The notes beneath the pieces were generated by a model. It saw nothing but the letters and a program-made list of their open reading frames with translations. It had not been told where the DNA came from and searched no databases. From a virus, in IMG/VR virus record IMGVR_UViG_3300034190_002622, positions 1-31,503 of that record: a stretch of DNA of 31,503 nucleotides. One strand, given 5' to 3'. Of this stretch, positions 1 to 31,503 are shown piece by piece (the first letter of the stretch is position 1; each line of letters starts with the position of its first letter). Made by a program: the position numbers and the translations under genes.

Positions 1-394
1 CGTCTTCTATATCGTCATGCTCTAATAAAGCACGTTTATCTTGTAACACTTCTATCTCAATACGACTAATCTGTTCTGGTCCTGTATTCTCTATCTCTAC
101 TTTATCAGACCATTTTAATATATTCTTAGCCATGAGGGTTAATACCCCTGCATTACCTTTCTTCTCACCTGTAGCATTATCCACCATAAGGTCTTGAAAA
201 GCAACCATGAAATCTCTTTCTCCTATCTCCGCAGCTTCTTTAAAGTCTGGGTGTTGATCTAACCAACCATAATAAGCGTTACGTGTAACGCCCCAAGCTT
301 GGCAGCATTTATCAATAGACATTCTACAGTCTTGACGCATACCTTCTCTAAGCTGTTTAGCGTATTTCTTTTTGTAAGTACTCTTACGTCCCAT
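1..394 (-). CDS. Terminase small subunit, partial (C-terminus off the left edge)
   Basis: Reading leftward from an ATG at 394-392, an open frame runs off the window edge (about 131 codons visible). The N-terminus is basic (MGRKSTYKKKYAKQLREGMR) and is followed by a helix-turn-helix of the kind used by phage small terminases (CCQAWGVTRNAYYGWLDQHP, roughly residues 29-48). A helical region follows with the element KWSDKVEIE, typical of the end of the DNA-binding half of this family. The small terminase recognises the packaging site and loads the large terminase. The ATG overlaps the stop of the upstream gene by one base (TAATG), implying translational coupling. The large terminase would be expected next, outside the window. 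The family assignment rests on the HTH, size and holin neighbour. Confidence 0.75.
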   Translation of the reverse strand, partial: MGRKSTYKKKYAKQLREGMRQDCRMSIDKCCQAWGVTRNAYYGWLDQHPDFKEAAEIGERDFMVAFQDLMVDNATGEKKGNAGVLTLMAKNILKWSDKVEIENTGPEQISRIEIEVLQDKRALLEHDDIED

Positions 395-654
395 TAGTCT
401 CTCACTTTGTCTAAGATTTTATCTATCTTCTCGTCCATCTTGTCTTGTTTTTTATCTAAGCTTTTTAGATCTTCTTTAATATCATTTAACCTGGAGTATT
501 GTACAGCATCAGATTTATCTAATTCTATAATCTTATCTTCCATTTTATCAATCCTGCTATGTAGGCGTTTACCTATCCACGCGAAAAGACCCACTACGGG
601 GCCTATAACTATAAAGAATATTTCTTTTAAAACATGTATTAAATCACTTTCCAT
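394..654 (-). CDS. Small membrane protein with coiled coil (holin-associated)
   Basis: The protein has 86 residues. An N-terminal amphipathic stretch leads into one hydrophobic segment (FFIVIGPVVGLFAWIG, about residues 13-28). The rest is highly charged coiled coil (KMEDKIIELDKSDAVQYSRLNDI and KKQDKMDEKIDKILDKV). The start at 654 is preferred over an ATG at 720 because the longer version would add a very basic tail deep inside the upstream gene; from 654 the overlap is only 11 bp. One TM plus a coiled coil next to a holin is the layout of an inner-membrane spanin or of haemolysin XhlA-like accessory proteins. No diagnostic motif distinguishes these, so the lysis role is inferred from position. 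Confidence 0.65.
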   Translation of the reverse strand: MESDLIHVLKEIFFIVIGPVVGLFAWIGKRLHSRIDKMEDKIIELDKSDAVQYSRLNDIKEDLKSLDKKQDKMDEKIDKILDKVRD

Positions 655-1117
655 TCTCGGCCTTCTCAAGTGCCTTGGTGAATACTGCGACCTGCTGCTG
701 CGTAAGCGCACCATAATCATCCCTCAAGCTATCAAAATACTTCTTTCGGTTAATGCGTTCAGCAATCTTTTCTCCACTTCTGCCAACGATATAACCACCA
801 ATACCTATTTCAAGTAATGTAAATAGATTAGATACGATAGATGGATTGTCTATCAAATATTGAGGAGCTAACCCAAACCAATAAGACCCTAGCAATACTA
901 GGAAGAACATCATTGTGGTTGGACGCCAGTTTCTTTGTAACCAAGATTCACCCGTAGCTTCTGCAATAACAACCTGTGCTTTAGCCTCAACTTCCTTAGC
1001 TTGGGCTTGTACAAGGATGTTCATCATCTCTGATTTGGCTTCATCTGATTTTTCTTTGTCTGGAATAAGGCGCTCTATCAGTGTAGTGATAGGGCCTATT
1101 AAGAGGTTTAATAGCAT
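644..1117 (-). CDS. Holin of the 3TM / GTA-holin family
   Basis: The protein has 157 residues. The N-terminus (MLLNLLIGPITTLIERLIPD), a charged helical linker (KEVEAKAQVVIAEATGES), the signature GESWLQRNWRPTTM, and two hydrophobic segments (MFFLVLLGSYWFGLAPQYL and LFTLLEIGIGGYIVG) match the phage/GTA 'holin of 3TMs' family. Such proteins sit in the cytoplasmic membrane and are thought to let endolysin reach the cell wall. It is the first gene of the leftward late unit, about 350 nt below the nearer strong promoter. No Shine-Dalgarno sequence precedes the ATG; the upstream bases are an A/T run (AATAAGAATAACAATA). Translation may therefore depend on the leader, or start inefficiently. The endolysin candidate lies far away, at 10793-11581. 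Confidence 0.75.
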   Translation of the reverse strand: MLLNLLIGPITTLIERLIPDKEKSDEAKSEMMNILVQAQAKEVEAKAQVVIAEATGESWLQRNWRPTTMMFFLVLLGSYWFGLAPQYLIDNPSIVSNLFTLLEIGIGGYIVGRSGEKIAERINRKKYFDSLRDDYGALTQQQVAVFTKALEKAENGK

Positions 1118-1140
1118 TATTGTTATTCTTATTTTATTAA

Positions 1141-1440
1141 ATTAGGAGGCACTTTATAGAGATGCCAAGCTCTCTACTTCGGGAGAAGTAAATTTCCTTG
1201 TCGGGCATGGGACGCTTATTATATAAGGTCTCCCACGTTCCTTGCACGAATGCCGTAACGGCACACACTACGAGAAAAAGGCGAGGCTAGGAAATATGTC
1301 GTAAAACCTAACCTCAAAATGGTCGGATATGGAGTCGGTTAAGAGGTTCGCATACCCTTATTCAATAGAGTGGTTTTTTATATATCTTATGTGAGAGGGT
1401 AAGACATAAAGGAAAACCATAACCTTAGGAGAGAGTGTTT
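1141..1440 (-). ncRNA. Structured 5' leader RNA of the late unit
   Basis: Read leftward, the transcript from the nearer promoter passes through a series of hairpins before the holin ATG. In plus coordinates: 1372-1377/1413-1418 enclosing 1387-1392/1404-1409; 1325-1331/1351-1357; 1283-1291/1307-1315; 1251-1255/1259-1263; 1209-1212/1231-1234 enclosing 1215-1219/1223-1227; and 1162-1166/1204-1208 enclosing 1175-1180/1185-1190. Two stems (1325-1331 and 1283-1291) contain one G-U pair each when read as minus-strand RNA, but a mismatch when read as plus-strand RNA, so the structure belongs to the leftward transcript. The stems are seen directly; a regulatory role is inferred. It resembles no RNA family I can name. 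Confidence 0.55.
1275..1315 (-). terminator. Terminator-like hairpin in the late leader, possible attenuator
   Basis: On the minus strand a 9-bp stem with one G-U pair (GAGGTTAGG / CCTAGCCTC) closes a 15-nt loop. GCC and then five T residues (1279-1275) follow. This has the form of an intrinsic terminator, although the U-run is short and offset. The 5' arm GAGGTT (1315-1310) is also complementary to AACCTC (1348-1343) in the loop of the upstream hairpin, so an alternative pairing could prevent the terminator from forming. Confidence 0.45.
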
Positions 1441-1480
1441 ATGTTATTCTTATTATACACTTCTTTTTATTATGGTAACT

Positions 1481-1509
1481 ATTATACCATAGGTTTGTTG
1501 ATTTGTCAA
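1481..1509 (-). promoter_or_regulatory. Strong leftward sigma70 promoter (P2), perfect consensus
   Basis: The minus strand reads TTGACA (1509-1504), a 17-nt spacer, and TATAAT (1486-1481), with a TG one base upstream of the -10 (extended -10). Predicted start is near 1474. It transcribes the structured leader and then the holin and terminase genes. Confidence 0.85.
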
Positions 1510-1563
1510 GCTTTTTCTTTATCTTGTGTATTCCTTATCTTTGTGTTATACTTTAATCATAGG

Positions 1564-1648
1564 GTGCATATAGTTCATTGCATTCACCAAGTAACACATT
1601 CATTCACAAACTCACAAAGCTAAAGCCGCTTTGTTCGCTTGTTCATTA
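1564..1648 (-). promoter_or_regulatory. Duplicated structured leader element, copy A
   Basis: The minus-strand RNA begins TAATGAACAA about 12 nt after the expected start of promoter P1. It continues with a 7-bp hairpin (1634-1628/1620-1614, loop GGCTTTA), then TTTGTGAATGAATG (1610-1597), a CTTGG-TGAA core, and ends GAACTATATGCAC (1576-1564). The same order of blocks appears in copy B at 11998-12086 on the opposite strand. In this copy no gene follows directly; P2 lies about 55 nt downstream. Confidence 0.7.
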
Positions 1649-1666
1649 AGTAAACCCTGTAAAACT

Positions 1667-1695
1667 ATTATAACAAACAATCTTGATCTTGTCAA
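1667..1695 (-). promoter_or_regulatory. Strong leftward sigma70 promoter (P1), perfect consensus
   Basis: The minus strand reads TTGACA (1695-1690), a 17-nt spacer, and TATAAT (1672-1667). Predicted start is near 1660. Its transcript carries structured element copy A and then reads through P2 into the late leader. The surroundings of P1 and P2 are alike (CTTGACAA and TATAATAGTT in both), suggesting that they arose by duplication. Confidence 0.85.
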
Positions 1696-1796
1696 GTTTT
1701 TATTTTAATTAAATTGTAAAGAAACTGTAAAGAAAACACAACACTGACAAAGAATCAATAGCTTGTGATTTATTTAAAATTATTTAATTATTTCTC

Positions 1797-1825
1797 TTGA
1801 CATACTAGATCTTGTGTTCTATAGT
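1797..1825 (+). promoter_or_regulatory. Rightward sigma70 promoter for the 1855-7713 unit
   Basis: TTGACA (1797-1802), a 17-nt spacer and TATAGT (1820-1825). The predicted start near 1832 gives a short leader of about 23 nt containing AAGGAGA, 5 nt before the ATG at 1855. It lies back to back with the leftward promoters. Confidence 0.8.
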
Positions 1826-1854
1826 TAAGATATACACAAAACAAGGAGAAACAA

Positions 1855-1977
1855 ATGTCTGCACTAACTAACACTGAGAAACAATCTTTTAAAGACCTTG
1901 AACAAGAATCAAAAGCATTAATACAAAGAATGGAAGAACTACTGAAAGAAGCTTATGCACTTATAAAGGAGTTATAA
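1855..1977 (+). CDS. Small helical protein, function unknown
   Basis: The protein has 40 residues and is the first gene of its unit. A strong AAGGAGA ribosome-binding site sits 5 nt upstream of the ATG. The sequence (MSALTNTEKQSFKDLEQESK at the start, then a Glu/Leu/Lys-rich helix) looks like one continuous amphipathic helix or short coiled coil. Its position right behind a strong promoter suggests high expression. First genes of phage early units often encode host-modifying peptides, but nothing in the sequence points to a target. Confidence 0.6.
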   Translation: MSALTNTEKQSFKDLEQESKALIQRMEELLKEAYALIKEL

Positions 1978-1978
1978 T

Positions 1979-2113
1979 ATGTATCTACTGAACACTGAGA
2001 ATGGTAAGGTTCAAACTTATGAGGAATGGTGTTACGCTGTATATGATAATTTTATATCACAACAACAGTTTGACAATCTTTTAGAATGCAATGAGCTAGG
2101 GGAGGTGTTATGA
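1979..2113 (+). CDS. Small acidic protein, function unknown
   Basis: The protein has 44 residues, starts one base after the preceding stop, and ends in an ATGA overlap with the next gene. It contains aromatic and Gln-rich stretches (EEWCYAVYDNFISQQQFDNL). The preceding AAAGGAG, inside the end of the previous gene, serves as ribosome-binding site. I do not recognise the family. Confidence 0.55.
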   Translation: MYLLNTENGKVQTYEEWCYAVYDNFISQQQFDNLLECNELGEVL

Positions 2114-2361
2114 TTAATTTAAACGTAATACTTGAGGATGTACCCAATTATCTACTAACAGACTTAGCTTATGAGCTTAAAGACGTACAGGAAGCCTACC
2201 ACGTTGTCGCTGACGCAACGATCAGAGCTGACATAGGGCGTATATGCTTAGACTTAGAGAACGACGCTCAGAGCATCGCTGTGGCCCTTATGAACAGTTT
2301 GGATATGTTAGAGGATATGGGGTTGAGTCCTTTCGTAATAGAGATAGGAGTGTTGAAGTAA
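2110..2361 (+). CDS. Hypothetical protein, helical and acidic
   Basis: The protein has 83 residues. It overlaps the upstream gene by ATGA and the downstream gene by TAATG. A GGGGAGG ribosome-binding site lies 3-4 nt before the ATG. The product is predominantly helical and acidic (DVPNYLLTDLAYELKDVQEA near the N-terminus), without cysteines that would suggest metal binding and without membrane segments. I do not recognise it. The tight coupling on both sides supports its being real. Confidence 0.6.
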   Translation: MINLNVILEDVPNYLLTDLAYELKDVQEAYHVVADATIRADIGRICLDLENDAQSIAVALMNSLDMLEDMGLSPFVIEIGVLK

Positions 2362-2726
2362 TGCAAACCAAACGACAAAGCATAATAGAGAGTGTTACAC
2401 AGAACGTTATAGGGTATTTGGTTGGTATAGGTACACAGTATGTAGTGTTTCCATTATTTGGGATGGAAGCTAATTTAACAGAAAACTTGCTAATAGGAGC
2501 TATCTTTGCTATAGTTAGTACAGCAAGGAGTTATGTTGTTAGAAGATTATTTAACAAACAACATTTATCTGATACAAGGAATGCTGATTTAGTGCAAGTG
2601 TTACATGCTAGTAACATGCAAAGAGATGAGTTAATAAGAGAGTTACAACAAGATAGCATAGACAAGAGTATCTTGATAAAAGACATGCAAGAGTATATAC
2701 ATAAGATTGATGGATTTTGTGCTTAG
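2361..2726 (+). CDS. DUF7220-like two-TM membrane protein with C-terminal helix
   Basis: The protein has 121 residues. Two hydrophobic stretches (IGYLVGIGTQYVVFPLFGM and LLIGAIFAIVSTARSYVVRR), with the ending ARSYVVRRLFN, match the short phage/bacterial family typified by '...VFPLFG...IGAIFTxxSxxRSYxLRRxFN' (DUF7220). A charged coiled-coil tail of about 55 residues follows. The start at 2361 is chosen for its TAATG overlap with the previous stop; a longer in-frame start at 2244 would lie wholly inside the upstream gene. The function of the family is unknown; insertion in the inner membrane is predicted. Confidence 0.65.
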   Translation: MQTKRQSIIESVTQNVIGYLVGIGTQYVVFPLFGMEANLTENLLIGAIFAIVSTARSYVVRRLFNKQHLSDTRNADLVQVLHASNMQRDELIRELQQDSIDKSILIKDMQEYIHKIDGFCA

Positions 2727-2735
2727 GAGAATACT

Positions 2736-3011
2736 ATGACTTATGAAATGATACAAACTAATACAACATTTGATGAGATACAAGGATATATAGACCTAAA
2801 CTTAGCTATAATACTACAAGCATGTATTGATGGTGATGTAGAGTGGCTTGAGAGCGCTCAATTTAGACGCACTGTACTATCCCTACCTGATAAGATATTA
2901 CAACGTGAGATGGGTATAGGGCTTGTAGACATGACTGCTAAGCAGATAGCATTTCAGTTGATTAAAAGAATTAATAACGGTGATTTTAAAGGAAGAAGGG
3001 TAACTATATGA
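2736..3011 (+). CDS. Hypothetical protein
   Basis: The protein has 91 residues, with TAGGAG upstream of the ATG and an ATGA overlap with the next gene. It is helical and mildly acidic, with a basic C-terminus (GDFKGRRVTI). There are no recognisable motifs, cysteine pairs or membrane segments. Its place between the membrane protein and the zinc ribbon protein gives no functional hint. Confidence 0.6.
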   Translation: MTYEMIQTNTTFDEIQGYIDLNLAIILQACIDGDVEWLESAQFRRTVLSLPDKILQREMGIGLVDMTAKQIAFQLIKRINNGDFKGRRVTI

Positions 3012-3202
3012 TTAAGGTATATGACATATGCTGCAAGAATTGTGGCTATGTAGAAGAAATGTGGTTAGAAGATGAGGACTTAAAACACTTAATAGAAGAT
3101 TGTTGGTGTGGGTCTTGTAAGGTGGGTGAGCTTTATATAGGTTTAGGCTCACCACAGTTCAGTATCAAAGGTCCAGGAGTATATGACCCAGGTAAACACT
3201 AG
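3008..3202 (+). CDS. Small zinc-ribbon protein (FmdB-like)
   Basis: The protein has 64 residues. An N-terminal knuckle CCKNCGYVEE and a second cluster CWCGSC, about 25 residues apart, would bind one zinc ion. The C-terminal SPQFSIKGPGVYDPGK resembles the 'PSFxFKGxGFY' tail of FmdB-type zinc ribbon proteins. That whole arrangement is typical of the family, which is often annotated as regulatory without firm proof. It lies 11 bp upstream of the AAA+ ATPase gene and may be expressed with it as a partner or adaptor; that link is only positional. Confidence 0.6.
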   Translation: MIKVYDICCKNCGYVEEMWLEDEDLKHLIEDCWCGSCKVGELYIGLGSPQFSIKGPGVYDPGKH

Positions 3203-3213
3203 GAGATAGCAAA

Positions 3214-4209
3214 ATGATCCACAATAAGACGAACAATGAGTTGTTGAAAGAGTTTGATAAACACGTAATTGGCCATACAGCTGCTAAGAAGATGCTTATC
3301 TCTTTAGTTAATAGGTCTAAGACTGCGCATTACCATAAATACTTATCACCAACCCCCTCAGATGATATTGAAACTAGTAATTGTCTGTTAATTGGTGGGT
3401 CTGGTACAGGTAAAACACATTTAGTAAATACATTACAGAAGTTAGTTAAATTCCCTTTAATTAGAGTAGATGCAACACAACTAGGGCCATCTGGTAGTGT
3501 CGCCCCTATGAACGTAGATAAGCTTTTAAAAGAGATTGTGAATAATGCATCTGATTTAGTGTATGACAGTGTTGATGATGGTTGTTTTCATTCACTAGAG
3601 GGCACTGTTGACCAAACTATTGTATTTATTGATGAAGTTGATAAATTATCTGATGCGTATAGTCAGAAAGATAGTAATTGGAATAAACAAACACAATCTA
3701 CCTTACTAACTCTATTAGAAAACAATGAAGAGTTTAAGAATGTGTCATTTATCTTAGCAGGTGCTTTTGTAGGATTACAGAATAAGACAGAGGCTAAGAG
3801 CGGTATAGGGTTTAATAAAGTAGATATTGAAGAAGAGATTAACGAGGTTACTGATAAAGACGTTATTAGTTTCGGTATGATGCCTGAATTAATTGGTAGA
3901 TTAAGTAGTGTTAAAGTGTTAGATGTGTTAGAATACAAAGAAATGAAGATGATATTAGAAGATATTATTATTCCACAAGCCACAGCACAATTATCTAGGT
4001 TTGCGTATGTACCAAGGAATTATATATCTACATCACAAATCCATGAGATGATAGAGCGAGCTTTGGAGAGTGGGCAAGGTGCTAGATCCTTAAAGAGAGA
4101 GGTTAATAAGTTGTTCGCTGATTTAGAGTTTGACTTTGAAGTTGTAGGAGAGATTAAGAATTTACCATTAGTAATAAATAACAAAGGAGTAGATAATGGC
4201 GCAACCTAG
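3214..4209 (+). CDS. ClpX/HslU-type AAA+ ATPase (core only)
   Basis: The protein has 331 residues. HVIGHTAAKKMLISL (about 17-31) matches the ClpX box before Walker A. Walker A is GGSGTGKT (61-68) and Walker B IVFIDEVDK (136-144). The stretch FGMMPELIGRLSSV (220-233) corresponds to the ClpX 'GxxPEFIGRLPV' element with its Arg finger, and GARSLKREV (289-297) is sensor 2. The cysteine-containing N-terminal zinc domain of ClpX is absent, and I see no clear IGF-type loop for docking ClpP. ATP-driven unfolding or remodelling is therefore likely, but a protease partner is not evident. The start follows AGGAGA. The end overlaps nrdB by 14 bp, so the two are translationally coupled. Confidence 0.85.
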   Translation: MIHNKTNNELLKEFDKHVIGHTAAKKMLISLVNRSKTAHYHKYLSPTPSDDIETSNCLLIGGSGTGKTHLVNTLQKLVKFPLIRVDATQLGPSGSVAPMNVDKLLKEIVNNASDLVYDSVDDGCFHSLEGTVDQTIVFIDEVDKLSDAYSQKDSNWNKQTQSTLLTLLENNEEFKNVSFILAGAFVGLQNKTEAKSGIGFNKVDIEEEINEVTDKDVISFGMMPELIGRLSSVKVLDVLEYKEMKMILEDIIIPQATAQLSRFAYVPRNYISTSQIHEMIERALESGQGARSLKREVNKLFADLEFDFEVVGEIKNLPLVINNKGVDNGAT

Positions 4210-5185
4210 AATTATAACGCCGAAGTCTGAGTATACAGTAGATTACCCAGTGGCGTTGGACTTCACAAAGAAACAAGTTGATGTATTTTGGACTCCTGAC
4301 GAGATAGAGATGGAGAAAGACTTACACGAGCTTAAAACCGGATTAACAGAATCAGAATTACACGGTGTTATTACAACACTCAAGCTATTTACACAATATG
4401 AGATACATGTAGGAAATGAGTATTGGGGTGGGATAGCTAAAGAGATGTTCCCACGTCCTGATATAGAAAGAATGACTAATTGCTTTAGTTTTATAGAAAT
4501 AAACGTACATGCCCCATTCTACGCTAAGATAAACGAAGTGTTAGGGCTTGCAACAAATGAATTTTATAATAGTTATAAGGAAGATCCAGCATTAGCAGAA
4601 CGTATGGATTGGATTGATAAGATGGTGGCCTTACCTAAACGTAGCACTGTAATGCAGAAGCTTTTAAGTATTGGAGCCTTCTCTATTGTTGAAGGAGCTA
4701 TTTTATATAGTAACTTCGCTTTCCTTAAACACTTTCAGGCTAATGGTAAGAATAAGTTAACAAACTTAGTGGCAGGAATAAACTTTAGTGTTAGAGATGA
4801 GAACTTACACAGCTTAGGAGGTGCTTGGTTGTTTCAAACACTGTTAGAAGAATCTGAATTAAAAGATATAGATAAGTTAGAACTGCAATATACATTAGAA
4901 GACGTATGTAAACAAGCTTATGAACATGAGAAGGTTATTATTGCCAAAGTATTCGAGAAAGGCGGGATTAAAGGTATTACAGCTAACCAGATGGAAGCTT
5001 TTATTCAATCTAGATTAGATTTGTGCTTGACTAACCTTGGATATGATGCTATATTTAAACCAACGTACAACCCTATTGCTAAGTGGTTCTATAAGAACAT
5101 CAGTGCTAGTGTAATGCATGATTTCTTTAGTAGACAGGGTAATAGCTATAATCGTGATTGGAAAGAAGGAGGTTTTAAATGGTAG
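4196..5185 (+). CDS. nrdB: Class I ribonucleotide reductase, beta (radical) subunit
   Basis: The protein has 329 residues. It houses the metal/radical site that lets NrdA reduce ribonucleotides to deoxyribonucleotides. Candidate ligands are E69 (in QYEIHVG, where E. coli has Asp84), E101 and H105 (EINVH), E166 (SIVEGAILY), and E202 with H205 (RDENLH). Y109, four residues after H105, aligns with the radical Tyr122 of E. coli. The first ligand pair is spaced E-x3-H rather than the usual E-x2-H. The C-terminus ends in Trp with acidic/basic residues before it, as expected for a tail that docks on NrdA. It overlaps the ClpX-like gene upstream and a 28-residue membrane peptide downstream; nrdA follows at once. 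Confidence 0.92.
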   Translation: MAQPRIITPKSEYTVDYPVALDFTKKQVDVFWTPDEIEMEKDLHELKTGLTESELHGVITTLKLFTQYEIHVGNEYWGGIAKEMFPRPDIERMTNCFSFIEINVHAPFYAKINEVLGLATNEFYNSYKEDPALAERMDWIDKMVALPKRSTVMQKLLSIGAFSIVEGAILYSNFAFLKHFQANGKNKLTNLVAGINFSVRDENLHSLGGAWLFQTLLEESELKDIDKLELQYTLEDVCKQAYEHEKVIIAKVFEKGGIKGITANQMEAFIQSRLDLCLTNLGYDAIFKPTYNPIAKWFYKNISASVMHDFFSRQGNSYNRDWKEGGFKW

Positions 5186-5265
5186 ATTACTGTAACATAT
5201 ATTTTTTAGGTTATTTAGTATGGGTAATGTACATAGGTTATAAAATTGGTAAAGGAGACATTTAG
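5179..5265 (+). CDS. 28-residue single-TM peptide between nrdB and nrdA
   Basis: The ATG lies inside the last codons of nrdB, after AAGGAGG. The peptide is largely one hydrophobic, aromatic segment (YFLGYLVWVMYIGYKIG) with a short acidic N-terminus and a Lys-containing C-terminus. Its stop overlaps the GTG start of nrdA by one base (TAGTG). A good ribosome-binding site and overlaps on both sides argue for translation. It could be a membrane peptide in its own right or serve mainly to couple nrdA translation to nrdB. Confidence 0.6.
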   Translation: MVDYCNIYFLGYLVWVMYIGYKIGKGDI

Positions 5266-6956
5266 TGGATATATACAAAGAACTATCTAAAGAGAGGAAG
5301 AAGCTTCAAGAAGAGGGACATCTACCTCCTTGGGTGACCACCCTCTCTTACCAGATGATTAAAGATAAGGTGTTAACAGAAGAATATCCTACGTTTCACG
5401 ATGTAGTGTCTAGAATAGCTAAAGCAGCAGGTAGGCATACAAATAGTGAGCTAGATTGGTCTACTAAGTTTTATAACCTCATATGGAACGGTTATCTAGC
5501 TTGTAGTACCCCAGTTATTGCTAATATGGGTACTGGTAAGGGGTGTCCTGTTAGTTGTAGTGGTAATTTCGTCTCAGATAACGTTTATAGCTTCTATGAG
5601 AGTATGACAGAGAACGCTGTCCTTAGTCAGAACGGTTTTGGTACTAGTAGTTGCCTGGATGATATACGTCCTCGTGGTGCTAAGATATCAAGAGGTGGTA
5701 CAGCTTCTGGTGTTCTTCCTGTCCTTAAAGCTAACATACAAGTAAGTCGAGATATTAGTCAAGGAAGTACAAGACGTGGAGCATGGGCTGGATATATCAG
5801 TATTGAACATGGTGATTTCTATGAAGTGTGTGAATTTATAGTTGCACACCCTGATGATTGTAATATTGGATGGAATATACACAAAACATTCATTGATAAG
5901 CTAGAGGCAGGTGATAAAGAGGCCACAGAGCGTTACCAGAGAGCTTTAAAGGTAAAGATGGTTACTGGTAAGGGGTATTTCTTCTTTATTGATAAAGTTA
6001 ATGAGCAGAATCCACAATGCTACAAAGATAGAGGCTTAACAGTTAAGGCTAGTAACTTATGTAGTGAGATTACACTACATTCAGATGAAGAACATAGCTT
6101 TAGTTGTGTTTTAAGCAGTTTAAACCTTGCTAAGTACAACGAATGGAAAGATACAAGCGCTGTAGCTGATTCTATTATGTTTTTAGACTGCGTAGCACAA
6201 GAAATGATTGAAATAGGGAGGAATGTCCCTGGTATGGAGAAAGTAGTAGCTTTTACTGAGAAATCTAGAGCATTAGGCTTAGGAACTCTTGGATTCCACA
6301 CGTATCTACAACAAGAAGGTATTCCTTTTGAATCATTACAAGCACAATACAAAAATATAGAGATATATAAGGATATACAACACAAAGCTAGTCGGATGAG
6401 TTCTTTGATGGCTAAATCACAGGGTTCGCCTGAATGGATGACACACACAGGGTTAAGACACTCCCATTTAACAGCTGTAGCTCCTAATATGTCCTCTGCT
6501 ATCATATGTGGTTCTGTTAGTCAAGGTGTTGAGCCTGTATATAAAAATGCTTACGTCCAAGCTGGTGCATCTGGTGAAATGCAACGTATAAACCCAGTGT
6601 TAGTGGAACTATTGCGTAAATTGCAACAGTTTAACCCGGAGAATATACAAGACATTATTAATAACGGTGGAAGTGTTCAACATGTGGATTATTTAACAGA
6701 CGAACAGAAAGCTGTGTTTAAAACGGCTTTTGAAATAGACCAACACGTTATAATACGCCTAGCTAGTCAAAGACAACAGTATATATGTCAAGGACAAAGC
6801 ATTAACTTGTTCTTTAGTGCTAATGAAGATGAAGAATACATTAGTGCTGTACATAAAGCTGCTTTCTTAGACCCAAAGCTAAAGGCATTGTATTATATAC
6901 GTAGTGAAGCTGGTGTAACGGGTAGTAATGGGGAGTGTAGCGCATGCGAAGGGTGA
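5265..6956 (+). CDS. nrdA: Class I ribonucleotide reductase, alpha (catalytic) subunit
   Basis: The protein has 563 residues and starts with GTG after AAAGGAG. Active-site elements are visible: VSCSGN (C98, partner of the redox pair), NLCSEI (N264, C266, E268: radical cysteine and acid/base residues), SCVLSSLN (C281), KALYYIRS near the C-terminus (Tyr pair for radical transfer), and the terminal ECSACEG (dithiol shuttle). It is about 200 residues shorter than E. coli NrdA and starts directly with the ten-helix region, so the ATP-cone that gives dATP feedback is missing. That would keep dNTP synthesis running during phage replication (inference). It overlaps the next gene by 13 bp. Confidence 0.93.
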   Translation: MDIYKELSKERKKLQEEGHLPPWVTTLSYQMIKDKVLTEEYPTFHDVVSRIAKAAGRHTNSELDWSTKFYNLIWNGYLACSTPVIANMGTGKGCPVSCSGNFVSDNVYSFYESMTENAVLSQNGFGTSSCLDDIRPRGAKISRGGTASGVLPVLKANIQVSRDISQGSTRRGAWAGYISIEHGDFYEVCEFIVAHPDDCNIGWNIHKTFIDKLEAGDKEATERYQRALKVKMVTGKGYFFFIDKVNEQNPQCYKDRGLTVKASNLCSEITLHSDEEHSFSCVLSSLNLAKYNEWKDTSAVADSIMFLDCVAQEMIEIGRNVPGMEKVVAFTEKSRALGLGTLGFHTYLQQEGIPFESLQAQYKNIEIYKDIQHKASRMSSLMAKSQGSPEWMTHTGLRHSHLTAVAPNMSSAIICGSVSQGVEPVYKNAYVQAGASGEMQRINPVLVELLRKLQQFNPENIQDIINNGGSVQHVDYLTDEQKAVFKTAFEIDQHVIIRLASQRQQYICQGQSINLFFSANEDEEYISAVHKAAFLDPKLKALYYIRSEAGVTGSNGECSACEG

Positions 6957-7240
6957 AGTTATTTAACCTCAACGAAAAACAAAGGGAGTTTATCACACAT
7001 ACATTCATCTATTATGAGTTAGGTGAGTGTATTATCCCAGATAGTGAATATGACCGTCAAGCATTAGAACTAGAAGAGTTAAAAGACACAAAGCTATGGA
7101 ATGATTCTAAATTCAAGGTATTCTTTCAAGATTGGACTAGTGCTACTGGTATTAGTCTTATACACAAAGATAAACCAGGATACTTATGTTACTACCATCA
7201 CTTTATAGATAGAGCTAATGAATTAGTATTACGTCAGTAG
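6944..7240 (+). CDS. LigA-related small protein (NAD-ligase domain Ia-like)
   Basis: The protein has 98 residues. The segment YYELGECIIPDSEYDRQALE followed by LEEL matches the start of NAD-dependent DNA ligases, where 'YY.LD.P.I.DAEYD.L..EL..LE' forms domain Ia, which helps bind NMN. The adenylation domain with its KxDG lysine, the OB-fold, the zinc finger and BRCT are all absent, so the protein cannot be a ligase on its own. The C-terminal half (KPGYLCYYHHFIDRANELVL) is unlike LigA. It may bind NAD/NMN or be a phage family that reuses the fold. It overlaps nrdA by 13 bp. Confidence 0.55.
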   Translation: MRRVKLFNLNEKQREFITHTFIYYELGECIIPDSEYDRQALELEELKDTKLWNDSKFKVFFQDWTSATGISLIHKDKPGYLCYYHHFIDRANELVLRQ

Positions 7241-7320
7241 TGCTATACTTTACAAGCTATAATTCACTTAATCAATGAATAACTACATATATAGTATAGT
7301 GTTTAAACAAAGGAGAGTTT
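7241..7320 (+). promoter_or_regulatory. Possible extended -10 promoter for the 7321 gene
   Basis: TGCTATACT (TG plus -10 at 7244-7249) lies in an AT-rich 80-bp gap between genes. The -35 region is poor (AATTAG at 17-bp spacing), so recognition would depend on the extended -10. A second -10-like sequence, TATAAT, occurs at 7258-7263. AAAGGAG precedes the ATG at 7321. Confidence 0.35.
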
Positions 7321-7713
7321 ATGAAAATAAGACAAATATTCAAAGATAATTACAATAGGTTAATTAAAGACAATAAACAGATAGAAGTAATGCGTCAGGA
7401 GTTATTGAATAGCGTACCTAAAGATATACAGCCCAACCCTTTTGCAGGAATGGAAATAACCATATTAAGTAGTGTAGTTAGAGAGTTTTCTCCCGACTAC
7501 GTAGATTACAACTCAAACGACAGAGATATACTAATCAAAGAATATAATAGATTTATATGTCTCCATATCCACAAACATAGGCCTAAAGCAATAACGACAG
7601 ACAATAGTAGGTGGTGTCCTTATGAACATTATTACAGTAAGGATATTAGAACTAAAAGAATTTGTACAGAGTGTGATGTAACTCAAGCTTATATTTCACA
7701 TGATATAACTTAG
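7321..7713 (+). CDS. Hypothetical protein with C-terminal Cys/His cluster
   Basis: The protein has 130 residues, is preceded by AAAGGAGAG, and is the last gene of its rightward unit. The N-terminal half is helical and basic (MKIRQIFKDNYNRLIKDNKQ). The C-terminal half has WCPYEHYYSKD and RICTECDVTQ, where the cysteines and histidines (C-x3-H, C-x2-C) could form a small zinc site. I do not recognise the family. It is followed by the hairpin-rich non-coding region. Confidence 0.6.
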   Translation: MKIRQIFKDNYNRLIKDNKQIEVMRQELLNSVPKDIQPNPFAGMEITILSSVVREFSPDYVDYNSNDRDILIKEYNRFICLHIHKHRPKAITTDNSRWCPYEHYYSKDIRTKRICTECDVTQAYISHDIT

Positions 7714-7782
7714 TCAGTAGAGTAGTATAGTGCCGGAAGTTTCTTAACTAATCTTAATCCTGACGGCATTGTCTTTTCTTAG

Positions 7783-7870
7783 TGACACCCATCGGGTGTT
7801 ACACCGGTATCCGAATGGATAAACCGGAGTCCACTAGACCCATCGGGTCTATTTCTCGTTAATCTTTTAT
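7783..7870 (+). terminator. Tandem hairpins forming the terminator of the rightward unit
   Basis: Three adjacent hairpins: 7783-7790/7794-7801 (ACACCC-ATC-GGGTGT core), 7804-7812/7817-7827 (CCGGTATCC-GAAT-GGATaaACCGG), and 7835-7841/7845-7851 (TAGACCC-ATC-GGGTCTA). The first and third share the CCCATCGGG centre. The last is followed by TTTCTCGTTAATCTTTTATC and then T8-9 runs, consistent with factor-independent termination of rightward transcripts. Confidence 0.6.
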
Positions 7871-8080
7871 CTTTATTTTTTTTGTACTAAGCCCACTACT
7901 TTTTTTTCTTATTTTGGGCGAGTACCTTTGGGAAAGCCCCTCCACACACCCCCGGTGGGGGGAGATGGCCCCTCTTAGCGGATGACACGCGAGTGTTGTC
8001 TGCGTACTATTTCATTGCATTTAATAGCACTAAGGCACTCCCTATTAACGTTGTTACATAGGCCGTGTATTTCTATATAT

Positions 8081-8110
8081 GCTTGCGCTAGCCATTCGGT
8101 ACACGCAAGC
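8081..8110. repeat. Perfect 7-bp inverted repeat (GCTTGCG / CGCAAGC)
   Basis: The arms at 8081-8087 and 8104-8110 close a 16-base loop (CTAGCCATTCGGTACA), which can itself pair CC with GG. The repeat lies 50 bp beyond the end of the leftward unit. It lacks a U-run on either side, so it is a weak terminator candidate; mRNA 3'-end protection or a protein-binding palindrome are alternatives. Confidence 0.55.
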
Positions 8111-8159
8111 TCTTGATCTTGTGAGAGTTTTAAGTAAACTTATCAGTGATTGTTTGTGC

Positions 8160-8408
8160 TTATGCAGTCACTATCCAAATGTTGTTTTCTCTGAATTTCT
8201 TAACCACTTTGAGTATTGTTGTGTGGTCTTTGTTACAATATGTACCAATTTCATGCCAAGAATACCCACAATCAAACCTTAAGTAGCAGTATAATTGCTT
8301 CTTCTTGTCCATTATTGTCTTAGTTCCACGTGATAATAACACGTCTGATATGTCTAGATTAAGCATTGTTAATGCGTGTTGTGCATCACTCTCTATTGTT
8401 CTGTTCAT
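8160..8408 (-). CDS. Stand-alone DnaA domain IV-like DNA-binding protein
   Basis: The protein has 82 residues. From about residue 25 it follows the C-terminal domain of the initiator DnaA: LLSRGTK (basic loop), KKQLYCYLRFDCGYSWHEIG (first helices), then NKDHTTILKVVKKF (59-72), equal to the DnaA signature 'GRDHTTVLHACRKI' that reads DnaA boxes. The AAA+ ATPase domain and helicase-loading domains are absent. It should bind DnaA-box-like DNA without initiating by itself. It may recruit or block host DnaA, or act at the phage origin. It is the last gene of the leftward unit, overlapping the upstream gene by 4 bp, and borders the hairpin-rich region. Confidence 0.75.
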   Translation of the reverse strand: MNRTIESDAQHALTMLNLDISDVLLSRGTKTIMDKKKQLYCYLRFDCGYSWHEIGTYCNKDHTTILKVVKKFRENNIWIVTA

Positions 8409-8674
8409 AATCTATCTCCTCTTATGTATGTAATACTACGTAATGGTAATAGCTCTATATGTTGCTTGTCTAATGCCCTCACTCTACCCATGAATTGGAT
8501 AATGTCCACCACTCTAAGCCCTGCCTTATAACCTTTAAACACTTGGATAGTTATATCATCATAGAACCCCTCAGATACACCCGCTTTACAATAAAGAAAC
8601 GTCTCATCCTTGGTTAGGCTATAAAACACACTCACTTTATCACCGTTGTTTATTGTGCCTCCTATCATTGCCAT
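8405..8674 (-). CDS. Hypothetical protein
   Basis: The protein has 89 residues, with a TGGAGG site upstream. It overlaps the gene on each side (10 bp upstream, ATGA downstream). The composition suggests a small mixed alpha/beta domain (NGDKVSVFYSLTKDETFLYC in the N-terminal half, then VVDIIQFMGRVRALDKQHIE). There are no catalytic signatures or cysteine pairs. I do not recognise it. Confidence 0.6.
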   Translation of the reverse strand: MAMIGGTINNGDKVSVFYSLTKDETFLYCKAGVSEGFYDDITIQVFKGYKAGLRVVDIIQFMGRVRALDKQHIELLPLRSITYIRGDRL

Positions 8675-8841
8675 TCATTCCTCCATTCCTTCACCCTAGC
8701 TTCTATAGCCTTGTGATGTTGTATGTGTTCGTGGTATTCAGACGCAGAAAGGATGCCATTAAGCACCCTCTCGTTATACTCTATTGTCTTGAGTCTACTC
8801 TCTACTATATCCTTACTTAGCTGTATAGCGTCAATAATCAT
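8665..8841 (-). CDS. Small charged helical protein
   Basis: The protein has 58 residues, is coupled by ATGA to the upstream gene, and runs 10 bp into the downstream one. The sequence is almost wholly helical and charged (SKDIVESRLKTIEYNERVLN and HHKAIEARVKEWRNEW), compatible with a short coiled coil. Function unknown. Confidence 0.6.
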   Translation of the reverse strand: MIIDAIQLSKDIVESRLKTIEYNERVLNGILSASEYHEHIQHHKAIEARVKEWRNEWQ

Positions 8842-9065
8842 AACCCATCCCCTAAAGCTTTTAGAGCTTTCTCCATCACATCACTTAATATTAGATTAAT
8901 ATCATGTATTGTGTCGTTTATATCTAGTAATACAGCTCCATATTCACAATGCGTAACACTTTGTTCATCGTATGATTCTAATTGATTAATTAAATCATTA
9001 AGCCCTGGATAAGCCTTTCTCTCTGTGTGGTATGTAGTTCTTAGTGCTTGTATTATGTATTTCAT
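8838..9065 (-). CDS. Hypothetical helical protein
   Basis: The protein has 75 residues from the ATG at 9065, which overlaps the upstream stop (ATGA) and follows GAAGGTGAAGAG. An ATG at 9125 would add 20 residues from within the upstream gene and is not preferred. The product is acidic and helical, ending in a hydrophobic/Lys-rich helix (LSDVMEKALKALGDGL). No motif recognised. Confidence 0.6.
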   Translation of the reverse strand: MKYIIQALRTTYHTERKAYPGLNDLINQLESYDEQSVTHCEYGAVLLDINDTIHDINLILSDVMEKALKALGDGL

Positions 9066-9235
9066 CTCTTCACCTTCTTTAACATCCTTAGCCTGACCCG
9101 CCACATTTGACGAACATAACACCATCTACATATAGTAGGTTTATCTTTGTTATGTACCCATTTATAATCCTTTAATTGCTTAGCAACCTCTTTTGATAAG
9201 GGTCTTGTAAGCCCTTTGCTTAATTGACATTCCAT
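9062..9235 (-). CDS. Small basic protein with one CxxC
   Basis: The protein has 57 residues from the ATG at 9235 (TAATG overlap with the preceding stop). It is strongly basic, with one ICRWC pair and a C-terminal Arg/Lys-rich helix (RQMWRVRLRMLKKVKR) that suggests nucleic-acid contact. A single CxxC would need a second half, such as a dimer, to hold zinc. Function unknown. Confidence 0.55.
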   Translation of the reverse strand: MECQLSKGLTRPLSKEVAKQLKDYKWVHNKDKPTICRWCYVRQMWRVRLRMLKKVKR

Positions 9236-9441
9236 TACTCCTCCTGTGGCATAAACCAACATTTAGGTTCAGTAAGTCGTGGTTTCCATTCTCCTTTAGC
9301 TATAGCCATTGTCCTTTCTTGAAAATCATGGTGTGAGATAATCCCAACTTCTTTGCATATACTTCCTTCACGCTCTTCTACATCCCATTGCCATTCATGA
9401 CTCTTTGTACGTACATAAAATTGTGGTCTTTTAGACACCAT
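9235..9441 (-). CDS. Hypothetical protein
   Basis: The protein has 68 residues. The ATG at 9441 is chosen because GGAGG lies 5 nt upstream; methionines further up are part of that region. It is rich in Trp (HEWQWDVEER, EWKPRLTEPKCWF). It overlaps the upstream gene by 11 bp and the downstream gene by one base. No family recognised. Confidence 0.55.
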   Translation of the reverse strand: MVSKRPQFYVRTKSHEWQWDVEEREGSICKEVGIISHHDFQERTMAIAKGEWKPRLTEPKCWFMPQEE

Positions 9442-9640
9442 GCCAACCTCCATCATCATCAAGTCTTAATAAATCCTCATCTATGTCATCAGGCATCGGT
9501 ATTGCGCCGTAATTCATATCATATAATGCATTCTCGTAGTCGTCTATGTCTTTCTTAGCCTTTAGTTTCTCTTCATCTTCCTTCTTATACCTAGCTTGTG
9601 CTTCTTCTATACTCTTAGAGTACCAATTATGAAAACTCAT
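9431..9640 (-). CDS. Small acidic coiled-coil protein
   Basis: The protein has 69 residues from the ATG at 9640 (ATGA overlap with the upstream gene). A charged helical N-terminal half (SIEEAQARYKKEDEEKLKAK) is followed by a very acidic tail (PDDIDEDLLRLDDDGG). Acidic tails of this sort occur in phage proteins that mimic DNA or bind basic partners, but there is no specific evidence here. Confidence 0.55.
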   Translation of the reverse strand: MSFHNWYSKSIEEAQARYKKEDEEKLKAKKDIDDYENALYDMNYGAIPMPDDIDEDLLRLDDDGGWHGV

Positions 9641-9885
9641 GTGTAATCCCTCACTACGTACCAATCTTTCGCATTCTCATACGTAAAGTTAACAACTTCA
9701 TCATAATGACACTGCTTATGTAAGATAGCGTCTCTACTCTTATGATTTAATGTTACATTACTAAGACAATGGCCAAACAACACTACTAACCTCCTTGTAA
9801 TACCTCTAGCCTCACTTACTGCGTCACATTTCCATACAAATAACTTTCTACGCTCTGGATTTAATGCTATTACGAATACAGTCAT
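9637..9885 (-). CDS. Hypothetical protein
   Basis: The protein has 82 residues from the ATG at 9885, with AGGAG 10 nt upstream. A beta-rich, basic N-terminus (MTVFVIALNPERRKLFVWKC) and several Cys/His residues (LFGHCLSN, HKQCHYDEV) are visible, without a clear zinc pattern. It is coupled to both neighbours. Function unknown. Confidence 0.55.
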   Translation of the reverse strand: MTVFVIALNPERRKLFVWKCDAVSEARGITRRLVVLFGHCLSNVTLNHKSRDAILHKQCHYDEVVNFTYENAKDWYVVRDYT

Positions 9886-10001
9886 AATAATAATACTCCT
9901 ATCATACAAATAAAAACAACTATATAATGCTTATCCTCACCAGTGACCATAAATGCGACTAAGCTAAATATTTGTAACACTAATAATAAACCTGAAATCA
10001 T
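9882..10001 (-). CDS. 39-residue two-TM peptide
   Basis: Two short hydrophobic segments (ISGLLLVLQIFSLVAFMV and YIVVFICMIGVLLL) are joined by a charged turn (TGEDKH). The ATG overlaps the upstream stop (TAATG) and is preceded by AAGGAGG. The stop overlaps the next start (ATGA). A hairpin-like membrane insertion is predicted. A holin-like or lysis-related role is possible in this endolysin-containing unit but unproven. Confidence 0.6.
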   Translation of the reverse strand: MISGLLLVLQIFSLVAFMVTGEDKHYIVVFICMIGVLLL

Positions 10002-10252
10002 TATACACCTCCTTTAACAATACCATCTACTACAACAATATATTGGGTTCTTCCGTTCTTCTCATAAATATATGTAACCTTGCTACCCCAATCGTCTCTA
10101 AGCACTGCTACAGGCTCACCACAGTGTTTTAACAGCTTATAGCTAGTAGTGCCTACATCAATAATCTTACCACTACAACGCATTGCTAGAGCTTCATTAG
10201 TTAATGTAAAACCTATTAAGAATACCACCACTACCATATAAAAGTTTCTCAT
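10001..10252 (-). CDS. Secreted DUF2845-like protein
   Basis: The protein has 83 residues from the ATG at 10252 (TAATG overlap); an ATG 12 bp further up is less likely. It has a signal peptide (MRNFYMVVVVFLIGFTLTNE, cleavage probably after ALA). The mature part has 'MRCSGKIIDVGTTSYKLLKH' followed by CGEP. That matches the DUF2845 pattern of gammaproteobacterial periplasmic proteins ('LRCGxxLVxxGDxxxxVLxKCGEP'), with the two cysteines free to form a disulfide. Function of the family is unknown. It may be a host-derived gene acting in the envelope during infection. Confidence 0.65.
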   Translation of the reverse strand: MRNFYMVVVVFLIGFTLTNEALAMRCSGKIIDVGTTSYKLLKHCGEPVAVLRDDWGSKVTYIYEKNGRTQYIVVVDGIVKGGV

Positions 10253-10443
10253 TACGCTCTCCATTTATCTAAAAGTTTAAGTTCTAAAGCGATGATATTC
10301 GGACTCCACAACCATAATGCTAAAGCTATGATACCAAAAACATCACCATAAGGGCTTTCTAATACAATTGCTAATGTACTTAATATAAAGATTAAAACTC
10401 TTGTAAAGTGAATCGCTGTTATTCGTTCTCTTTGAGTAGTCAT
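10252..10443 (-). CDS. Two-TM membrane protein
   Basis: The protein has 63 residues. A basic N-terminus (MTTQRERITAIHFTR) is followed by two hydrophobic segments (VLIFILSTLAIVLESP and VFGIIALALWLWSPNIIAL) and a charged tail. The positive-inside rule suggests an N-in/C-in hairpin. It is coupled to the secreted protein gene by TAATG. Together with the small membrane peptides nearby and the endolysin upstream, it could be a holin or antiholin candidate, but nothing more specific is visible. Confidence 0.6.
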   Translation of the reverse strand: MTTQRERITAIHFTRVLIFILSTLAIVLESPYGDVFGIIALALWLWSPNIIALELKLLDKWRA

Positions 10444-10473
10444 TTGAAATCCTTAATTAATGTTGATATAGTA

Positions 10474-10502
10474 ATTGTAGTAGGGTATTTTAGATAATGC
10501 AA
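10474..10502 (-). promoter_or_regulatory. Candidate internal leftward promoter
   Basis: The minus strand reads TTGCAT (10502-10497), 17 nt, then TACAAT (10479-10474), in the 61-bp gap upstream of the gene starting at 10443. The -10 matches consensus at five of six positions; the -35 is weak. Confidence 0.35.
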
Positions 10503-10504
10503 GC

Positions 10505-10783
10505 TTATTTTGATAAAAACTTACGAATATTTGCAGTATCATTGTCATCTATATGATAATACTCACAATTATTACAGAAATAAGTTTGTAATTTATACTC
10601 TTTTGGCTTAGTAAAGCCCACACTTACTAATGTAGGCTTCTCATAATCCTCTAAATGACCACTTTCACAGTCAATACATAAGATATCTCCGTTCTCGTCT
10701 GTGTTTTCCTTTATACGTTCAAATTCTGATTTATATGGTTGTTGCATTACGTGTACTAAGCTTTCTGTCAATAGTTTAGCCAT
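10505..10783 (-). CDS. Small zinc-finger protein, function unknown
   Basis: The protein has 92 residues with two CxxC knuckles (ILCIDCESGH near residue 36 and YFCNNCEYYH near residue 70), forming a likely four-cysteine zinc ribbon similar in layout to YgiT/MqsA-type N-terminal domains. No HTH domain follows, so it is not a full antitoxin. It lies directly downstream of the endolysin gene. Metal binding is well supported; the role is not. Confidence 0.6.
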   Translation of the reverse strand: MAKLLTESLVHVMQQPYKSEFERIKENTDENGDILCIDCESGHLEDYEKPTLVSVGFTKPKEYKLQTYFCNNCEYYHIDDNDTANIRKFLSK

Positions 10784-10792
10784 GGTTATTCC

Positions 10793-11581
10793 TTATAAGT
10801 ATTTGTTTAAGTCAATTACTTTAACTCTTTTACTACTATACATTGGTCTCATCTTAGCTGATACTGGAACCACTCTACCTAACATCTTCTTATTCTTATA
10901 TCTACCTTCAAACATCACCTCAGCTTCGGCTTTACGTCTATTAACCAACCCTTTACTAGTAACCTTTCTACCATTTCTAGTAATCTTAGTCCAACGCATC
11001 AAATAACCTCGTAGCTCCTTCTTATCTGTAACACCTCTGTTAATAGCTCTAACTAAACTAGAACCCCTCATACCCCTCACACCAACGTTATAAGCGAAAC
11101 TAACTAACCCATCAAACATATGTTGACTTACTTCTACTTTTAAAGCTTTTCTTACACCGTGTGAATACTTCTCAATACCCTTAGTGAATAACTCAAACAC
11201 TTCTTCTAGACTCAGTTCTCTATCATTAGCCCATCTGCTTAAGTCTTTAATCTCTGACCTAGTAGCTCCAATACCTATTGTCCAAACATTAGCACTGTCT
11301 TTATATCTAGTGGTTGTAATAGCTTCTGATAATACGATATCAGCTAAACCCTCTTTAGACATATGTTGTAACCCGTCTTGCTTCTTAAGCTCTTCCGCTT
11401 TAGCATTTATCTTTTCTTGTCTCTCCTTGGGTAGTTCAGCTATTTTGTCCTTGAACTTCTTATTACCTCCTACACCTACAGTCTCTATATCCTTTGGAGG
11501 AGCTTGATATGTAGCCTCGTCTAGCTTACCAAAAGCTTTCTCAAGGAAGTTCTTAACACCTGCTACAGTTTTCTTAAACAT
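10793..11581 (-). CDS. Endolysin, T4-type lysozyme (GH24 muramidase)
   Basis: The protein has 262 residues. It cleaves the beta-1,4 MurNAc-GlcNAc bond of peptidoglycan. E86 (VLSEAIT), D95 (RYKDS) and T101 (WTIGIGAT) reproduce exactly the E11/D20/T26 spacing of T4 lysozyme. Downstream blocks such as FDGLVSFAYNVGVRGMRGSS also match ('ALVSFAFNVG...GSTLLR'). About 70 residues of basic, Lys-rich sequence precede the domain and about 45 basic residues follow it (KKMLGRVVPVSAKMRPMYSS). These may bind the envelope. No signal peptide is evident, so export would need a holin. It is oddly placed, in the 11814-8160 unit rather than beside the 3TM holin. Confidence 0.85.
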   Translation of the reverse strand: MFKKTVAGVKNFLEKAFGKLDEATYQAPPKDIETVGVGGNKKFKDKIAELPKERQEKINAKAEELKKQDGLQHMSKEGLADIVLSEAITTTRYKDSANVWTIGIGATRSEIKDLSRWANDRELSLEEVFELFTKGIEKYSHGVRKALKVEVSQHMFDGLVSFAYNVGVRGMRGSSLVRAINRGVTDKKELRGYLMRWTKITRNGRKVTSKGLVNRRKAEAEVMFEGRYKNKKMLGRVVPVSAKMRPMYSSKRVKVIDLNKYL

Positions 11582-11589
11582 ACGTTCTC

Positions 11590-11814
11590 CTAATGTATTG
11601 TATTGTTATGACCAAAATCACCATCTTCACCTTCATCAGTGTTAGTATCAACTTCAAAACTAATACCTCTTTCAGTGAATTCTTCTAACAACTTCTTGTG
11701 TATCTCTTGTAGATCATGAAACTCAACAGCTAACTTCTTATATGCCTCGTTCCACTCGTCTTTCAAATAAAACAACTCTTCAACTGTTAACTCATCTAAA
11801 TCAGTATCTTGCAT
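11590..11814 (-). CDS. Small acidic coiled-coil protein
   Basis: The protein has 74 residues and is the first gene of the leftward unit, with AGAGGTG upstream of the ATG and the promoter about 35 bp away. A long helix (VEELFYLKDEWNEAYKKLAV and on to KKLLEEFTERG) is followed by an acidic tail (DTNTDEGEDGDFG). Function unknown. Its promoter-proximal position suggests early, abundant expression. Confidence 0.6.
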   Translation of the reverse strand: MQDTDLDELTVEELFYLKDEWNEAYKKLAVEFHDLQEIHKKLLEEFTERGISFEVDTNTDEGEDGDFGHNNTIH

Positions 11815-11848
11815 AATAAAACACCTCTTTTAGTTTGTGTTATATATC

Positions 11849-11877
11849 AGTATAGCATAAGACACAAGATAAATCAA
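11849..11877 (-). promoter_or_regulatory. Leftward sigma70 promoter for the 11814-8160 unit
   Basis: The minus strand reads TTGATT (11877-11872), a 17-nt spacer, and TATACT (11854-11849), with TG one base before the -10 (extended -10). The start is predicted near 11842, giving a short leader to the ATG at 11814. Confidence 0.7.
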
Positions 11878-11950
11878 GAAATAATACTAAATAAATACAA
11901 AGATATAGTCAGTATCTTTTATTCTGTTACAAATCTTTACAATTAATAAT

Positions 11951-11978
11951 TTGACAAACTAAAATACTAAGCTATACT
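11951..11978 (+). promoter_or_regulatory. Rightward sigma70 promoter for the replication unit
   Basis: TTGACA (11951-11956), a 16-nt spacer and TATACT (11973-11978), preceded by A/T-rich sequence. The predicted start near 11985 lies just upstream of structured element copy B. Confidence 0.8.
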
Positions 11979-11997
11979 TAAAACATAGAGACATACA

Positions 11998-12086
11998 TAA
12001 TGAACAACAATCAATGCGACTATAGCATTGTTATTTTTGTGAATGAATGGATAAATCTTGGGTGAAGCGAAGCGAACTATATGCAC
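11998..12086 (+). promoter_or_regulatory. Duplicated structured leader element, copy B
   Basis: It begins TAATGAACAA 19 nt after the -10 of its promoter. It continues with a hairpin (12012-12017/12025-12030, CAATGC-GACTATA-GCATTG), TTTGTGAATGAATG (12036-12049), a CTTGGGTGAA core, and GAACTATATGCAC (12074-12086). AAGGAGAGG and the ATG at 12106 follow. Compared with copy A the hairpin keeps its shape but has one pair swapped (A-T to T-A), evidence that the RNA structure matters. GGTG and CACT can form a second short stem, matching GGTG/CACC in copy A. Confidence 0.7.
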
Positions 12087-12105
12087 TACTATTAAGGAGA
12101 GGACC

Positions 12106-12873
12106 ATGTCGCACTATGATGAAGAATACGAGAAAGCAATACAAGAAGCTAGTGTTAATATTAGGAATGAACACAAAGATGGGAGCATACATATTAATAC
12201 TGTTGAAGAAGCTGATGACTATATAAACTCACTAAAGAGTGCTCATATAGTAGGTCACATCACTGAAAAAGATTTGTTAGACAGTATAGATGAATACAAA
12301 GCACACGCTGATTTAATAACCGACCCTTGGAATCCTATGTATAACGCTCCTGAACCTAACATAGTAGACTCTCTTAATCCTTGGTATAATAGATTAGAAG
12401 AGATGGAATCAACCCCTTTGAAAGAAACCAAAGGTAAAGCTCATGATGCTAGATACTGTTACTTGTATGATATAGCTAAAGTGGTTTTTGACCATGAAAA
12501 TTCAGATATAAGTCAGAAATATATTGACATTGGTGAAATGTTAGCTATAATAGTAGAGAGTGTTGAAGATAATAATGTAGCTAACGCAGAGTATTATTGT
12601 TCTGAGATACTGAACAATTTAATCAATGAACGTACATTACATGAGTTAGTAGGAGTTAGAGCACACGCATTAAGCTCTGGTAAGTATACATTAGATGGGT
12701 ATAGAGGTGAGATAGATGTTAAGTTGTTATTAGATGCAGCTGCTAGACACTTCTTAAAGATATTATTTGTTGATAAAACAGATGAAGAGAGTGGGTTTAG
12801 TCATGATGCACATATAGCAGCTAATGTTATAATGGTACATACACAATTGAGGTTACACCATGAGAGAGATTAA
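12106..12873 (+). CDS. dATP/dGTP pyrophosphohydrolase-like domain protein
   Basis: The protein has 255 residues from the ATG at 12106 after AAGGAGAGG. A TTG at 12058 in the same frame would place the start inside the structured leader and is rejected. The N-terminal half is acidic and unrecognised. The C-terminal segment LLLDAAARHFLKILFVDKTD followed by EESGFSHDAHIAANVIMV matches the metal-binding core of the phage dATP/dGTP diphosphohydrolase-type family (DUF5664: 'LLxAAxRHxxxxxxGEDxDxESGxxHLAHAxxNL'). Such enzymes hydrolyse purine dNTPs to dNMP and PPi. This is a partial match in a longer protein, so the activity is a prediction. No PurZ-like gene accompanies it. Confidence 0.5.
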   Translation: MSHYDEEYEKAIQEASVNIRNEHKDGSIHINTVEEADDYINSLKSAHIVGHITEKDLLDSIDEYKAHADLITDPWNPMYNAPEPNIVDSLNPWYNRLEEMESTPLKETKGKAHDARYCYLYDIAKVVFDHENSDISQKYIDIGEMLAIIVESVEDNNVANAEYYCSEILNNLINERTLHELVGVRAHALSSGKYTLDGYRGEIDVKLLLDAAARHFLKILFVDKTDEESGFSHDAHIAANVIMVHTQLRLHHERD

Positions 12874-13252
12874 ATTTAGGGAGTATATACTTGAGAACGA
12901 GGGTAAGGTTACTAGAAACGAGTGGAGAGATATAGCACATGAACCTATGGGGACCTTGTATAATACTTGCCATAACATAATAGTGCAATATACAGGATTA
13001 AAAGATAAGAATGGTGTAGAGATATATGAAGGGGATATAGTAGGAGAATATCCTCAATACCCTGGAGACAGTGGGAATTATTGGGAAGTAGTTTATTGTG
13101 AAGAAAAAGCTTATTTTGCTTTTAAAAATTTATGTGAACTAGATAGGGATAGTTGTTATGAGGCATATAGATTCGAAAGGACTCTGTTAGAGGTAATAGG
13201 TAATATATACGAGAATAAGGAACTACTAGATGAGAACAATAACAATAAGTAG
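12860..13252 (+). CDS. YopX-family protein
   Basis: The protein has 130 residues. The start MREIKFREY, the central QYTGLKDKNGVEIYEGDIV and the C-terminal LEVIGNIYENKELL are the three hallmark blocks of YopX proteins ('MREIKFRxW...QYTGLKDKNGKEIYEGDIV...VIGNIYENPELL'). YopX proteins are frequent in phages and prophages. The central part is a small beta-barrel, and the function is not established. Here it overlaps the pyrophosphohydrolase-like gene by 14 bp and the next gene by 23 bp. Confidence 0.9.
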   Translation: MREIKFREYILENEGKVTRNEWRDIAHEPMGTLYNTCHNIIVQYTGLKDKNGVEIYEGDIVGEYPQYPGDSGNYWEVVYCEEKAYFAFKNLCELDRDSCYEAYRFERTLLEVIGNIYENKELLDENNNNK

Positions 13253-13523
13253 TAAAAACAAAAAGCTTATCAACGAGATATTTGGGAATGATGAGAGTGG
13301 GTTTATTAAGATAGCAATATCACGTAACAGCCATGCTGATAAAGGTGAAGTTAGAATGTGGGTTAATGTAATCAAGAGCGGGTTTTTAGAACTTGATTAT
13401 GAATTTATTCTATCTGGAGGTTGCAAAAGTATCTGTGATAGTCTATTATTGAGATATGATTGGGTGATTGCTGCTTTCTTGAGGGTAGAGGAAGCAATAT
13501 TTGAGGAGTTTAAAAATGGATAG
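13230..13523 (+). CDS. Hypothetical protein
   Basis: The protein has 97 residues. Its start lies in the C-terminal codons of the YopX gene, and the end overlaps a tiny TM peptide gene by 8 bp. Mixed alpha/beta composition (MRTITISSKNKKLINEIFGN, VRMWVNVIKSGFLELDYEF), no cysteine clusters or membrane segment. I do not recognise the family. Confidence 0.55.
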   Translation: MRTITISSKNKKLINEIFGNDESGFIKIAISRNSHADKGEVRMWVNVIKSGFLELDYEFILSGGCKSICDSLLLRYDWVIAAFLRVEEAIFEEFKNG

Positions 13524-13596
13524 TTTTATGTTGTTGATGGTTGTTAGTTTTGTTATGTTATTCATGGGTTTTATTACAACGTTTTCAGCTGTTTAA
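13516..13596 (+). CDS. 26-residue transmembrane peptide
   Basis: The ATG overlaps the previous gene's end and follows TTGAGGAG. After MDS the peptide is one unbroken hydrophobic segment (FMLLMVVSFVMLFMGFITTF), Met/Phe/Val-rich. The stop lies 4 bp before the primase ATG. Real translation is supported by the ribosome-binding site and spacing; its function is unknown. Confidence 0.5.
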   Translation: MDSFMLLMVVSFVMLFMGFITTFSAV

Positions 13597-13600
13597 TTAG

Positions 13601-14356
13601 ATGGGTAACTTAATAAGTATGGGTCCTTGCCCTCATTGTGATGGGGGCCATAAATCCCCCTGCTACGCTGAGTATGTAGATGGGTATAAGTGTTTTAGTT
13701 GTGGAGTGTCTAAATCCTATAATAGCCATAGGATGGCTGTAATGGGACGCACACGCCCTACAATTAAACCAGGGCTTAAGCTACCTAAAGCATCCCCCAA
13801 AGTGAGTGAGTGGCCTGTGAGCATCCTTAAATGGCTTTATAGCTATTATGTGTTCGATGATGTTATTAAAAAACACAGGATAGGCTTTGTAGAAGACACT
13901 AATAGTTTATTGTTTAGTGTTGTAGAAGATAATCAAGTGGTGTTTGCACAAACTAGGGGTTTTCCTGCTAAGCATATCAGAGGGGTAGGGGCTAAACACT
14001 TATATAAGATAGATAATGAACACAACACTGTTGTTATTGTGGAGGATTACATTAGTGCGATACGATTAGCTGAGAACGGGGTCGATACTATCTGTTTATT
14101 TGGTACTTCTATTAACGATAGCGATATAAAACCTATCTTAAGTAGATGGGATAATATAATGATATGGCTGGATGGAGATGAAGCAGGGATTAAAGGACGT
14201 AAAACAATAGAAAAGAAGTTAAATATGAAAATAAACGAGTTAAAAACAAGATTTCCCTTGCGTTATACTCAAAACTGGTCTATATTTAGTGTAAGTAGTG
14301 AGAAAGACCCGAAAACTTATAGTGATACAGAAATCAAGGAGATGTTAAATGGATAA
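13601..14356 (+). CDS. DNA primase, T7 gp4-like zinc-binding and TOPRIM domains
   Basis: The protein has 251 residues. An N-terminal zinc ribbon is formed by C10/C13 (GPCPHCDGG) and C31/C34 (YKCFSCG), as in T7 primase. The TOPRIM fold is visible in VVIVEDYISAIRLAENG (catalytic Glu) and IMIWLDGDEAGIKGR (the DxD metal site). It makes RNA primers for lagging-strand synthesis. The helicase half of T7 gp4 is missing and is encoded separately at 15427. No good Shine-Dalgarno lies before the ATG, so translation is probably coupled to the TM peptide that ends 4 bp upstream. The 3' end overlaps another TM peptide by 8 bp. Confidence 0.88.
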   Translation: MGNLISMGPCPHCDGGHKSPCYAEYVDGYKCFSCGVSKSYNSHRMAVMGRTRPTIKPGLKLPKASPKVSEWPVSILKWLYSYYVFDDVIKKHRIGFVEDTNSLLFSVVEDNQVVFAQTRGFPAKHIRGVGAKHLYKIDNEHNTVVIVEDYISAIRLAENGVDTICLFGTSINDSDIKPILSRWDNIMIWLDGDEAGIKGRKTIEKKLNMKINELKTRFPLRYTQNWSIFSVSSEKDPKTYSDTEIKEMLNG

Positions 14357-14444
14357 TTTATTAATAGTTGGATTTGGTTTATTAGCTTTGGTTAATATTG
14401 GTTTATTGGTAGTGACTTTAGGAGCATTAATTGATGCGTTATAA
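14349..14444 (+). CDS. 31-residue transmembrane peptide
   Basis: The ATG overlaps the primase stop region after AAGGAGATG. The peptide MDNLLIVGFGLLALVNIGLL and its continuation are hydrophobic over nearly the whole length. The stop lies 11 bp inside the next gene. This is the second of two TM peptides that bracket the primase gene. Confidence 0.5.
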   Translation: MDNLLIVGFGLLALVNIGLLVVTLGALIDAL

Positions 14445-15033
14445 AAGAGTAGACAAATTATTCTTAAGATTGTGGGTGGTGGTGATGCTTATAGGTTTGT
14501 ACAACTTACATGACTTTTGTCAAAATAAAATATGGCCCAAGAGGGTGTTTAGTCATCACATAGTAGGAGTTACATTACCAATGCTGTCCTTAGTAACATC
14601 TAAAGACCAATTGGCTGCTGTTATAGCTCATGAAATCAGCCATATTCAGTTGCGACACACCTTACAAAGTAGCCATCATATCAATATGGAATATGAGGCT
14701 GATATATTAAGCTTCTATTATCTTAAGAGGGCTGGGTTTGGTATATGTGGAGCTACAAGGTTATGGGAGAAGGCTAGAGCTGGGCATATATCTTTGAGTC
14801 CTACATCACACCCTAATTATATGACTAGAGCTTACTATATGAACATGCCTGAGTGTAAAGATAAGCAACAAAAGGAAGAGGTAGTGACAATACAAGATGC
14901 TATTGATATCTTCAATAGATTAAATGCACATGTTGCAGGTATGAATAGACACTACACTAGATTTGAGATATTTTATTTTACTAACCAAGCTAATGCTTAT
15001 GCTGGTACACGTTATAAGGAGGTGCAGAGATGA
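14434..15033 (+). CDS. M48-family zinc metallopeptidase, membrane-anchored
   Basis: The protein has 199 residues from the ATG at 14434 (AGGAG upstream; the TTG one codon earlier is less likely). An N-terminal hydrophobic segment (LFLRLWVVVMLIGLYNL, 9-25) anchors it. VIAHEISHIQLRHT (64-77) carries the HExxH zinc site (H66, E67, H70), and MEYEADILSFYYLKRAGF (85-102) supplies the third ligand Glu, as in BepA/LoiP/HtpX-type peptidases. The SHPNYMTRAYYM element (about 129-140) matches the 'THP.xxxRI' motif of the same group. Proteolysis of membrane or envelope proteins is expected. It is unusual to find this between primase and dUTPase genes; it overlaps the latter by 4 bp. Confidence 0.8.
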   Translation: MRYKRVDKLFLRLWVVVMLIGLYNLHDFCQNKIWPKRVFSHHIVGVTLPMLSLVTSKDQLAAVIAHEISHIQLRHTLQSSHHINMEYEADILSFYYLKRAGFGICGATRLWEKARAGHISLSPTSHPNYMTRAYYMNMPECKDKQQKEEVVTIQDAIDIFNRLNAHVAGMNRHYTRFEIFYFTNQANAYAGTRYKEVQR

Positions 15034-15446
15034 AATTTAAACTATTGAGAGATAAAGCCAGTATGCCTTGTATAGGCACAGAACATAGTGCTGGTATAGA
15101 TTTAAGACTATCCAGTATTATTAAATCAGACCACGGAGTGTTTACACTAGGGCTGGGTGTAGCTGTAGAGATACCAGAGAATCACTTCGGAATGCTCGCT
15201 GTACGGTCCTCAATAGGGGCTAAAGGCCTTACTATGACTAATAGCGTAGGTATAATTGATTCTGACTACCGTGGTGAGCTTATGATGAAATGTACCTTTA
15301 AGCATAGAGGGTATGATTTCCCTGCGATGGGGGAGCGTATAGCACAGCTTATTGTAATCCCTTATCTTAAATCAGAAATAGAAATTGTAGAAGAGTTAAA
15401 CGACACTGTGAGAGGAGTTGGTGGATATGGGTCAACAAATAAATAA
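15030..15446 (+). CDS. dut: dUTPase (deoxyuridine triphosphatase)
   Basis: The protein has 138 residues. All five trimeric dUTPase motifs are present in order: I AGIDLRLSS, II RSSIGAKGL, III NSVGIIDSDYRGE (substrate Tyr and metal/base Asp), IV GERIAQLIV, V RGVGGYGST. It hydrolyses dUTP to dUMP and PPi, keeping uracil out of phage DNA and feeding dTMP synthesis. The start follows AAGGAGGTG and overlaps the peptidase gene by ATGA. The end overlaps the helicase gene by 20 bp. Confidence 0.95.
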   Translation: MKFKLLRDKASMPCIGTEHSAGIDLRLSSIIKSDHGVFTLGLGVAVEIPENHFGMLAVRSSIGAKGLTMTNSVGIIDSDYRGELMMKCTFKHRGYDFPAMGERIAQLIVIPYLKSEIEIVEELNDTVRGVGGYGSTNK

Positions 15447-16692
15447 GAAAGATATAGACATAGAGATAGATTTATTAAAATCTATGTCTAAACGTAGTAA
15501 CTTCGAAACATATTATGGGAGTATTGATACTAAGCGTATATTCCCATCTACGAAGTTAATGTTAAAAGATTACAAAAAGTATTTTGAATTATATGACCAT
15601 GGAGAGGTTGATTTTAAATCATTCTATACACAGTTTAACACATCATGGCATAATGACATGGATAACGACGATATAGAATATTATAGAGATTATGTATTTC
15701 CTGCTATAACAAATAGTGATGCACAACAAGCTGAAACATCTTTGTTAGGGTTGATACAGAAACAAACTTTAGAAGAAATTAACAAAGTGTGCTCAAAAGA
15801 ATTTGACATTGAGAAGATATCAGCTATACTTGATATATTCAGAGAAAAACACAGTCAAATTATACAGGAGAGTGACGACGATGTCTATACTATTGAGAAC
15901 ATTGATTTCAGCACGCTTGACAAGAGCAAAGGAATCCCGTACTTTCTTCCGGCTCTGCAAGAAAGCCTTGATAGTCTTGTTAAGGGTCAGTTTGTTGTTG
16001 TTACTGCTGATACCGGTGGTGGTAAATCTGCTTTTTCTATTGCCCAAGCATCTAGTACGTTCCGCTGGTTATCTGAAACTAAAAGCGAACGTCCTATATT
16101 GTATTTCAATAGTGAAGGGACAGAGGCGGACGTCTATGGGAGAATGCTCAGTAACTTGTTTAAAGAAGAATTCCCAGGAGGATTCGAACAAATCTTCAAA
16201 GAAATAGATAAAGTTAAAGAGATGTTAATAGCTAAATATAATCCTCAGAACTTTAAGGTGTTTCAACTAGAAGGCAAGACAGTGGGATTTATCAAAGCTA
16301 AGATGATGAAATACAATCCTAGCTTAGTCATTGTTGATATAGCTGATACGTTAGTGCCTGAAGAGAGTCCCACAACACTTAAGAAGCTTTATGATACGTT
16401 AAGGCAGATGAGTGGTACGCATTGCCCTATACTAGGTACAACGCAGGCTGGGGACATGGCTTACATGAACAAAGAAACAGGTAAGATGGAAACTAAGAAG
16501 TGGTTAACAACTAAAGACGTGTACGGAGCTAAACAAAAGGCTGGTGCAGCCGATACAATCATTGGTATAGGTGTTGAACCTGATAGTGATATAAGGTATT
16601 TGAATGTAGCTAAGCTTAAGCGTGGTATACCTGTTAAGTTAACACTAGAACTACAAGGTATATATAGTGATTTTGGGGAGGTAAAATGGTGA
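15427..16692 (+). CDS. Replicative DNA helicase, DnaB / T7 gp4 C-terminal type
   Basis: The protein has 421 residues from the ATG at 15427, which has AGGAG at good distance; a TTG at 15418 does not. Residues 1-165 form a helical N-terminal region of their own. The RecA-like motor follows, with Walker A TADTGGGKS (193-201), Walker B NPSLVIVDIADTL, and a sensor-type stretch PILGTTQAGDMAY. A late basic loop (AKLKRGIPVKLTL) is typical of DnaB-like hexamers. It unwinds the fork and should pair with the separate primase at 13601. It overlaps the dUTPase gene. Confidence 0.85.
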   Translation: MGQQINKKDIDIEIDLLKSMSKRSNFETYYGSIDTKRIFPSTKLMLKDYKKYFELYDHGEVDFKSFYTQFNTSWHNDMDNDDIEYYRDYVFPAITNSDAQQAETSLLGLIQKQTLEEINKVCSKEFDIEKISAILDIFREKHSQIIQESDDDVYTIENIDFSTLDKSKGIPYFLPALQESLDSLVKGQFVVVTADTGGGKSAFSIAQASSTFRWLSETKSERPILYFNSEGTEADVYGRMLSNLFKEEFPGGFEQIFKEIDKVKEMLIAKYNPQNFKVFQLEGKTVGFIKAKMMKYNPSLVIVDIADTLVPEESPTTLKKLYDTLRQMSGTHCPILGTTQAGDMAYMNKETGKMETKKWLTTKDVYGAKQKAGAADTIIGIGVEPDSDIRYLNVAKLKRGIPVKLTLELQGIYSDFGEVKW

Positions 16693-16702
16693 GGAGAATT
16701 TT

Positions 16703-16876
16703 ATGGGTTTTTGGGATGAAGACGTTGAGTTATTAGAGCAGGTTATAGAGGCTGCTAGAGATATTAAAACTATAGCCGATAAACTAGAAGCAAGTACACA
16801 ACACAAAGGGTTAATTAATGAAGAGGTGGAAGCTTTAATTAACGCTGTAAAACCTTTTAAGGAGATAGAATGGTGA
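16703..16876 (+). CDS. Small acidic helical protein
   Basis: The protein has 57 residues; GAGGAG stands upstream of the ATG. It is acidic and helical (WDEDVELLEQVIEAARDIKT), with no motif. It overlaps the polymerase start by 7 bp. It could be a small replisome accessory, as it lies between helicase and polymerase, but the evidence is positional only. Confidence 0.6.
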   Translation: MGFWDEDVELLEQVIEAARDIKTIADKLEASTQHKGLINEEVEALINAVKPFKEIEW

Positions 16877-19032
16877 ATGTTGTAGTGTTAGATTTTGAAA
16901 CTAGCACGGGTGATAAAGCTACCCATGGGCCTAGTGCTAAAGACCCCGCCAATGACTTCTATACGATTATTTACGGTGATAGCCCTGATAATGTCACTAT
17001 AGAACATAAAGAGGAGGGGTTTAAACGTAAGCTTCCTAATGGGTTTGTAGAGATGTTAGCTAAGTCTGATGTTTTAATAGGACACAACTTAGCATTTGAT
17101 TTAAGTTATATATGGCATACACAAGAGCTTAAAGACTTCATCTTAAAAGGTGGTGAGATATACGATACACAGACAGCAGAGTACCTTATGTCGGGACAAA
17201 GACATAGTTTTGCTAGCTTAGGTGAGTTACAGAATATATATCTAGGTACTAAAGTTAAGATAGATCGTATTAGTAAGTTATATAGAAAGGGTGTAGGTGC
17301 AGATAGAATGGTGGGAGCACAGCATAAATGTAAAAGATTCTTTGCTATGTATGAGCAATATTCTTATGATGACGGCATCACTACATTACAAATATACGAA
17401 AAACAACAAATAAAACTTGACAATCTAGGAATGCGGTCTATAATAAAGATGTATAACAGATATTTACTATCTCTTATCAACTGCATGAACACAGGAATCT
17501 TGATTGATACTGATAAATGTCAGAAGACTTTGAGAGAGTTTAAAATAAAAGAATTGGAATTAATGGAACAAGCAGGGGAGTTGATTAAGGAGTATTGGAG
17601 AGATGATAGGTTGCCTGATTTTAATGTTAATAGTCCTACTCATAAGAGTGCTATACTCTTCGGTGGTGAAATCAAAGTTAAAGTGCGTCGTGAGAATGGA
17701 TTGTACAAAAACGGAAAGCAAAAGTTCAAGCTTTTTGACGAGGTGGTTTACATAGAAGGCTTTAGATTGCCTTTAAGTTTAACTAGCGAATCAAAAGTAA
17801 ACGGAAGATATAAAACTGGTACTGATATTATAGAGAAGATATACAAGAAGAGTACTAACGAAGAAGCTAAAGAGTATTGTAGGTTACAGAAAGAAGCTAT
17901 GAATTTAGGTAAGATGTCTTCTACTTATTTAGAAGCATTCTTAAACTTAAATATTGATAAAAGGCTTTACCCTAACTTTAATACAACAGCTACAGCAACA
18001 TCGAGGTTAAGTAGTAGTAACCCAAACTTGCAGAACGTACCATCTAAGTCAGATATGGCTAAGAAGATACAAGGGCTATTCATAGCTCCTAAAGGTTGGA
18101 AGTGTGTTCAGATAGATTTCAGTCAGTTAGAGATTTATGTATTAGCCTGGTTATCAGGTGATAGCAAGATGACTAAAGACTTATTAGATGGTGTTGACTT
18201 CCATTGCTTAAGAATGTCTTGGTGTACTAGTATGGCACAAGGTAAGAGTTATGAAGAGATTGTTGCATTAGCTAAAAAATGGAAAATAAAAGAGTGGGTA
18301 TTAAAAAGGAATCAAGCTAAACAGATTTCTTACCAAAAAGCATATGGTGCCGGAGCTAGAAGTTTAGCTGAGAGTACGGGACTTCTTGAAGATGATGTAA
18401 AAGAACTCATGGACAAAGAAGATAAGATATATTATAAAGTAAAAGGATATAATGCTCATGTTTTATCTACAGTGGAAAATAACACGGAACATAGTACCAA
18501 AATGGGTATCCCGTCTTACCTGCTTCGAGGAGGAGTTAACGGCAAGAGATTTGATCAGAGCGGATACGAGCTGCTTCCTATCAAATCGGGAGATACTAAT
18601 ACGTATGAGAACGGACTTAGAAGAGAGATTGGGTATTACCAAAGCCCTACAAGAAAACGATACGCCTTCGAACAATTTGGGTCATTCGATAGACGAGGAA
18701 ATTTAAGACAGAACTTTAGTCCAACACAAACTAAGAACTATCAGATTCAGGGTACAGCTAGTGATGTACAAGCAGCTACAAGCGCAGCGTTGTTACATGT
18801 ACTATTACAACATTCTGATAAGATACAGATGGTAAATGAGATTCACGATAGTAAATGGTTTTATGTGAAAGAAGAGTATTTAAATAAGATTGTGCCACAA
18901 GTTTGTAATTTAATGGAATCTGTGCCACACTTGTTTAAGAAGTATTTGGGAGTAGATGTCCCATTTAAATTCCCTGTTGATGCTGAGATTGGGGATAATT
19001 TTGCGGAACTAACCGCTTTTAAAGGAGAGTAG
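16870..19032 (+). CDS. Family A DNA polymerase with 3'-5' exonuclease
   Basis: The protein has 720 residues. The exonuclease domain has LDFETS (DxE, near residue 8), GHNLAFDLSYI (Asp of motif II) and YSYDDGITTLQIY (Y-x3-D motif III). The polymerase domain has motif A DFSQLE (D416), motif B RNQAKQISYQKAYG (R480, K484, Y488, Y492) and motif C NEIHDSKWF (H659, D660, S661). Y488 sits at the E. coli Phe762 position and is Tyr, as in T7. Motif C reads HDS where nearly all relatives have HDE. It lacks the 5' nuclease domain, which is separate at 20066. As the only polymerase here, it is likely the replicative enzyme. Confidence 0.95.
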   Translation: MVNVVVLDFETSTGDKATHGPSAKDPANDFYTIIYGDSPDNVTIEHKEEGFKRKLPNGFVEMLAKSDVLIGHNLAFDLSYIWHTQELKDFILKGGEIYDTQTAEYLMSGQRHSFASLGELQNIYLGTKVKIDRISKLYRKGVGADRMVGAQHKCKRFFAMYEQYSYDDGITTLQIYEKQQIKLDNLGMRSIIKMYNRYLLSLINCMNTGILIDTDKCQKTLREFKIKELELMEQAGELIKEYWRDDRLPDFNVNSPTHKSAILFGGEIKVKVRRENGLYKNGKQKFKLFDEVVYIEGFRLPLSLTSESKVNGRYKTGTDIIEKIYKKSTNEEAKEYCRLQKEAMNLGKMSSTYLEAFLNLNIDKRLYPNFNTTATATSRLSSSNPNLQNVPSKSDMAKKIQGLFIAPKGWKCVQIDFSQLEIYVLAWLSGDSKMTKDLLDGVDFHCLRMSWCTSMAQGKSYEEIVALAKKWKIKEWVLKRNQAKQISYQKAYGAGARSLAESTGLLEDDVKELMDKEDKIYYKVKGYNAHVLSTVENNTEHSTKMGIPSYLLRGGVNGKRFDQSGYELLPIKSGDTNTYENGLRREIGYYQSPTRKRYAFEQFGSFDRRGNLRQNFSPTQTKNYQIQGTASDVQAATSAALLHVLLQHSDKIQMVNEIHDSKWFYVKEEYLNKIVPQVCNLMESVPHLFKKYLGVDVPFKFPVDAEIGDNFAELTAFKGE

Positions 19033-19033
19033 A

Positions 19034-19147
19034 GTGGAGATAATTGACATAGGGTTTATAATTATACAAAGTGTTTTTATATGTATAGCATACCACCGCG
19101 GGTTTATTAAAGGTGTCGAACTAACCAAAGAAAATTTATTAAACTAG
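19034..19147 (+). CDS. 37-residue membrane peptide, GTG start
   Basis: GTG at 19034 lies 1 bp after the polymerase stop, with AAAGGAG 6-7 nt upstream. A hydrophobic N-terminal half (IIDIGFIIIQSVFICIAY) is followed by a polar tail (HRGFIKGVELTKENLLN). The stop runs into the ribosome-binding site of the next gene. One TM segment is predicted; function unknown. Confidence 0.5.
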   Translation: MEIIDIGFIIIQSVFICIAYHRGFIKGVELTKENLLN

Positions 19148-19158
19148 GAGAGTAAAAT

Positions 19159-19872
19159 ATGTTTCAAGCTGAAAAGAAAGAAAGATTTCATGATTTAGTA
19201 ACATTCGTATCTGTTAAGCCAGTTAAGAAAATGGCTAGAGGTGTGGAGAAGCCAGGGATTGAGATAGCTTACACACCAATCTATAAAGATGGTAGAGCAC
19301 ATACAGGAGCACCATGGACTAAAAGTGCTTTTGCTGATAGTTTAAAAAACTGTAAGAATGTACTAACGTCTTTACGTGAGGGTGATGCTATTACATTAGA
19401 ACTCACTATTAATGGTCAATATAAGAATCTAGCAGGTGTTATTGCTGGTCATATAGAAAACCCAAATAGAGTACCTACGAAAATCGCCACAAACCTAGTA
19501 GGTGAAAGAACACCTATGCCAGGAGTTAGGAAAAGCGGTGGTAATGATTACAACGAGAGAGCAGCTAAAGGACAAGCTTTAAACTTAGCAATGAACAAAG
19601 CTATTGCAGAAGGTAGAGGTGATGATGACGCTTATATTCTATCACAAATACCAAGAATGTTAAAACTAGGAGAGGCAGCACAAAATGCAAGTACACAACT
19701 ACCAGCAATTGATAACATTGTTACAGCACTTGGACAAACGGAAACGGTTCAAACAACAATACCAACAAATGCAGCTCCTCAAGCAGCAGCACAAAGTAGT
19801 GCAGTTGAAGGATCTACAATACAACAAGGAGAATTAGATTCTGAGTTAAATGATTTGTTTGGAGGTATTTAA
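19159..19872 (+). CDS. Probable single-stranded DNA-binding protein
   Basis: The protein has 237 residues. It contains beta-strand-rich stretches (ERFHDLVTFVSVKPVKK, AITLELTINGQYKNLAGVIA) compatible with an OB fold. A central helical, charged region follows, then a low-complexity Ala/Gln/Thr/Pro linker (about 185-220), and an acidic, hydrophobic-ended tail (GELDSELNDLFGGI). That flexible linker plus acidic tip is the architecture of SSB proteins, where the tip recruits partners. Its place between polymerase and FEN-type exonuclease matches the SSB position in T7-like modules (gp2.5). No sequence signature proves it. Confidence 0.5.
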   Translation: MFQAEKKERFHDLVTFVSVKPVKKMARGVEKPGIEIAYTPIYKDGRAHTGAPWTKSAFADSLKNCKNVLTSLREGDAITLELTINGQYKNLAGVIAGHIENPNRVPTKIATNLVGERTPMPGVRKSGGNDYNERAAKGQALNLAMNKAIAEGRGDDDAYILSQIPRMLKLGEAAQNASTQLPAIDNIVTALGQTETVQTTIPTNAAPQAAAQSSAVEGSTIQQGELDSELNDLFGGI

Positions 19873-20066
19873 TGGGTCCTTTAACGGCATTAAGTGTATC
19901 TCTCCTGGCTTTAAAGCTGGGAGGGGTTAGTACAGTAGGTTATGAACTTATAATCCTACCAGCAGCCTTACAAGGTGCTTATAACTTCTACCAAGCTTAT
20001 AGGCAGAAGAGAGAACTAGATAAGTTAATAGCTATGATAGAAGAGAATAAATCTAAGGAGGACTGA
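19872..20066 (+). CDS. Small membrane protein
   Basis: The protein has 64 residues and overlaps the SSB candidate by TAATG, with GGAGG upstream. Two hydrophobic stretches (LTALSVSLLALKLGGVSTVG and ELIILPAALQGAYNFYQAY) are followed by a charged helix (RQKRELDKLIAMIEENKSK). Likely a two-TM hairpin with a cytoplasmic tail. Function unknown; it is another membrane element inside the replication cluster. Confidence 0.6.
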   Translation: MGPLTALSVSLLALKLGGVSTVGYELIILPAALQGAYNFYQAYRQKRELDKLIAMIEENKSKED

Positions 20067-20965
20067 TGACAATCCTTAATATTGAAGCTGATGAAATTCT
20101 CTACCGTGCAGCATTTGCGGTGGAGACTAAGGGGTATAAGATAACCCTTAAAAATGGAGGTAGTAAAGATTTAGGGGGTAAGTATACTAAAACAAAGATT
20201 AAGAAAATGATGTTAACCAAAGACAAAACTTTAGATGTAGATTATAAGTTAGAAGTTTATCCAATAGTTGAGCCTGTTTCTTATTGTTTACGTATAATAA
20301 AGAACACATTACAAAGGTTATCAAAACACGGAGACTTAAGATTGTTCTTAACAGCTTCTGATAAATCAAACTTTAGGTTTGGGATAGTAGAGACAGAAGG
20401 ACCTAAAGGAATGGGGTATAAAGCTGGTAGACCGCCAAGACCTGTTCATTATGAAGCTGCTAGAGAGTATTTGTTAAAACAAGGAGCAGAAGAAATATTT
20501 GGATATGAAGCAGATGACGCTTTATGTATGTATCAGACAGATGACACGATAGCTTGCCATATAGACAAAGATATTAACATGGTGGTAGGGAAGCACCTTA
20601 ATTGGGTCACTATGGAGTTTTATGACGTACCAGAGGGATTAGGTACTGTCACAATAAACGATAAAGGTAAGGCTGTTGGTAGAGGGTTAAAGTATTTTTA
20701 TCATCAGCTCTTGACAGGAGACGCAACAGATAATATACTAGGTATTAAAGGTATAGGTGATAAGACTGCTTACACTATATTAGAAGGTATTGAAACAGAG
20801 CAGGAATGCTTAAGAGGAGTTGTTAATATATACGCCACTCATTATGGTGAAGGGTATTTAAATATTTTGCTGGAGATGGCAGATTTGTTATGGATGGTTA
20901 GAAAAGACAAACTAACAGGTAGACAGTATTTACAGGAGAGGTTAAATGAACATACCACCTTATGA
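20066..20965 (+). CDS. 5'-3' exonuclease / flap endonuclease (FEN family)
   Basis: The protein has 299 residues. Acidic metal-binding clusters typical of FEN/T7 gp6/T5 D15 nucleases are visible: the N-terminal NIEADEILYRAAFA, FGYEADDALCMYQ, ACHIDKDINMV and LTGDATDNILGIKGIGDKTA, the last combining two Asp ligands with the helix-hairpin-helix (GIKGIGDKTA) that grips DNA. YKAGRPPRPVHYEAAREYL corresponds to the helical-arch region. It removes RNA primers and processes 5' flaps, complementing the polymerase that lacks this domain. Start after AAGGAGG, with a 1-bp overlap with the previous gene; the end overlaps the next by 20 bp. Confidence 0.88.
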   Translation: MTILNIEADEILYRAAFAVETKGYKITLKNGGSKDLGGKYTKTKIKKMMLTKDKTLDVDYKLEVYPIVEPVSYCLRIIKNTLQRLSKHGDLRLFLTASDKSNFRFGIVETEGPKGMGYKAGRPPRPVHYEAAREYLLKQGAEEIFGYEADDALCMYQTDDTIACHIDKDINMVVGKHLNWVTMEFYDVPEGLGTVTINDKGKAVGRGLKYFYHQLLTGDATDNILGIKGIGDKTAYTILEGIETEQECLRGVVNIYATHYGEGYLNILLEMADLLWMVRKDKLTGRQYLQERLNEHTTL

Positions 20966-21287
20966 CGACACTGACTTAGCTGCTGATATTGTACTAAAAC
21001 ACGCTAAGCATTTAAACGCTGTTATTATAGAAGATATAACGACAGCAATTAACATAGCTTTTGGGGATGGTTATTGTAGAGGGTATAATGCTGCTAATGA
21101 ATGGTACACGCAAATGGATGGAGATATTGAATATATTAAGTCTTTTGATAGTGTACAAGGTGTGGATACGTTTAATGACGATTTGGTGGGGTCAGCATAT
21201 GGGGATGTTCCATTTGTAGATTATGAGCTTTATAAAAATCTACCGGACGTAGACTTAGACAAACCATTGGATGACAAAGATGAATGA
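20946..21287 (+). CDS. Hypothetical acidic protein
   Basis: The protein has 113 residues, preceded by AGGAGAGG inside the exonuclease gene. It is strongly acidic towards the C-terminus (LPDVDLDKPLDDKDE), helical in the first half, with aromatic residues around YNAANEWYTQMDGD. No family recognised. It overlaps both neighbours. Confidence 0.55.
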   Translation: MNIPPYDDTDLAADIVLKHAKHLNAVIIEDITTAINIAFGDGYCRGYNAANEWYTQMDGDIEYIKSFDSVQGVDTFNDDLVGSAYGDVPFVDYELYKNLPDVDLDKPLDDKDE

Positions 21288-21453
21288 TGATAGAGAATGT
21301 TATATAGAATATAAACACTACGGTACAACAATAAGATTCAGTGGGTTGGATAGAGGGATGCCTATGGAAGATTTTCATGATTTATGCCAGAGGCTAGCAC
21401 TAGCTATAGGTTATCAACCAGAAACTGTGGGGGAGTGGTTTGAAAATGAGTGA
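21271..21453 (+). CDS. Hypothetical protein
   Basis: The protein has 60 residues, or 57 if the ATG at 21280 is used; neither start has a good Shine-Dalgarno and translation is probably coupled. It is a compact alpha/beta sequence (YIEYKHYGTTIRFSGLDRGM, then FHDLCQRLALAIGYQPETV). I do not recognise it. It overlaps both the upstream and HNH genes. Confidence 0.5.
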   Translation: MTKMNDDRECYIEYKHYGTTIRFSGLDRGMPMEDFHDLCQRLALAIGYQPETVGEWFENE

Positions 21454-22078
21454 TAATAAACCGTGGGAGTGGGGTTATGTAGACCATAACACGGAGCAAG
21501 AATATTTACATAAAGTTGTACGTGGAGGTATAAGGCAAGGAGTTTGGAATAAGTGCCCAGTAAAAACTTATTTTTTAAGTAATGTACCTGTCAAACGTAT
21601 GGTAAATAAAAAGACGGGTAAAATGTGTCAACATAATCAATGCAATATATGTAAGGAGTGGATAGCTAAGAAAAGTGGTTCTAAAAAGAATAAAGTGAAA
21701 CCTAGCGAGCGTATGTATGTTGACCATATAATACCTACACGTAGCTTCACTAAACTTGAGGATGCAGGACAATTTATATATGATTTAGTATATTGCCCTG
21801 TAGAGAACCTACAACATTTATGTTTTTATTGTCATAATATTAAAACACATTCAGAACGTAAAAAAATATCATTTGAAGAAGCTAAGATTGAAAAAGAATG
21901 TATCAAAATAATGGCGAAAAGTGTACACGACTTAAAGGTGTGGTTATCAGATAGACATGAGCCTTACTTAACACCTAAACCAAAGAACAGAGATGTTGTA
22001 AGGAGGTTGTTGGATGAAGAAGCTTGGGATGTAACGTTAAATGATGGCTTAGATGAGTGGGAGTGGGATGATGAGTAA
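21446..22078 (+). CDS. HNH endonuclease-like protein
   Basis: The protein has 210 residues from the ATG at 21446 after GGGGGAG (a TTG two codons earlier is possible). The HNH core is clear: zinc knuckle CNICKEWI, then YVDHIIPTRSF (His-rich strand/turn with the metal His), then ENLQHLCFYCHNIKTHSERK with the second CxxC and the final His. It is not inserted in another gene, so it is either a free-standing homing-type nuclease or a replication/packaging-related nicking enzyme. The C-terminal tail is acidic and Trp-rich (DGLDEWEWDDE). It lies among replication genes. Confidence 0.8.
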   Translation: MSDNKPWEWGYVDHNTEQEYLHKVVRGGIRQGVWNKCPVKTYFLSNVPVKRMVNKKTGKMCQHNQCNICKEWIAKKSGSKKNKVKPSERMYVDHIIPTRSFTKLEDAGQFIYDLVYCPVENLQHLCFYCHNIKTHSERKKISFEEAKIEKECIKIMAKSVHDLKVWLSDRHEPYLTPKPKNRDVVRRLLDEEAWDVTLNDGLDEWEWDDE

Positions 22079-22370
22079 TATACTAAATCAAATAGGAGGA
22101 GATATTTTGTATCCAAATCGTTATGTGTGTACTGTATTAGAAGAAATGCGTAAGCAATTAAAAACTCTTGATGAAAATAACCTAGATAGATACAAGAGTA
22201 TTGCAGCATTAATGATTGAAGAAGCACAAACCATGGTCAATAAAATGGAGGCAGGACTTGAGGATTATGGTGATATTAGGAGGATGAAAGAGGAGAGAGA
22301 CGAACTTTACGTGGAGATAAAGAAACTTAAAGCAGAGAAGAAAGAACTTAAGAAAGAGGAGGAGGAATGA
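22071..22370 (+). CDS. Coiled-coil protein, function unknown
   Basis: The protein has about 99 residues from the ATG at 22071. The start is uncertain: AGGAGGA at 22094-22100 stands 6 nt before an in-frame TTG (22107), which would give an 87-residue protein starting YPNRYVCTVLEEM, whereas ATG 22071 has only a weak site. The C-terminal half is a long charged helix (MKEERDELYVEIKKLKAEKK and on to a Glu-rich end). No family recognised. Confidence 0.6.
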   Translation: MSNILNQIGGDILYPNRYVCTVLEEMRKQLKTLDENNLDRYKSIAALMIEEAQTMVNKMEAGLEDYGDIRRMKEERDELYVEIKKLKAEKKELKKEEEE

Positions 22371-22534
22371 ATATAAAATCTCAATTACTAGATATCATGG
22401 AAGACTTCAACCTTGAATACAAAGAAGCTAGGTTTCTTCTTAAATCTCAACTAAGAAAAAGCTATGAGGCTGGGTTGATTGACAAAGATACATGGAAAGC
22501 AGCAAAGAAGGTGTTAACTGAGGAGTTACAATGA
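22367..22534 (+). CDS. Small helical protein
   Basis: The protein has 55 residues. AGGAGG immediately upstream of the ATG and ATGA overlaps at both ends support it. It is a two-helix-like sequence (LLDIMEDFNLEYKEARFLLK and GLIDKDTWKAAKKVLTEEL). Function unknown; it precedes and is coupled to the DEDD exonuclease gene. Confidence 0.6.
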   Translation: MNIKSQLLDIMEDFNLEYKEARFLLKSQLRKSYEAGLIDKDTWKAAKKVLTEELQ

Positions 22535-23391
22535 AAAAACCAACTATTTTGTTCTTTGATATTGAAACCCTGCCATTGAAATCTTTTATTTGGCAACCGG
22601 GTACTCAGTATGTAGGACATAAAAACCTATTACCTTCCCACGATATGTGGGGGTTAATTTGTATTCAATACGCTGTTAACGATGGACCTGTTAAAGTGTT
22701 ACGTTATGATAAGCATGGAGGTACTAAGGGAATGATTAAAGCTTTCGATGCTCTTGTAGCAGAAGCTGACATTGTTCTAGGTAAGAATTCTGATAGATTT
22801 GATATTAAGATGTTGAATGCTATGAGAGCACTACTGGATATCCCACCAATTGTAGGTTGGGAGAAGTATACGGAGGATTTAGAGAAACAAATGAGGAGGT
22901 ACTTTAGATTACCATCTCAAAGTTTAGATTACATCAGTAAGAAGTTAGATGTAGGTGGTAAAGTGTCTATGGATATGTCTGATTGGGTAGCTATATCTAA
23001 CATGAAAGAGTTAGATGATTTAAAAGCTGATGGATTAGATACTAAATCTCTTAACGTAATAAGTACTCATTTGTTTAGAGAGAAAGTAAAGGATGTTAAA
23101 GCATCAGGAAAGAAAGCTTTAGATAAGATGTGCCATTATGGTGCTAAGGATACAGAGGATACACGTATCTTGTGGAACTATTTAAAAGCTCACTTTGATC
23201 CTAAGTTTAACATGGCTAAGTTTAATGATGAGAAACACGCTTGTAAGCATTGTGGGTCTCTTAGTATTAAAAAGAATGGTACTAGAATTGCTGGTAAAAC
23301 TAAGTATCAACAATTCCAATGTAATGATTGTGGAATGTATGCAGGTAGAGCACCTATCAGTATCCACGGAATTATAGGACCTATTGGTTAG
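22531..23391 (+). CDS. DEDD 3'-5' exonuclease fused to an InsA-type zinc ribbon
   Basis: The protein has 286 residues. RNase H-like exonuclease motifs: LFFDIETLP (7-15, DxE), VLGKNSDRFDIKMLN (about 82-96, Asp), and HYGAKDTEDTRILW (about 202-215, with the final Asp), as in YprB-like and family B polymerase exonuclease domains. The last 50 residues hold CKHCGSLSIKKNGTR followed about 20 residues on by CNDCGMY, the four-Cys zinc ribbon seen in IS1 InsA and other DNA-binding ribbons. The ribbon probably targets DNA or RNA. It is the last gene of the unit. Its stop overlaps, tail to tail, the end of the leftward tail cluster by 4 bp. Confidence 0.8.
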   Translation: MKKPTILFFDIETLPLKSFIWQPGTQYVGHKNLLPSHDMWGLICIQYAVNDGPVKVLRYDKHGGTKGMIKAFDALVAEADIVLGKNSDRFDIKMLNAMRALLDIPPIVGWEKYTEDLEKQMRRYFRLPSQSLDYISKKLDVGGKVSMDMSDWVAISNMKELDDLKADGLDTKSLNVISTHLFREKVKDVKASGKKALDKMCHYGAKDTEDTRILWNYLKAHFDPKFNMAKFNDEKHACKHCGSLSIKKNGTRIAGKTKYQQFQCNDCGMYAGRAPISIHGIIGPIG

Positions 23392-24425
23392 TAGTTAGAG
23401 CTTGTTACAACACCACTACTATCCATTGTAAAACTATTCCCACCTGTAAATGTAACTGTAGAGCCTCCTGTATCAGTGGGTTCTATAGACACCCCTGTAT
23501 TATTCGAAGTTTCTCCACTCACTTTACTACCACTACCTGTCCACTCTATTAATGTATCTGCTGCTGCCTCTGCTGTGTTAGTTAAAAACTGTGCACCATC
23601 AAAAGCTAACTGATGAATACTATCAGCATCCCAATCACCTACTGGCCTTAATGAAGGACACCAAGAATCAGTACCAACAACACAACCACTCTGATATACA
23701 CTAGTATTTAATGTAAACGTTCCTGACACTCTACTCATATTAACTGTTACCGTGCTGGCTGTAGCCTCATCATAAGCGTCTACACTAACCACTCTATGTG
23801 GAGCATTAGGTGGGTCATTAGGGTCTAACACTGCTGTAGCGTAAGCTTGAGCACTACTGTAAGGGTTACTTGATTCATAACCACCCGCTGTCTCATACCA
23901 AACACCTTGTAGAAATTGGTCTTCTCTTGGGTCTACATCTGCATTATAACTATCAAAACCACTACCCTCATAAATAGGGGCGTTAAATAAACCATCTAAA
24001 TTAATAACAGCTTCTTTACTTCCACCTACTTCCTCTAATCCTGTGAGTTGTTTTAATTGACTACCTAAATTAGGGGCTGTTGTTTCTAAGTCTGCTAGGT
24101 CTTGTGAGAAAGATTCTTGTTGGTTAACTGTACCATCATCTCCAGTACCTGTAGCATTACCTGCTGCGTCACTAAAAGCATCTAATAACCCACCAGAGAA
24201 ATCATTTAAAGCACTAGACACAGCCTCAGCTACGGGGGAAGCAGCCCCCTTATCACCTGAAGCTTGTCCCACTCCCCCAGCTTTGGCTTGGTAAGCGACA
24301 CTTCTATCACCTAACTTAGCATCTTTATCTTTTAAGTCTTGTACTTGAGATAATAAATCATTGATTTGTCTTTGTAGCTTCTCAGTTTCAGCTAGCAGTC
24401 TTATGTTTCTACCTAAATCACTCAT
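23388..24425 (-). CDS. Virion tail-tip or fibre-like structural protein
   Basis: The protein has 345 residues. The N-terminal 40 residues are a coiled coil (LLAETEKLQRQINDLLSQVQ), a common trimerisation element. A Gly/Ala/Ser/Asp-rich linker follows, then a beta-rich C-terminal half with Trp and two Cys (YQSGCVVGTDSWCPS) and a terminal repetitive Thr/Gly/Ser strand region (SNNTGVSIEPTDTGGSTVTF). This is typical of a tail protein adsorbed at the tip. It is the last gene of the leftward structural run, just after the hub protein. No enzymatic motif is seen. Host receptor contact is plausible but not shown. Confidence 0.65.
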   Translation of the reverse strand: MSDLGRNIRLLAETEKLQRQINDLLSQVQDLKDKDAKLGDRSVAYQAKAGGVGQASGDKGAASPVAEAVSSALNDFSGGLLDAFSDAAGNATGTGDDGTVNQQESFSQDLADLETTAPNLGSQLKQLTGLEEVGGSKEAVINLDGLFNAPIYEGSGFDSYNADVDPREDQFLQGVWYETAGGYESSNPYSSAQAYATAVLDPNDPPNAPHRVVSVDAYDEATASTVTVNMSRVSGTFTLNTSVYQSGCVVGTDSWCPSLRPVGDWDADSIHQLAFDGAQFLTNTAEAAADTLIEWTGSGSKVSGETSNNTGVSIEPTDTGGSTVTFTGGNSFTMDSSGVVTSSNY

Positions 24426-24428
24426 CTA

Positions 24429-26507
24429 TTATGTCCATTGATCGAAGTTAATTGTTAAAGCATCGTTTGGTATTTCTACATCATAGCTTGTAGAACTTGT
24501 CAATACTGATTCATTCCTCAAACTAGCTCCGATGTCTGGAGTATCTACAACAAAGCTTACAGCATGTTGTGACTTAGTACCACCCGTTAATTTCTTATTA
24601 GCTATATGCCCAGTCCAAGCCTCTGACCCTGATGTTGTCGCTGGATCTAAACCATAATGACCGTTACCTAACTGTACTGACCCTTGTTGATACACTGGGG
24701 TACTTGTTAACGTAGCTGGTAGTGATAAACTACTATCAGTAGCACTACCTGTGCTCTGGCTCATAGATAATTCTACAGAGGTGTAAGCCTCACCTGTTGA
24801 AGCGTTAATGCTGTGAGTGAACGTATAGACACGTCCTGTAGCAACTAACTTAGTACAGTTTAGTTTAATTGTATGCCAAAGGTCTACAGTAGTCCATAAG
24901 CTACGTTTAAACATCACTCTATCTTCTCTATGACTCTTAAGTATGTCACTCTTAGCTTTGTTAAGCATAATCGTTACACTATCATCAAAGGTTGTTTTAT
25001 TTGTATCTGCATCTATCCAATAACCACCCGTTGCTGTACCTGTAGTAGGCAGAGGGGTGTTTGTTGTGTATGAATTGTAGTTTTCCCATTCAGCTGCTTC
25101 ATAACTAGAGGCTAGATTAAAGTGTAAGTCTTTTTCTTTTACACCATTCTGTGATTGTGATTGAGGAGCTTCTATTGATAATGTATATTCTGTTTTAATA
25201 TTCTGTGTAAATCTTGTAGTAGCTATCCATTGAGCACCATTACATAATGTATCTGTATAGTCTGTAACGCCTGTTCTAACCACTTCTTTTTGTTGTACGC
25301 CATCAACAGTTACTGGATTACCATCACCATCTAGTACGTCAACAACTTGCTTAGTTACCGCTACAGTAGACCAACCCACTGTTGAGCCAGAAACACTAGC
25401 AGAACATGTATACCAACCACTTGCCCAGATATCGTCATAAGCTATGTCACCTTTTAAAGCCCAACCAGAGCCTTGTACAGCGGCACTAACTAACGCTCTT
25501 GTTAATGGGTCATAGTACCCTAGTAAGAACTCACAAGCTGTTCTAGGTTCTGTACCAGCTATAAATGTTCTTTCATGGTGATGTAATCTTTGGTATGAAT
25601 AAGTTACTTTAAGGTTTACTTTGTTTATATATCTTTGACCACTACCAAGCTTAAGGTTTAAATCTCTTCTATATACATCACTATCAGTGAGAGTATAATG
25701 AGGACTTGCAGCACTAGCTATAGGGTCAACATTAGGTACACCCGTCTTTCTAAAGTTAATAACACTAGGTATTGTACTCACTCTATCTTTCAATTCTTGT
25801 AAATTTGTTTCTGGGTTTGAGAACACTTCAGTGTTATAGTAACCAACTTTATCAAGTTCAGCTCTACCCATTGTATTTTGTACTGTTTGTTCTATATCTA
25901 AAGAACAGTTAAACCTTATCTTTTGGTCTAATATAGTTACGTCAGGAGTGTTTATCTTACCTGAGAATATATGTGATATACCTGATGCTTCACGTATCTT
26001 ATAAATCACTACCTTACCTCTATAGCCACGGATGTCTTGTACACCTGTTGGTGGTATTAAAGTGAATCTAAGCTGCGGTGCATCGTTTTCAGTATATGTT
26101 ACTTCTATTAAGTCATGTATTTCATCAGTAGGTACACGTACACCACCTATATATAACATAGGTTCGTACCCGTTTCTACCGTAAAAACTAGTTGGGTCTG
26201 ATAATACAACCACTGATTGCTCAACATCTATTGTTTTAGATGCTGTAGACTTCACTGCTTGTGCTATTGACACTACTATCCCAGGAGTAGAGACGCTTTT
26301 CAATTCTACTTCTTGCTGTATACTTACTCTTATAGCTGCTGCTGCTAGTTTACCTACATTCTGGGCAACACTAACAACAATACCTGTACCTAAAGCCTTT
26401 ACAGCCTGTGCTATAGATACAACTACACCTCCACCTGTGGAGGACGTACCATCAGCTACCGTGTTATTTACAGCACGGCTATTAATCGAACTCTTATTTA
26501 ACGCCAT
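24429..26507 (-). CDS. Tail hub / tip protein with N-terminal repeats
   Basis: The protein has 692 residues. The N-terminus begins MALNKSSINSRAVNN, then has imperfect repeats of a GIVVSIAQAVK-type unit at about residues 27-40, 42-56, 59-70, 76-88 and 92-100. A large beta-rich region follows (YEPMLYIGGVRVPTDEIHDL, then DAPQLRFTLIPPTG), resembling the barrel domains of siphovirus baseplate hub proteins (gp27-like), where a ring of hub subunits caps the tail tube. The C-terminal third has more beta-structure. The order tape measure, fibre-like proteins, hub, tip is consistent. The hub assignment comes from position, size and barrel-like sequence. Confidence 0.6.
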   Translation of the reverse strand: MALNKSSINSRAVNNTVADGTSSTGGGVVVSIAQAVKALGTGIVVSVAQNVGKLAAAAIRVSIQQEVELKSVSTPGIVVSIAQAVKSTASKTIDVEQSVVVLSDPTSFYGRNGYEPMLYIGGVRVPTDEIHDLIEVTYTENDAPQLRFTLIPPTGVQDIRGYRGKVVIYKIREASGISHIFSGKINTPDVTILDQKIRFNCSLDIEQTVQNTMGRAELDKVGYYNTEVFSNPETNLQELKDRVSTIPSVINFRKTGVPNVDPIASAASPHYTLTDSDVYRRDLNLKLGSGQRYINKVNLKVTYSYQRLHHHERTFIAGTEPRTACEFLLGYYDPLTRALVSAAVQGSGWALKGDIAYDDIWASGWYTCSASVSGSTVGWSTVAVTKQVVDVLDGDGNPVTVDGVQQKEVVRTGVTDYTDTLCNGAQWIATTRFTQNIKTEYTLSIEAPQSQSQNGVKEKDLHFNLASSYEAAEWENYNSYTTNTPLPTTGTATGGYWIDADTNKTTFDDSVTIMLNKAKSDILKSHREDRVMFKRSLWTTVDLWHTIKLNCTKLVATGRVYTFTHSINASTGEAYTSVELSMSQSTGSATDSSLSLPATLTSTPVYQQGSVQLGNGHYGLDPATTSGSEAWTGHIANKKLTGGTKSQHAVSFVVDTPDIGASLRNESVLTSSTSYDVEIPNDALTINFDQWT

Positions 26508-26674
26508 TAAAATCTACCATATAATCTGTTGAACAGCCCTGGTGTGTTATTTACTTTCTTGTCGACATCAGAAGTTATTACATTAGCTTCTTCTTTCTTT
26601 TCTTCTTGTTTATTTAGTTTTGTTAAAAGAAACACATTGATAAACAAGTTTAAAATACATATGAATTCAAACAT
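26507..26674 (-). CDS. Small single-TM protein in the tail cluster
   Basis: The protein has 55 residues. An N-terminal hydrophobic segment (MFEFICILNLFINVFLL) is followed by a very charged stretch (TKLNKQEEKKEEANV) and a basic end (GLFNRLYGRF). TAATG overlaps at both ends couple it to the neighbouring structural genes. It might be a lysis or anchoring peptide (a signal-anchor spanin-like layout), but no Cys lipobox or coiled coil is evident. Confidence 0.6.
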   Translation of the reverse strand: MFEFICILNLFINVFLLTKLNKQEEKKEEANVITSDVDKKVNNTPGLFNRLYGRF

Positions 26675-27012
26675 TATTCACCACTCTTTTTATGCTTCTC
26701 TTTAACTGCTTTATGTGTTGAATAAATTGGTTCTATCTTAGGTAGGGTTCCATCATCCATAGCGTGCCATAGAGCGTCTAGTTGATCACCGATAGGCATA
26801 TATTCATCTCGTCTAGCTTGTCTTATAGATGCAGCTTCTTTTATTGGCAACGCTTCTATTTCCCAAGCGTCAAGCATAGCTTGGTCTGGCTTAGGTCCTA
26901 GAGAATCATCCCATTTTTTTATATAAGGACCTTGTCCGTCATCTTGTATATTAACTTGGAAGGCTAAGTCAACCTCTGGGAATTTTAATTTTATTATATC
27001 TGCTATATTCAT
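26674..27012 (-). CDS. XkdW-like tail-associated protein
   Basis: The protein has 112 residues. The start MNIADIIKLKFPEVDLAFQV, then QDDGQGPYIKKWDDSLGPKP and a later YMPIGDQLDALWHAMDDG, follow the pattern of small phage proteins encoded next to tail fibre genes (XkdW family: 'DDGDGxYIxxWN...P.P.. L.aW', with the common 'IGDQLDALWHAL' block). They are thought to help fibre assembly; a structural role is unproven. It sits directly after the fibre gene. Confidence 0.65.
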   Translation of the reverse strand: MNIADIIKLKFPEVDLAFQVNIQDDGQGPYIKKWDDSLGPKPDQAMLDAWEIEALPIKEAASIRQARRDEYMPIGDQLDALWHAMDDGTLPKIEPIYSTHKAVKEKHKKSGE

Positions 27013-27028
27013 TTAATAATCTCTTTTC

Positions 27029-28525
27029 TTAAGGTTGTCCAATAAGTGCACATGTCATCGTAGTGTTTGTATTTAAAGGTCTATCAACTCCACTGGCTTG
27101 GTATACGTATAACTCTATATAATCAGTTGAGCCGTTCATGTCTAAAGCATTAACTATGGTAGTACCATTTTGACCCGTACCACTCGCCCCGCACGCGTTA
27201 TACGTTGATGCCGAGCCATTTTTATATATACTACCAATAATAACTGATTGGTCACCCATAGTGTCATACACCATACTACACACTACCAGATAAACCCCTG
27301 CTATCGTAGGTGTGAATCTATAATTAGTCGCGTTGTCATAATCTCCGTTAGAGTCTAAATTCTCAGTATTTAATTGAGCCTTAGTAAAGGTAGCTGTGGA
27401 AATTGTTTGGTTAGAGCCTCTAGCAGCCTGCATAACTGGTATAGCTGTGACACTTGTACCCCCCTCAGCTATTGGTAGCGCTGTGTCTAATGTTAAACTA
27501 GTAAAATCAGCATCCCCGTCAGAATTTATAGAAGCTACTATAGCACTTGCTGAATCTTTAATATTAAAATCATCAACTCCAGCAGCATCACCTAAGATAA
27601 TGTTTACGTCATTATCTGAATGTAACTCAATATCACCCGCACTTACTGATACAATTTGATTACCGTTAACGTCTAAATCACCCCCTAGTTGAGGTGTTGT
27701 ATCGTCTACGACGTCCCCTCCACCAGAGACGGCTTGCCAAGAACATGTACCGTCGCCATCCTCTCTTAGATATTTAGTACCACCAACCTCACCGGTTGAT
27801 AACACTGCTGTACCTTCTGGAGCGCCTCCACCGACTGAATCAGCATAAGCTTTAATAGATTCACTTGTTGCTAATGTCACTGCACTAGCTGTTGCCATTG
27901 TATCATCATCAATAATAGATGTTATACGAGCACCTGTAGCGCCAAACTGTACACCACTGTTATTGGCTTGTATTCTCACAACGTTATTTGTTGTTACTGA
28001 AAACCCGTTAGAATTGTGTAGCTGTACTTTATAGAAACTTGTCCCAGCTTGATAATCACAGCTTGATGATGTAAACGTATACCAATAGTTAGCAGCACCT
28101 CTTAATACAGGTACGTTACCTGAATGATTTAAACAATAAGCTGTTGCACTACTACTACCACCAAAACCTACATAAGCGCCTGATGCAGAGGCATCTAGAG
28201 GACCTATTAAAGCTGGTGTTTCATCTGATGCTAATACATCTGTGTATAATAAAGCTGTATCTCTTATCTCTACAGGGTCAAGGTCAGCAAAAGCAAAACC
28301 TGTTGTCCCTTCTTGTGCTCTTGTTATTGTTATTACAGAGCCAGCTATAGCTGTAGCTGTAACGATTTCTATATTACCAGCACCATCGTCAAGTGTTACT
28401 TGACATGTGTCACCACCCCCCACTGCTGGGAAGCCTGTAACACTAGTAAGAGTCATTGATGTAGCTATAGCTGTTATAGCTCCATTCAATGTTGTGCTAA
28501 AGTTATTTGCTATTAATCTTGCCAT
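27029..28525 (-). CDS. Tail fibre protein with C1q-like C-terminal domain
   Basis: The protein has 498 residues. The N-terminal domain (LIANNFSTTLNGAITAIATS, then EGTTGFAFADLDPVEIRDTA) is a common virion-attachment module in phage fibres. The middle contains fibre-type beta elements (DTTPQLGGDLDVNGNQIVSV, LPIAEGGTSVTAI). The C-terminus (YRFTPTIAGVYLVVCSMVYD, GSIYKNGSAS, through to the end) matches the jelly-roll C1q/TNF-like head used by phage receptor-binding tips ('FTPxxAGxYxFxxxxx...xxxKNGxx'). It probably binds the host surface. It is coupled to the gene upstream by a 1-bp overlap. Confidence 0.8.
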   Translation of the reverse strand: MARLIANNFSTTLNGAITAIATSMTLTSVTGFPAVGGGDTCQVTLDDGAGNIEIVTATAIAGSVITITRAQEGTTGFAFADLDPVEIRDTALLYTDVLASDETPALIGPLDASASGAYVGFGGSSSATAYCLNHSGNVPVLRGAANYWYTFTSSSCDYQAGTSFYKVQLHNSNGFSVTTNNVVRIQANNSGVQFGATGARITSIIDDDTMATASAVTLATSESIKAYADSVGGGAPEGTAVLSTGEVGGTKYLREDGDGTCSWQAVSGGGDVVDDTTPQLGGDLDVNGNQIVSVSAGDIELHSDNDVNIILGDAAGVDDFNIKDSASAIVASINSDGDADFTSLTLDTALPIAEGGTSVTAIPVMQAARGSNQTISTATFTKAQLNTENLDSNGDYDNATNYRFTPTIAGVYLVVCSMVYDTMGDQSVIIGSIYKNGSASTYNACGASGTGQNGTTIVNALDMNGSTDYIELYVYQASGVDRPLNTNTTMTCALIGQP

Positions 28526-29145
28526 TATACTACAGTCTCCACGATAGTGTTAAGATTCAAAGTGATAGCAACCTTGCCTGTGTTATCAGCAACGTTAGTA
28601 ACTGCATTAGTTATTCTATAATGTACTTCATATTGATTAGCCACTTCACTTGTAACTGATGTACCTATTGCTAAGGCTGCGCCGGCTGTAGCTCCTGCTA
28701 ATCCACCATTACTTGAAGCTAACTTAACTTCTGTAATCTCATGTCTAGCTGATAGTAGTGTCCACACTGCTGTACCATCTGATACAGTGGAGCTTCCAAT
28801 CCCTGTAGTTGGCCATGTAGGCTCTGTTGAAGCATGTGAGGTGCCTGCTGTAGTACATTCATATACATACCCGTTAGGTGTGGTAGGCTCTACCCTATCG
28901 TTCAGTGAGTAGGCTGTAGCTGTTGCCCAATCTACTATCGCATCTGTAGGGGTTAGGGTGATGTTATCAACACCAGGATTAGAGTTAGCTTCTATCTTTC
29001 TACCTGCTGTATTACTACCTAGATAAAGAACACCGTCTTGGGTACCATCACTTAAATCTGTGTAATGTACAAAGCTTAATGTCCCAGTGAATGCCGTTGT
29101 TTGGGCACTATCTGTGAATAAATCAAATGTATCTGTTATTGCCAT
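28525..29145 (-). CDS. Tail fibre-associated protein with carbohydrate-binding-like insert
   Basis: The protein has 206 residues. A beta-rich shell (LFTDSAQTTAFTGTLSFVHY at the N-terminus) encloses a segment ATAYSLNDRVEPTTPNGYVY followed by ECTTAGTSHASTEPTWPTTG and VSDGTAVWTLL. This matches the 'W..xtaY..GdxV..ngxxyxcxxaGtS...EPxWPtxxGxtvxDGtxxW' module widespread in phage tail proteins and related in form to CBM5/12 chitin-binding domains. It may contact host polysaccharide. It lies between the tape measure and the fibre gene, where distal tail proteins usually sit. Confidence 0.7.
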   Translation of the reverse strand: MAITDTFDLFTDSAQTTAFTGTLSFVHYTDLSDGTQDGVLYLGSNTAGRKIEANSNPGVDNITLTPTDAIVDWATATAYSLNDRVEPTTPNGYVYECTTAGTSHASTEPTWPTTGIGSSTVSDGTAVWTLLSARHEITEVKLASSNGGLAGATAGAALAIGTSVTSEVANQYEVHYRITNAVTNVADNTGKVAITLNLNTIVETVV

Positions 29146-29150
29146 GTTTT

Positions 29151-30377
29151 TTATCTACCTATCTTCGCTGTTTCTTCACGTATTATTGTCTGTACTATAT
29201 TATCAACTACTTTATCTTTCTTTAATATTTCTATTGCCGCATTTGGATCAGACTTGACTAGCAACTCAATCTTACCTTGGCTAGGAGCCGCTGCTGCTTG
29301 TGATATAGCTCCTTGAGCACCTAAAACACCTGCCTGTATAGCTGATGTTGTTTTGTTCCTCTCTGCTATCCTTTTTTGTATAGCTTCTATGGCTTTTTCA
29401 CCTGCTACTACTTGATCGAATTGTCCTTTGACAAAATTATCTGTTAATACAGGACTCCACAACGCTGTTGAAGCTGCTTGAGTTTTATTTATAATAAGAG
29501 CTAGTTTTTCATACCCTAAGATAACGTTATCTATTCCGTTAGCTACTGATGTTATAGCACCTAATATATTAGACATAGCGCCCAACACTACATTAGCTAC
29601 TTTCTCAGCAACTTTACCCATACCACCCATACTAATAACAAACTCACTTACTTTATCTATTAAGAATTTGAACGCTGGTGCTAATTTAACAGTTAATTGT
29701 TGTGCAAAACCCCCTAATATTTGTCCTAACACTGTTTTAGAATCATTAAATGCTTCTACAGCTTTAGCTTGTGATTGGCTTATAGATATACCTAGTTTAT
29801 CAAACTGTTTACCAGTTGCCTCTAAATCTGAATTCATCGTGTTAACTAACGCAACACCTTCTCTACCAAATATCTGCATAGCTAATCTAACTTTGTCAGA
29901 CTGGTTGCTAATACCTCTAAAGGCTACTGATATCAAATTAAACGCTTTGTCAGGTGAGAGTTTATTTAGTACTTCCGCATCTAGGTTGAGTTCTGCTAAG
30001 GCTTTCTTAGCTGTTCCAAACCCTGCTGCTGCCTCAGAAACCCCACGCGTCATTCTTTGTAATGTTTGGGATAATTTTTCTGAACTAACTCCTGTTAAGG
30101 CTGCTTGGAACTCTAGTTTTTGTAAAGCTGCTACTGTAACACCTAATTTAGCAGATGTCTTAGCAAGTAAATCAATGCTTTCAGCTGTCTTGTTGACTAC
30201 TGCTGCTACACCTACAAAAGCTGCTGTTGCTACTCCTGCACCTACTGCTAGCCCTGATAAAGCTTTCTTAGCTACCCTACCAAAACCTAGTAATGCCTTT
30301 TTAGCTTTACTTAGTTCTCGCTTCTGTTGGCTAGCATCAACCTTAATTTTTGTTATTATTTCGCCTATTAAAGCCAT
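29151..30377 (-). CDS. Tail tape measure protein (short)
   Basis: The protein has 408 residues, highly helical, Ala/Lys-rich. A hydrophobic Gly/Ala segment (GLAVGAGVATAAFVGVAAVV, about 42-61) and tape-measure phrases (AKTSAKLGVTVAALQKLEFQ, QIFGREGVALVNTM) match the family. The tape measure sets tail length; at about 0.15 nm per residue this gives roughly 60 nm, a short siphovirus tail. It directly follows the frameshifted tail chaperone genes, overlapping the T-frame stop by TAATG, which is the canonical position. Confidence 0.88.
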   Translation of the reverse strand: MALIGEIITKIKVDASQQKRELSKAKKALLGFGRVAKKALSGLAVGAGVATAAFVGVAAVVNKTAESIDLLAKTSAKLGVTVAALQKLEFQAALTGVSSEKLSQTLQRMTRGVSEAAAGFGTAKKALAELNLDAEVLNKLSPDKAFNLISVAFRGISNQSDKVRLAMQIFGREGVALVNTMNSDLEATGKQFDKLGISISQSQAKAVEAFNDSKTVLGQILGGFAQQLTVKLAPAFKFLIDKVSEFVISMGGMGKVAEKVANVVLGAMSNILGAITSVANGIDNVILGYEKLALIINKTQAASTALWSPVLTDNFVKGQFDQVVAGEKAIEAIQKRIAERNKTTSAIQAGVLGAQGAISQAAAAPSQGKIELLVKSDPNAAIEILKKDKVVDNIVQTIIREETAKIGR

Positions 30378-30960
30378 TATCTTTGTAATCCTAGTAACAT
30401 AGCCCGCATCTGTTTTGCCAGCTCTTCTTCTGTTTTATTCTTTTGTTCTTCCATAGACACTTTATATTCTAAATCTTTCTTATACTCTTCATCTTGTAAA
30501 GAGAAGTAAGCCACCCACTGCTTAAATTCCTCAGGAGCCATTGTATCTAATAACTCTTGTCTAGTTTTACCAAGCTTTAAGGCTAACTCAAAGCTGAAGT
30601 AATTAAGAGGGCGGCGAATTAGTTTTTTGCTAAATTATCCACTTCGTTTTGGTCGATGTTATTTATGTTTAATATTGCTTTAAATAAAGTTACTATAATA
30701 TCTGCTGATTTCTCTTTCAGATTTATAACATCTTCTTCATTGAACATTAACTCACCATCTTCATCTATACAGCATTTAAGTATTAGTTGGAACATAAGCT
30801 CTGATTGGTCATCATTCCCCGTTGCTAGTTCTTCAAAAGCTAATTGGTCTTTGATTGATAAAGCTCTTACTCTTATCTCACCGTCAAGCTGTCTTATGTA
30901 GATATCTTTATACTCATAATCATTACTTTCTAAAAACTTCTTCTTACTTATTAATGCCAT
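30377..30960 (-). CDS. Tail assembly chaperone fusion (gpGT type) made by -1 frameshift
   Basis: Ribosomes reading the 113-residue upstream frame meet AAAAAAC (30628-30622) just before its TAA stop. Slipping back one base there opens an 81-codon downstream frame (30622-30377), giving a 194-residue fusion. The added part (LIRRPLNYFSFELALKLGKT, then APEEFKQWVAYFSLQDEEYK) looks like the T domain of lambda gpGT, which binds the tube protein. The coupled pair acts as a chaperone around the tape measure during tail assembly. The heptamer, its place next to the stop, and the lack of an independent start in the second frame all support the frameshift. Confidence 0.88.
30619..30960 (-). CDS. Tail assembly chaperone (gpG type), unshifted product
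   Basis: The protein has 113 residues. It is acidic and helical, with an N-terminal beta part (DIYIRQLDGEIRVRALSIKD). That start ('...I.v..l.g.v.vR.ls..e') is typical of G-like chaperones such as XkdN/gp13 families. It coats the tape measure before the tube assembles and is made in excess over the frameshifted GT form. It lies between the tube protein and the tape measure, as usual. Confidence 0.85.
   Translation of the reverse strand: MALISKKKFLESNDYEYKDIYIRQLDGEIRVRALSIKDQLAFEELATGNDDQSELMFQLILKCCIDEDGELMFNEEDVINLKEKSADIIVTLFKAILNINNIDQNEVDNLAKN
30622..30628 (-). promoter_or_regulatory. Slippery heptamer A AAA AAC for -1 frameshifting
   Basis: In the reading frame GCA AAA AAC TAA, the heptamer ends one base before the in-frame stop, so tandem slippage of both tRNAs re-pairs well in the -1 frame. 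This is one of the most efficient X-XXY-YYZ sites in bacteria. GC-rich sequence immediately downstream (CGCCGCCC) could stall the ribosome. Confidence 0.9.
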
Positions 30961-30984
30961 TATTTAATTCTCTCTTATCAAATA

Positions 30985-31002
30985 AAAGGGCCGAAGCCCT
31001 TT
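30985..31002 (-). terminator. Partial terminator after the tube protein gene
   Basis: The minus strand forms AAAGGGC-TTCG-GCCCTTT, a 7-bp stem with a UUCG tetraloop, followed by TATTTG. It lies in the 46-bp gap between the tube protein and chaperone genes. A weak terminator or mRNA-stabilising hairpin here would keep tube protein in excess over downstream products. Confidence 0.75.
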
Positions 31003-31006
31003 AAGA

Positions 31007-31420
31007 TTAACTTAATACTATTGCACCAGATACTTTAATTGTACATGTACCTTTTGCTACGTCGTCAGCACCTACGTCAGTTGTAAGCTGTGTTACAAAA
31101 GCGTCAAATGTGAATACGTTTAATGTTGATGTTGGTAATGTTATTACAAACTCACGTGTAGCTTGAGCTGCTAACATTTCTCTTAATTCTACTTGACCAG
31201 CGTCATCTTCATCACGAATCAAATCAAACGTGATTGAACCATTGTCTTGCAAGCCTTGTACAAACTCTTGAGCTGTACTAGCTAGTGTAGTGGTTGGTAT
31301 TTCAGTTGCTGAACCAGAACCGATACCACCTATAGACATGATACCGCCTATTATCGCAGTAGATGCTGCGCCATCTTCTACAGATACGGTTGTGCCTTGT
31401 GCTAAAATTGGTGTTGCCAT
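31007..31420 (-). CDS. Major tail (tube) protein
   Basis: The protein has 137 residues and is beta-rich. The start MATPILAQGTTVSVEDGAAS and the phrases STAQEFVQGLQDNGSITFDL and TCTIKVSGAIVLS match small siphovirus tube proteins, whose rings stack into the tail tube. A terminator-like hairpin follows it and the chaperone/tape measure genes come next, the standard order. An AGGAAAA site precedes the ATG. Confidence 0.82.
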   Translation of the reverse strand: MATPILAQGTTVSVEDGAASTAIIGGIMSIGGIGSGSATEIPTTTLASTAQEFVQGLQDNGSITFDLIRDEDDAGQVELREMLAAQATREFVITLPTSTLNVFTFDAFVTQLTTDVGADDVAKGTCTIKVSGAIVLS

Positions 31421-31431
31421 TGTTTATTTTC

Positions 31432-31503
31432 CTATGTATATACTATGAAATGTATGTCGATGTTGGTTCTGTAATACTCGATATCGTTGTCAGTATCACG
31501 TTG
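31432..31503 (-). CDS. Tail completion / terminator-like protein, C-terminal end only
   Basis: Only the last 23 codons are in the window, ending with TAG at 31434-31432. The visible end (DNDIEYYRTNIDIHFIVYT) is a beta-strand pair of the sort that closes tail terminator or minor tail proteins encoded just upstream of the tube protein. The identity is inferred from position. Confidence 0.5.
   Translation of the reverse strand, partial: QRDTDNDIEYYRTNIDIHFIVYT

Follow-up and report, generated by a model that had tools for sequence, protein, structure and literature searches.

Comparison of a late promoter region in one tailed phage with the same locus in two relatives reveals a conserved, structured leader, the late strand of which bears two arms complementary to a single site in 23S rRNA. 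The site, at ~1930-1975, lies in what we take to be helices H70-H71 of domain IV. With E. coli 23S rRNA as the stand-in, this complementarity is beyond chance and specific to the one site, and it is not anticipated by the preliminary description of this DNA, which had been made from the letters alone. The leader lies between a perfect sigma70-type promoter, P1, and the holin gene (Table 1). The window here denotes the whole stretch of DNA that was analyzed, 31,503 nucleotides of IMG/VR record IMGVR_UViG_3300034190_002622, a virus record classed as linear. It belongs to a tailed phage, in which genes for a major tail protein and a tape measure are present. The relatives are two IMG/VR contigs with the same locus, L003 and L007. 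Numbering of 23S rRNA follows the 2,899-nt E. coli gene, which stands in for that of the phage host.

Table 1. Promoters, leader elements and late genes of the window and of the two related contigs
Feature	Contig	Position	Strand	Description
P1	window	1481-1509	(-)	TTGACA-17-TATAAT; extended -10 (TGG ahead of -10); predicted start ~1474-1475
P2	window	1667-1695	(-)	TTGACA-17-TATAAT
Divergent promoter-like site	window	1797-1825	(+)	TTGACA-17-TATAGT; ahead of rightward gene block
P2 leader element	window	1564-1652	(-)	77% copy at 11994-12086 (+)
Structured leader	window	1118-1475	(-)	between P1 and holin start
Hairpin P0	window	1434-1461	(-)	short, weak 5' hairpin, AGUGU/ACACU; other stem in L007
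Hairpin D	window	1372-1418	(-)	21 bp in L007, 15 bp in the other two phages
Possible degenerate second antisense block	window	1268-1306	(-)	23S ~1640-1685; clear only in L007
5' antisense arm	window	1237-1258	(-)	UUACGGCAUUCGUGCAAGGAAC; complementary, gapped, to 23S ~1949-1973
Variable hairpin H	window	1206-1236	(-)	between the antisense arms
3' antisense arm	window	1191-1205	(-)	core CCCGACAAGGAA; complementary to 23S ~1931-1945
3' hairpin C	window	1142-1168	(-)	contains invariant run UAAAGUGCC
Holin	window	644-1117	(-)	PHROG 3427, E 3.5e-28; Pfam GTA_holin_3TM above cut-off; first gene after leader
Small gene	window	394-720	(-)	weak XhlA/spanin-like similarity
Terminase small subunit	window	2-394	(-)	PHROG 309, E 9.2e-9; cut by contig end
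P1	L003	531-559		perfect
P2	L003			TTGACA-17-TAAACT; 10/12 match
Terminase-portal junction promoter	L003	3427-3455		perfect TTGACA-17-TATAAT, TG before -10; ahead of portal gene
P1	L007	3421-3449		perfect
P2	L007	3130-3158		perfect
Terminase-portal junction promoter	L007	6298-6326		perfect TTGACA-17-TATAAT, TG before -10; overlaps terminase end

The two leftward promoters were found exactly where the preliminary description had placed them, with P2 186 bp upstream of P1 and a TG ahead of the -10 element in both. Its further claims, that the two share flanks and that perfect matches are rare, are borne out as well. The common flanks extend over 19 nt (84% identity) beside the -35 element and 13 nt (92% identity) beside the -10 element. 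The window holds four perfect TTGACA/TATAAT matches (spacer 15-19) against a mean of 0.13 in dinucleotide shuffles, and none of 100 shuffles reached four; the remaining two matches, at 12524-12551 (+) and 17417-17444 (+), have a spacer of 16 and lie within long open frames. P1 and P2 thus combine TTGACA and TATAAT at a spacing within 16-18 bp beyond chance expectation, and judged by sequence they are genuine promoters of the host-sigma70 type, which probably operate without a dedicated activator. The window and the L007 contig, records that may be incomplete, yielded neither the Q antiterminator (PF06530, with a positive control that matched) nor a T7-type polymerase (by a search that matched no control genome). 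P1 and P2 resemble phage promoters of the T5 N25 and T7 A1 type, which likewise serve the host polymerase with consensus or near-consensus hexamers and spacing, but the promoters described here precede late genes and a structured leader.

The related contigs place this arrangement in context. The holin of L003 is 89% identical to that of the window, and the terminase large subunit of L007 is 71% identical to that of L003. P1 is perfect in both relatives, with TG preceding its -10 element in all three phages, and both relatives carry an additional perfect promoter at the terminase-portal junction, of which the window stops short. Tandem strong promoters are a common trait of these phages, since L003 and L007 keep the arrangement and add the junction promoter, and strong sigma70-type promoters look, from these sequences, normal for late genes of the clade. 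The preliminary description was accordingly right that strong promoters and a structured leader precede a late unit, but its view of them as an oddity requiring a special switch is not supported. In a phage clade, nothing more elaborate than perfect sigma70-type promoters can precede late genes. As to the intervals between the promoters, L003 has an 80-residue open frame without a Pfam match between P2 and P1 (280-522), which is absent from the window, and in L007 only a 12-codon frame was seen by eye in the matching interval.

That the unit is late, as had been stated, follows from the genes downstream of the leader: the holin, the gene with XhlA/spanin-like similarity and the terminase small subunit. 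In L003 the terminase large subunit and the portal follow. Among cultured phages, the nearest matches of the L003 terminase large subunit, at best ~45% identical, are in enterobacterial phages that we take to be Guernseyvirinae-like siphoviruses; the window likewise has tailed-phage tail genes, whereas its ribonucleotide reductase (RNR) and DNA polymerase have their closest relatives in phages other than those nearest by terminase.

The leader structure is conserved in the three phages. Leader length differs by phage (~235-400 nt). As single sequences the late strands fold with z-scores of -3.38 in the window, -3.71 in L003 and -1.87 in L007 (0, 0 and 3 of 100 shuffles as good), against -0.93, -0.65 and -0.98 for the opposite strands, where 18, 19 and 26 of 100 shuffles did as well. 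The consensus fold of the late strands lies far beyond shuffled alignments (z -7.5 and -7.3 for two alignments; none of 100 shuffles of the columns did as well). The opposite strand gave z -6.4 and -6.9, again with none of 100 shuffles as good, at an energy slightly lower than that of the late strand, and the consensus fold does not decide the strand; we take the late strand as the product because of the promoter direction and the single-sequence folds. Taken by itself, the 119-131-nt core scarcely exceeded its shuffles, if at all, whichever strand was folded (z -1.93/-1.81, -0.22/-0.07 and -0.62/-0.47), and the individual hairpins were mixed, some being more stable on the opposite strand.

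Compensatory base changes are present in hairpin D across the three phages and in hairpin H across two. The 15 pair columns of D include eight changed on both sides, three changed on one side and four invariant, while in H 4 of 11 pair columns are changed on both sides between the window and L007, L003 having a different hairpin there; the columns were matched by stem position in structures from late-strand folds. Counting G-U pairs as a strand test was dropped, as structures obtained from late-strand folds cannot hold A-C pairs. Reading the leader as a coding region was likewise rejected, no conserved frame having been noticed: a frame of L007 (3586-4335) crosses the leader into the holin, and the holin frame of the window begins at the holin itself.

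The two antisense arms flank hairpin H. In the aligned core the invariant run of greatest length, the 11-nt CCCGACAAGGA of the 3' arm, is complementary to 23S rRNA, and CAUUC and UGCA of the 5' arm are likewise invariant. Opposite the C of GCACGAAUG stands an A in L003 and L007. The second longest invariant run, in hairpin C, is without a clear 23S match. The match to 1934-1973 is broken at the H71 loop by a hairpin that varies among the phages, and the flanking arms, with CCCGACAAGGA, stay complementary.

Leaders with ends chosen after the similarity had been seen (for L003, 875, before the tRNA, in local alignment, and 800 in the energy calculations and the consensus fold) were aligned locally to the E. 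coli 23S gene, where the antisense score was reached by 2, 0 and 0 of 1000 shuffles for the window, L003 and L007, and the same-sense score by 882, 278 and 40. The alignment spans 23S 1925-1973 in the window and starts from 1935 in L003, being dense to ~1973. L007 aligns best to 1640-1695, in what is presumably the H61-H63 area, and blastn adds 1934-1947 and 1949-1973. This second block of L007 comprises 36 nt at 88.9%; for the window, 23S 1621-1700 ranks 4th of 141 segments in binding energy (-17.6). When the E. coli 23S gene alone was compared, the prominent domain IV pieces of all three phages had the late RNA antisense, and the weaker matches outside them run in both directions. In a distant blastn the L007 leader matched 23S in E. 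coli, with a match in 5375 of 5426 genomes and a typical E of 0.03 among the matches listed; the window leader gave no match at E 10 in blastn against E. coli genomes.

Binding energies, net of self-folding, point to the same site. They were calculated with isolated 80-nt rRNA pieces without proteins, and among 141 overlapping 23S segments either 1921-2000 or 1901-1980 ranks 1st for each late strand, at -30.1 (window), -26.5 (L003) and -39.6 (L007) kcal/mol against medians of -8.2, -6.9 and -8.4. None of 100 shuffled leaders was as good against 23S 1911-1990, for each of the three leaders. The results from the three phages are not independent, because the phages are related. The opposite strands have weaker best segments at other places (-20.9, -17.9 and -21.7), and the best of 37 segments of 16S rRNA reached -16.6, -11.1 and -20.6. 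Among 174 tiles covering both strands of the window, the leader tile alone stands out (-28.0, the next being -13.7). When 78 stretches preceding related holin genes were compared, the L007 (-34.9) and L003 (-22.4) contigs alone were set apart, with the next at -15.5. Pairing was stronger with the 23S rRNA of E. coli and Acinetobacter than with that of Staphylococcus, an alphaproteobacterium or Caldilineaceae, which hints that the host is a gammaproteobacterium. In each of the three phages the opposite strand of the leader has segments within 23S ~401-560 among its top eight (-15.5 to -21.7), which may be a matter of composition.

These observations suggest, tentatively, a mechanism in which the RNA from P1 pairs through its two conserved arms with domain IV of the host 23S rRNA. 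P1 would make a folded leader RNA (~235-400 nt) that continues into the holin-terminase message, and the arms beside the variable hairpin would pair antisense with H70-H71 and, in L007, also with the H61-H63 area. In mature ribosomes H71 is folded at the subunit face; the likely target would be domain IV in immature 50S particles, before it has closed, and pairing at that stage may hinder late 50S maturation or subunit joining. PMC11260487 describes pre-50S particles with undocked H68 in which H69 and H71 are flexible, H71 as linking this region with the peptidyl transferase centre (PTC) and helping the folding of the PTC, and flexible H68 as leaving the 50S unfit to join the 30S. In one core intermediate the domain IV helices H61-63 are without density, according to PMC9935924. 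Given these intermediates, the regions with which the leaders could pair belong to the portion of domain IV that may stand open during assembly. The features observed are the promoter sequences and their conservation, the conserved fold and the complementarity; from these we infer that P1 is transcribed, that the leader pairs in cells, at which step it acts and that the phage would gain from it. A late anti-ribosome RNA is not obviously useful to a phage. It is somewhat doubtful that a lytic phage would use an antisense RNA from a perfect promoter as an anti-ribosomal weapon, its arms clamping on 23S domain IV and stalling late 50S assembly; if this were true, phages would have a previously undescribed means of seizing the resources of translation.

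Several other readings compete with pairing to domain IV. The match to 23S rRNA could be a relic of an ancestor that captured host 23S DNA in antisense and reshaped it into a leader whose function does not involve rRNA pairing. The 23S-like pieces are indeed partial and interrupted, their order in L007 is unlike that of rRNA, with the 1639-1695 piece beyond the 1934-1973 pieces, and three related phages are the only ones known to carry such a leader. Yet complementarity has persisted in the arms even though the intervening hairpin has been replaced and stem D rewritten, and L003 keeps, hairpin aside, a near-continuous antisense copy of 23S 1934-1973, which makes a relic rather unlikely.

A leader that acts in cis on the late message, as an antiterminator of the put or EAR kind, a processed 5' end or a means of recruiting ribosomes to the holin start, is in our estimate unlikely too. 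The position between P1 and the holin is kept in all three phages, no terminator-like site was seen inside the leader in the window, the holin start of the window lacks an obvious Shine-Dalgarno sequence (by eye), and the tRNA-Met that follows the leader in L003 suggests processing; but a role in cis leaves the match of the arms to 23S rRNA unexplained, and there is no match to an Rfam family. In the Rfam searches no family reached the gathering score in the window, and a relaxed search of the region, L003 and L007 put only the L003 tRNA above it. That tRNA-Met (CAU) occupies 876-950 of L003, between leader and holin gene.

The preliminary description had offered as its second option that a phage repressor shuts off P1 and P2 early, through operators overlapping the promoters. 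A perfect promoter would need a brake if its genes are truly late, and a regulator could be encoded at 8160-8408 (-) in the window: this small protein with weak DnaA-C/HTH_38 similarity, below Pfam cut-offs, shares 39% identity with a homologue encoded on the L007 contig and is by sequence a candidate. Inspection by eye of the three phages found no conserved operator at P1 or P2 beyond the promoter elements, and the expected overlapping operator has therefore no conserved candidate; an inverted repeat, ATGGTA/TACCAT, flanks the -10 element of P1 in the window and is missing, by eye, from L003 and L007. Early repression seems quite improbable. It is highly improbable that the opposite strand is the product, acting as a sense mimic of 23S rRNA that titrates an rRNA-binding protein or methylase: although the window carries 23S in the sense direction on its plus strand and the opposite-strand consensus fold is also far better than shuffles, single sequences of this strand fold no better than shuffles, no plus-strand promoter-like site lies left of the leader, the known promoters read the opposite way, and none of the three copies has an intact H71 stem GUCGG/CCGAC.

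Known phage and guide RNAs provide partial parallels. The put RNA of HK022 and EAR are structured antiterminator RNAs that lie near the 5' end of a long transcript and act in cis on the polymerase; the leader described here is likewise structured and near a 5' end, but put and EAR are shorter and lack its antisense relation to rRNA. Archaea and eukaryotes have box C/D and H/ACA guide RNAs with arms that pair with rRNA, those of H/ACA RNAs on both sides of a hairpin base. The leader would likewise pair with rRNA through its arms, which are longer, and we know of no guide proteins in bacteria; the likeness is an analogy only. T4 RNA C/D and GOLLD are structured phage RNAs found near tRNAs, as the leader of L003 is followed by a tRNA, but the leader lacks an Rfam match; to our knowledge neither T4 RNA C/D nor GOLLD has complementarity to rRNA. 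The open-access full-text literature yielded no description of a phage RNA that is antisense to 23S rRNA, and no cultured phage carrying this leader was found. Phages are known to target host ribosomes with proteins (PMC10914614). If the leader does pair with domain IV, RNA-rRNA pairing would join the anti-ribosome repertoire of phages and domain IV maturation would be a weak point of assembly.

Further relatives were sought in collections from which records very near the window may be missing. DNA patterns and an alignment of the terminase small subunit gave only L003 and L007, and a search with the AAA protein gave no further relatives. The terminase large subunit led to 14 loci, one of which (L008) begins inside the gene; the other loci, apart from L003 and L007, were screened only by an insensitive blastn, the listing of which misses even the leaders of the window and L003 themselves and so is no evidence of absence. 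The 78 stretches upstream of related holins came from an alignment in which the best 80 of 379 relatives were kept, L071 and L087 being left out as nothing lies upstream of their match. Matches to 23S rRNA in the phage collection (26 records) look mainly like host contamination. A pattern for the 36-nt piece of L007 retrieved two Caldilineaceae MAGs and one alphaproteobacterial MAG, which names no host.

Two minor observations concern the neighborhood of the promoters. The leader element behind P2 is not notably folded (z -1.68 to 0.35 in six folds). It somewhat resembles the P2 leader of L003, with a small common hairpin the stem of which is altered. Its copy elsewhere in the window sits behind a TTGACA-16-TATACT site, so that one element is found with two different promoters. 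ATPase-like homologues of PHROG 4339, a family of unknown function, are encoded at 3214-4209 (+) in the window and at 1368-2348 (-) in L007, in both cases beside the divergent region.
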